43,653 bases of DNA from an uncultured Prevotellaceae bacterium (GTDB lineage: Bacteria; Bacteroidota; Bacteroidia; Bacteroidales; Bacteroidaceae), in the NCBI GenBank assembly GCA_947167515.1, contig CAMVIM010000031.1, positions 1-43,653 on the forward strand, written 5' to 3'. The translations under genes and the position numbers were made by a program. Shown here in pieces: positions 1 to 43,653 of this stretch. The notes below the pieces were generated by a model, which was not told the origin of the DNA, searched no databases, and worked only from the letters and a program-made list of their open reading frames with translations. Every line of letters starts with the position of its first letter. The stretch's first letter is position 1.

Positions 1-28
1 CAACTCTCAACTCTCAACTCTCAACTCC
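1..28 (+). repeat. Heptanucleotide tandem repeat inside queA
   Basis: Three perfect copies of CAACTCT (1-21) and a fourth copy with one change (22-28). The array may extend left of the window. Three units make 21 bp, or seven codons, so gain or loss of three units keeps the queA frame, whereas one or two units would shift it. Confidence 0.85.
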
Positions 29-283
29 CTCCGCTCCCTCCTTGCCTACATGGACAAGCACCACCTCGACGTGCTCCATTCCTCCACCCAAATCATCATC
101 GCCCCTGGCTATGAATATCACATCGTGCGCCGCATGGTGACCAACTTCCACCAACCGAAATCTACGCTCCTGCTGCTCGTGTCGGCTTTCCTCAAAGGCG
201 ACTGGCACAAGGTCTATGACTTTGCCCTCTCTCATGGCTTCCGCTTCTTGAGTTATGGCGATTCCTCACTCTTAATTCCTTGA
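2..283 (+). CDS. queA: QueA, S-adenosylmethionine:tRNA ribosyltransferase-isomerase (C-terminal part)
   Basis: The 3' end of a gene that enters from the left edge in the frame starting at base 2; the stop is TGA at 281-283. QueA transfers and isomerises the ribosyl group of S-adenosylmethionine onto preQ1 in tRNA during queuosine synthesis in the cytoplasm. The visible segment carries the family's C-terminal signature: STQIIIAPGYEYHIV, then TNFHQPKSTLLLLVSAF, then the ending FRFLSYGDSSLL. The first roughly 30 bases of the visible frame are a 7-base tandem repeat (CAACTCT, three exact copies and one near copy), translated as QLSTLN-type residues where family members usually have ordinary helix sequence. 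The identification is firm; the N-terminal part lies outside the window and could not be checked. Confidence 0.93.
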   Translation, partial: NSQLSTLNSLRSLLAYMDKHHLDVLHSSTQIIIAPGYEYHIVRRMVTNFHQPKSTLLLLVSAFLKGDWHKVYDFALSHGFRFLSYGDSSLLIP

Positions 284-286
284 GAT

Positions 287-796
287 ATGATGAAAGATAA
301 CAACGAAGAAATGTTCCCCATTGTGGATGAAGACGGCCACATCACCGGCGCAGCCACGCGAGGTGAATGTCACGGAGGCTCAAAGCTGCTGCACCCTGTG
401 GTGCATCTGCACGTGTTCAACAGTCGGGGCGAACTCTATCTGCAGAAACGTCCCGAGTGGAAAGACATTCAGCCTGGCAAGTGGGACACCGCCGTGGGAG
501 GACATGTCGATTTGGGCGAATGTGTGGAGGATGCCTTGCGACGCGAAGTGCGCGAGGAACTGGGCATCACCGACTTCACGCCCGAGCACCTCACGAAGTA
601 CGTCTTTGAGAGTGCGCGCGAAAAGGAACTGGTGTTTGCCTACAAGACCGTTTATGATGGTCCCGTCACCCCTTCCGACGAACTGGACGGTGGCCGCTTC
701 TGGACAACGGACGAAATCAAGGAAAATCTCGGAAAGGGAGTGTTCACCCCCAACTTCGAGAGCGAACTGGAACGAATACAACTAATTAAAAAATAA
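287..796 (+). CDS. NUDIX hydrolase, IPP isomerase-like subgroup
   Basis: A 169-residue soluble protein. A complete NUDIX box lies at residues 72-94: G72, E78, R86, E87, E90, E91, G93. This loop binds the divalent metal and the diphosphate of the substrate. The layout (a short N-terminal strand pair, then LHVFNSRGELYLQKR, then the box) resembles the subgroup of isopentenyl-diphosphate isomerase-like NUDIX proteins (YfcD type). Members hydrolyse nucleoside-diphosphate-type compounds, but the substrate of this one cannot be read from sequence. It starts 3 bp after the queA stop, at the first of two adjacent ATG codons (287 or 290), so it is probably cotranscribed with queA. Confidence 0.85.
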   Translation: MMKDNNEEMFPIVDEDGHITGAATRGECHGGSKLLHPVVHLHVFNSRGELYLQKRPEWKDIQPGKWDTAVGGHVDLGECVEDALRREVREELGITDFTPEHLTKYVFESAREKELVFAYKTVYDGPVTPSDELDGGRFWTTDEIKENLGKGVFTPNFESELERIQLIKK

Positions 797-802
797 CCTA
801 TC

Positions 803-2497
803 ATGAAGAAGTTACTTTCACTTTTAGCATTGAGCCTTTCGCTCACGGCAGCTCATGCTCAACACGACATTTGGATAGACATCAACGGTGTGCGCGACCT
901 CACCGCCGACTCCATCGACATCGCCAACCAGGTGCGTCCTGTGCCTGGCAGCAGTCGCAAGGGCAACAACCCCGTGCTCTTCCTGGTGGGCAACAGCACC
1001 ATGCGCACGGGAACCCTCGGCAATGGCAGCAACGGCCAGTGGGGATGGGGATTCTATGCCCACGAATACTACGACGAAAACAAAATCACGGTGGAGAACC
1101 ACGCATTGGGAGGCACTTCGCCCCGCACCTTCTACAACAACCTGTGGAAGCCCGTGCTCGCTGCCATCCAAAAAGGCGACTATGTGTTCCTCGAACTGGG
1201 CCACAACGACAACGGCCCCATCGACTCCATCCGTGCCCGTTCCAGCTATCGGCCGAACGAGGTGCTGGAGGTGAAGGAGGACTCCATCTCCATCTATAAC
1301 AAGGTGACCAAGAAGCAGGAAACGGTCTATACATTTGGAGGCTACACCCGCCGTTTCATCAATGAGATTCGCGCAAAGGGCGCCACCCCTATCCTCTTCA
1401 CCCTCACACCCCGCAACGACTATGAGGAAGACAATCCGAAGAAGATTAAGCGCAAGCTCACCGACTTCACGCCTGCCATCTTCGCCATCGGAAAGGAGAT
1501 GAACGTGCCCGTCATCGACCTCAACGACATCTCTGCCCTGAAACTGGAGAAGTATGGTCCGTGGAAGACGGACTATCACTTCTATCTCGACAAAATCCAC
1601 TCCTCGGCATACGGTGCCCGCATGAATGCAGCGAGTGCCGCCGAGGGCATCTTGGCTTCCGACGACCCACAACTGGCGGTCTTCAAGACCTATCTGAACG
1701 ACAAGGTCATTCCCAAGCGTTGCGACCAGAAGCGTAAGCCTGGCAAGCCCGTGGTTTTCCTCTGCGGCGACTCCACGGGCAAGAACGAGGACAAGAACCC
1801 CGATGGCATGTGGGGGTGGGGCAGTCAAGGCTACACGGTGTTCGACTCCACCAAGTGTGTGTTCCAGAATCAGGCAAAGGCAGGCCGCAGCACCCGCACC
1901 TACATTGACGAAGACCGTTGGGAGGAGGTGTATAACTCGCTCGAACCCGGCGATGTGGTGCTCATCCAGTTCGGCCACAACGACATCGGCGGCATCAAGG
2001 ACGGCAAAGAACGTGGGGTGATTGCTTGCTCGAAAGACTCCAGCAAGGTCTATCACATGGAGAGCAGCGGCATCTACAAGGTCATCTACTCCTATGGATG
2101 GTATCTGAAAAAGATGATACGTGACGCACAGGAGAAGGGTGCCATCCCTGTGTTGCTGTCGCTTACACCCCGCAACGAGTGGCATGAGGGTAAGGGCGTG
2201 TCGAAAGGCTTCATCTATCCCGTGAACGAAAAGAAGGGCAAACTCTACATCGAGCGTCGCAACGAAACCTATGGCGTGTGGTGCCGCGATGTGGCCAGAG
2301 AGACGGGCTGCGAGTTTGTCGATGTTCACAACATCACCGCCAACGCCCTCGACAAGATGGGCAAGAAGAAGGCTGCCGCCTACTTCAACCATGACCACAC
2401 CCACACTTCGCTCAAAGGTGCGCGCCTCAATGCCCAAAGTGTGGCACAGGGTCTGCGCGAAATCGGTAGCCCCGTGGCTTGGCTGCTGAAGAAGTGA
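803..2497 (+). CDS. Secreted protein with two tandem SGNH/GDSL esterase domains (rhamnogalacturonan acetylesterase-like)
   Basis: 564 residues with a cleavable signal peptide (MKKLLSLLALSLSLTAAHA), so it acts in the periplasm or beyond. Two SGNH hydrolase domains follow one another. Domain 1, about residues 57-285, has nucleophile S65 in GNST, block III GHND at 133-136 and a catalytic D263/H266 pair. Domain 2, about 315-553, has S324 in GDST, GHND at 391-394 and D531/H534. Both resemble CE12-type esterases, which remove acetyl groups from pectic rhamnogalacturonan; this substrate is inference from similarity. All catalytic residues are present in both domains, though domain 1 has GNS instead of the usual GDS. 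The gene starts 6 bp after the NUDIX stop. No pectin lyase, SusC or SusD gene is nearby. Confidence 0.85.
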   Translation: MKKLLSLLALSLSLTAAHAQHDIWIDINGVRDLTADSIDIANQVRPVPGSSRKGNNPVLFLVGNSTMRTGTLGNGSNGQWGWGFYAHEYYDENKITVENHALGGTSPRTFYNNLWKPVLAAIQKGDYVFLELGHNDNGPIDSIRARSSYRPNEVLEVKEDSISIYNKVTKKQETVYTFGGYTRRFINEIRAKGATPILFTLTPRNDYEEDNPKKIKRKLTDFTPAIFAIGKEMNVPVIDLNDISALKLEKYGPWKTDYHFYLDKIHSSAYGARMNAASAAEGILASDDPQLAVFKTYLNDKVIPKRCDQKRKPGKPVVFLCGDSTGKNEDKNPDGMWGWGSQGYTVFDSTKCVFQNQAKAGRSTRTYIDEDRWEEVYNSLEPGDVVLIQFGHNDIGGIKDGKERGVIACSKDSSKVYHMESSGIYKVIYSYGWYLKKMIRDAQEKGAIPVLLSLTPRNEWHEGKGVSKGFIYPVNEKKGKLYIERRNETYGVWCRDVARETGCEFVDVHNITANALDKMGKKKAAAYFNHDHTHTSLKGARLNAQSVAQGLREIGSPVAWLLKK

Positions 2498-2669
2498 GAA
2501 GTGCCTTTTATCCACGAAAAGTGTGGTTCTGTGAGGTGGGGTTGGGTTGGTGTGGCAGTAGTTTTTGTGTTCGACGATGCAAAGTAAGATACTATTTCCC
2601 CAATAAGCAAGGGAGTGTCTCTTCTTTTCACATCCGTTAGATGTTGAAACAAGAAAAAGAGCAGAAACT

Positions 2670-2701
2670 TTTGGAAGGAACAGAAAAAAGCTGTACCTTT
2701 G
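2670..2701 (+). promoter_or_regulatory. Bacteroidota-type promoter for the ATPase gene
   Basis: A -33 element TTTG (2670-2673), a 20-bp spacer and a -7 element TACCTTTG (2694-2701) match the TTTG/TAnnTTTG consensus of Bacteroidota. Transcription would start at about 2707, inside the inverted repeat at 2703-2749. Confidence 0.65.
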
Positions 2702-2702
2702 C

Positions 2703-2749
2703 ATCGCACCAAAGGTGTGACACCAAAAGTGCGACACCTTTGGTGCGAT
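2703..2749. repeat. Perfect 16-bp inverted repeat at the predicted transcription start of the ATPase gene
   Basis: The left arm ATCGCACCAAAGGTGT (2703-2718) and the right arm ACACCTTTGGTGCGAT (2734-2749) are exact reverse complements around a 15-bp spacer. Inside, GTG(T/C)GA recurs at 2715, 2729 and 2743, exactly 14 bp apart. The element begins 2 bp after the -7 box and ends 13 bp before the ATG. It could be an operator or a 5'-UTR hairpin. Confidence 0.9.
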
Positions 2750-2762
2750 ATGAAAAAGTAAG

Positions 2763-3911
2763 ATGACGATGGAAAAGAAAGTACCCCCACCACGGAACCC
2801 TTTTATATATGAGGGTTATGCAGGTCCTGACTTTTTTTGTGACAGGACTGAAGAAACGGAAAACCTCATTGCACATCTGCAAAACGGACGAAATGTGACA
2901 TTGGTCTCTCCACGTAAGGTGGGCAAGACTGGATTAATCAAGCATGTCTTTCATCAGTTGAAAAAGAAAGACAGGGATGCTATTTGTATCTACACGGACA
3001 TTTTTCACACACAAAACCAATATGATTTGGTGCAGACACTGGGTAGAGCCATTGTACAAGAGCGATTATTGGATACACGCAGTACGATGGAAAAAGTGCT
3101 CAGCCTTTTCAGTACATGGCGGCCAACCCTCAGCATTGACCCTATGACAGGGACACCTACCGTGTCGGTCAGTATTGAGCGCACAAACACGGAATACACG
3201 CTGAAAAGCATCTTTGATTATCTGGAGAAAAGCGGCCGGGATGTGTATGTAGCCATTGATGAGTTTCAAACCATTGCTGACTATCCAGAAAAGGGCACGG
3301 AGGCTTTGCTTCGTTCATATATTCAGTTTGTACACAATGCCCATTTCATTTTTTCGGGCAGTAAGCAGCATCTGATTTATGAGATGTTTGGTTCACCAAA
3401 ACGCCCCTTCTTCCAAAGCACGGCCATGATGAGTCTTATGCCGTTGCATGAAGAAATATATTATGATTTTGCCGCCCGATTCTTCAGAAATAGAGGTGGA
3501 GAGTTTGACAAGGGAGTGTTTCGTTGTTTGTATGAGCGGTTTGACGGCTACACATGGTATATGCAGTCTGTGCTAAATCGCCTTTATGAACATGAAAGTT
3601 CGGTGACAGAAGAGCAGCAGGTAAATGATGCCATCCTCGGAATTATAGCAGCCCAGTCGAATCAATATGAAACCCTGCTTGTTTTTTTGACGGAGAATCA
3701 ACGAAATCTGTTGAAAGCCATTTCTTTTGAGGGAAAAGTTACTCAACCTCAATCGAACTCTTTTATTCAAAAGTATGGATTGTCAGGCACCAGCAGTGTT
3801 AAAAAGGCACTGTCGTTATTGATGACCAAAGACCTTATCTATCAGTCTTCCGATGGCTATATGGTTTACGACCGCTTTTTAGACCTTTGGCTGAAACGAA
3901 CTTTTATATGA
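2763..3911 (+). CDS. AAA-type ATPase with C-terminal winged-helix-like region
   Basis: A 382-residue cytoplasmic ATP-binding protein of the large, poorly understood ATPase group common in Bacteroidales. Walker A is SPRKVGKT at residues 49-56 (K55, T56), with S in place of the usual first glycine. A Walker B-like strand, VYVAIDEFQTI, lies near the middle of the protein. The C-terminal stretch (FEGKVTQ..., SSVKKALSLLMTKDLIY) looks like a winged-helix DNA-binding domain. These proteins are related to archaeal-type STAND ATPases; the cellular role is unknown. The start could be ATG 2763 or 2769. The gene has its own promoter with an inverted repeat in the leader and is AT-richer than its neighbours, which suggests it was acquired. 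Its stop lies 11 bp before the tadA start. Confidence 0.8.
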   Translation: MTMEKKVPPPRNPFIYEGYAGPDFFCDRTEETENLIAHLQNGRNVTLVSPRKVGKTGLIKHVFHQLKKKDRDAICIYTDIFHTQNQYDLVQTLGRAIVQERLLDTRSTMEKVLSLFSTWRPTLSIDPMTGTPTVSVSIERTNTEYTLKSIFDYLEKSGRDVYVAIDEFQTIADYPEKGTEALLRSYIQFVHNAHFIFSGSKQHLIYEMFGSPKRPFFQSTAMMSLMPLHEEIYYDFAARFFRNRGGEFDKGVFRCLYERFDGYTWYMQSVLNRLYEHESSVTEEQQVNDAILGIIAAQSNQYETLLVFLTENQRNLLKAISFEGKVTQPQSNSFIQKYGLSGTSSVKKALSLLMTKDLIYQSSDGYMVYDRFLDLWLKRTFI

Positions 3912-3922
3912 TGGAGAAGATA

Positions 3923-4357
3923 ATGACTACAGACGAACGATATATGGCCCTTGCCTTGGAAGAGGCAAGGGCTGCACTGGCACAGGACGAGATACCCATC
4001 GGGGCTGTGGTGGTGGCGAACGGGCAGGTGATAGGTCGGGGACATAACCTGACCGAGACGCTGCACGACGTGACGGCGCATGCGGAGATGCAGGCCATCA
4101 CGGCGGCTGAGGAATGGATGAACGGCAAGTACCTGACGGGTTGTGCGCTCTATGTGACGGTGGAGCCCTGCGTGATGTGCTCTGGTGCCATCGGCTGGAG
4201 TCAGTTGGGAAGGCTCGTCTATGGGGCGAGCGACGAGAAACGAGGCTTTCAGAAGTATGCACCGAATGCGCTACACCCTAAGACGGCGGTGGTGAGCGGT
4301 GTGCTGGAGGCAGAATGTGCCCAGCTGATGAAGGACTTTTTTAAGGGAAAGAGATGA
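3923..4357 (+). CDS. tadA: tRNA-specific adenosine deaminase TadA
   Basis: 144 residues. TadA deaminates the wobble adenosine A34 to inosine in tRNA-Arg(ACG). The zinc-dependent deaminase motifs are present: HAE at residues 53-55 (H53 ligand, E55 proton shuttle) and PCVMC at 82-86 (C83 and C86 ligands). The C-terminal half is family-like (GRLVYGASDEKRGF). Upstream in-frame ATGs at 3908 and 3911 overlap the ATPase stop, but 3923 is chosen because GGAG sits 6 bp before it and because family members begin with an equivalent short DERYM-type segment. The last codons overlap the next gene as ATGA. Confidence 0.92.
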   Translation: MTTDERYMALALEEARAALAQDEIPIGAVVVANGQVIGRGHNLTETLHDVTAHAEMQAITAAEEWMNGKYLTGCALYVTVEPCVMCSGAIGWSQLGRLVYGASDEKRGFQKYAPNALHPKTAVVSGVLEAECAQLMKDFFKGKR

Positions 4358-5694
4358 CGAAGGACATGACGGTGGGGCGGCCGTTTCCGCTTATTCTTAA
4401 TTTTGCCATGCCCATGCTGCTGGGTAACCTGCTCATTCAGGCGTATAGTCTGATTGATGCTGCCATCGTGGGACAGACGTTGGGCATGAATGCCTTGGCG
4501 GGAGTGGGTGCCAGCAGTAGTGTGCTGTTCCTGATTTTGGGTTTCTGTGGCGGACTGACAGGAGGCTTCGGCATCCCCGTGGCTCAGGCGTATGGAGCGA
4601 AGGACTATGTGCGCTTGCAGCGGTATGTGCGGGCCAGTTACCTGTGGGGCATCATCTTCTCGGTGGTGCTGACGCTGGTGTGCTCGTTCTTGTGTGACGA
4701 CATCCTGCGATGGATGCAGACGCCAGAGGACATCTTTCATGAAGCATACATCTATCTGCTCATCACTTTCATCGCCATTCCTTGCAATTTGGTTTATAAT
4801 CTCTTTGCCAGCATCATCCGTGCCTTGGGCGACAGCAAGACTCCGTTCTATGCCTTGCTGATTGGCTCGGCTGTGAACATCGGGCTGGACTTCTTGTTTA
4901 TCCTTGTGTTTGGCATGGGGGTGGGCGGCGCGGCCTTGGCGACAGCTATTGCACAGCTGGTGAGCATATTCCTTTGTTTGTGGCATCTGAAGAAGACACC
5001 CCTGCCGATGTCCCCGAACGGGAAGGAACCAGTGACGCTCCATGATGCTTGGGTTGTCCTCTGCATGGGTGTGCCGATGGGTTTGCAGTTCTCCATCACC
5101 GCCATTGGCTCCATCATGTTGCAAAGTGCCAACAACACGCTCGGCACCGAGTGTGCCACAGCCTTTACGGCGGCCATGCGCATCAAGATGTTCTTCATTT
5201 GTGCCTACGAGAATATAGGCATCGCCCTTGCCACCTACTGTGGACAGAACCTCGGCGCCAAGAAGTATGACCGTATTCGTGCGGGCCTGAAGGATGGCTT
5301 GCTGATGATGCTGGTGTATAGCATCTTCACGTTTCTCATCCTCTGGTTCTTTGCCCGCGACATTTCCACATTATTTATATATAAAGAAGAAACGCAGATT
5401 CTTGCCTATAGTGAGCAGTTCCTGCGTCTCTCGTGCTGTTGCTATGTGTTCCTTGGCACCTTGTGCGTGTTCCGCTATTCGCTGCAAGGAGTGGGCAAGA
5501 CCAAACTCAGCATGTTCTCAGGTGTGAGCGAACTGGTGGCACGTGCCCTTGTCAGCCTCTTCCTTGTGCCAGCCATCGGTTTCCTCGGAGTCTGTATTGG
5601 CGACCCTGCCGCATGGGTGGCTGCCGACTGCTTCCTTGTGCCTACATTTCTGGTCGTGCTGAAGCGATTGAACCTGTCGGCAGAGAAGGCTTGA
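4354..5694 (+). CDS. MATE-family multidrug/sodium antiporter
   Basis: 446 residues, almost entirely hydrophobic, with about 12 predicted membrane segments in two six-helix halves. It opens with the family-typical GRPFPLILNFAMPMLLGNLL. The repeated motif region (ALGDSKTPFYALLIGSAVNIGLDFLFI in the first half; LQGVGKTKLSMFSGVSELVAR in the second) matches the DinF/NorM group of MATE exporters, which move cationic or organic compounds out of the cytoplasm in exchange for Na+ or H+. It overlaps the tadA stop by four bases, so the two are translationally coupled. Its TGA (5692-5694) falls inside a 21-bp tandem repeat shared with the end of the convergent lipoprotein gene. The substrate is unknown. 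Confidence 0.9.
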   Translation: MTKDMTVGRPFPLILNFAMPMLLGNLLIQAYSLIDAAIVGQTLGMNALAGVGASSSVLFLILGFCGGLTGGFGIPVAQAYGAKDYVRLQRYVRASYLWGIIFSVVLTLVCSFLCDDILRWMQTPEDIFHEAYIYLLITFIAIPCNLVYNLFASIIRALGDSKTPFYALLIGSAVNIGLDFLFILVFGMGVGGAALATAIAQLVSIFLCLWHLKKTPLPMSPNGKEPVTLHDAWVVLCMGVPMGLQFSITAIGSIMLQSANNTLGTECATAFTAAMRIKMFFICAYENIGIALATYCGQNLGAKKYDRIRAGLKDGLLMMLVYSIFTFLILWFFARDISTLFIYKEETQILAYSEQFLRLSCCCYVFLGTLCVFRYSLQGVGKTKLSMFSGVSELVARALVSLFLVPAIGFLGVCIGDPAAWVAADCFLVPTFLVVLKRLNLSAEKA

Positions 5695-5751
5695 TGGGTT
5701 CTTATTCTGGCTTGATGGGTTCTTGTTCTGGCTTACTGGGGGCTTATTCCG
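5689..5751. repeat. Three 21-bp tandem units across two convergent stop codons
   Basis: Units at 5689-5709, 5710-5730 and 5731-5751. The first two differ at one base; the third is more diverged. Unit 1 contains the MATE stop (TGA 5692-5694) and unit 3 contains the stop of the minus-strand lipoprotein gene (TTA 5744-5746). Confidence 0.85.
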
Positions 5752-6511
5752 CTTCCGGCTCGCTGGCTTGGCGAAGGAACTTGCCGTCGATGGTATAGGC
5801 GTTGGTGACACTGTAACGCCCATAGTCGGGGGCAGGGTAGTAGCCGTAGGAGGCAAGGATGACTTCGCCCTTTTCGAGGTCGATGCTCTGCACTCCCTCG
5901 GTGCTGGGGAACTGCTTGACGGTGCGCTTCTTGGTGTCAACAATGTAGGTCCAGTAGTTGCGTCCGTCGGGACATCCTTCCACGATGATTCTGCTGCCGT
6001 CCTTAGTGGCAAAGAGCGCCCTCTCGGCAGTGGCGATGAGATGCATCTCGGTGGGGGCAGCGTTCTTGTCCTTCATGTCGTCCCAGAGTCCAGAGGCGGT
6101 GGGGTTGGTCAGGAGAATGCGGCGCACGGTGCCAGCCTTCTCATCGGCCATCCAGACGGAGTAGATGCCTTCTGGCTCGTCTTCGCTCGGTGTCTGTTCG
6201 GCGTTCACATAAAGCACCAGTTTTCCTTGGCGGTCTTGCTCCTCGGCAGTGGCAGGCAGTTGGTCGATAGGGAAGGTGGCTTCATCGTAGGGAGCCATGC
6301 CCTGCAGTTCTGTTTCGTCGGCTTCACCCTCTTCGTAAGATTCAGCATCGCCAATCTGCATGTTGAGGTTCACCTGGCGGATGCTGTCGGTGTCGAACTC
6401 GATGGTGTCGGTGCCGTTGTCGCCACTGATGGTCATTTTGCCACGGCACGAGGTGAGGAAGCCCACGCAGAGTGCGGCTCCTGCACAGAGGATAAGGATT
6501 GTTCTTTTCAT
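5744..6511 (-). CDS. Conserved lipoprotein of unknown function, paralogue of 16218-16979
   Basis: A 255-residue lipoprotein. The signal peptide MKRTILILCAGAALCVGFLTSC has its lipobox cysteine at C22, predicting anchoring in the inner or outer membrane. No enzymatic motif is seen. The protein opens with GKMTISGDNGTDTIEFDTDS, has an acidic low-complexity stretch, and has a C-terminal half rich in short beta strands (VWMADEKAGTVRRILL, EMHLIATAERALFA, GVQSIDLEKGEVILASYGYYPAPDYG). The start is set at 6511 because the signal peptide begins there, 40 bp downstream of a -7 box. The paralogue at 16218-16979 is very similar, with 86 bp identical at DNA level (5855-5940 against 16329-16414). The function is not recognised. 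Confidence 0.8.
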   Translation of the reverse strand: MKRTILILCAGAALCVGFLTSCRGKMTISGDNGTDTIEFDTDSIRQVNLNMQIGDAESYEEGEADETELQGMAPYDEATFPIDQLPATAEEQDRQGKLVLYVNAEQTPSEDEPEGIYSVWMADEKAGTVRRILLTNPTASGLWDDMKDKNAAPTEMHLIATAERALFATKDGSRIIVEGCPDGRNYWTYIVDTKKRTVKQFPSTEGVQSIDLEKGEVILASYGYYPAPDYGRYSVTNAYTIDGKFLRQASEPEAE

Positions 6512-6550
6512 AGAGGTTTGGATTTTTTTGTGAAAAGTAAGTAGTTGAGG

Positions 6551-6558
6551 CAAAGATA
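6551..6558 (-). promoter_or_regulatory. -7 box for the lipoprotein gene at 5744-6511
   Basis: The minus strand reads TATCTTTG, matching TAnnTTTG, 40 bp before the ATG. No clear -33 TTTG is seen at the usual distance. Confidence 0.5.
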
Positions 6559-6573
6559 GCGACATTTTTCTCG

Positions 6574-6666
6574 TAACTTTGTGATGTTTTTCTACTTCAG
6601 TTTTGGCTTTTTTCTGCGTATAGAAGGTAAAACGGCATCAAAACAGCATGGACAGAGCAACTTTTG
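6574..6666 (+). repeat. Conserved intergenic block, copy A (partner at 17956-18049)
   Basis: About 93 bp alignable along its length with 17956-18049. The shared parts include TAACTTTGT, GTTTTTC, CGTATAG, GATAAAA-like sequence and CAGCATGGACAGA. Both copies lie directly upstream of minus-strand lipoprotein genes, and both begin with TAACTTTG, a plus-strand -7 box. It is non-coding in all frames. Confidence 0.65.
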
Positions 6667-6683
6667 AACAGGCGGCAGCAAAA

Positions 6684-6748
6684 CCGTAGCCGAGGGGTAC
6701 GCCTTGCCGTAGTCGAGGGGTACGGCACATCGTAGTCGAGGGGTACGG
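6684..6748. repeat. Intergenic array of three units at exact 23-bp spacing
   Basis: CGTAG(T/C)CGAGGGGTACG occurs at 6685, 6708 and 6731. The middle unit, with its flanking base, reads CCGTAGTCGAGGGGTACGG, with short inverted ends CCGTA and TACGG. Together with copy A of the conserved block and the next promoter, this array fills the 370-bp gap between the divergent lipoprotein and regulator genes; no open frame in the gap looks real. Confidence 0.85.
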
Positions 6749-6824
6749 CTATGAATAGGTGACAGTGAAGGTGAGAAGGCTTGCCCGATGTAAGACACTG
6801 TTAGAGCGATTTTTATCTGATTTT

Positions 6825-6856
6825 TTTGTTTTTTTTAGAGAAAGGAACTATATTTG
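6825..6856 (+). promoter_or_regulatory. Bacteroidota-type promoter for the AraC-type regulator
   Basis: TTTG (6825-6828), 20-bp spacer, TATATTTG (6849-6856); ATG follows 26 bp later. Confidence 0.65.
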
Positions 6857-6882
6857 CAAACGAATAGAATATCTGACGGCTT

Positions 6883-7992
6883 ATGTTCGAGCAAGATATA
6901 AAGGAGGATTTACTCTATCTGATGTTATATGTGGGTGTGACGGTGCTGAGTCTGGTTGCCTGTTGCTATCTGCTGTTCCGACGTGCCAACGCTATCGCCC
7001 CCGATGTCACGCCGCCCCTGCGTCTGCGCCGATGGACGGCTGCCTTTTTGGCTTGCGCCACATTGAGCCATCTGTGGTATATGCCGCTCCTTTACCTCAC
7101 GTCTGCCGATGACGTGAAGATGATCTATTTTATATGTGCATTGCTCGACTTCCTGACGGTGTTCCCTTTGGCAATAGTCGTTTTGTTCACGATGCTGCAG
7201 GACCGAAGGCGGCCACTTTGGCCCATTGGTGTGATGATGGCCCCCCTCGTCGTAGGAATGGTGGTGTGTATCGTCACCCGCAGCGATGCCATTCTGCCGC
7301 CACTGTATGCCTATTATCTGTTGCTGGCCGTAGGCTTGATCATATTCATGGTACGTGCGGTGAGGCAGTATGGGCGTTGGCTGCGCGACAACTATGCAGA
7401 CTTGGAGCATAAGGAGGTGTGGCAGAGTTTGGTCGTGTTGCTCATCATTCTGGCAGCATTCAGCCTATACGCATTTGAACTTCACGGTACTTACTACAAA
7501 TATGCAGTCCAGACAATCGTCTTCTTCTTGATTTGCTTTCTTGTGTGGCGTGTGGAAACGCTCAGCGACTTGAACCCAAGGGATGCTCAAGCCTCTTCAG
7601 CCGAAATCGTCGAAGAGACGGTGAAAGAAGTACCTTCTCTGGTTGCTGACGATAAAATCGGGGCATTGTTGCAGAAGCATTGTATAGACACGCAACTCTA
7701 CCTGCAGCACGACCTGACCGTTCATCAATTAGCCAAGGCTGTTGGCACCAATCGGTTCTATCTTAGTCAATATTTCTCTCAGCAGGACAACACATACAAT
7801 GGCTATATCAACGGGCTGCGCATCGACCATTTCATGGCTCTCTATCGCAAGGTTGTCGCCGAACGTCAACCTTTCACCGTCAAGCAACTGGCCCAGGACA
7901 GCGGTTACCGCAACTACACGACTTTCAGCAATGCCTTCAAGCAGCGCATGGGAAAGAATGTGAAGGATTGGATGCGGATAAATGAGGCCTGA
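6883..7992 (+). CDS. Membrane-anchored AraC-family transcription regulator
   Basis: 369 residues. The N-terminal part, to about residue 225, holds roughly six or seven hydrophobic segments (LLYLMLYVGVTVLSLVACCY, FLTVFPLAIVVLFTML, LVVLLIILAAFSLYAF and others), so this half sits in the cytoplasmic membrane. The C-terminal 110 residues are an AraC-type DNA-binding domain with two helix-turn-helix units, starting near residue 282 (QLAKAVGTNRFYLSQYF) and near 333 (VKQLAQDSGYRNYTTFSNAF). Such a build suggests a signal sensed in or across the membrane, with DNA binding on the cytoplasmic side. It ends 162 bp before an operon-like run of lipoprotein hydrolases whose upstream region has a 21-bp-spaced direct repeat, as expected for an AraC-type operator. 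Control of that run is inference. Confidence 0.88.
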   Translation: MFEQDIKEDLLYLMLYVGVTVLSLVACCYLLFRRANAIAPDVTPPLRLRRWTAAFLACATLSHLWYMPLLYLTSADDVKMIYFICALLDFLTVFPLAIVVLFTMLQDRRRPLWPIGVMMAPLVVGMVVCIVTRSDAILPPLYAYYLLLAVGLIIFMVRAVRQYGRWLRDNYADLEHKEVWQSLVVLLIILAAFSLYAFELHGTYYKYAVQTIVFFLICFLVWRVETLSDLNPRDAQASSAEIVEETVKEVPSLVADDKIGALLQKHCIDTQLYLQHDLTVHQLAKAVGTNRFYLSQYFSQQDNTYNGYINGLRIDHFMALYRKVVAERQPFTVKQLAQDSGYRNYTTFSNAFKQRMGKNVKDWMRINEA

Positions 7993-8033
7993 CGGCTGTC
8001 GATTGATGTACTTCTTTGAACTCCTATTTATAA

Positions 8034-8066
8034 AATCAGCAAAAATTGATATAGAATCAGCAAAAA
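8034..8066 (+). promoter_or_regulatory. Direct repeat, candidate operator for the AraC-type regulator
   Basis: AATCAGCAAAAA occurs at 8034-8045 and 8055-8066, 21 bp apart start to start, so both copies lie on the same face of the helix. The second copy ends 48 bp before the -7 box at 8115. Paired direct repeats at two helical turns are typical of AraC-family sites. Confidence 0.6.
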
Positions 8067-8114
8067 CCCACTTGCAGACTTCTCTGACGAGTTTTTTTTG
8101 TGAGAAATATTCAT

Positions 8115-8122
8115 TACTTTTG
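8115..8122 (+). promoter_or_regulatory. -7 box of the amidohydrolase operon
   Basis: TACTTTTG matches TAnnTTTG. The -33 position falls in a T-run (8092-8099) without a distinct TTTG at the best spacing, which fits a promoter that needs an activator. Confidence 0.5.
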
Positions 8123-8154
8123 TGACAACTTTATCAATCAAAAAAGTAATGAGT

Positions 8155-9906
8155 ATGAAAGAAAAAGTTCACATGAGTGCAAAGAAGATGCTTTCGGGCA
8201 TCGCAGTGATGGCTGTTGTCATCAGTATGGCTATGCTTGCCAGTTGCAAGGGCAAGACCAGTGCTGACCTTGTGGTCTATGGTAAAATCTTTACCGCCGA
8301 AGGCAATCAGGTTGTGGAAGCCTTTGCCGTGAAGGACGGCAAGTATGTCTATGTGGGCGACAAGGCAGGAGCCGAAGCCTTTGTAGAAGAGGGTAAGACC
8401 GAAGTGATAGACTATAGCGGCAAGGGCCTTGTGATGCCCAGTTGTGGCAACGGCCATGCCCACTATACGCTGGGCTATGCCATCCAGGCCGTCGGAACAA
8501 TCGTTGACTATGAAGACAGCCCCGAAAAGTTCTTGAAGGAAATCGTTCCCGCTGCGGTCAAGAAGGCAAGGGACACAGGGGCCAAGGCTATATTTGGCCA
8601 AGGTTGGAATCTGATGACTTTTGAAAACAATATGCCTACCCGTCAACAGTTGGATGCCATCTGTAACGACATTCCCATTTACTTTGCCGACGAGGAGGGG
8701 CATAAGGGACTGGCAAACAGCATCATGCTGGTCAAGGCTGGCATCATGAAGGAAGATGGTACACTGCTCAAGAAGGAGATACGTGGTGGCGAGATTGGGA
8801 TTGCGGCCGACGGTACTCCCAACGGCTTCCTGTCGGAACAAGCGGGCACTTACACCCGTTCCTTCTTAGACAACGAAAGCCTCTTTTCCATCGACATAGC
8901 AAAGGCCACCATGAAGAGTGTCCAGGAGCATTTGCTCTCGGAGGGCTACACGATGTATATCGACGGATACTCCACCTATTTCTTTAACGAAAACATCTTT
9001 AAGGCTGCCCAGCAGATGGACGAGGCTGGCGACCTGCACTTCGTCATGGGTCTGACAACCGAACTGGACAGTTGGATGGATATGGATAAAGTTCTGGCCA
9101 AGGCTGGCGATGCGAAGAAATACGCTTCCGAACACGTAAAACCGAACTGGCTCAAAATCTTCGTGGACGGCACCGTGGAACCCGGCACAGGTTTTGTGGA
9201 GCCACTCTATCCCGATGGTCATCAGGGTGTTGTCCTCTGGTCGGAAGAGGAACTGACGGACATCACGCGCAAGGCGAATGAGAAAGGGGTGACTGTCCAC
9301 ACGCACGTTATGGGTAACAAGGGTGTCAATCGCATTGTCAGCGCCTACGTCAATGGCGGTAAGGATGAGATGCGCAATACGTTGGTACACGTGCATAGTG
9401 TCTATCCCGAGGACTATCAGCGCATGGCCGACCATAACATCTATGTCACCGAAGGCATGCTTTGGCACCATTTCTCCAATGACAAGCAGGAGTTGCTTAA
9501 GGCAGGCTATGTTCCCGTGGGAATGGAGGATAAGAGTTATCCGATGAAGTCATACTTCGACCACGGCATCAACATGTCTTCGCACTCGGACTTCCCTGCA
9601 CTGAGCGGCAGTCCCGACGACCCGTTCGGTATCATGGAAGTGGCCGTGACAGGTGTCTATTACCCAGAACAGGCAAAACCCTGGTGGCCTGAAGAACTCC
9701 TCACTCGCGAGCAGGCCCTCACCGCCCTGACCATCAACTGCGCCAAGCAGATGTTTATCGAAAAGGAAAGAGGTAGTGTGAAGGAAGGCAAGTTTGCCGA
9801 CTTCCTGCTTGTGACCAAGGATGTGCTGTCCTGCCCCGTGACGGAGATTCATGAGGCCAAGCCTGCCGCCACCTACTTCGAGGGCAAGAAAGTGTTCTCG
9901 ATGTAA
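8155..9906 (+). CDS. YtcJ-like amidohydrolase, lipoprotein (first of three paralogues)
   Basis: 583 residues. Signal peptide with lipobox MLASC (C31), so the enzyme is lipid-anchored outside the cytoplasm. The body is an amidohydrolase (TIM-barrel, metal-dependent) of the YtcJ/AepA-like group. Candidate metal ligands and catalytic residues are H101 and H103 in GHAH, K334 in LKIFVDG, H382/H384 in VHTHVMG, H412/H414 in VHVHSV and D479 in SSHSDFPAL. The N-terminal strand KTSADLVVYGKIFTAEG and the C-terminal GSVKEGKFADFLLV form the usual beta-sandwich. Family members split C-N bonds in small amides or cyclic amides; the substrate is unknown. ATG 8149 is an alternative, but 8155 is preferred because all four genes of this run start within a (A/G)GTATG context. 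51 bp separate it from the next paralogue. Confidence 0.85.
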   Translation: MKEKVHMSAKKMLSGIAVMAVVISMAMLASCKGKTSADLVVYGKIFTAEGNQVVEAFAVKDGKYVYVGDKAGAEAFVEEGKTEVIDYSGKGLVMPSCGNGHAHYTLGYAIQAVGTIVDYEDSPEKFLKEIVPAAVKKARDTGAKAIFGQGWNLMTFENNMPTRQQLDAICNDIPIYFADEEGHKGLANSIMLVKAGIMKEDGTLLKKEIRGGEIGIAADGTPNGFLSEQAGTYTRSFLDNESLFSIDIAKATMKSVQEHLLSEGYTMYIDGYSTYFFNENIFKAAQQMDEAGDLHFVMGLTTELDSWMDMDKVLAKAGDAKKYASEHVKPNWLKIFVDGTVEPGTGFVEPLYPDGHQGVVLWSEEELTDITRKANEKGVTVHTHVMGNKGVNRIVSAYVNGGKDEMRNTLVHVHSVYPEDYQRMADHNIYVTEGMLWHHFSNDKQELLKAGYVPVGMEDKSYPMKSYFDHGINMSSHSDFPALSGSPDDPFGIMEVAVTGVYYPEQAKPWWPEELLTREQALTALTINCAKQMFIEKERGSVKEGKFADFLLVTKDVLSCPVTEIHEAKPAATYFEGKKVFSM

Positions 9907-9957
9907 ACTAAAACAAAGAATAGGTTAAACCAATAAAAACAAACAAATCGAATAAGT

Positions 9958-11703
9958 ATGATGAAGAAAATGCAGTCGTTCATCGCTGTGGTGAGCATCG
10001 CCCTCGGAATGACTATGCTTACGGGGTGTAAGGATAAGGATAGTGACGCTCCTCTGGTTGGTGCCGACCTCGTGGTCTATGGCAAGATATTTACTTCCGA
10101 GGACAATCGGGTGGTGGAAGCCTTTGCCGTAAAGGATGGTAAGTACGTCTATGTAGGTGACAAGTCGGGAGCCGAAGCCTTTGTGGAGAAGGGCAAGACT
10201 GAGGTGGTGGACTATACAGGCAAGGGGCTTGTGATGCCTGGCTGCGGCAACGGCCACGCACACTATTCGATGGGGTTTGCCCTCCAGTCAATAGGAACGA
10301 TAGTCAGCACGGAAGAAAGTGTGGAATCTTTTCTGACAAAAATCGTTCCCGATGCGGTCAAGAAGGCAAAAGATAAAGGGATGAAGACTGTGTTCGGCTT
10401 CGGATATAATGCACTGGAGTTCGAGAAAAACATGCCCACCCGTCAGCAGTTGGATGCCATCTGCAGTGATATTCCCGTTTACTTCGCCGACGAGGGAGCC
10501 CACAGCGGTATATTCAACACCATTGCCTTGGTCAATGCCAGCATTATGAAGGCCGACGGCACAGTACTGAAGACAGAGATAAGCGGCGTTGAAATCGAGA
10601 TGGGAGCCGACGGCACACCTACTGGCTTTCTGAAGGAACAGGCTCAGACCTACGTGCGCTCCTTCTTAGACAATGACAACCTCTTTACGGTGGATATAGC
10701 AAAGGAAAACTTGGTGAGAATCCAAGAGCATTTGTTAGCAGAAGGCTACACGATGTACCTGGACGGCTGGACCACCTATTTCTTCAACGACAACTTCTAC
10801 AAGGCCGCCCAGCAGATGGACGAGGCCGGCGACATGAAGTTTGTGATAGGTACGACCTACGAAATAGACAGTTGGATGGATGTGGATGCTATGTTGACCA
10901 AAGCCGCTAATGCCAAGAAATACGCTTCTACACGTGTGAAAACAAACTGGATTAAACTCTTCATGGATGGTATCGTGGAAACGGGTACCGGATTTGTGGA
11001 ACCGCTCTATCCTGACGGACATCAGGGTGTGGCCAACTGGTCGGAAGAGGAACTGACGGACATCACGCGCAAGGCCAACGAAAAGGGCATCACCATGCAC
11101 GTACACGTGATGGGCAACAAGGGTGTCACTCGCCTTGTCAATGCCTATATCAACGGTGGAAAGGACGAGATGCGTAACACGCTGGTTCATGTGTATTATG
11201 TCAGTGAACCAGACTATCAGCGGATGGCTCAGCATAACATCTATGTCACCGCAGGTTTGTCCTGGCATCATTTCACCGATAAGATGCAAGCGTCACTGCC
11301 AGACATGGTTCCTGCAGGTATGGATGTCAGAGGCTATCCCCTGAAATCCTTTTTTGACAATGGCGTCAATATGTCCTCGCACAATGACTACCCAGCATTG
11401 GGCGGCGGTCCCGACGATCCGTTCGGTGCCATAGAGATAGCCGTGACGGGTGATTATTACGCTGAGGTGGGAAAACCCTGGTGGACAGAAGATTGCCTCA
11501 CCCGTGAGCAGGCCATCACCGCCCTGACCATCAATGTGGCTAAGCAGATGTTTATCGAGAATGAGCGAGGCAGTATAAAGGAGGGTAAGTATGCCGACTT
11601 CCTGCTTGTGACCAAGGACGTGCTGACCTGCCCCGTGACGGAGATTCACAAGGCCAAGCCTGCCGCCACCTACTTCGAGGGCAAGAAGGTGTTCTCGATG
11701 TAA
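9958..11703 (+). CDS. YtcJ-like amidohydrolase, lipoprotein (second paralogue)
   Basis: 581 residues, clearly paralogous to the genes on both sides over its full length. Signal peptide with lipobox MLTGC (C24). The GHAH, LFMDG, HVHVMG, VHVYYV and SSHNDYPAL motifs correspond to the metal and catalytic positions of the first copy. Differences include N for S in SHND and Y for H in the VHVYYV segment, so at least one proposed histidine (H414 of copy 1) is not conserved and is probably not essential. The region around TFGFGYNALEF and IAVTGDYYAEVG is the most diverged and may reflect a different substrate. The spacer after its stop (TAAACTAAAACAAAGAA) repeats the one after copy 1, which supports tandem duplication of gene plus spacer. 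Confidence 0.85.
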   Translation: MMKKMQSFIAVVSIALGMTMLTGCKDKDSDAPLVGADLVVYGKIFTSEDNRVVEAFAVKDGKYVYVGDKSGAEAFVEKGKTEVVDYTGKGLVMPGCGNGHAHYSMGFALQSIGTIVSTEESVESFLTKIVPDAVKKAKDKGMKTVFGFGYNALEFEKNMPTRQQLDAICSDIPVYFADEGAHSGIFNTIALVNASIMKADGTVLKTEISGVEIEMGADGTPTGFLKEQAQTYVRSFLDNDNLFTVDIAKENLVRIQEHLLAEGYTMYLDGWTTYFFNDNFYKAAQQMDEAGDMKFVIGTTYEIDSWMDVDAMLTKAANAKKYASTRVKTNWIKLFMDGIVETGTGFVEPLYPDGHQGVANWSEEELTDITRKANEKGITMHVHVMGNKGVTRLVNAYINGGKDEMRNTLVHVYYVSEPDYQRMAQHNIYVTAGLSWHHFTDKMQASLPDMVPAGMDVRGYPLKSFFDNGVNMSSHNDYPALGGGPDDPFGAIEIAVTGDYYAEVGKPWWTEDCLTREQAITALTINVAKQMFIENERGSIKEGKYADFLLVTKDVLTCPVTEIHKAKPAATYFEGKKVFSM

Positions 11704-11759
11704 ACTAAAACAAAGAAAAAAGATAAGTTAAACAATTGAAACAAGCAAATGGTATGGGT

Positions 11760-14423
11760 ATGAAAAAGAAAATGTTATCGCTCATGACAGTGATGGCTGT
11801 CATCTTGGGAATAGGGCTGTTTGCCAGTTGCACGGACAAGACCAGTGCCGACCTCGTGGTTTATGGTAAGATTTTTACCGCCGAAGACAGCCAGATTGTA
11901 GAAGCCTTTGCCGTGAAGGACGGCAAGTTCGTCTATGTAGGCGACAAGGCAGGAGCCGAAGCCTTTGTGGAAGAGGGCAAGACCGAAGTGATAGACTATA
12001 GCGGCAAGGGGCTTGTGATGCCTGGCTGCGGCAATGGTCACGCACATTATTCGCTGGGCTATGCCATCCAGACGGTCGGAACGGTGATGGACAGGGCTGA
12101 TGGCGTGGATAAGTTCTTTAAGGAAATCGTTCCCGCTGCGGTGAAGAAGGCAAAGGACACGGGTGCCAAGGCCATCTTTGGCAGTGGATGGGATATGATG
12201 AAGTTTCCGAAAGACTTGTCTTATCGCAAACAACTGGATGCTATCTGTAGTGACATCCCCATTTACATTGCCGACGAGGAGGGTCACAAGGGTCTGGCTA
12301 ACTCCATCCTGCTGAAAAAGGCAGGTCTCATCAACGAAGACGGTACGGCTGGCAAGACTGAGGTGCGCGGCGGTGAGGTGGTGCTGGATGCTGACGGCAT
12401 ACCGACTGGTTACGTGATGGAACAGGCAGGCACCTATGTCCGTTCGTTCTTGGACAACGAAGACCTCTTCTCTGTTGACATCGCAAAGGGAAACATGGCG
12501 AAGATTCAGGAGCAGTTGTTGTCTGAGGGCTACACGATGTATCTTGACGGCTATACTTCTTATTTCTTCAATGACAACTTCTACAAGGCCGCCCAGCAGA
12601 TGGACGAGGCTGGCGACATGCACTTCATCTTGGGTACGGCATGGGAGTTGGACAGTTGGATGGATGTGGATAAGACGCTGGAAAAGGCCAGTGCCACGAA
12701 GCAATACGAGTCTGCGCACATCAAGACCAACTGGTTCAAACTCTTCATGGACGGAACGGTGGAAAGCGGTACGGGTTTTGTGGAGCCGCTCTATCCTGAC
12801 GGTAAGCAGGGCATTCCCAACTGGTCGGAAGAGGAACTGACGGACATCACCCGCAAGGCCAACGCGAAGGGTATCACCATGCATGTGCATGTGATGGGCA
12901 ACAAGGGCGTGGAGCGCATTGTCAACGCCTACATCAACGGCGGAAAGAAGGAGATGCGCAACACGCTGGTGCATGTGTATGGTGTCAGCGAGCCTGATTA
13001 TCAGCGGATGGCAGACAACAACATCTATGTCACCTCTGGTATGTTGTGGCATCACGCTGATGATGAGTTGCAAGCAGAGTTGCTTCAGATTCTTCCTGAA
13101 GGCATGAAGGACAAGGGCTATCCCATGAAATCCTTCTTCGACCATGGCATCAACATCTCCTCTCACTCGGACTTCCCTGCCTTGTGCGGTGCTCCCGATG
13201 ACCCCTTCGGCATCATGGAGATTGTGGTCACGGGTGTTTACCAGCCTGAGCACGGCAAACCTTGGTGGACCGAAGAATGTATCACCCGTGAGCAGGCTCT
13301 CACCGCCCTGACCATCAATGTGGCCAAACAGATGTTTCTGGAGAATGAGAGAGGCAGCATCAGCACAGGCAAGTATGCTGACTTCCTGCTTGTGACCAAA
13401 GACGTGCTGACTTGTCCTGTGACTGAGATTCACGAGGCTAAGCCTGCCGCCACCTACTTTGAGGGCAAGAAGGTCTATTCTCAAGCAGGTACAGACGAAT
13501 CGGCATATACCCCCATCGACTATTCAGACAAAAACAACTGGCTCAGGCTGCCTGAGATAGCAAAGGATGTCGATGCCATCTATATTTATCCCACGGAATA
13601 TGCCGACGATTCAGAGGGGGCACCGATGTTCGCCGACATCAACAATCTGGCCTTGCGAGATGCGTGGCAAGATGCCTATCTGATGCAGGGAACGGTATAT
13701 GAGGAATCCACGAATGTCTTTGCTCCTTTCTACAGGCAGGGCAACATGGCTGCACTGGTCTCATTGTCGCGCGAGGAGATGGATGCAACACTCGGCAGTA
13801 TTCCCAAAAAGGATGTCTTTGCAGCACTCGACTACTATTTTCAGAACCTGAATGACGGAAGGCCCTTCATCCTCGCAAGTCATTCACAGGGCTCAATCAT
13901 GCAGGGCTTTGTGCTCGCAGAATATATGAAGGCGCATCCTGAGTATTTGAAGCGCATGGTTGCGGCCTATCTGATTGGTTATTCAGTCACAGAGGATTAT
14001 CTCAAAGCCAATCCACACCTGAAATTCGCAGAAGGGGCCGATGACACGGGTGTTATCGTATCATGGAATACAGAGGGACCTGCTAACGCGGATAAAGAAA
14101 ACATCGTTGTCCTGCCAGGTGCCATCAGCATTAATCCCCTGAACTGGAAACGAGATGGGACATACGCTTCGGCAGAGGAAAACCTGGGCGGCTACATTTA
14201 TAATGAAGAAACCGAAAAACTTGAGGTTGTTCCTAACGCTGCTGATGCGCAACTGGATTTGAAAAGGGGCGTTGTCATAACAAAGACCAAGGCTCTGGAG
14301 CCCATCTCTGGTGTTCCTGCTTTCGGCCCTGCCAGTTATCACAATGGTGATTATGCACTTTACTACAACAACATCAAGGACAATGTAGCCAAGAGAATTG
14401 CGGCTTATATGTCCAAGAAATAG
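11760..14423 (+). CDS. Fusion of YtcJ-like amidohydrolase (third paralogue) and DUF3089 alpha/beta-hydrolase domain, lipoprotein
   Basis: 887 residues. Lipobox FASC (C24). Residues to about 574 align with the two preceding amidohydrolases and keep GHAH, LFMDG, HVHVMG, VHVYGV and SSHSDFPAL. Where they end with KKVFSM and a stop, this protein reads KKVYSQAGTDE and continues for about 310 residues into a DUF3089 domain. That domain shows DAIYIYPTEY near its start and the nucleophile elbow SHSQGS with S709; family members are serine hydrolases of the alpha/beta fold with poorly known substrates. The join falls at about base 13480. ATG 11754 is an alternative start. The fusion predicts two successive hydrolytic steps on one substrate class at the same membrane site; this is inference. 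Confidence 0.85.
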   Translation: MKKKMLSLMTVMAVILGIGLFASCTDKTSADLVVYGKIFTAEDSQIVEAFAVKDGKFVYVGDKAGAEAFVEEGKTEVIDYSGKGLVMPGCGNGHAHYSLGYAIQTVGTVMDRADGVDKFFKEIVPAAVKKAKDTGAKAIFGSGWDMMKFPKDLSYRKQLDAICSDIPIYIADEEGHKGLANSILLKKAGLINEDGTAGKTEVRGGEVVLDADGIPTGYVMEQAGTYVRSFLDNEDLFSVDIAKGNMAKIQEQLLSEGYTMYLDGYTSYFFNDNFYKAAQQMDEAGDMHFILGTAWELDSWMDVDKTLEKASATKQYESAHIKTNWFKLFMDGTVESGTGFVEPLYPDGKQGIPNWSEEELTDITRKANAKGITMHVHVMGNKGVERIVNAYINGGKKEMRNTLVHVYGVSEPDYQRMADNNIYVTSGMLWHHADDELQAELLQILPEGMKDKGYPMKSFFDHGINISSHSDFPALCGAPDDPFGIMEIVVTGVYQPEHGKPWWTEECITREQALTALTINVAKQMFLENERGSISTGKYADFLLVTKDVLTCPVTEIHEAKPAATYFEGKKVYSQAGTDESAYTPIDYSDKNNWLRLPEIAKDVDAIYIYPTEYADDSEGAPMFADINNLALRDAWQDAYLMQGTVYEESTNVFAPFYRQGNMAALVSLSREEMDATLGSIPKKDVFAALDYYFQNLNDGRPFILASHSQGSIMQGFVLAEYMKAHPEYLKRMVAAYLIGYSVTEDYLKANPHLKFAEGADDTGVIVSWNTEGPANADKENIVVLPGAISINPLNWKRDGTYASAEENLGGYIYNEETEKLEVVPNAADAQLDLKRGVVITKTKALEPISGVPAFGPASYHNGDYALYYNNIKDNVAKRIAAYMSKK

Positions 14424-14443
14424 TGAACCTAAAATTATTGGGT

Positions 14444-16156
14444 ATGAGAAATCTAAATACATGGGTGCTTGTAGCCATACTTATATGTGGTGCAGGGATG
14501 ATGTTGACGGCCTGCAAAGGTGGTCAATCTGCCAACGAGACGAGTGAATCCATGGAGGAGTACAAAAAGATTGTCAGGTCGTGGTACGGCGAGAACAAGA
14601 CAATCACAGACGGCAGTTACGACCAGTCGCTGGCCGTCAAGTGCATCAACGGCACTTTTGTCGGCAAGAAGGCGGAAAACACCATCGTCTTCAGAGGCAT
14701 TCCGTATGTAGGCCAGCAGCCTGTAGGTGACCTGCGCTGGAAAGCACCCGTGGATGTCGTATCCTGCGACAGCGTCTATGAAGCATACTACAACGCCAAG
14801 ACAGCCGTACAGCCTGAGGCCGAACTGTCTTCCCTCTACTATCAGGGCGAGGACTGTCTCTACCTGAATGTGTGGAAACCGGCTAAAGTGTCGGCCGAGA
14901 AAAAGCCCGTCATCGTGTGGATACACGGTGGTGCCTACGAGTATGGCGGAACGGTTGACCCGCTGTACGACTTCCAGAATTTTGTGGAGGAGAATCCTGA
15001 GGTCATTGTTGTCAGCGTGGCCTACCGACTCGGCGTTTTCGGTTTCCTGCATCTGTCGCATCTGCCCGACGGCAAGGACTATCCTGACGCACAGAACTTG
15101 GGACTCTTGGACCAACTGATGGCTCTGAGGTGGGTGCATGAGAACATCGCGGGCTTCGGTGGCGACCCCGACAATGTGACCCTCATGGGCGAATCGGCAG
15201 GTGGAGGAAGCGTAACCTGTCTGTCACTGGCGGGCGGCACTCCCGCTGATGCGCCTACTCGTAGCCTTTCACACCAGTATTTCAACAAAGTCATTGCCTT
15301 GAGCGGTAATCCCGGTCTGTCGAGGTCAACGGAACAGGCCGTCGCTTGCACGAATGAACTGATGGAAGCGTTAGGCTGCAAGACCGTTGCCGACCTGCGG
15401 AAGGTGGATGTGCAGAAACTCGTGGGCGTGGCCAGCGAGTTGCTCCCCTTGCGCATGGCACCCGAAAGAGACGGGAACCTGCTGCCCAAGAATCCGTGGG
15501 AGGCCATTGCAAGCGGTGCGGTGAAGGACATCACGTTCCTGCACGGTGTCAACAAGGATGAGATGAATTTCTTCCTGGTGGAGATGGGTGGAGCGGAGCC
15601 GTTCAATGAGTGGGCTGCCGACCGCAAGGCGAAGAAACTTTCCCTGATGACAGACGGGGAGAAGGCTCTGACGGAACGTTTCTGCAACGATGTGAAGGGA
15701 GAAAGTTATGAACCATACTGCAAGTGGTTCAGCCAGTTGATGTTCAACGCGCCGTGCATCCGCCTCTCGGAGGAGCAGACCAAGGCTGGGGGAAAGTCCT
15801 TCACCTACTACTTCACCGTAGAGTCGGCCTTGCCGCTGCTGAAGAGCGGTCATGGCATGGCACTGGCTCCGCTCTTCAAGCATCCAGAGTTGGACGGCGA
15901 CACAGGACGGCCATTCGACGAGACTTTCTCGAAGACCATGCGCAAGATGTTTGTGCAGTTTGCGAAGACTGGCAATCCTTCGGTCACGGCGGACATCTCT
16001 CCCGATGGCAAGGCCAAGGAGTGGCCGCTCTATGATGTGGCTGACAAGAAGGTGATGGTTTTCGACGAGTTCGACATCCATCCAGAAAAGGAACGCCAGA
16101 GAAAGATTGTTGACTGGGACAGGACCTATTTCCTTACCAATTATTATTGTTTTTGA
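14444..16156 (+). CDS. Type-B carboxylesterase, lipoprotein
   Basis: 570 residues. Lipobox LTAC (C24). The family is carboxylesterase type B (alpha/beta hydrolase). HGG at 161-163 forms the oxyanion hole, GESAGG contains nucleophile S251, and NVWKPA and YRLGVFGFL are family-typical; HGMAL near the C-terminal third is the likely catalytic histidine region. It hydrolyses carboxylic esters outside the cytoplasm; the substrate is unknown. The first in-frame codon is a GTG overlapping the preceding stop (14423), but ATG 14444 is chosen because the lipoprotein signal peptide starts there in the same GTATG context as its neighbours. It is the last gene of the four-gene run: 20 bp follow the fused amidohydrolase, and the next gene downstream is convergent. 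Confidence 0.88.
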   Translation: MRNLNTWVLVAILICGAGMMLTACKGGQSANETSESMEEYKKIVRSWYGENKTITDGSYDQSLAVKCINGTFVGKKAENTIVFRGIPYVGQQPVGDLRWKAPVDVVSCDSVYEAYYNAKTAVQPEAELSSLYYQGEDCLYLNVWKPAKVSAEKKPVIVWIHGGAYEYGGTVDPLYDFQNFVEENPEVIVVSVAYRLGVFGFLHLSHLPDGKDYPDAQNLGLLDQLMALRWVHENIAGFGGDPDNVTLMGESAGGGSVTCLSLAGGTPADAPTRSLSHQYFNKVIALSGNPGLSRSTEQAVACTNELMEALGCKTVADLRKVDVQKLVGVASELLPLRMAPERDGNLLPKNPWEAIASGAVKDITFLHGVNKDEMNFFLVEMGGAEPFNEWAADRKAKKLSLMTDGEKALTERFCNDVKGESYEPYCKWFSQLMFNAPCIRLSEEQTKAGGKSFTYYFTVESALPLLKSGHGMALAPLFKHPELDGDTGRPFDETFSKTMRKMFVQFAKTGNPSVTADISPDGKAKEWPLYDVADKKVMVFDEFDIHPEKERQRKIVDWDRTYFLTNYYCF

Positions 16157-16177
16157 CAGGCTCTTCTTGCATTTACG

Positions 16178-16240
16178 GCTCGACGGAGTCTTATTCAGGC
16201 TGTGGCTCGCCAGGCGCTTATTCGGGCTGTGGCTCGCTGG
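16178..16240. repeat. 27-bp tandem repeat across the stop codon of a lipoprotein gene
   Basis: Units at 16178-16204 and 16205-16231, then a partial third. Each full unit has TTATTC followed by GGCTGTG, so on the minus strand the gene's final EPQPE-stop is repeated downstream of the real stop (16218-16220; echo at 16191-16193). Confidence 0.8.
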
Positions 16241-16979
16241 CCTGTCGGAGGAACTTGCCGTCGATGGTATAAGCGTTGGTGACGCTGTAACGGCCATAGT
16301 CGGGGGCTGGGTAGTAGCCGTAGGAGGTAAGGATGACTTCGCCCTTTTCGAGGTCGATGCTCTGCACTCCCTCGGTGCTGGGGAACTGCTTGACGGTGCG
16401 CTTCTTGGTGTCAATGGTGTAGGTCCATGTGTTACGAGCATCTGGACATCCTTCCACGATGATTTTTGAACCATCTTTTGAGGCGAAGAATGCTTTTTCT
16501 GCTGTGGCGATGAGGTGCATCTCGGTGGGTGCGGCATTGGAGTCTTTCTCCTTCATCTGGTCCCAAAGACTTCCAGCTGTGGGGTTGGTGGTGAGAATCT
16601 TGCAGACTTTGCCCGCCTTCTCGTCTGCCATCCAAACGGAGTAGATGCCTGCTGGCTCGTCCTCTGTCGGTGCCTGCTCGATGTTCACATAGAGCACCAG
16701 TTTGCCTTGGCGATCCTGCTTCTTGGCTGTTTCAGGCAGTTCGCTGATGTCCATGGCCTCTGCCTCGTAGAGAGCCAACCCCATCGCCTCGGTTCCGTCA
16801 GCTTCTCCTTCTTCGTTGGTTTTTACGTTGATGTTGATTTCGCGGATGCTGTCGGTATTGAACTCAAGGGTGTCGGTACCGTTGTCGCCGCTGATGGTCA
16901 CTTTGCCATGGCATGAGGCGAGGAGGAGTCCTGCCGTCAGAGCCGTTCCTGCGATGAGTGTGAAGATGGTCTTTCTCAT
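16218..16979 (-). CDS. Conserved lipoprotein of unknown function, paralogue of 5744-6511
   Basis: A 253-residue lipoprotein with signal MRKTIFTLIAGTALTAGLLL and lipobox ASC (C23). Mature sequence starts HGKVTISGDNGTDTLEFNTDS, as in its paralogue. After an acidic variable stretch the two proteins are nearly identical from DRQGKLVLYV to the C-terminus (ASEPQPE here, ASEPEAE there). No catalytic motif is recognised; the beta-rich pattern and repeated VWMADEKAG and YPAPDYG elements suggest a beta-propeller or sandwich-like fold. Its ATG overlaps the stop of the small lipoprotein gene upstream (ATGA), so the two are coupled, and both follow the larger lipoprotein gene at 17198-17893. The orientation equals that of its paralogue, making the pair direct repeats around the hydrolase cassette. 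Confidence 0.8.
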   Translation of the reverse strand: MRKTIFTLIAGTALTAGLLLASCHGKVTISGDNGTDTLEFNTDSIREININVKTNEEGEADGTEAMGLALYEAEAMDISELPETAKKQDRQGKLVLYVNIEQAPTEDEPAGIYSVWMADEKAGKVCKILTTNPTAGSLWDQMKEKDSNAAPTEMHLIATAEKAFFASKDGSKIIVEGCPDARNTWTYTIDTKKRTVKQFPSTEGVQSIDLEKGEVILTSYGYYPAPDYGRYSVTNAYTIDGKFLRQASEPQPE

Positions 16980-17167
16980 TGTTCTATTGTTTTTGATGAA
17001 TTGTTTCCGTTGTGCGGTTCTTGTCTGCCCATAGAATCTTCCGACAGGGTGTCTGTCGGTGGGGTATATACCATACCTGGACCATCGAGTGGTTCGCCGA
17101 TGTGGAATACGTGCTTGCATCCTGTCAGAAGGACGGGCAAAAGGGCAAATGCGAATAAGTATTTCAT
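16976..17167 (-). CDS. Small lipoprotein, unknown function
   Basis: 63 residues: signal peptide MKYLFAFALLPVLLTGC with lipobox cysteine C17, then a short, polar, proline- and serine-rich tail (YTPPTDTLSEDSMG). No fold or family is recognised. Reality is supported by the clear lipobox, by a start 30 bp after the upstream lipoprotein stop on the same strand and by its TGA sharing bases with the next ATG. No equivalent is present beside the paralogue at 5744-6511. Confidence 0.65.
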   Translation of the reverse strand: MKYLFAFALLPVLLTGCKHVFHIGEPLDGPGMVYTPPTDTLSEDSMGRQEPHNGNNSSKTIEQ

Positions 17168-17197
17168 AAGCGTTTGGTTGTATGGTTAATGGATTTG

Positions 17198-17893
17198 TTA
17201 GTCAAGGGCGTGCTCGTAGAGACTATCAATCACGTCTTCTGAGAGATTGTCCCACCCTCCCATCTCATTGGCTTTCCTTTCCACTTCGCGCCATCGGTTG
17301 CGTTCCTCGAGCATGTCCCACACCTGTTGGGCACCGCTTTCGTCAAGGCTGTCTATCTTGGTGATGAAGAGTCGGTTGCCGTCACTCTTGACGGTATAGT
17401 AGAGTTCTTGCACACCGTCGAGCATGCCGTCTGCCCAGTAATAGACCTCGAAATGTTTGCGATAGCGTCCATCTTCTTCAGCATAGGTGGGAAAGTTCTG
17501 CTGACTGACACAAATCTGTTGGGAATTGTCCATGCCAGTAAGCAACCATGTGGCATATTTCGTGCCTTCGTCTGCATCAGTGAAGGATGTTGCCACTAAT
17601 GCATGAAGGGTGTCGAGCACGGCTGGTGCGAGGTATTTGTGCAGGATGGCTTCATCCCATTCGTAGGAGCCTTGCTCTTTGGGCGCATGACTATAGAACT
17701 CTTCGATGAAGGCGATGGCTTCTTCGTTGCTCACGTCTTGCCAGTGGATGATGTCAGTGCTGTCTGCTTTGAGGCTGTCGGTCTTGGTGGAGTCGGATGC
17801 ATCGGCATTGCCGCTGGTCTTGTTGCCTGTGCATGAAAGAATGCTCACCATGAGGATGGTGCCTGTTATGAAATGCAGGAGGTTCTTCTTCAT
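17198..17893 (-). CDS. Lipoprotein of unknown function, first gene of a three-lipoprotein operon
   Basis: 231 residues. Signal peptide with lipobox ILSC (C21), followed by a Ser/Thr/Asp/Lys-rich linker (NADASDSTKTDSLKADSTD) and a folded domain that begins NEEAIAFIEEFYSHAP. This domain has the look of the SnoaL/DUF3828-like group of small alpha+beta proteins (an early helix, then LDTLHALVATSF and CVSQQNFPTYAEEDGRYRKHFEVYYW strands), but the assignment is weak. It lies downstream of a -7 box and heads a minus-strand run with the small lipoprotein and the paralogous lipoprotein. Function unknown. Confidence 0.75.
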   Translation of the reverse strand: MKKNLLHFITGTILMVSILSCTGNKTSGNADASDSTKTDSLKADSTDIIHWQDVSNEEAIAFIEEFYSHAPKEQGSYEWDEAILHKYLAPAVLDTLHALVATSFTDADEGTKYATWLLTGMDNSQQICVSQQNFPTYAEEDGRYRKHFEVYYWADGMLDGVQELYYTVKSDGNRLFITKIDSLDESGAQQVWDMLEERNRWREVERKANEMGGWDNLSEDVIDSLYEHALD

Positions 17894-17936
17894 AGATCTT
17901 TGGGGTATTTATTAGAATAAGTGGTAAGTAGTGAGG

Positions 17937-17944
17937 CAAAGGTA
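17937..17944 (-). promoter_or_regulatory. -7 box for the three-lipoprotein operon
   Basis: The minus strand reads TACCTTTG, 43 bp before the ATG at 17893. The surrounding sequence resembles the equivalent region at 6551-6581. Confidence 0.5.
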
Positions 17945-17955
17945 CAACTTTTTTA

Positions 17956-18049
17956 TAACTTTGTACGTTTTTCAACTTAAGTTTCTTCGTTTTCTTACGT
18001 ATAGGAGATAAAAGTAATCCAGAAACGGCATGGACAGACCCACTTTGTC
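17956..18049 (+). repeat. Conserved intergenic block, copy B (partner at 6574-6666)
   Basis: Starts TAACTTTGTACGTTTTTC, contains CGTATAG and GATAAAA, and ends near CGGCATGGACAGA. It aligns along its length with copy A and lies at the same place relative to a minus-strand lipoprotein gene. Confidence 0.65.
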
Positions 18050-18125
18050 GATTGGGAGGTTACGGCGTAGTCCCCAAAGCGGCCACGGCATGATGGAGTC
18101 GCCCATCGTGCCGTGGCCGCTTTTG
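17970..18125 (+). ncRNA. Candidate small RNA between a plus-strand -7 box and a strong hairpin
   Basis: A plus-strand TAACTTTG (17956-17963) lies about 155 bp upstream of a 21-bp hairpin followed by TTTT (18076-18124). The interval has no open frame, and its first part is conserved at 6574-6666. No good -33 element is seen, and copy A has no equivalent hairpin, so the call is tentative. Confidence 0.22.
18076..18124. terminator. Strong 21-bp hairpin, terminator-like on both strands
   Basis: Arms 18076-18096 and 18103-18123 are complementary with one G-U pair (core GCGGCCACGGCA / TGCCGTGGCCGC) around a 6-base loop. TTTT follows on the plus strand; on the minus strand the stem ends in TTT, 40 bp past the stop of the lipoprotein gene at 18163. 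Confidence 0.7.
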
Positions 18126-18162
18126 TCATAGTGAAAGATGGTATTTCGATAGTGTGAAAGGG

Positions 18163-18495
18163 TTACTCTTCGTTTTCACCACTTCCTCCCAGCATGTCAT
18201 CGACGAGTTCCTTAGCCTTCTTCTGGCAAGCTTCCTGGAATTTCTTCATGGCTTCTTCCATCTTCTTTTCTTCTTCAGCGGTTGGCTGGTAGTCCTTGTT
18301 CGCTTTTTTCAGTTCAGCGAACTTGGTTTCGAACTCATCGCCAAGGGCTTCCAGTTCAGCAACGTCTTTAGCATTTTCTACTTTCTCGGTGGCTTCTTCT
18401 ACCATCTTGATAGCTTCTTCGCCTGGAGTGGCACTTGAGCATGCGACAAGCAGGAATGTGGCAAATGCCACAACGGGAACGAGAAATTTTTTCAT
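18163..18495 (-). CDS. Small coiled-coil lipoprotein
   Basis: 110 residues. Signal peptide MKKFLVPVVAFATFLLVAC with lipobox cysteine C19, then an almost purely helical, Glu/Lys/Ala-rich body (EEAIKMVEEATEKVENAKDV, EEEKKMEEAMKKF) ending GGSGENEE. The charge pattern predicts one or two long amphipathic helices. No known family is recognised with certainty; similar short helical lipoproteins are common in Bacteroidales. The start is set at the signal peptide, although the frame is open further upstream. It lies 67 bp downstream of the acyl-CoA synthetase gene on the same strand and is followed by the hairpin at 18076-18124. Confidence 0.75.
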   Translation of the reverse strand: MKKFLVPVVAFATFLLVACSSATPGEEAIKMVEEATEKVENAKDVAELEALGDEFETKFAELKKANKDYQPTAEEEKKMEEAMKKFQEACQKKAKELVDDMLGGSGENEE

Positions 18496-18562
18496 AATAA
18501 AAACAGGTGTTAGTGTGTGCCTACTTCCTTTCAAGCGTTTCGGCCTTCTCTTTTTTGGGGGG

Positions 18563-20188
18563 TTATGTGTAGAGATACCTACGGATGCTTCGTTTGGGCG
18601 TTTTCTCAAATTCCTGTTCCTGCACCTCGATGCCTGCGATATTGGCAAAGGCGGGCAGGTAGGAGTTGATGTGCCGTTTGTAGGTGTCGAGTTCTTGCAT
18701 GAGGGTGTCGCGAGTGAGCCCATGATGTTCCAAGGCTGGGTCGCTGATATAGACGAGTGCAACCAGTTTTTCGCCTCGCTGCACCACCACACTCTCCTCA
18801 AAGATAGTGTGGGTGGCAATCACGTCTTCAATCTCCTCGGGATAGACGTTCTGTCCGTTGGCACCGAGGAGCATGGTCTTCTTGCGTCCACGAATGAAGA
18901 TGTTGCCCTGCTTGTCGATGGTGCCGAGGTCGCCCGTGTGGAGCCAGCCTTCTTCATCGATGGCGGCAAGGGTCTCTTCCTCGTTCTTGTAGTAGCCCAG
19001 CATCACGTTGGTGCCTCGGGTGAGGATTTCGCCAGGTTGGTTCTGTGGGTCGGGCGAATCAATCCTCACCTCCATGCGTGGTGCATGCTTGCCGCAGGAG
19101 CCTTTGGCAAAGATGTGCCAGTCTTCGTAGCCGATGATGGGGCCGCACTCGGTCATGCCGTAGCCGACGGTGTAGGGGAAGTGAATCTGGCGGAGGAAAT
19201 CTTCTACCTCTTTGTTGAAGGCCGCACCGCCAATGATGCACTCGTAGAACTTGCCGCCGAGGGCAGAGTAGAGTTTGTTGCGGATTTGTCGATAGACGAC
19301 CTGCTTGAGGATGGGGATGGCGGTGAGGGCACGGATGTGGCGTGTGCGCAGGATGGGGAAAATCTGTTTCTGCACGATTTTCTCCAAGATGAGCGGCACG
19401 ACGATGACCACGATGGGCTTGATGTCATTGAACGCCTTGATGACGATATGGGGCGAAGGGGTTTTGGTGAGGAAATGAATGTGGCAACCGATGGTGAAGG
19501 CGAAGAAAAAGTCATAGGCAAAGCCGTACATGTGGGCCAGCGGCAGAATGGACAGCGTGTTGTCGCCTGGCATGAAGTCGAGTACCTCGTCGGCAAAATG
19601 GCAGTTGGACCAGATGGAGCGATAGGGCAGCATCACGCCCTTGCTTCGGCCTGTGGAGCCGCTGGTGTAGCTGAGCATGGCAAGGTCGTCGGGATGCTCG
19701 CGGAAGTAGCTCACCTCATCGGGTTTCAGGTCGGTGAAAGCGGTCATGTCAATGGCCAGCGGCTCATCCTTCATGGTGAAGTCTGCTATGTTGAGGATGC
19801 GGGCTTTGAGTCCCTTGGCATATTTCTCGCCACAGATGATAAGCACGGAGTCTGAGTGTTCGTAGATGTTCTGAATTTGTTCGAGGCTGAACTCCGAAAG
19901 GATGGGCACGACAACGGCGCCGTAGCTGAATGCGGCGAAGAAGGAGAGTGCCCAGTGTGCGTTGTTCTTGTCGCACAGGGCAATCTTGTTGCCGGGTTCG
20001 ATGCCCAGCTGACGGAACAGCTGATGGAGGCGCGCTATCATTTGAGCCACTTCCCCATAAGTGTAGCTTTCGTCGGTGCCGTAGTTTGTCACGCACGGAC
20101 GATCCCAGTTCACCCTGAGCGTGTTTTCCATCATGCCGATGATGGAGGTGTCGGAGGGTTGGAATATTCTTGTTTTTGCTTTAGCCAA
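18563..20188 (-). CDS. Long-chain acyl-CoA synthetase-like AMP-forming ligase
   Basis: 541 residues, cytoplasmic or membrane-associated. It belongs to the adenylate-forming superfamily that activates a carboxylic acid with ATP and transfers it to CoA. Visible motifs in order: YTSGSTGRSKGV (P-loop-like ATP motif), LPLAHMYGFAYDFFFAF, GGAAFNKEVEDFL, GYGMTECGP, GWLHTGDLG (D contacts AMP ribose), RGRKKTMLLGANGQNVYPEEIE (hinge) and a C-terminal KTPKRSIRR containing the likely catalytic lysine. All core motifs are present, so an active enzyme is expected; fatty-acid substrate is inferred from overall similarity to FadD-type proteins. The rhamnose mutarotase gene ends 42 bp before its start on the same strand. 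Confidence 0.9.
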   Translation of the reverse strand: MAKAKTRIFQPSDTSIIGMMENTLRVNWDRPCVTNYGTDESYTYGEVAQMIARLHQLFRQLGIEPGNKIALCDKNNAHWALSFFAAFSYGAVVVPILSEFSLEQIQNIYEHSDSVLIICGEKYAKGLKARILNIADFTMKDEPLAIDMTAFTDLKPDEVSYFREHPDDLAMLSYTSGSTGRSKGVMLPYRSIWSNCHFADEVLDFMPGDNTLSILPLAHMYGFAYDFFFAFTIGCHIHFLTKTPSPHIVIKAFNDIKPIVVIVVPLILEKIVQKQIFPILRTRHIRALTAIPILKQVVYRQIRNKLYSALGGKFYECIIGGAAFNKEVEDFLRQIHFPYTVGYGMTECGPIIGYEDWHIFAKGSCGKHAPRMEVRIDSPDPQNQPGEILTRGTNVMLGYYKNEEETLAAIDEEGWLHTGDLGTIDKQGNIFIRGRKKTMLLGANGQNVYPEEIEDVIATHTIFEESVVVQRGEKLVALVYISDPALEHHGLTRDTLMQELDTYKRHINSYLPAFANIAGIEVQEQEFEKTPKRSIRRYLYT

Positions 20189-20230
20189 GGTATTGCTCTA
20201 TTTTTAGGGTTGTATATGATGAGGACGATG

Positions 20231-20545
20231 TCAGTCCATGTGGAACATTTCGGGAAGGGGAATGGAAACAGGACTATTGTCAGGATTCGTCTCCATGATG
20301 TCGGCCATGTAGGCCCACCATTTCTGACAAATCTCGGTGCCGCCAAGGTCTTGGCTGCCGCCTTCGCCCTCCAGTTCCTGATAGGCGAAGAGGATGTTGG
20401 TGTCCTCGTCGAGATAGATGCTGTAGTTGCGCACCCCGCTCTCGCTGAGCAGTGCCTTGAGTTCGGGGAAGAGGTTGGCGTGGCGACGCTTATACTCCTC
20501 CTTGCATCCTGGTTTCAGGAACATCTTGAATGCTTCTCTTTTCAT
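20231..20545 (-). CDS. rhaM: L-rhamnose mutarotase
   Basis: 104 residues, the normal family length. RhaM interconverts the alpha and beta anomers of L-rhamnopyranose in the cytoplasm. The family pattern is intact: MKREAFKMFLKPGCKEEYKRRH near the N-terminus (with the catalytic-region histidine), NYSIYLDEDTNILFAYQELE, CQKWWAYMADIMETNPDNSP (the WW pair and the NPDNSP segment are hallmarks) and PLPEMFHMD at the end. No other rhamnose gene (rhaA, rhaB, rhaD, transporter) is in the window, so it stands alone, between a ligase gene and an unrelated coiled-coil gene. Confidence 0.9.
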   Translation of the reverse strand: MKREAFKMFLKPGCKEEYKRRHANLFPELKALLSESGVRNYSIYLDEDTNILFAYQELEGEGGSQDLGGTEICQKWWAYMADIMETNPDNSPVSIPLPEMFHMD

Positions 20546-20612
20546 TAGGTTAGTCTTGTTTTTGAGGGTTAGTATTTTTTGGGGGGATAGTATCTTTTCT
20601 CGGAGAGTATAT

Positions 20613-21179
20613 TTAGAGTATCTGAAGCTCTCCGATGTTGGCAGGTGATTCAGGTTTCTTCTTCTGCTTGGCCTGTCGCGCCATCAGCTTCTCGTTCTTC
20701 CGCAGGTTGTTCTCTGCTTCGAGCCGTGCGATGCGCGCTTCCTGCTGCTGGAGAGCCGATTCCGCTTTCTGCAAGGTGGCTTCCACCTGCTGCAGAGCCA
20801 TCTCCAGTCGCACTATCCGCGCCTCCAACTGCTCGTCGAGTTCTTCCTCCTCGGTGTTGTCTGGCAGTACGGTCTTCGACTTGAGGTACTCCCTTCCGTT
20901 GAGGCTCTTCACTTCGGGCTTTTCAGCAGAGGGCACCGCCGACCGATTCTCTGCACTCTTCTCCATCTTTCTCTTCGTGCTCATCTCCTTCTTTTCCTTC
21001 TCCACTGCCTTCCTCTCCACCTTAGAAGCCGCCTCTTCAATCACCACTACCTCATTCTGCGGCATGGGGATGTCGAACCCGTCGGCATCCTCCACCAGCA
21101 CGATACCGCCCTGGCGGAAACCCGTCACCGTGCCTCCGCCCACATCGTTCAAAAATCTTACCTTATCTCCTATCTTCAT
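20613..21179 (-). CDS. DUF2027-like N-terminal domain joined to a coiled coil
   Basis: 188 residues. The first 50 or so (MKIGDKVRFLNDVGGGTVTG..., DADGFDIPMPQNEVVVI) match the N-terminal domain of DUF2027 proteins of Bacteroidota, which normally continue into further beta domains and a C-terminal Smr domain. Here the rest is different: a Lys/Glu-rich linker (KVERKAVEKEKKEMSTKRKM), then a heptad-patterned coiled coil with repeats such as LQQVEATLQKAESALQQQEA, and the end PANIGELQIL. No Smr motif is present. The start is set at 21179, 25 bp downstream of a -7 box; the frame is open further upstream but without family similarity. The product may act as an oligomeric adaptor; function unknown. Confidence 0.75.
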   Translation of the reverse strand: MKIGDKVRFLNDVGGGTVTGFRQGGIVLVEDADGFDIPMPQNEVVVIEEAASKVERKAVEKEKKEMSTKRKMEKSAENRSAVPSAEKPEVKSLNGREYLKSKTVLPDNTEEEELDEQLEARIVRLEMALQQVEATLQKAESALQQQEARIARLEAENNLRKNEKLMARQAKQKKKPESPANIGELQIL

Positions 21180-21203
21180 CCTCTGTTGTACTTTTAATCT
21201 TTG

Positions 21204-21211
21204 CAAATCTA
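21204..21211 (-). promoter_or_regulatory. -7 box for the DUF2027-like gene
   Basis: The minus strand reads TAGATTTG (TAnnTTTG), 25 bp before the ATG at 21179. Confidence 0.45.
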
Positions 21212-21460
21212 CACAAAAAAGTTTAATCGTAGTGTATTCCCATCTCAAAATTTTTCATTCTTGTGAAAAATAAGTTCTTTCCTGTACTTTTTTGTGCCGT
21301 CACAACGTGTTACCACAAGTCAGCGGGAGAAGACTGACTAAAAGGACCGGCCAGAACAAGATGGAATCAGATCCGTCCTGTGTCTATGCCCAAAAGGAAC
21401 TTCCGTGAACATTCAACCTGTGACGCCAATTGGTCAAAATGTACACGCCTGTAGCCTCTC

Positions 21461-21530
21461 AATCGGTGTGAGTCACACCTATGGTAGGGGTGTGAGTCAC
21501 ATCGACAAGTCGGTCTGAGTCACACCGATT
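21461..21530. repeat. Array of three TGAGTCA-centred units at 23-24 bp spacing, copy 1
   Basis: TGAGTCA at 21469, 21493 and 21516, each within a GGTGTGAGTCACACC-like odd palindrome; the outer ends AATCGG (21461-21466) and CCGATT (21525-21530) are inverted repeats. The same design is found at 37326-37396. Confidence 0.9.
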
Positions 21531-21660
21531 TTGGGGTAGCTGGGGCTGGTCTTTTTGTACGATTCGGGGGCGGAGTGGGTGGAAGGCGCGAGGAAGCGTT
21601 GGACGATGTGGGTAATTGTTAAAGTTTCTGGTTGGGCGGTCGTTTTTTTCATGCTTTTTA

Positions 21661-21690
21661 TTTGTGTGTGGTCGAAAAGTCGTACCTTTG
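21661..21690 (+). promoter_or_regulatory. Bacteroidota-type promoter for the membrane protein gene at 21754
   Basis: TTTG (21661-21664), 18-bp spacer, TACCTTTG (21683-21690); ATG follows 63 bp later. Confidence 0.6.
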
Positions 21691-21753
21691 TGGCCGCAAT
21701 CAGTTGGGTATGGCTTGAATCCCCCCCCTCTATATATAAATAATGTGTAATTC

Positions 21754-22293
21754 ATGAAGAGAAGTTACTATAGCATAGCCATCGAACGGTATTTCAGTAC
21801 GCCTGTTCCTTATTTCTTGGTGGGGACGGTGCCGCTGATGTTGTATGGGTACTACGAGAGTGACCTGTGCTTCTGGGTGGGGATGGTGACGACGGTGGCA
21901 GTGTTTGTGGTGAACCACTTCCTGATGCACTCTCTGACCAGCACGTTCGGCCTATATGCCACGAAGAAGCAGGTGGATTATGTGAGCAACTTCGTGGTGG
22001 GGAAGAGTGAGGTGTTTTCGGAGCAGGAGAGTGTGCAGCTGATGGAGATGATTGCCGACCAGTCGGGCAATGCCCACATCGGCATAGAGGACTATATCAA
22101 CTACATCAACAACCGGCTGAAGGAGAAGTCGGAGAATGGGAACGCGGAGGCGACCTATTGGCTGGGCATCTATCAGCGGATGCTGGGCGAGGGGAGCAAC
22201 CATAATTCTGTGGCGCGCGAACTGATTGAAAAATCGGCAAATATGGGCTTCGAACGTGCCAAGAAAATGCAAAAGCAGGCACGAAAGTGGTGA
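21754..22293 (+). CDS. Two-helix membrane protein with a Sel1/TPR-like tail
   Basis: 179 residues. Two hydrophobic segments near the N-terminus (TPVPYFLVGTVPLMLYGYY and FWVGMVTTVAVFVVNHFLM) form a membrane hairpin. The soluble part that follows contains EDYINYINNRLKEKSENGNA and a Sel1-like alpha-hairpin (AEATYWLGIYQRMLGEG, SVARELIEKSANMGFERAKKM). Sel1 repeats are protein-interaction modules; one unit alone is weak evidence. The family is not recognised. It has its own promoter and stands just before rpsU on the same strand. Confidence 0.7.
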   Translation: MKRSYYSIAIERYFSTPVPYFLVGTVPLMLYGYYESDLCFWVGMVTTVAVFVVNHFLMHSLTSTFGLYATKKQVDYVSNFVVGKSEVFSEQESVQLMEMIADQSGNAHIGIEDYINYINNRLKEKSENGNAEATYWLGIYQRMLGEGSNHNSVARELIEKSANMGFERAKKMQKQARKW

Positions 22294-22329
22294 TAATGGG
22301 CTGTTTTTGTGAAAAAAATGCCTTAAAGT

Positions 22330-22360
22330 TTTGTGCTTTAATAAATTTGCCGTAATTTTG
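22330..22360 (+). promoter_or_regulatory. Bacteroidota-type promoter for rpsU
   Basis: TTTG (22330-22333), 19-bp spacer, TAATTTTG (22353-22360); the leader to the ATG is about 60 bp. Confidence 0.65.
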
Positions 22361-22427
22361 CCGACCGTTGGGAAAATCCCAGCGCTTTTTTATCTATAAT
22401 TATAAACATTTTCTAAAAAGAATTGTA

Positions 22428-22619
22428 ATGATCATTGTACCTGTAAAAGAAGGTGAGAACATTGAGAGAGCTCTCAAGAAGTTCAAGAGAAAAGCCGAGA
22501 AGACTGGCATCATCAAGGAAGTGCGCAACCGTAAGCAGTTTAACAAGCCCTCGGTGGTGAAGCGCGAGAAGATGCAGCACGCTATCTACGTGAACAAGCT
22601 TCATCAGACTGAAGAATAG
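22428..22619 (+). CDS. rpsU: 30S ribosomal protein S21
   Basis: 63 residues, the usual length. S21 sits in the small subunit near the 3' end of 16S rRNA. The sequence MIIVPVKEGENIERALKKFK, KAEKTGIIKEVRNRKQF and the basic C-terminal part are diagnostic. ATG 22428 is the family start; the frame is open further upstream without similarity. It has its own promoter and is followed at 22742 by the recombinase gene, an order often seen in Bacteroidales. Confidence 0.95.
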   Translation: MIIVPVKEGENIERALKKFKRKAEKTGIIKEVRNRKQFNKPSVVKREKMQHAIYVNKLHQTEE

Positions 22620-22741
22620 TCCTCGGAAAGGCGTAAAACTCTCTGTTGAGAGAGAAAAAGAGACAGAAAAAGAAAGTTTTCAGCCGAAAATTTGGTCGTT
22701 TGACGAAAATGTACTAATTTAGTCGCAGAAAACGACAAGAC

Positions 22742-23635
22742 ATGGAATCGTGGACTGCTCCTTTCTTGGAATATCTGAAGTCTGAGCGCAATTACTCGCC
22801 TGCTACGGGCGTTTCTTATGCCAAGGACTTGTCAGAATTTCAGGAGTTCCTTGAGGCGGATAAACCGGACGCTTCGTGGAAGACTGTGAGTGCGACAGAT
22901 GTCAGGGAATGGATGATTTTCCTTTTGGATGGCCAGAACCTGACGGCGGCATCGGTCAACCGGAAGCTGAGCACCCTTCGCACCTTCTACAAATACTTGC
23001 GTAGAATGGGGTGGGTGGACATCAATCCGATGGAGAAGGTGGTTGCTCCGAAAAAGAAACGCCCCTTGCCCTACTTCGTGAGGGAGGCGGAAATGGATCG
23101 ACTGCTGGAACTGACCCGAGAGGACCGGAGTTTCAAGGGCATCAGAGACCGACTGGTCTTGATGATGTTCTATGAAACGGGAGTGAGACGCGCAGAACTG
23201 CTGAGCATGACAGATGCAAGTGTGGATCTGGTGGCGAAGCAGGTGAAAGTGACAGGAAAGCGCAACAAGCAACGCATCGTTCCGTTTGGCAACGAATTGG
23301 AGGCGGAGATTCGGGCCTATATGGATGCTCGCATGGAAACATTCGGCACAGGCGGTCTTCCGGCTTTCTTCGTGAACGAGAAGGGTGGGGCGATGAGCGA
23401 AGGGCAGGTGGCAAAAATCGTGAAGGACAATCTGTCGATGGTGACCACCATCAAGAAAAGGAGCCCTCATGTGCTGCGCCACTCTTTTGCAACAGCCATG
23501 CTGAACAACAGCGCAGACCTGACTTCCATCCAGAAACTGCTGGGGCACGAAAGCGTGGCCACTACAGAAATCTATACCCATGTGTCGTTTGAGGAATTGA
23601 AGAATGAATACAAAAATGCGCATCCGCGCAAGTAA
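22742..23635 (+). CDS. XerC/XerD-type tyrosine recombinase
   Basis: 297 residues. The N-terminal SAM-like core-binding domain (1-100, with NRKLSTLRTFYKYL) precedes the catalytic domain. The full catalytic set is present: R149 (TGVR), K173 (TGKRNKQR), H243 and R246 (HVLRHSFAT), H269 (LLGHES) and nucleophile Y278 (TEIYTHVS). Length and motif spacing match the chromosomal XerC/XerD group that resolves dimeric chromosomes at dif, rather than phage integrases. The position between rpsU and hpf, with no att sites or cargo, also speaks for a housekeeping role. XerC and XerD cannot be told apart here. Confidence 0.88.
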   Translation: MESWTAPFLEYLKSERNYSPATGVSYAKDLSEFQEFLEADKPDASWKTVSATDVREWMIFLLDGQNLTAASVNRKLSTLRTFYKYLRRMGWVDINPMEKVVAPKKKRPLPYFVREAEMDRLLELTREDRSFKGIRDRLVLMMFYETGVRRAELLSMTDASVDLVAKQVKVTGKRNKQRIVPFGNELEAEIRAYMDARMETFGTGGLPAFFVNEKGGAMSEGQVAKIVKDNLSMVTTIKKRSPHVLRHSFATAMLNNSADLTSIQKLLGHESVATTEIYTHVSFEELKNEYKNAHPRK

Positions 23636-23667
23636 ATATTGTTCAACCTAATAAAAATACCGTGACT

Positions 23668-23967
23668 ATGGACGTTAACATTAAAACGATTAAGTTCGAC
23701 GCGACAGACAAGTTGCAAGAGTTCATTCAGAAGAAAGTTGGAAAACTGGATAAGTATTGCAACGATATAAGGAAGGTGGAGGTGTCACTCAAAGTCGTAA
23801 AACCTGAAACGGCGATGAACAAGCAAGCCAGCCTGACGGTGGTGCTCCCAGGAACGGAATTGTTCGCCGAAAAGATTTGCGACACATTTGAAGAAGCAGT
23901 AATGGAATCACTGGCTGCAATAGAAAAACAGCTGGGGAAATACAAAGAAAAACAGGCTAATATCTAA
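23668..23967 (+). CDS. hpf: Ribosome hibernation-promoting factor (HPF/RaiA family, short form)
   Basis: 99 residues with only the N-terminal S30AE domain, so the short type. It binds in the 30S tRNA channel and inactivates ribosomes in slow growth. The beta-alpha-beta pattern is visible: VNIKTIKFDATDKLQEFIQK, KVGKLDKYCNDIRKVEVSLKV and CDTFEEAVMESLAAIEKQL. A GTG at 23662 is possible, but ATG 23668 fits family starts. It lies 32 bp after the recombinase gene and may be cotranscribed with it. Confidence 0.9.
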   Translation: MDVNIKTIKFDATDKLQEFIQKKVGKLDKYCNDIRKVEVSLKVVKPETAMNKQASLTVVLPGTELFAEKICDTFEEAVMESLAAIEKQLGKYKEKQANI

Positions 23968-23985
23968 AAAAGTCTGTAAAAAGTT

Positions 23986-24015
23986 TTTGCATTTAGAAAA
24001 TAATGCCTAAATTTG
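23986..24015 (+). promoter_or_regulatory. Bacteroidota-type promoter for the tRNA-Thr/tuf operon
   Basis: TTTG (23986-23989), 18-bp spacer, TAAATTTG (24008-24015). The first tRNA starts 43 bp later. Confidence 0.65.
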
Positions 24016-24057
24016 CACCCGTTTCGCACGGACGATTCTGTGCGGACGGTTTTATAA

Positions 24058-24131
24058 GCCTCTTTAGCTCAGTTGGCCAGAGCACGTGATTTGTAATCTC
24101 GGGGTCGTTGGTTCGAATCCGACAAGAGGCT
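24058..24131 (+). tRNA. tRNA-Thr (anticodon TGT)
   Basis: Cloverleaf: acceptor GCCTCTT/AAGAGGC, D-arm GCTC...GAGC, anticodon loop TTTGTAA (anticodon TGT, reads ACA), T-arm GTTGG-TTCGAAT-CCGAC, discriminator T. The anticodon stem CGTGA/TCTCG has one T-T mismatch. CCA is not encoded. Confidence 0.93.
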
Positions 24132-24186
24132 CGAAAGAGAAGATTGTCGGTTCGGCGTCAGCCACTCCGACAAGAGGCTCGAAAGA
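24118..24186 (+). repeat. 48-bp-spaced duplicate of the tRNA-Thr 3' end
   Basis: The 21 bases from the end of the T-arm through the acceptor and 7 bases beyond (24118-24138) recur exactly at 24166-24186. The second copy is preceded by GTCGGTTCG, which can pair with CCGAC, giving a T-arm-like remnant with an enlarged loop. Confidence 0.85.
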
Positions 24187-24235
24187 AGAAAGAGGCGTTG
24201 CCATATATATATTAATAATGTGGGGCGCGAAAAAG

Positions 24236-24307
<72 letters not shown>

Positions 24308-24372
24308 CTCTCTTCAGACAGGGAGAATCAAATACAAACAATTAATAACTCTAAAGAAAAAAGTTTTTAGCT

Positions 24373-25563
24373 ATGGCAAAAGAAACATTCGTGCGTACCA
24401 AACCACACGTAAACATCGGTACAATCGGTCACGTTGACCACGGTAAGACTACTCTTACGGCTGCGATTTCTAAGGTTCTTCATGAGAAGGGCTTCGGTTC
24501 TGAGGAAGTTAAGTCTTTCGACCAGATTGACAATGCTCCAGAAGAGAAGGAGCGTGGTATCACTATCAACACTGCTCACATCGAGTATGAGACAGCAAAG
24601 CGTCACTATGCTCACGTGGACTGCCCTGGACACGCCGACTATGTGAAGAACATGGTAACTGGTGCTGCTCAGATGGACGGTGCTATCATCGTGGTTGCTG
24701 CAACTGACGGTCCTATGCCTCAGACTCGTGAGCACATCCTGCTCGCTCGTCAGGTGAACGTTCCCCGTCTGGTTGTGTTCCTGAACAAGTGTGATATGGT
24801 TGAGGATGAGGAGATGCTGGAGCTCGTTGAGATGGAGGTCCGCGAGATTCTGGAGCAGTATGAGTTTGAAGAGGATACTCCTATTATCCGTGGTTCTGCA
24901 CTTGGTGCACTGAATGGTGTTGAGAAGTGGGAGCAGAAGGTTATGGAGCTGATGGATACCTGCGACACATGGATCCAGGAGCCTCCTCGTGCTACTGACA
25001 AGCCCTTCCTGATGCCTGTTGAGGACGTATTCTCAATCACAGGTCGTGGTACTGTTGCTACTGGTCGTATCGAGACTGGTGTGATCCACGTTGGTGATGA
25101 GGTTGAGCTGCTCGGTCTCGGTGAGGACAAGAAGTCAGTTGTTACTGGTGTTGAGATGTTCCGTAAGATCCTTGACGAGGGTCAGGCTGGTGATAACGTT
25201 GGTCTGCTGCTCCGTGGTATCGACAAGAACGAGATCAAGCGTGGTATGGTGCTCTGCCATCCCGGACAGATCAAGCCCTTCAAGAAGTTCAAGGCTTCTA
25301 TCTATGTCCTGAAGAAGGAAGAGGGTGGTCGTCACACTCCGTTCGGCAACAAGTATCGTCCTCAGTTCTACCTCCGCACCATGGACTGCACGGGTGAGAT
25401 TCACCTCCCCGAAGGCACTGAGATGGTGATGCCTGGTGACAACGTAGAGATCACTGTTGACCTGATCTATGCAGTTGCCCTCAACGTAGGTCTGCGCTTC
25501 GCTATCCGCGAAGGTGGCCGCACAGTAGGCTCTGGTCAGATCACTGAAGTGTTCGAAGACTAA
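24373..25563 (+). CDS. tuf: Elongation factor Tu
   Basis: 396 residues, the usual length. EF-Tu brings aminoacyl-tRNA to the ribosome as a GTP complex. Motifs: G1 GHVDHGKTT, switch [11 protein letters not shown]4 NKCD, G5 SAL; then the barrel domains 2 and 3 with [15 protein letters not shown] and the ending [10 protein letters not shown]. No unusual residue noticed. Codon use is strongly biased to a few T- and C-ending codons, typical of high expression. It sits between tRNA-Thr(GGT) and tRNA-Trp in the same transcript direction. Confidence 0.97.
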
Positions 25564-25589
25564 GGTTTAGCCTTTCAAAATCTATAAAA

Positions 25590-25620
25590 AGTAGGCTCTC
25601 ACTCAGTGCGAGAGCCTACT
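25590..25620 (+). terminator. Hairpin after tuf
   Basis: Arms AGTAGGCTCTC (25590-25600) and GAGAGCCTACT (25610-25620) pair perfectly around a 9-base loop. Only TTAAT follows, so it may be a weak terminator or processing site before tRNA-Trp. Confidence 0.6.
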
Positions 25621-25626
25621 TAATCT

Positions 25627-25699
25627 ACGGGAATAGCTCAGTTGGTAGAGCACTGGTCTCCAAAACCAGGTGTCGGGAGTTCGAGCCTCTCTTCCCGTG
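25627..25699 (+). tRNA. tRNA-Trp (anticodon CCA)
   Basis: Acceptor ACGGGAA/TTCCCGT, D-arm GCTC...GAGC, anticodon stem CTGGT/ACCAG with loop CTCCAAA (anticodon CCA), T-arm GGGAG-TTCGAGC-CTCTC with one G-T pair, discriminator G. secE starts 16 bp after it. Confidence 0.95.
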
Positions 25700-25715
25700 C
25701 TATAAGTGTAAGAAT

Positions 25716-25910
25716 ATGAATAGCATAATCACATATTGCAAAGAATCCTACGATGAACTTGTTCATAAGGTGACTTGGCCAACAAGTAAAGAGCTGACCT
25801 CGCAGGCGGTACTTGTTTTATCAGCTTCCATCATTATCGCACTGCTGGTCTGGGTCATCGACACTGCCTTTGCGGAGTTAATGAAACTCGTTTATTCACT
25901 CTTTAACTAA
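25716..25910 (+). CDS. secE: Preprotein translocase subunit SecE
   Basis: 64 residues, the short single-span form. SecE clamps SecY in the translocation channel of the cytoplasmic membrane. An amphipathic N-terminal helix containing [18 protein letters not shown] (the VTWP segment is diagnostic) leads into one membrane span ([19 protein letters not shown]). It is followed by nusG after 16 bp. Confidence 0.95.
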
Positions 25911-25926
25911 AACTGAGAGGAGTAAT

Positions 25927-26547
25927 ATGGCAGAATCAAATGTTAGAATTGATGAGAAGACAGGCCTTAAGGTTTGGGCGAAGAAATCTAAGGACGCACC
26001 TGTTTTGAGATGGTATGTGCTCAAAGCCATCAGTGGTAAAGAGGCTTCAGTCAAGGAATACATTGAACTTGATATGAAGAACCACGGCTATGAGGACAGA
26101 GTGTCTCAGGTTCTCATTCCTCAGGAGAATATCATTAAGGTGGGCGCAAACAACAAGCGCATACCGGCCAAGAGGAATCTTCTTCCTGGATATGTTCTCG
26201 TGGAGGCTGCCCTCGATGGCGAGATTACCCACATGCTTCGCAACACACCAAACGTTCTCGGATTTCTGGGCGGCACTGACAAGCCTTCTCCTGTTCGACA
26301 GGCTGAAGTGAACAGAATGCTTGGTCTGGGACAGGAGGACGAAATGGAGGTTGCGGCGACTGTTGTCAATGTTGACTATCTGGTAGGTGAGTCTGTCAAA
26401 GTGAATGATGGCCCATTTACTGGTTTCGATGGTATCATTGAGGAAGTCAATGCTGAAAAACAGAAGCTCAAGGTGTCGGTCAAGATTTTCGGAAGGGTCA
26501 CTCCTCTCGAACTTGCCTTTACACAGGTTTCAAAGGAACTTGCTTGA
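25927..26547 (+). CDS. nusG: Transcription termination/antitermination factor NusG
   Basis: 206 residues. NusG binds the RNA polymerase clamp and links it to Rho or the ribosome. The N-terminal NGN domain ([43 protein letters not shown]) is followed by a linker and a C-terminal KOW domain ([37 protein letters not shown]). The protein is a little longer than E. coli NusG, with an extra stretch before the NGN domain and an acidic linker (GQEDEMEVA), both common in Bacteroidota. Confidence 0.96.
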
Positions 26548-26601
26548 TGTTACGCTGGCATGTTCTTTCTATCGTTAAATTATTAAATAAAGATTAAAAA
26601 A

Positions 26602-27042
26602 ATGGCTAAAGAAGTTGCTGGATTAATCAAATTGCAGATTAAGGGCGGTGCCGCTAATCCATCTCCTCCAGTAGGACCTGCACTGGGTTCTAAGGGAATC
26701 AACATCATGGATTTCTGTAAAGCATTCAACGCCAGAACTCAGGATAAAGCAGGCAAGGTTCTTCCTGTTGTTATCACCTACTACGCTGATAAGTCTTATG
26801 ATTTCGTTGTAAAGACTCCACCTGCTGCCATTCAGCTGATGGAGGCTGCCAAGGTGAAGAAGGGTTCTGCTGAACCTAACCGTAAGAAGGTGGCTGAAGT
26901 TACATGGGATCAGATTCGTACTATCGCGGAGGATAAGATGCCTGATTTGAACTGCTTTACAATCGAGTCTGCAATGTCTATGATTGCAGGTACAGCAAGA
27001 AGTATGGGTATTAAAGTTAAAGGAGAATTCCCTGGTAAATAA
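26602..27042 (+). CDS. rplK: 50S ribosomal protein L11
   Basis: 146 residues, near the usual length. L11 forms the GTPase-associated centre with 23S rRNA. The N-terminal domain shows [19 protein letters not shown] and [12 protein letters not shown], and the C-terminal rRNA-binding domain shows [20 protein letters not shown] and [13 protein letters not shown]. It begins the ribosomal-protein run 54 bp after nusG. Confidence 0.97.
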
Positions 27043-27058
27043 TTAAAATTTCAATCAA

Positions 27059-27751
27059 ATGAGTAAACTATCAAAAAATCAGAAAACAGTTGCTGACAAG
27101 GTTGAAGCAGGGAAGGAATACACTCTTGCCGAGGCATCGCAGCTGGTGAAGGACATCACTTTCACCAAGTTTGATGCATCTCTCGACATTGACATTCGTC
27201 TTGGTGTTGACCCACGTAAGGCTAACCAGATGGTGCGCGGCGTGGTTTCTCTCCCTAACGGAACGGGCAAGGAAGTTCGTGTTCTTGCTCTTGTTACCTC
27301 TGACCAAGTTGCTGCTGCAACAGAGGCAGGTGCCGACTATGTGGGTCTTGAAGAGTACATCGACAAGATCAAGGGTGGCTGGACTGACATCGATGTCATC
27401 ATCACCATGCCTTCTTGCATGGGTAAGATTGGTGCTCTCGGTCGTGTCCTTGGTCCTCGTGGCCTCATGCCTAACCCCAAAAGCGGTACTGTTACCATGG
27501 ATGTAGCTAAGGCTATCCGTGAAGTGAAGCAAGGTAAGATTGACTTTAAGGTGGATAAGACTGGTATCGTTCACGCTTCTATCGGCAAGGTTTCTTTCTC
27601 TGCCGAGAAGATTGCACAGAACGCTCAGGAGTTTATCAACACCATCATCAAGCTGAAGCCTGCTACAGCTAAGGGCACTTACATAAAGAGCATTTATCTT
27701 TCAAGTACTATGAGTAAAGGTGTCAAGGTTGACCCGAAGTCTGTTGAATAA
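27059..27751 (+). CDS. rplA: 50S ribosomal protein L1
   Basis: 230 residues. L1 forms the mobile stalk at the ribosomal E site and often represses its own operon. Family blocks: [53 protein letters not shown] and [19 protein letters not shown]. It lies 16 bp after rplK. Confidence 0.97.
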
Positions 27752-27768
27752 TAAATAAGATCAGAATC

Positions 27769-28293
27769 ATGAAGAAAGAAGATAAAGCTTTACTTATCGA
27801 TAGCCTTGTTGAGAAACTCGACAACTATCCACACTTCTACGTTGTAGATGTAACTGCTCTTGACTCTCAGACTACAAGCGACCTGCGTCGTGCATGCTTC
27901 AAGAATGACATCATACTTCAGGTGGTGAAGAATACTCTTTTCATCAAGGCTCTTGAAAGAAAGGGTAATCCTGAATTTGAGGCTCTCAAGCCTATTTTGA
28001 AGAATACGACTGGTATCATGTTTTGCCAGGTTGCCAATCAGCCTGCAAAACTGATTAAGTCTTTCGGAAAAGATCATGGCGACATGCCTGCCCTCAAGGG
28101 TGCTTATGCAGAAGAGAGTGTTTACGTTGGTGCTGACCAGTTGGATGCACTTGCTTCTATCAAGAGTAAGAACGAACTCATTGCTGAGGTTGTTTCTATG
28201 CTCGAAGGTCCTGTTAACAGTGTACTTTCTGCACTTGATGGCGGCGCAACCATTCACGGTCTGCTTGACGCAATCGAGAAAAAGGGTGAATAA
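27769..28293 (+). CDS. rplJ: 50S ribosomal protein L10
   Basis: 174 residues. L10 anchors L7/L12 dimers to the ribosome stalk base. Family features: VVDVTALDSQTTSDLRRACF, LQVVKNTLFIKALE, PALKGAYAEESVYVG and a C-terminal helix (VNSVLSALDGGATIHGLLDAI) that binds L7/L12. It follows rplA after 17 bp; 110 bp to rplL hold no obvious element. Confidence 0.96.
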   Translation: MKKEDKALLIDSLVEKLDNYPHFYVVDVTALDSQTTSDLRRACFKNDIILQVVKNTLFIKALERKGNPEFEALKPILKNTTGIMFCQVANQPAKLIKSFGKDHGDMPALKGAYAEESVYVGADQLDALASIKSKNELIAEVVSMLEGPVNSVLSALDGGATIHGLLDAIEKKGE

Positions 28294-28403
28294 TCCTCGT
28301 ATCCTGCCGAGAACGGCTATAACAAAAACTGAAAGAAGCCGATTCTCCCCAGAATAAAACAAAATTAAAAAATAATAGTAACACATAAAAAACATTTAAG
28401 AAA

Positions 28404-28781
28404 ATGGCAGATGTTAAAGCTATCGCTGAAGAGTTGGTAAACTTGACAGTGAAAGAAGTAAGTGAACTTAAGACTATCCTCAAGGATGAGTACGGAATTG
28501 AGCCTGCTGCTGCAGCTGTTGCTGTTGCTGCTGGTCCTGCAGCTGGTGGTGAGGCTGCTGCTGAAGAGAAGACTTCATTCGACGTTGTTCTCAAGAGCGC
28601 AGGTGCTGCTAAGCTCCAGGTTGTAAAGGCTGCTAAGGAAGCTCTTGGTCTTGGTCTTAAGGAGGCTAAGGATCTTGTTGATGGCGCTCCCTGCAATGTC
28701 AAGGAAGGCGTTGACAAGGCTACAGCTGAGGCCGTTAAGGCAGCCCTCGAGGCAGCTGGCGCTGAGATTGAGATTAAGTAA
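28404..28781 (+). CDS. rplL: 50S ribosomal protein L7/L12
   Basis: 125 residues. The stalk protein recruits translation GTPases. The N-terminal dimerisation helices ([20 protein letters not shown]) are followed by an Ala/Gly-rich hinge ([18 protein letters not shown]) and the globular C-terminal domain ([35 protein letters not shown]). All as expected. Confidence 0.97.
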
Positions 28782-28802
28782 TCAATTACCTTAGAATACT
28801 GT

Positions 28803-28840
28803 GGTTAAGAATCTTCAGGTTGAGGGTTCTTAACCTTTTT
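28803..28840 (+). terminator. Hairpin with T-tract between rplL and rpoB
   Basis: GGTTAAGAA (28803-28811) pairs with TTCTTAACC (28827-28835), followed by TTTTT. By analogy with the E. coli operon this would be a partial terminator that sets the ribosomal-protein to polymerase ratio; that role is inference. Confidence 0.65.
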
Positions 28841-28877
28841 GTGTCTTTTAGGCAGCGCCCTAACCTCCCACTCTGGG

Positions 28878-28898
28878 TGTTCCGCTTGTCTCGGAACA
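28878..28898 (+). promoter_or_regulatory. Second hairpin in the rpoB leader
   Basis: TGTTCCG (28878-28884) and CGGAACA (28892-28898) pair around a 7-base loop, about 75 bp before the rpoB ATG. It is not followed directly by a T-run, so a processing or leader structure is more likely than a terminator. Confidence 0.4.
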
Positions 28899-28973
28899 TC
28901 TGGATTTTTCAGTCTTAAATAGATTTTCCAGCAGATTGGATATTCTGAATCATCATTCAAATAACTATACAAG

Positions 28974-31900
28974 ATGTCTCAAATCATCAACAATCGAGTA
29001 AACTTTGCCACCGTAAAGAACCCGATGCCTTATCCTGACTTCTTGGACGTTCAGCTCAAGTCGTTCAGGGATTTCCTTCAGTTGGACACTCCACCTGAGA
29101 AGCGCAAAAATGACGGTCTTTACAAGGTGTTTGCAGAGAATTTCCCCATTGCAGATACTCGCAATAACTTTGTTCTTGAGTTTTTGGACTACTATATTGA
29201 CGCTCCACGCTATTCAATCGAGGAGTGTCTGGAACGTGGTCTTACCTACAGTGTTCCTTTGAAGGCCAAGCTCAAGCTCTATTGCTCAGACCCAGATCAC
29301 GAAGACTTTGACACGGTCATTCAGGACGTGTTCTTGGGTTCCATCCCATACATGACAGACAACGGTACGTTCGTCATCAATGGTGCCGAACGTGTGGTTG
29401 TCTCTCAGTTGCACCGTTCTCCTGGCGTGTTCTTCGGCTCGAGTGTACATGCCAACGGTACTCCCCTGTTCTCTGCTCGTATCATCCCATTCAAGGGTTC
29501 ATGGATAGAGTTTGCTACCGACATCAACAACGTGATGTACGCTTACATCGACCGTAAGAAGAAGTTGCCTGTGACAACTCTGCTCCGTGCCATCGGCTTT
29601 GAGAACGATAAAGACATTCTTGATATCTTCAATCTGTCGGACGAGATTAAGGTGACGGAGAATAGCCTTAAGAAGGCGAAAGGCCGCAAGCTTGCCGCAC
29701 GTATTCTTCAGTCGTGGAATGAGGACTTTGTGGATGAAGATACGGGTGAGGTTGTTTCCATCGAGCGTAACGAGATTGTCGTTGATCGTGACAATGTCAT
29801 TGACGATGATGTCATCGAGAAGATTCTCGATTCAGGTGTTGAGACAATTCTTGTGCAGCGTGAGGATGCCAACACGGCAGACTTCTCCATCATTTTCAAC
29901 ACGCTTCAGAAAGACCCCAGCAACTCTGAGAAGGAAGCTATCACCTATGTGTATCGTCAGCTTCGCAATGCTGATCCTGCCGATGATGCTTCAGCCCGTG
30001 AAGTGATTAACGGACTGTTCTTCTCTGATAAGCGTTATGACCTTGGCGATGTGGGTCGTTATCGAATCAACAGAAAGTTGAACCTTTCTATCGATCCCGA
30101 GATTCGTGTCTTGACCAAGGAGGACATCATTGAGATTATCAAGTATCTGGTTGAACTGGCCAATTCGAAGGCTGTTGTCGATGATATCGACCACCTTTCC
30201 AACCGTCGTGTACGCACTGTTGGCGAGCAGCTCTCTAACCAGTTCGCAAGCGGTCTTGCCCGCATGAGCCGTACCATCCGTGAGCGCATGAATGTGCGTG
30301 ACAATGAGGTGTTCTCTCCAACCGACCTGATTAACGCAAAGACCATCTCCAGCGTCATCAATTCTTTCTTCGGAACGAACCCATTGTCGCAGTTCATGGA
30401 TCAGACAAACCCGTTGGCTGAGGTAACTCACAAGCGTCGTCTTTCTGCCCTTGGTCCTGGCGGTCTGTCGCGCGAACGTGCCGGTTTCGAGGTGCGTGAC
30501 GTACACTACACTCACTATGGTCGTTTGTGTCCAATCGAGTCTCCTGAAGGTCCAAATATCGGTCTGATTTCTTCTCTTTGTGTCTATGCAAAGATCAATA
30601 ACCTCGGTTTCATCGAGACTCCATACCGTAAGGTGATTGATGGCGTGGCCGACATCAATAATGACCACATTGTTTATCTCTCTGCTGAAGAAGAAGAGAA
30701 TAAGATTATTGGTCAGGGTAATGCGCCGTTGAAGGACGATGGTCACTTCATCCGTAAGGTTGTGAAGTGCCGTAAGGATGCCGACTATCCAGTGGTTCCT
30801 CCTGCAGAAGTGGACTATATGGACGTGGCTCCTCAACAGATTGCCTCTATCGCAGCAGCGCTCATCCCATTCCTTGAGCATGACGACGCCCACCGCGCAC
30901 TCATGGGTTCGAACATGATGCGTCAGGCTGTTCCATTGATTCGTACAGAAGCTCCTATCGTCGGTACTGGCATCGAGAAGCAGGTGTGTGAGGATTCTCG
31001 CACGATGATTGTTGCCGAAGGTGACGGTGTGGTAGAGTATGTGGATGCAACGACCATCCGCGTTCTCTATAATCGTACAGAGGACGAGGAGTTCGTCAGC
31101 TTTGAGCCAGCTCTCAAAGAATATAAGATTCCAAAGTTCCGTCGCACCAACCAGAACATGACCATCGACCTCCGTCCCATCTGCGACCGTGGTCAGCATG
31201 TGAAGAAGGGCGACATCCTCACCGAAGGTTATGCTACAGAAGCTGGTGAATTGGCCCTTGGTCGCAACCTTCTCGTGGCTTATATGCCTTGGAAGGGCTA
31301 CAACTACGAGGATGCCATAGTGCTCAACGAGCGTGTGGTTCGTGAAGACCTTCTCACTTCTGTGCATGTGGATGAGTACTCGCTCGAAGTGCGTGAGACC
31401 AAGCGTGGTGTGGAGGAACTGACTGCCGACATTCCTAACGTGAGCGAGGATGCCACAAAAGACCTCGACGAGAATGGTATTGTTCGTGTGGGTGCCCGCA
31501 TCGAACCTGGCGACATCCTTATTGGTAAGATTACACCTAAGGGTGAGTCTGACCCAACACCAGAAGAGAAGCTCCTTCGTGCCATCTTCGGTGATAAGGC
31601 TGGCGATGTGAAGGATGCGTCTCTCAAGGCTACTCCCTCTCTTGCTGGTGTCGTGATTGACAAGAAACTCTTCTCCAAGGCCATCAAGACTCGTGCGTCG
31701 AAGGCCGAGGACAAGAAGATTCTTCCTAAATATGACCAGGAGTATCAGGACAAGATGGATGGCCTCAAGGAAATCCTTATCGATAAGATTCTTGAACTCA
31801 CAGCAGGCAAGAAATCAAAGGGCGTCAAGGACTATATGGGTGCCGACATCATCCCGACTGGTGCCAAGTTCATTGCAGGTGCTCTTCACAACATCGACTA

Positions 31901-32783
31901 TACGGCCGTTCAGCTTTCAGGATGGACTGCTGACGAGCACACCAACGAGTTGATTCGTCAGTTGGTCATCAACTATCTCAAGCAGTACAAGATTCTGGCT
32001 GCAGAACTCCACCGTAAGAAGTTTGCCTTGACGATTGGTGACGAACTTCCGTCAGGCATCATCCAGATGGCAAAAGTTTACATCGCCAAGAAGCGTAAGA
32101 TTGGTGTGGGTGATAAGATGGCTGGTCGTCACGGTAACAAGGGTATCGTGTCCAAGGTGGTTCGTCAGGAAGACATGCCATTCCTCGAGGATGGTACGCC
32201 AGTCGATATCGTGCTCAACCCACTGGGTGTGCCTTCACGTATGAACATCGGTCAGATTTTCGAGACTGTGCTTGGTGCAGCAGGAAAGAAACTCGGTGTG
32301 AAGTTCTCCACTCCAATCTTCGATGGTGCTCGCCTCGAAGACCTCTGCGAATGGACAGACAAGGCAGGACTCCCACGCTATGGACGTACTTACCTCTACA
32401 ATGGTGAGACAGGACTCCGTTTCGACCAGCCGGCAACAGTCGGTGTGACCTACATGCTGAAACTCGGTCACATGGTCGAGGACAAGATGCACGCACGTTC
32501 CATCGGTCCTTACTCTCTTATCACTCAACAGCCACTTGGTGGTAAAGCCCAGTTTGGTGGTCAGCGTTTCGGAGAAATGGAGGTTTGGGCACTCGAGGCA
32601 TTCGGTGCGGCACATGTTCTTCAAGAGATCCTTACGATTAAGTCAGATGATGTCAACGGCCGTAGCAAGGCCTATGAAGCCATCGTCAAGGGCGACCCAA
32701 TGCCAACTCCTGGCATCCCCGAGTCACTCAACGTGCTTCTCCACGAACTTCGTGGTCTCGGTCTCAGCATCTCATTGGATTAA
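28974..32783 (+). CDS. rpoB: DNA-directed RNA polymerase subunit beta
   Basis: 1269 residues, normal for Bacteroidota. It forms one side of the polymerase cleft. The rifampicin pocket is wild-type at the main resistance positions: D476 (SQFMDQ), H486 (THKRR) and S491 (LSALGPGG), which correspond to E. coli D516, H526 and S531. Other blocks: [48 protein letters not shown] (catalytic-centre contacts) and the C-terminal [20 protein letters not shown]. The next gene, rpoC, starts after 24 bp. Confidence 0.98.
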
Positions 32784-32807
32784 CTTATATAAAGATACTT
32801 ATATAAC

Positions 32808-35800
32808 ATGGCTTTTAAGAAAGAATCAAAAATCAAGAATAACTTCACAAAAATCACCATCAGTCTCGCTTCGCCAGAGGAAATCCTCGAGAACAGCTGT
32901 GGTGAGGTGTTGAAGCCAGAAACCATCAACTACCGCACTTACAAGCCTGAGCGCGATGGTCTTTTCTGCGAGCGTATCTTTGGCCCTACCAAGGACTATG
33001 AGTGCCATTGCGGCAAATACAAGCGCATCCGCTACAAAGGCATTGTCTGCGACCGATGCGGTGTGGAGGTGACTGAAAAGAAAGTGCGTCGTGAGCGCAC
33101 GGGCCACATCGCCCTGGTGGTGCCAGTTGCCCACATCTGGTACTTCCGTTCGTTGCCTAACAAGATTGGCTATCTTCTTGGTCTTCCCACCAAGAAACTC
33201 GATGCCGTCATCTACTACGAGCGCTACATCATCATTCAGGCAGGTGTTGCTGAAGACGCAGAGAAGAACATCCTCAATGGTGAATTGCTCTCTGAGGAAG
33301 AGTATTACGACATCGTTGACAATCTCGACCCCAACAACGAGCAACTTCCAGACGATGATCCCAACAAGTTCATTGCCATGATGGGTGCAGAAGCCATCGA
33401 GTATATGCTCAAACGCATCGACCTCGATCACTTGGCCAACGAACTTCGTGCCGCCGCCGACAAGGATGGCTCCGTTCAGCGTAAGACAGAGGCTCTCAAG
33501 CGTCTGCAAGTCGTTGAATCCTTCCGTGCCAGCAAGGGCAAGAGCCGTCCGGAGTGGATGATTATGCACAACATCCCGGTGACTCCTCCCGACCTCCGTC
33601 CGCTCGTGCCACTGGATGGTGGACGTTTCGCCACCTCCGACCTCAACGACCTCTATCGTCGTGTCATCATTCGTAACAACCGCCTCAAGCGACTCATTGA
33701 GATAAAAGCTCCTGACGTGATTCTCCGCAACGAGAAGCGCATGCTTCAAGAGGCCGTTGACTCCCTCTTCGACAACTCTCGTAAGAGCAGTGCCGTGAAG
33801 AGCGAGAGCAACCGTCCGTTGAAGTCTCTCTCCGATGCCCTCAAGGGTAAGCAGGGACGCTTCCGTCAGAACCTTCTCGGTAAGCGTGTCGACTATTCAG
33901 CACGTTCCGTGATTGTGGTCGGTCCCGAACTCAACATGGGTGAGTGCGGTCTGCCCAAGCTTATGGCTGCCGAACTCTACAAGCCGTTCGTCATCCGCAA
34001 GCTCATTGAGCGTGGCATCGTGAAGACGGTCAAGTCTGCCAAGAAGATTGTCGATCGTCGCGATCCTGTCGTGTGGGACATCCTTGAATACGTGATGAAG
34101 GGTCACCCCGTGCTTCTCAACCGTGCACCTACACTTCACCGTCTTGGTATTCAGGCCTTCCAGCCACGCATGATTGAAGGTAAGGCAATCCAGCTCCACC
34201 CACTCGCATGTACAGCGTTCAACGCTGACTTCGACGGTGACCAGATGGCCGTTCACCTTCCTCTCTCTAACGAGGCTATTCTGGAGGCACAGCTCCTCAT
34301 GCTCCAGTCTCACAACATTCTTTCTCCTGCCAGTGGTGACCCTATCACCGTGCCATCTCAGGACATGGTGCTCGGTCTCTACTACATCTCCAAGATTCGT
34401 CCGGGTGCAAAGGGTGAGGGACTCACATTCTATGGACCAGAAGAGGCCATCATTGCTTACAACGAAGGCAAGGTGGATGTGCATGCCCAAATCAAGTGTC
34501 TCGTCAAAGACATTGATGCAGATGGTAACCCCATCAAGCATATCGTAGAAACCACCGTAGGTCGTATCATCATCAACGATGTGGTGCCTGAGGAAATCGG
34601 TTTCGTCAACGAGGTCATCGGTAAGAAGGCCCTCAAGAAGGTCATCACCCGTGTCATCAAGGGTGTCGGTATGGCTCGTGCCTGCGAGTTCCTCGATGGT
34701 ATCAAGAACCTTGGCTATCGCAAGGCATACGAAGGTGGACTTTCCTTCGTGCTCGACGACATCATCATTCCTGCCGAGAAAGAGCAGATTGTTCAGGACG
34801 GCCACGATGCCGTTGACCAGATTACCATGAACTATCAGATGGGTCTTATCACCGACAAGGACCGTTATCAGCAAGTCGTTGAAACTTGGACCAAGGTGAA
34901 CGAATCGCTGAAGAAGACCCTCATGAAGCAAATGACCGAGGCCGACCAAGGTTTCAACGCCGTCTTCATGATGCTCGACTCTGGTGCCCGTGGTTCTGCC
35001 GACCAGATTGCCCAGCTCGCTGGTATGCGTGGTCTGATGGCCAAGCCCCAGAAGGCAGGTGCTTCCGACAATAACATCATCGAGAACCCCATCCTTTCTA
35101 ACTTCAAGGAAGGTATGTCAGTGCTCGAGTACTTCATCTCCACTCACGGTGCCCGTAAGGGTCTTGCCGACACCGCCCTCAAGACGGCCGACGCAGGTTA
35201 CCTCACTCGCCGTCTCGTCGATGTGTCTCACGACGTCATCATCAACGAAGAAGACTGTGGTACACTCCGTGGCTTGATTTGCACCGCCCTCAAGGATGGC
35301 GACCGCATCGTAGCCTCTTTGGCAGAGCGTATTCTCGGCCGTGTGTCTGTTCACGACATCGTCAATCCTCAGACCAACGAACTCATCGTGGCCAGTGGTG
35401 AAGAAATCACCGACCGTCTGGCTGCCGAGATTGAGGCTTGTGGCATCGAGAGCGTCGAGATTCGTTCTGTGCTCACCTGCGAAAGCAAGAAGGGCGTCTG
35501 CATGAAGTGTTACGGACGCAACCTCGCCACTCAGCGCATGGTTCAGAAGGGTGAGGCCGTTGGTGTCATCGCGGCACAGGCCATTGGTGAGCCTGGTACT
35601 CAGCTGACCCTCCGTACATTCCACGCTGGTGGTGTGGCTGGTAACGCTGCTGCCAACGCTCAGATTAAGGCCAAGAACAAGTCTAAGATAGAGATTGACG
35701 AACTCCGCACCGTTGCTCGTCCTACAGCCGAGCATCCCAATGGACAAGTGGTTGTAGGTCGTCTGGCAGAACTCCGTTTCGTCGATCTCAATACAGGCAT

Positions 35801-37112
35801 CGTGCTTTCGACCGTGCCAGTGCCTTACGGTGCCAATCTCTACGCCAACTCAGGCGACACTGTTGAAGCAGGTCAGATTATCGCTGACTGGGATCCATTC
35901 AACTCTGTCATCGTCACCGAGTTCGATGGTGTGGCACAGTTCGAAGGTGTGAAGGAAGGTCTGACCTATCGTGTCGATGTCGATGAAACCACAGGTCTTC
36001 GCGACCTCATCGTAACCGAGGCAAAAGACCGTGCCGCAGTGCCTTACTGCCACATCCTCGACAAGAAGGAAGGCGAACTGCTCCGCACCTACTCATTCCC
36101 CATCAATGGTCACATTGTGGTCGAAGATGGTCAGAAACTCAAGGCAGGTGACATCCTCGTGAAGATTCCACGTTCAGTGGCTAAGGCAGGCGATATCACC
36201 GGTGGTCTTCCACGTGTGACCGAGCTCTTTGAGGCTCGCAACCCATCCAACCCAGCCGTTGTTGCTGAAATTGATGGTGAGGTGACGATGGGTAAGGTGA
36301 AGCGTGGTAACCGTGAAATCATCCTCACCTCCAAGGTGGGCGATGTTCGCAAGTACCTCGTGCCACTGTCCAAGCAGATTCTTGTGCAGGAGAACGACTA
36401 CGTGCGTGCTGGTACACCACTTTCTGATGGTGCCATCACACCAGCAGACATCCTTGCCATCAAGGGTCCTACTGCTGTGCAGGAATACATCGTCAACCAA
36501 GTGCAGGATGTCTATCGTATGCAGGGTGTGTCTATCAACGACAAGCACTTCGAGATTATTGTCCGTCAGATGATGCGCAAGGTGAAGATTGAAGACGCTG
36601 GCGACACCCGATTCCTCGAAGAAGGCATTGTTGACAAACTCGACTTCCTCGAGGAGAACGACCGCATCTGGGGCAAGAAGTTCGTCACCGATGCAGGCGA
36701 CTCCGAGACCCTCGAACCTGGTATGATTATCACCGCCCGCAAGCTGCGCGACGAGAACTCGATGCTGAAGCGTCGTGACCTCAAGCTTGTGCAGACACGC
36801 GATGCCATCCCAGCCACTTCTGTGCAGATTCTGCAAGGTATCACCCGTGCAGGTCTCGGCAGCAAGTCCTTCATGTCTTCTGCATCATTCCAAGAGACCA
36901 CGAAGGTGCTCAACGAGGCAGCCATCTGCGGTAAGAGCGACTCGCTCGAAGGTATGAAGGAGAACGTCATCACCGGTCACCTCATCCCTGCCGGTACGGG
37001 TATGCGCGACTTCGACAAGATTATTGTCGGTGCCAAAGAAGACTTCCAGACCGTCGAGCGTCGTCCCTTCGATGCCGACATGGTATTCTCTTCCTTCGAC
37101 AACGAATTTTAA
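32808..37112 (+). CDS. rpoC: DNA-directed RNA polymerase subunit beta'
   Basis: 1434 residues. The N-terminal zinc ribbon uses C66, C68, C81 and C84. The catalytic Mg2+ loop NADFDGD is at residues 472-478. A second zinc site includes C891, C898 and C901 ([16 protein letters not shown]). The trigger-loop region [18 protein letters not shown] is intact. The end is followed directly by a strong terminator, so rpoC is the last gene of this transcript. Confidence 0.98.
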
Positions 37113-37137
37113 TCGAACCAACTCATATTTATATAGC

Positions 37138-37181
37138 AAGGTCGGGGCTGACTCACTGCGAGTCAGCCCCGACCTTTTTTT
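37138..37181 (+). terminator. Rho-independent terminator after rpoC
   Basis: A perfect 17-bp stem (37138-37154 with 37160-37176), 5-base loop ACTGC, then a T-run to 37181. It closes the rpoBC operon 25 bp after the stop. Confidence 0.93.
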
Positions 37182-37262
37182 GTTTATTTGGAGCCAAAAT
37201 CATCCTTGTTGAAGAAAATTTCATTAAAAAAATCCTTCAACAAGTGATTTCTTCATTTTCCG

Positions 37263-37294
37263 TTTGCTAACCTCTGAAAGTTTGTCTATCTTTG
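37263..37294 (+). promoter_or_regulatory. Bacteroidota-type promoter for the HU-like gene
   Basis: TTTG (37263-37266), 20-bp spacer, TATCTTTG (37287-37294). Transcription from about 37300 would place the triple TGAGTCA array inside the 5' leader. Confidence 0.65.
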
Positions 37295-37325
37295 CCGTGG
37301 AAAAACGGTATGCTCACTACCTCGA

Positions 37326-37396
37326 AATCGGTCTGAGTCACACCCCTGTCATAGGTGTGAGTCACACCCCTACCATAGGTGTGAGTCAGACCGATT
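37326..37396. repeat. Array of three TGAGTCA-centred units at exact 24-bp spacing, copy 2
   Basis: TGAGTCA at 37334, 37358 and 37382, each inside a GGTGTGAGTCACACC-like odd palindrome, with inverted outer ends AATCGG (37326-37331) and CCGATT (37391-37396). It lies between the promoter and the ATG of the HU-like gene, 26 bp before the start codon. With the rpoC terminator and the promoter it accounts for most of the 310-bp gap. Confidence 0.92.
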
Positions 37397-37422
37397 TTGA
37401 GGTTATATAAATAGATGTGATT

Positions 37423-37824
37423 ATGCTGATTGTAAGGAAAGCTAAAAAGAAGATTGTGCGTCCTGAGGGCATGCGTGAGGCGTGGGTGTATCAGTCGCCC
37501 GCATTGCCTGCTGTCCAGTTCAAGGATGTGGTGAAAGAGTGTGCAGAATCGTGTGGCGAGCACCCCAGCAAGACGTTGGGGGTGGTGAATGCCCTGATGG
37601 ATCGCATTGCGCACTATCTGGAGATTGGGCGCACGGTGCGTATCGACGGCATTGGTACGCTCAAGCCAGTGATCAATTCGGCGTCGGCTGCCACGGCGGA
37701 GGAGCTGGGTGAACCCACTGAGGCCATCAAGGGGGTGAAGGTGAGGTTCTATCCGCATGGCCCGTTGCAGGAGGCGATTGCCGAGAATGGCTTTGAGTAC
37801 CAATCGGAATTGGACGATGAGTAA
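37423..37824 (+). CDS. HU-like DNA-binding protein (Bacteroidota type)
   Basis: 133 residues. The centre matches an HU/IHF-type fold: FKDVVKECAESCGEHPSKTLGVVNALMDRIAHYLEIG, then TVRIDGIGTLKPVINS (the R-x-DG-x-G turn before the DNA-binding arm). The N-terminal segment (KAKKKIVRPEGMREAWVYQS) is family-typical for the larger Bacteroidota HU-like proteins; the tail is acidic. Predicted to bind and bend DNA non-specifically or as a nucleoid factor. A GTG at 37417 is possible, but ATG 37423 is preferred. It is followed after 25 bp by the TPR-like gene. Confidence 0.85.
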   Translation: MLIVRKAKKKIVRPEGMREAWVYQSPALPAVQFKDVVKECAESCGEHPSKTLGVVNALMDRIAHYLEIGRTVRIDGIGTLKPVINSASAATAEELGEPTEAIKGVKVRFYPHGPLQEAIAENGFEYQSELDDE

Positions 37825-37849
37825 GGTCTAATCTTCAAAATGTGATGGC

Positions 37850-40090
37850 ATGAAGAAAACGATTGTTTGGACATTGGTGGTGCTGGTGGTGCTGGGCATC
37901 GCCGGTGCGGTGGCTTGGCGTTTCTGGCCGGCGGAGACCATCAATCTGGAGGAGTACACGCCTTCAAAAGAGTTTGAGCCAGCCTATGAGGCGATGGAGG
38001 CCAAGGCTCCTGAGTATGACATTGAGGAGACCGTGAGGGCGATGAATGCACTGGAGGTGGCTCAGTGTCAGTCGGATGACTTCATGAGCTATCTGGAGTA
38101 TGTGGCCAAGCAAGACTTCAGCCGTGTGGCGCCGGAGGTGCTGGAGCAGAAGAAAAAGCTGTTCCCCATCTTGCAGCGGCTCTATGAGTTGCAGAAGGAG
38201 CATGAGGAACTGGATGATGTGTGGATGCTGGTGAGGAGTGCCACGAGCGGGGCAACGACGTTTGCATCGGAGCTGAACCCCGTGGGGGTGATTGCATCGA
38301 TGGCGATGGGCGATGCCACGTTGAGTTCAGTCTCGATGACTGGCAGCCTGGACAAGGCGCAAACGGCGGCTTTTGACGAATATGAGAAGCAGAAGGAACT
38401 GAAGCGTCAGCTGGAACGGGAAATTGAGGCGGTGCGGATGTCGTACATTGAGTATCTGGAGGACTATGCACCGGTTTATTATAAGTATATGCAGGAGTGG
38501 AATGCGCTGTGCCTGAACAAGGACAAGGCCTACATCGACCTCTATGGCGGGCATCCGATGGAGGCCTACAACAAGACGCAGGAGATTCTGAAAGAATATC
38601 CGACCAACCGCGAGGCACTGCTGCTGAAAGGGCTTTCGCTCATTCAGATGGCTGGGGTGAATGGAGCGGATGGAGTAGATGGGGCTTCTGGAGAATCTGG
38701 AGTGTTGCGCTCCTCCGGAGAATCTGGGGCAGATGCGGCAGCCGACTCCCTGCCCTCTGGAATCTCCAGTGAAGTGGAGCGTTCCAGCCTCTCCAGCCCC
38801 TCTCTGCCTCTCCTCGTTGAGGCGGAGAGCACCCTCGACCAATACATCAAGCTTTATCCTTCGCGTTCGGCACCCGCTTTGGTGCTGAAGGGGCTGCTCT
38901 ATCGCGAGGAGGGCGAGACAGCCAAGGCTGTGTCCTATTTCGACCAAGCCTCCATGGAGTATCCGCGTCAGGCGGAGGCACTGACCGACCTGCTCGACAG
39001 CTATAAGGCGCGCACCTATCTGAACCGTTCGGCAGAAGGGAAATACCTGCTGCGCCTCTACCGCTCCACGATGGAGGGATTTGGCATTTTCAGCCCCAAC
39101 CTGCTCAAGGCGAACTACTATGCCCAGCACGGCGACACGGAGCAGAGCAAGGAGGAAATCTTCAACCACTTCTACCGCCGTGCCAATCAGGGCGTGTATG
39201 ACTGTCTGCTGAGCGACATGCAGTATTGCGAGGAAAACATGTACAGCAGTTTCCGCCAACTCCTGTTGGAGCAGTCGTTCATCGACGTGCAGGTGGAACC
39301 CACCACCAACTGGACCCTCTCCGACAAGGACGACGAAATCAAGGTGACCATCAACAACCGCTCCGACATCGATCTGGAGAATGTGCGCATCTTCCTGTGC
39401 CTGCACTACACCGATATGTACAAGGATGAATATGATGTGCAGAAACTCCCGTCGGTCAACATCATCAAGCATCACGACAAGACCGAGATAGGCGTGGTGC
39501 CACTCACCTATGAGGGCAAGAAGTACAACGACATCACCCGCATTCGTGCCATCGCCATGACCGACGACAAGATTTGCTGGATTGACAATGTGAACTACAA
39601 GTACATGAGGGCGCAAGCCAATGCGCAAGGCAATTCTTCAAAGGGAAAGAAAGCGGACGCATCTAAGCTATCATCTGCCAAGCAGCAACTTCTTGACGAC
39701 TTCGACATTGACAACGGCAAACTGCAGACGCTCATTCAGCAGGGCATGAAGGTCAGCGGCATTGCCAGCGATGGCAACCTGTGGAACGACATGAAGCGCG
39801 ATGTGAAGAACCTCGTCACGGGAGGCGACCGCAAACTGCACATTGAACTGCCACGCATCCTCACCCTCATCGACCCCGTCTTCTCGCTCAACCAGCTGGG
39901 CGACAAGGACAAGGCCGTGCGTCCCTCGGAGAACTACCTCTCCGGCTCCAGCATCCGCCTCAAGTTCGACTACGAGCCTAAGCAAGGCGAGACTATTCCC
40001 CTCTACATCTACAGTGACTTCGCCAACTTCAAGGTGACCATCAAGTTTGAGGGTGGCAAACCCACAGTGAAAAGTGTGGAACTGCTGTGA
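37850..40090 (+). CDS. Membrane-anchored TPR-like protein with a low-complexity insertion
   Basis: 746 residues. An N-terminal membrane anchor (VWTLVVLVVLGIAGAVAWRF) is followed by a helical region and a coiled coil (EKQKELKRQLEREIEAV), then TPR-like helix pairs (AYNKTQEILKEYPTNREALLLKGLSLIQ and later ALVLKGLLYREEGETAKAVSYFDQAS). Between these pairs, residues 269-321 are a Gly/Ser/Ala-rich stretch of low complexity (GADGVDGASGESGVL and similar) with short repeats in its DNA. The C-terminal part contains strands such as DEIKVTINNRSDIDLENVRIFL and LYIYSDFANFKVTIKFEGG, suggesting a beta-sandwich. No family name can be given. A clear terminator follows. Confidence 0.75.
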   Translation: MKKTIVWTLVVLVVLGIAGAVAWRFWPAETINLEEYTPSKEFEPAYEAMEAKAPEYDIEETVRAMNALEVAQCQSDDFMSYLEYVAKQDFSRVAPEVLEQKKKLFPILQRLYELQKEHEELDDVWMLVRSATSGATTFASELNPVGVIASMAMGDATLSSVSMTGSLDKAQTAAFDEYEKQKELKRQLEREIEAVRMSYIEYLEDYAPVYYKYMQEWNALCLNKDKAYIDLYGGHPMEAYNKTQEILKEYPTNREALLLKGLSLIQMAGVNGADGVDGASGESGVLRSSGESGADAAADSLPSGISSEVERSSLSSPSLPLLVEAESTLDQYIKLYPSRSAPALVLKGLLYREEGETAKAVSYFDQASMEYPRQAEALTDLLDSYKARTYLNRSAEGKYLLRLYRSTMEGFGIFSPNLLKANYYAQHGDTEQSKEEIFNHFYRRANQGVYDCLLSDMQYCEENMYSSFRQLLLEQSFIDVQVEPTTNWTLSDKDDEIKVTINNRSDIDLENVRIFLCLHYTDMYKDEYDVQKLPSVNIIKHHDKTEIGVVPLTYEGKKYNDITRIRAIAMTDDKICWIDNVNYKYMRAQANAQGNSSKGKKADASKLSSAKQQLLDDFDIDNGKLQTLIQQGMKVSGIASDGNLWNDMKRDVKNLVTGGDRKLHIELPRILTLIDPVFSLNQLGDKDKAVRPSENYLSGSSIRLKFDYEPKQGETIPLYIYSDFANFKVTIKFEGGKPTVKSVELL

Positions 40091-40154
40091 TTGATATGGC
40101 GCAGCGGTCTCTACACCTCCTCCCTCTCTCGCAACAGCCCCCCATCATATCGAC

Positions 40155-40189
40155 AAAAGGAATGTGCCATTCACGGCACATTCCTTTTT
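40155..40189 (+). terminator. Rho-independent terminator before hsdM
   Basis: AAAAGGAATGTGCC (40155-40168) pairs perfectly with GGCACATTCCTTTT (40175-40188) around a 6-base loop, followed by a T-run. It closes the preceding transcript; the A-rich start allows function on both strands. Confidence 0.9.
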
Positions 40190-40231
40190 GAAAAATAATG
40201 AGAATCTTGGTGTAGTTCGCGGAATTTTTTG

Positions 40232-40239
40232 TAAATTTG
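40232..40239 (+). promoter_or_regulatory. -7 box of the type I restriction-modification operon
   Basis: TAAATTTG matches TAnnTTTG, 27 bp before the hsdM ATG. A TTG at 40207-40209 is a possible -33 element at longer than usual spacing (22 bp). Confidence 0.5.
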
Positions 40240-40266
40240 CATATAAAACCAGTTGATAGAAAAATT

Positions 40267-41826
40267 ATGGGAAACATACAACAACGTGAGGAATTGCATC
40301 GCACCATTTGGGCGATGGCTGATGACTTGAGAGGTCAGGCAGGTGGATGGGAGTTTAAGGCATACGTGCTGGGCACTCTGTTCTATCGGTTCATCTCGGA
40401 GAATCTGACTGACTACATCAACAAGTTGCAGGCAGAGGCAGGTGTGGAGGGCTTTGACTATGCTGCCATGAGCGACGAGGAAGCAGAAGAGGCGCGCGAC
40501 ATGATGGTGGCGGAGAAGGGTTTCTTCATCCTTCCCTCCCAACTCTTCCAGAATGTGTGCAAGCATTGTGAGCAGGACGAGAACCTGAACATGACGCTGG
40601 CAAAGGTGTTCAAGGAGATTGAGGGTTCTGCCATCGGCACAGCATCGGAAGATGACATGAAGGGCTTGTTCAGCGACTTCAACGTGGACAGCATGTTTTT
40701 GGGTGGCGATGTGAAGACTCGCAACAAGAACATGGCAAAGGTGCTCCTGAAGATTCGCGACATGAATTTGGGCGAGGATTTTCTGGACAACAAGATAGAT
40801 GCCTTTGGCGATGCCTATGAGTTTCTGATGACCATGTATGCCAGCGGGGCAGGCAAGTCGGGCGGCGAGTTCTTCACCCCTCAGGAGGTGAGCGAACTCT
40901 TGGCGCGTCTGGCTGCTGCCGATGGGCATGAGATTCGTTCGGTCTATGACCCTGCATGTGGCAGTGGCTCGTTGTTGCTCAAATTCTCCAAGACCATCGG
41001 AAGGGACAATCCCAACCTGATGTACTACGGACAGGAAATCAACCCCACCACCTACAACCTGTGCCGCATCAACATGTTCCTGCACAACATCAACTACGAC
41101 AAGTTTGACATCCAGTTAGGTGACACGTTGGTTCATCCCCTGCATCGTCAGTTGGAACCCTTCGATGCCATCGTCAGCAATCCCCCTTACAGCATCGAAT
41201 GGGAAGGCTCGAAGAATCCGCTTCTGATTAACGATGACCGCTTTTCGGGTCCTGGAGTGTTGGCACCCGACAAGACTGCCGACCTCGCTTTCACGCTCCA
41301 CATGCTGGCATCGCTCAGCGAGAGTGGAACGGCTGCCATCGTCGAGTTCCCTGGTGTGCTCTATCGTGGAGGCAAGGAGAAGTCCATCCGTCAGTGGCTC
41401 ATTGAGAACAACCGCATCGACACCATCATTCAGTTGCCCAGCAACCTTTTCTTTGGAGTGGGCATTGCCACCTGCATCATCGTGTTGCGCAAGGGCATGC
41501 GTCCCGACAATCAGGTGCTCTTCATCGATGCCTCGCGTGAGTTTGTGAAGAATGGCAACAAGAACCGTCTCACCCAGGAGAACCAAGACCACATCTTCCA
41601 CGTGTTTGCCGAGCGCAAGGAAGAGCAATACTTCTCCTGCTTGGTGCCCAATAGCGATATTTTGGCAAACGATGCCAACCTCTCCGTTTCCTCCTATGTG
41701 GAACAGGAAGACACCCGTGAGGTGATAGACATCAAGGCGGTCAATGCCAAGTTGGTGGAACTGATTGCAGAAGGTGAAGAGTTGAACAGGAAGATTGAAA
41801 CGATTATCAAGGAATTAGGAGCATGA
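40267..41826 (+). CDS. hsdM: Type I restriction-modification methyltransferase subunit HsdM
   Basis: 519 residues. HsdM is the adenine-N6 methyltransferase subunit that, with HsdS, modifies the recognition sequence. The N-terminal helical HsdM domain (QQREELHRTIWAMADDLRG, VLGTLFYRFISENL) precedes the Rossmann methyltransferase core: FFTPQEVSELLARL (202-215), motif I DPACGSGSLLL (228-238) and motif IV NPPY (305-308). All catalytic motifs are present, so the enzyme is probably active. ATG 40267 is chosen as the family start; the frame is open 30 bp further upstream. Its stop overlaps the fic start as ATGA. Confidence 0.95.
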   Translation: MGNIQQREELHRTIWAMADDLRGQAGGWEFKAYVLGTLFYRFISENLTDYINKLQAEAGVEGFDYAAMSDEEAEEARDMMVAEKGFFILPSQLFQNVCKHCEQDENLNMTLAKVFKEIEGSAIGTASEDDMKGLFSDFNVDSMFLGGDVKTRNKNMAKVLLKIRDMNLGEDFLDNKIDAFGDAYEFLMTMYASGAGKSGGEFFTPQEVSELLARLAAADGHEIRSVYDPACGSGSLLLKFSKTIGRDNPNLMYYGQEINPTTYNLCRINMFLHNINYDKFDIQLGDTLVHPLHRQLEPFDAIVSNPPYSIEWEGSKNPLLINDDRFSGPGVLAPDKTADLAFTLHMLASLSESGTAAIVEFPGVLYRGGKEKSIRQWLIENNRIDTIIQLPSNLFFGVGIATCIIVLRKGMRPDNQVLFIDASREFVKNGNKNRLTQENQDHIFHVFAERKEEQYFSCLVPNSDILANDANLSVSSYVEQEDTREVIDIKAVNAKLVELIAEGEELNRKIETIIKELGA

Positions 41827-42560
41827 AAGAGAAGAACATAACCGCATTGCTTTCAGCACTTCGTGAGCAGAAAGAGATGAGATTGAAAGGTGGTATCTAT
41901 CACAAAACGCAGATAGACCTGACCTATAACTCGAACCATATTGAGGGAAGTCGCTTGACGCACGACCAGACACGTTACATCTTTGAGACGAACACCATTG
42001 GTGTGACTGCTGACGAGACGTTGAACGTGAATGATATTGTAGAGACAGTGAATCACTTTCGCTGTATCGACTTGATGATAGACAAGGCAGAAGAGCCGCT
42101 TTCGGAAGAATTGGTGAAGACGCTGCATGGCATCTTGAAATCAGGCACATCCGACAGTCGGAAGGATTGGTTTGCCGTTGGTGACTACAAGCGTCTGCCT
42201 AACGAGGTGGGTGGTGAGGAGACCTGTGAACCAGAACGAGTGCATGACAGCATGCAACGATTGATAGAGGATTACAACGCCAAGGAGTCCCATACGCTGG
42301 AGCACATCCTCGACTTTCATGTTCGTTTTGAAAAGATACACCCTTTCCAGGATGGTAATGGTCGTGTAGGACGTCTTGTCATGTTCAAGGAGTGTTTGCG
42401 CAGTGGCATTGTTCCTTTCATCATCACCGACGAACTGAAAATGTTCTATTACCGAGGTTTGCGTGAGTGGGGTCATGCCGATGGTTATCTGACTGACACT
42501 TGCCTTTCTGCACAAGACCAGTATAAGGCTGTACTCGATTATTTTAGAATCAACTATTAA
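41823..42560 (+). CDS. Fic-domain protein inside the type I operon
   Basis: 245 residues. The Fic motif HPFQDGNGRVGR (173-184) is complete, with the catalytic histidine H173, so transfer of AMP or another nucleotide part to a protein target is likely. An inhibitory-helix motif SNHIEG (37-42) lies before the Fic core, as in the class II, self-inhibited Fic proteins. No separate antitoxin gene is seen, consistent with internal inhibition. The ATG overlaps the hsdM stop (ATGA), and hsdS starts 15 bp after its stop, so it is expressed with the restriction-modification genes. Target and role are unknown. Confidence 0.9.
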   Translation: MKEKNITALLSALREQKEMRLKGGIYHKTQIDLTYNSNHIEGSRLTHDQTRYIFETNTIGVTADETLNVNDIVETVNHFRCIDLMIDKAEEPLSEELVKTLHGILKSGTSDSRKDWFAVGDYKRLPNEVGGEETCEPERVHDSMQRLIEDYNAKESHTLEHILDFHVRFEKIHPFQDGNGRVGRLVMFKECLRSGIVPFIITDELKMFYYRGLREWGHADGYLTDTCLSAQDQYKAVLDYFRINY

Positions 42561-42575
42561 TTTGGATTGAAGCGT

Positions 42576-43653
42576 ATGGTGGAATGGAAGAAATTGGGAG
42601 AAGTTTGTAAGGTTCTAAGAGGTAAACGCCTAACAAAATCTCAATTAAATGAAAGTGAAGGCTACCCTGTATTACATGGCGGCTCTACTCCTATGGGCTA
42701 TTATGAGGAGTTTAATCGTAAGGCCAATACCACAGTTGTCGTAAACACTGGAAATGCAGGATGTGTTTTCTTTTACGATAAAGAATTTTGGTCATCGGAT
42801 GCATGTTTTTCATTATATCCCAACAAAGAGATAATTGACAAATTCCTATACCTTTATGTATATGGGTGCGAAAGGATATTGAAGGGTAAAATAAGGGCAG
42901 GGGCAATGCCTACTATTGATGCAAAAGCTGTAGAAGACTTGTTTATTCCCATTCCTTCCCTTTCCGAACAACAACGTATTGTTTCCATTCTTGACACCTT
43001 CACCTCTTCCATTTCCAATCTGAAACAGCAAATTGAGGAGAGAAGAAAACAATATGAGTATGAGAGAGAGACGTTGTTTACTGAATTTACAAAGACTAAG
43101 ACAATTGGTGAATTGACAAAAGTTTTTTCATGCCCTCGTGTGTATAAAGACCAATGGAAAGACTCTGGAATTCCTTTTTGGAGATCAAGTGATGTAATGT
43201 CATATTATAACAAGGTTCAGAATCCAAGAGGGAAGGTATATATATCTGAATCACTTTACAAAGATCTCTCAAAGAAAACTGAAAAAATAGAAAAGGGCGA
43301 CATCTTGGTAACAGGAGGTGGAACTATAGGGATACCGTATCTTAAAAAGGATAATACTCCTCTATTTGTTAAAGACGCAGATTTAATCTGCATAAAGAAA
43401 AGCGAAAGTATTATACCGTCCTACTTATATCATTTCTTTTTCTCTACAGGTTTTCAATTGTATTTAAAAAAGATAACCCATGATGCAACAATTGCTCATT
43501 ACACTATTGGGCAAATAATAGATACACCTGTTCCCATCCCATCCCTTACCGAGCAATCCCGCATTGTTTCTATCCTTGACACCTTTGAGCAATCCATTGC
43601 CAACTTGGAGGAGCAACTGGCGATGAGGGAAAAGCAATATGAGTATTATAGGG
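42576..43653 (+). CDS. hsdS: Type I specificity subunit HsdS (3' end outside the window)
   Basis: An open frame of at least 359 codons from ATG 42576 to the window edge. HsdS contains two target-recognition domains joined by helical conserved regions. The first domain starts VEWKKLGEVCKVLRGKRL; the first conserved region is PIPSLSEQQRIVSILDTF followed by a coiled coil (NLKQQIEERRKQYEYERE). The second domain includes PFWRSSDVMSYYNKV, and the second conserved region repeats the pattern (PIPSLTEQSRIVSILDTF, NLEEQLAMREKQYEYY). The window ends within that coiled coil, so only a short tail is missing. Base composition is clearly AT-richer than in hsdM, as usual for exchangeable specificity genes. 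Confidence 0.92.
   Translation, partial: MVEWKKLGEVCKVLRGKRLTKSQLNESEGYPVLHGGSTPMGYYEEFNRKANTTVVVNTGNAGCVFFYDKEFWSSDACFSLYPNKEIIDKFLYLYVYGCERILKGKIRAGAMPTIDAKAVEDLFIPIPSLSEQQRIVSILDTFTSSISNLKQQIEERRKQYEYERETLFTEFTKTKTIGELTKVFSCPRVYKDQWKDSGIPFWRSSDVMSYYNKVQNPRGKVYISESLYKDLSKKTEKIEKGDILVTGGGTIGIPYLKKDNTPLFVKDADLICIKKSESIIPSYLYHFFFSTGFQLYLKKITHDATIAHYTIGQIIDTPVPIPSLTEQSRIVSILDTFEQSIANLEEQLAMREKQYEYYR

Follow-up and report, generated by a model that had tools for sequence, protein, structure and literature searches.

What kind of molecule would call for an AraC-type regulator and four lipoprotein hydrolases in a single run of genes? The question arises from a 43,653-nucleotide contig of an uncultured Prevotellaceae bacterium (GenBank: CAMVIM010000031.1; the whole stretch is called the window here), in which positions 6883-16156 hold, collinearly on the forward strand, an AraC-type regulator, three lipoprotein amidohydrolases, the third of which is fused to a DUF3089 domain, and a lipoprotein carboxylesterase. 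A first-pass annotation, made from the letters of the DNA, had recorded this arrangement, which our analysis confirms, and had interpreted it as a surface or periplasmic pathway against a compound with amide and ester bonds. This interpretation is supported in part; the drug-like or peptide-like substrate that it offered as an example is not. According to our main reading, to which we assign a probability of about 0.55, the locus is a horizontally mobile catabolic operon that is under local control and serves to break down small acylated (amide/ester) molecules. Gene content, conservation of catalytic residues and operator, repeated fusions, concordant protein location and block transfer have been computed and are described below.

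All four hydrolases are lipoprotein-like, as had been annotated. Amidohydrolase 1 (8122..9906, forward strand; PF07969, 4.1e-48) probably starts at ATG 8149 or 8155 and has its own orthologue clade. It is followed by amidohydrolase 2 (9958..11703, forward strand; PF07969, 5e-50), which is missing from the G014 copy of the cassette, and by amidohydrolase 3 (11736..14423, forward strand; PF07969, 6.4e-53; likely start ATG 11754 or 11760), whose C-terminal DUF3089 domain resembles family XV esterases (PF11288, 1.7e-40). The three PF07969 scores lie at 165-181 bits against a cut-off of 29.7. In the amidohydrolase alignment (A1), residues H102, H104, H184, K335, H385, H413 and D479 are invariant across 13 relatives; H102/H104, H184, K335 and H385 align with His and Lys residues of PDB 3igh, and H413 and D479 presumably have roles in an active site of the PF07969 type. 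The three proteins fall into separate clades, each with orthologues elsewhere, so that a recent tandem triplication is rejected and the genes do not form a simple recent tandem array. Amide cleavage by these enzymes is plausible; it is not certain, because PF07969 enzymes act on many bonds.

For the DUF3089 domain, the PF11288 score is 139.2 bits (cut-off 23.4), and all 11 members of the DUF3089 alignment (A2) match this family. With regard to a Ser-Asp-His triad, Ser and the C-terminal His are invariant in A2, and the Asp was not located; a search of solved structures with alignment to the domain gave no match. The family is not one of unknown activity: according to the excerpted texts of PMC4431682 and PMC5341072 several members are characterised esterases, among them Est10 from the bovine rumen and MGS0012; an excerpt of one further paper (PMC11878206) suggests that DUF3089 proteins may be acyltransferases. 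The carboxylesterase (14423..16156, forward strand; PF00135, 1.4e-86, 291.9 bits versus a cut-off of 27; likely start ATG 14444) contains the GESAG motif, and its nearest solved relatives are carboxylic ester hydrolases.

The fusion is not peculiar to the window. Among 111 long amidohydrolase domains of the named loci (>480 aa, at least 50% identical), nine share a chain with an esterase domain (five A-D, three D-A, one A-C), to which the window adds one; Pfam confirms the fused domains in six of the nine chains. Amidohydrolase-esterase fusions thus occur in both domain orders and in three phyla, an observation that is new here. A single origin of the A-D fusion, as traced by the amidohydrolase half, is rejected (p 2e-11, 6 changes; quick tree, LG+G4, with L078 on a long branch). 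In the tree of the DUF3089 half, six C-terminal domains group with two stand-alone Selenomonadales copies (97/95); because the DUF3089 halves group together, one fusion followed by exchange of the amidohydrolase half is as possible as several fusions.

Neighbouring hydrolases also tend to share their location, which is likewise a new observation: 49 of 57 adjacent pairs from different families agree, both members being exported or neither (mean after shuffling 34.9; 2 of 10000 shuffles), and eight are discordant; neither neighbouring pairs nor related species count as independent observations. Both sets of tests left out five repeats of named contigs (L029, L032, L033, L035, L036), truncated proteins, contig-end cases, and regulator homologs of <40% identity or <200 aa.

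How is such a set of genes controlled? The regulator (6883..7992, forward strand) matches PF00165 and PF12833 above cut-off and has six hydrophobic segments in a hydropathy scan. Upstream of it lies TATATTTG (6849..6856, forward strand), a candidate Bacteroidota -7 element for this gene, found by a TANNTTTG scan that has 16 matches on the forward strand of the whole window. Between the regulator and the first hydrolase, comparison of repeats across relatives reveals a predicted direct-repeat operator, conserved across species and described here for the first time (AAAATCAGCAAAA, 20-22 nt spacing); this supports the claim of a regulated cassette. In the window its half-sites are AAAATCAGCAAAA (8032..8044) and, 21 nt after it, AGAATCAGCAAAA (8053..8065), followed 62 nt from the start of the second by TACTTTTG (8115..8122), a candidate -7 element of the hydrolase operon, all on the forward strand; the distance from half-site 2 to this element is equal in relatives.

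The predicted operator thus precedes a TAnnTTTG element by about 60 nt. Such an element occurs 70-130 nt past the regulator stop in 26 of 31 loci with a hydrolase next, versus three of 19 lacking an immediately adjacent hydrolase, a control that is not clean because at least four of its loci (L084, L089 third, L097, L114) have hydrolases one gene further; in five of the 31 the element is out of range or absent. At 20-22 nt spacing, the best 14-mer self-match in the 26 loci averages 12.3/14, compared with 7.8/14 at 26-28 nt in the same loci and 8.9/14 in the 19 others. Half-sites resemble each other more within a locus (10.94/13) than between loci (9.81/13; 0 of 20000 shuffles; 16 unique pairs), and 15 of the 16 unique pairs match the predicted consensus at 9/13 or better in both halves; in L101 no recognisable operator was found. 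The 3.68 Mb genome contains the exact operator once, with three weak matches elsewhere (3 mismatches) and none for a reversed-pattern control. Generic sigma-70 promoter and terminator scans gave no excess over chance, and no known RNA, riboswitches included, was detected in 6500-16300 at E 0.1.

The block is bordered by two paralogous lipoprotein genes on the reverse strand, LPa1 (5744..6565; no match in a Pfam scan) and LPa2 (16218..17120), whose proteins are 75% identical across 257 residues and whose DNA forms direct repeats, 85% and 75% identical and spaced 10.47 kb. Further left, a MATE-type transporter gene (4354..5694, forward strand; Pfam MatE and TIGR00797) is a conserved flank of this insertion hot spot, by which membership in the operon is not implied; an AMP-binding gene adjoins it in five of six same-genus regions compared. 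At third codon positions, identity to a sister species reaches 0.955-0.975 for three cassette genes versus 0.695-0.750 for two flanking genes; the identity breaks at LPa1, and in another species the site is empty. The cassette block was thus transferred recently, a further new result. Spread by phage or plasmid is rejected: viral contigs contained no relative (21 pattern matches, none confirmed), plasmid matches were all <60% identical with none covering 80% of the query, and seven phage records held only distant carboxylesterases, all <60%.

Relatives were collected as 78 named loci from the best 80 of at least 541 genome-contig matches, and statements about habitat are limited to these 78 loci for this reason. 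Among the matches listed they belong to Bacteroidota, Bacillota and Synergistota; for 45 of the 78 the record title refers to a ruminant or rumen set, and for 33 it gives no habitat. The check on gene order that the first-pass annotation had set comes out mixed: cassette content recurs beyond this genome, but as modules whose order varies, and the exact order (AraC, three YtcJ, DUF3089, carboxylesterase) was found in no other locus compared. Among the Bacteroidota runs listed, 28 of 50 have the regulator and 24 of 50 a close carboxylesterase (22 and 26, respectively, are without, contig ends truncating part of these runs); none of the 25 Bacillota or six Synergistota runs listed carries the regulator. 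Across 45 genomes of the genus, seven have the amidohydrolase, eight the close carboxylesterase and five both (p 8e-4, with cut-offs chosen after the lists had been seen). A Pfam/NCBIfam scan of recurrent neighbours without an assigned family gave no pointer to a substrate. The recurrence in ruminant-gut bacteria of three phyla points to a common food or plant compound.

In the proposed mechanism, the membrane-anchored AraC-type protein would sense a small inducer, bind the direct repeats at 8032-8044 and 8053-8065, and activate the promoter just ahead of the first hydrolase gene. The four resulting lipoproteins would be anchored at the periplasmic or outer face. There, the metal-dependent YtcJ-type amidohydrolase modules may cut an amide bond or one related to it, while ester bonds of the same compound class may be cut by the family XV and carboxylesterase modules; the products would enter by general uptake routes. 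As for the substrate, the predominance of ruminant-gut bacteria among the named carriers makes a small acylated molecule from forage our best guess. Within that group, going by plant chemistry, hydroxycinnamoyl esters and amides would be a candidate. Tentatively, and with the odds somewhat against so specific a claim, we propose that these are previously undescribed mobile, operator-controlled cassettes common to ruminant-gut phyla, whose amidohydrolase and esterase modules, repeatedly fused in either order, dismantle one class of doubly acylated forage molecules outside the ordinary glycan loci. If the operon reading is right, it marks a compound class of such importance in the rumen that three phyla share the genes, and the substrate can be found by way of the operator and the bifunctional enzymes. 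The enzyme families are known one by one; the regulated, fused, cross-phylum mobile combination, for which full-text literature searches returned no description, appears to be the new element.

Other interpretations draw on the same data. The enzymes could be a loose set of broad-range scavenging or detoxifying hydrolases that share a regulator and travel together, each acting independently on unrelated esters and amides. The free variation of cassette composition and the MATE-type transporters close to some cassettes would suit this, as would the promiscuity of both esterase families on model esters (excerpts of PMC4431682 and PMC5341072); since recurrent two-order fusions, concordant location and a dedicated predicted operator exceed what scavenging needs, we consider it unlikely. 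The amidohydrolase modules might instead hydrolyse esters, lactones or some other bond, making the cassette a pure ester/lactone degradation operon. Esterases are their sole fusion partners, and mainly-esterase enzymes are known in other families of the amidohydrolase superfamily (PMC5341072, in excerpt). Against this stands H184, invariant in the 13 relatives: by motif, without a shared alignment, it is the counterpart of His196, the auxiliary His of the amide-cleaving PF07969 enzyme BwBSH1 (PMC13081902, in excerpt), and we regard the ester/lactone version as improbable.

Instead of forage compounds, the targets could also be lipid-like N-acyl and O-acyl molecules of microbial or host origin (signals, lipids, conjugates). 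Against this, the rumen precedes the bile duct. A PF07969 enzyme, the metalloBSH of Bilophila wadsworthia, does cleave N-acyl taurine of bile acids (PMC13081902, in excerpt), but the sulfonate-binding Ser of BwBSH1 (Ser194, at -2 of the catalytic His) is replaced, with the position set by motif only, by Glu in two window enzymes and Gly in the third; bile salt hydrolase identity is rejected on this count, and lipid-like targets in general seem to us a rather poor bet. Finally, fusion or cassette might be products of assembly or binning, as MAGs make up many of the records and several relatives stop at contig ends within repeats. However, L078, the genome of an isolate, has the same architecture, as do MAGs from three phyla; cassettes lie on 120-305 kb contigs of Bacillota bins (L076, L080, L133, L139, L140, L144), and G014 retains a remnant of the fusion; on this recurrence, the remnant and the Pfam-confirmed fusions, an assembly artefact of the fusion is rejected, and an artefactual origin is scarcely credible.

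A comparison of the catabolic operon with known systems places each component. Going by the excerpts of PMC13081902, metalloBSH shares PF07969, metal-ligand motifs, the auxiliary His, export and, in some members, an extra C-terminal domain; it differs in that a Ser194 counterpart is absent from the window by motif, the C-terminal domain of the window is a DUF3089 hydrolase with esterases as neighbours, and its carriers are Desulfovibrionaceae, as opposed to Prevotella-like bacteria, Selenomonadales and Synergistota from the ruminant gut. The family XV esterases Est10 and MGS0012, as excerpted, have in common with the window PF11288 and an SxSxG or GxSxG nucleophile motif with invariant Ser and His, which reads SHSQG in the window versus GHSQG in family XV. 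Est10, also from the rumen and similar in length to stand-alone DUF3089 relatives (PMC4431682, in excerpt), is a single-domain secreted enzyme, whereas the window domain is fused to an amidohydrolase lipoprotein. Type-B carboxylesterases (8wdm, 2ogs, 1qe3) share PF00135 over 475 residues and the GESAG motif; the window enzyme differs in being a lipoprotein and in its link to amidohydrolases and an AraC regulator.

Polysaccharide utilisation loci of Bacteroidota resemble the cassette in their lipoprotein hydrolases, dedicated regulator and mobility between species. They possess SusC/SusD, of which, in agreement with the first-pass annotation, none was present in the 20 window translations scanned (cassette and near flanks), and no glycan-active enzyme was found among the cassette proteins. 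AraC-type local activators, such as the arabinose regulator, share the HTH_AraC domain and a pair of direct repeats, some 21 nt apart, upstream of the promoter under control; where they use a soluble sugar-binding domain, the window regulator has six hydrophobic segments as sensor part. If the operon reading is right, it also offers, for Prevotella-like bacteria, a clear example of a membrane AraC-type regulator together with its predicted operator.

The five genes at 6883-16156 are best read as a catabolic operon under local activation, directed at small acylated molecules that carry amide and ester bonds. They lie on one complete contig of a 3.68 Mb source genome (completeness 98.85%), collinear on the + strand, and consist of an AraC-type regulator followed by four hydrolase genes, as described in the first-pass annotation. 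Pfam assigns an AraC HTH domain to gene 1, Amidohydro_3 to each of genes 2, 3 and 4, an additional C-terminal DUF3089 domain to the third amidohydrolase, and COesterase to the last gene. The lipoprotein signals noticed at first reading are also predicted by our own heuristic, which finds a hydrophobic leader and a lipobox-like Cys at the start of all four hydrolases; likewise, SusC/SusD are absent from the 20 window translations scanned. Elsewhere on the contig (40237-43652), an HsdM-like type I restriction methylase is followed by a Fic-domain protein.

There is no sign that any of the hydrolases is a dead enzyme. The motif residues expected of a binuclear metal site (H102, H104, K335, H385, H413, D479) and the auxiliary His of the amidohydrolase (H184) are invariant in an alignment of 13 relatives; the alignment to PDB 3igh spans five of the seven motif residues, each of which meets His or Lys. 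The DUF3089 nucleophile Ser and a C-terminal His are kept in 11 relatives, and a GESAG motif can be read in the translated carboxylesterase. Among DUF3089 proteins, Est10 from bovine rumen is described as assayed as an esterase, with C4 esters preferred (PMC4431682), and MGS0012 as an esterase with a mutagenised Ser-Asp-His triad (PMC5341072); a contrary view comes from a classification paper, which suggests possible acyltransferases (PMC11878206).

The best sign of a common task for amidohydrolase and esterase is their fusion in both orders. Besides the window, an amidohydrolase precedes DUF3089 in one chain on five named contigs (L073, L074, L075, L078, L079); the reverse order occurs on three (L087, L104, L105, with L087 and L105 being near copies), and an amidohydrolase-carboxylesterase fusion of 1111 aa on one (L134). 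Pfam was used to check the fusions of L073, L075, L078, L079, L087, L104 and L134. The Synergistaceae protein L079:1632-5249 (1205 aa) combines one amidohydrolase with two DUF3089 domains, which belong to different DUF3089 clades. The C-terminal DUF3089 domains of the fusions in window order group in a single clade that also includes two stand-alone copies (support 97/95), whereas the amidohydrolase halves of these fusions are dispersed over the tree (6 changes; single clade rejected). Judged from these trees, both repeated fusion and a single fusion whose halves were exchanged would fit. Same-genus genomes contain further variants: in G064, amidohydrolase and DUF3089 genes lie in one frame, separated by a few codons and stops, possibly a forerunner of the fusion; in the sister species G014, the counterpart (L028:110-1915) has lost nearly all of DUF3089 in frame, its last 16 residues remaining; and in G025, the N-terminal part of a 630-aa carboxylesterase (L029:1128-3020) is an amidohydrolase leader and tail without the catalytic middle.

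Conservation of the gene order, proposed earlier as a check, has a mixed outcome: the modules recur elsewhere, but the exact order of the window was found in no other locus examined. We counted 84 same-strand runs containing this amidohydrolase, many cut by contig ends. The regulator is present in 28/50 Bacteroidota, 1/3 unnamed-phylum, 0/25 Bacillota and 0/6 Synergistota runs, a close carboxylesterase in 24/50, 1/3, 4/25 and 1/6, and DUF3089 in 8/50, 0/3, 6/25 and 2/6, respectively. Among 45 genus genomes, seven possess the amidohydrolase clade, eight the close carboxylesterase and five both (p 8e-4, with cut-offs chosen after the lists had been seen). A CPA2-type cation:proton antiporter-like gene lies near cassettes in a cluster of five loci (L083, L088, L094, L101, L113); in the one scanned, the match is below the curated cut-off. 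Furthermore, a secreted protein of ~230-260 aa occurs near cassettes in L073, L083, L084, L089, L090, L097 and L116, and in L084, L089 and L097 it sits between regulator and amidohydrolase; without a match in Pfam or NCBIfam, it looks by eye like a small outer-membrane beta protein.

Computation gives good support to the regulatory layout. Downstream of the regulator, the gap before the first hydrolase gene contains AAAATCAGCAAAA (8032-8044) and, at 21 nt spacing, AGAATCAGCAAAA (8053-8065); the first base of TACTTTTG (8115-8122) lies 62 nt from that of the second half-site, and the first hydrolase gene is next. TAnnTTTG, which we take to be the -7 element of Bacteroidota, occurs 16 times on the + strand of the window. 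We tested 50 regulator homologues: at 70-130 nt, TAnnTTTG is found in 26 of the 31 with a hydrolase directly next versus 3 of the 19 others. When 14-mers in these 26 loci are compared at 20-22 nt spacing, the highest-scoring repeat has on average 12.3 matches; the control means are 7.8 (same loci, 26-28 nt spacing) and 8.9 (the 19 others). Fixed-register scoring was possible for 24 of the 26 and yielded 16 unique half-site pairs, all of which except L101 match the consensus at ≥9/13 in both halves (15/16). Half-sites are more alike within than between loci (10.94 vs 9.81; 0/20000 shuffles, kinship ignored). The exact operator occurs once in the whole genome, with three further matches of 3 mismatches each. 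This predicted operator is arranged like the site of a locally acting AraC-type activator, and the regulator would bind to it. Regulator homologues often adjoin very large (~1200-2600 aa) predicted surface proteins (L034, L045, L047 in the same genome, L052, L086, L124, L127); in L047 this protein weakly matches the Pectate_lyase_5 adhesive domain.

Transfer of the cassette is also well supported by computation. Where residues are identical to those of G014, third-position identity amounts to 0.750 for the GDSL gene and 0.695 for the MATE transporter gene in the left flank; the values within the cassette are 0.975 for the regulator, 0.955 for amidohydrolase 1 and 0.970 for amidohydrolase 3, and DNA identity rises from 76-88% to 97-99% across a lipoprotein gene at 5744-6565. 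The G014 copy lacks amidohydrolase 2 and its contig ends right after gene 3; a search of this genome (83% complete) for the carboxylesterase gave no match at 1e-20. MATE and an AMP-binding gene (window 18563) occur together in five of six fetched same-genus regions, with differing genes between them; the sixth stops at a contig end. In G025, MATE is followed by one such lipoprotein gene and a homologue of the window 17198 gene: this is an empty site, and the G025 cassette lies on a different contig. In the window, two copies of the lipoprotein gene (5744-6565 and 16218-17120) bound the cassette as direct repeats, and recombination in these repeats would be the simplest route of entry. These paralogous lipoproteins have no family and match in 18 of 45 genus genomes.

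With one genome scanned per species, at least 541 stretches encoding relatives emerged, of which the best 80 were kept as 78 loci. These best-ranked loci come from three phyla: Bacteroidota, Bacillota (Selenomonadales) and Synergistota. The titles of 45/78 records, within the same best 80 of at least 541, name a ruminant, a ruminant gut compartment or the RUG set, which we take to be rumen genomes; the other 33 leave the habitat unstated (e.g. UBA bins, SRR bins, Selenomonas ruminantium, Quinella). Best identities between phyla are 78-83% among the matches listed, and the distribution of the three phyla over a quick 114-domain tree requires 8 changes (minimum 2; shuffled mean 36.8). MAG bins can be misleading, but the genes are carried by six Bacillota contigs with lengths of 120-305 kb.

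Both members are exported in 38 of 57 adjacent pairs of different-family hydrolases and cytoplasmic in 11, while 8 pairs are mixed; hence location is concordant in 49 (shuffled mean 34.9; reached in 2/10000 shuffles). Entire cassettes thus occur in a lipoprotein or exported form and in a cytoplasmic form, which would favour a small substrate, diffusible or transported, over a polymer. A joint substrate for the cassette hydrolases may fairly be inferred. The cytoplasmic type has two conserved genes of ~280 and 410-430 aa (L042:2235-4380, L062:4022-6112, L034:4994-7094), for which searches with the L042 copies found no family.

The rumen contains no bile. One enzyme of the amidohydrolase family is described as cutting bile acid-taurine amides (PMC13081902); it has a sulfonate-binding Ser, whereas the window amidohydrolases have other residues there. 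Full-text literature searches found nothing on the regulated, fused hydrolase combination. The enzyme families are known, and it is their regulated, fused and mobile combination that is new.
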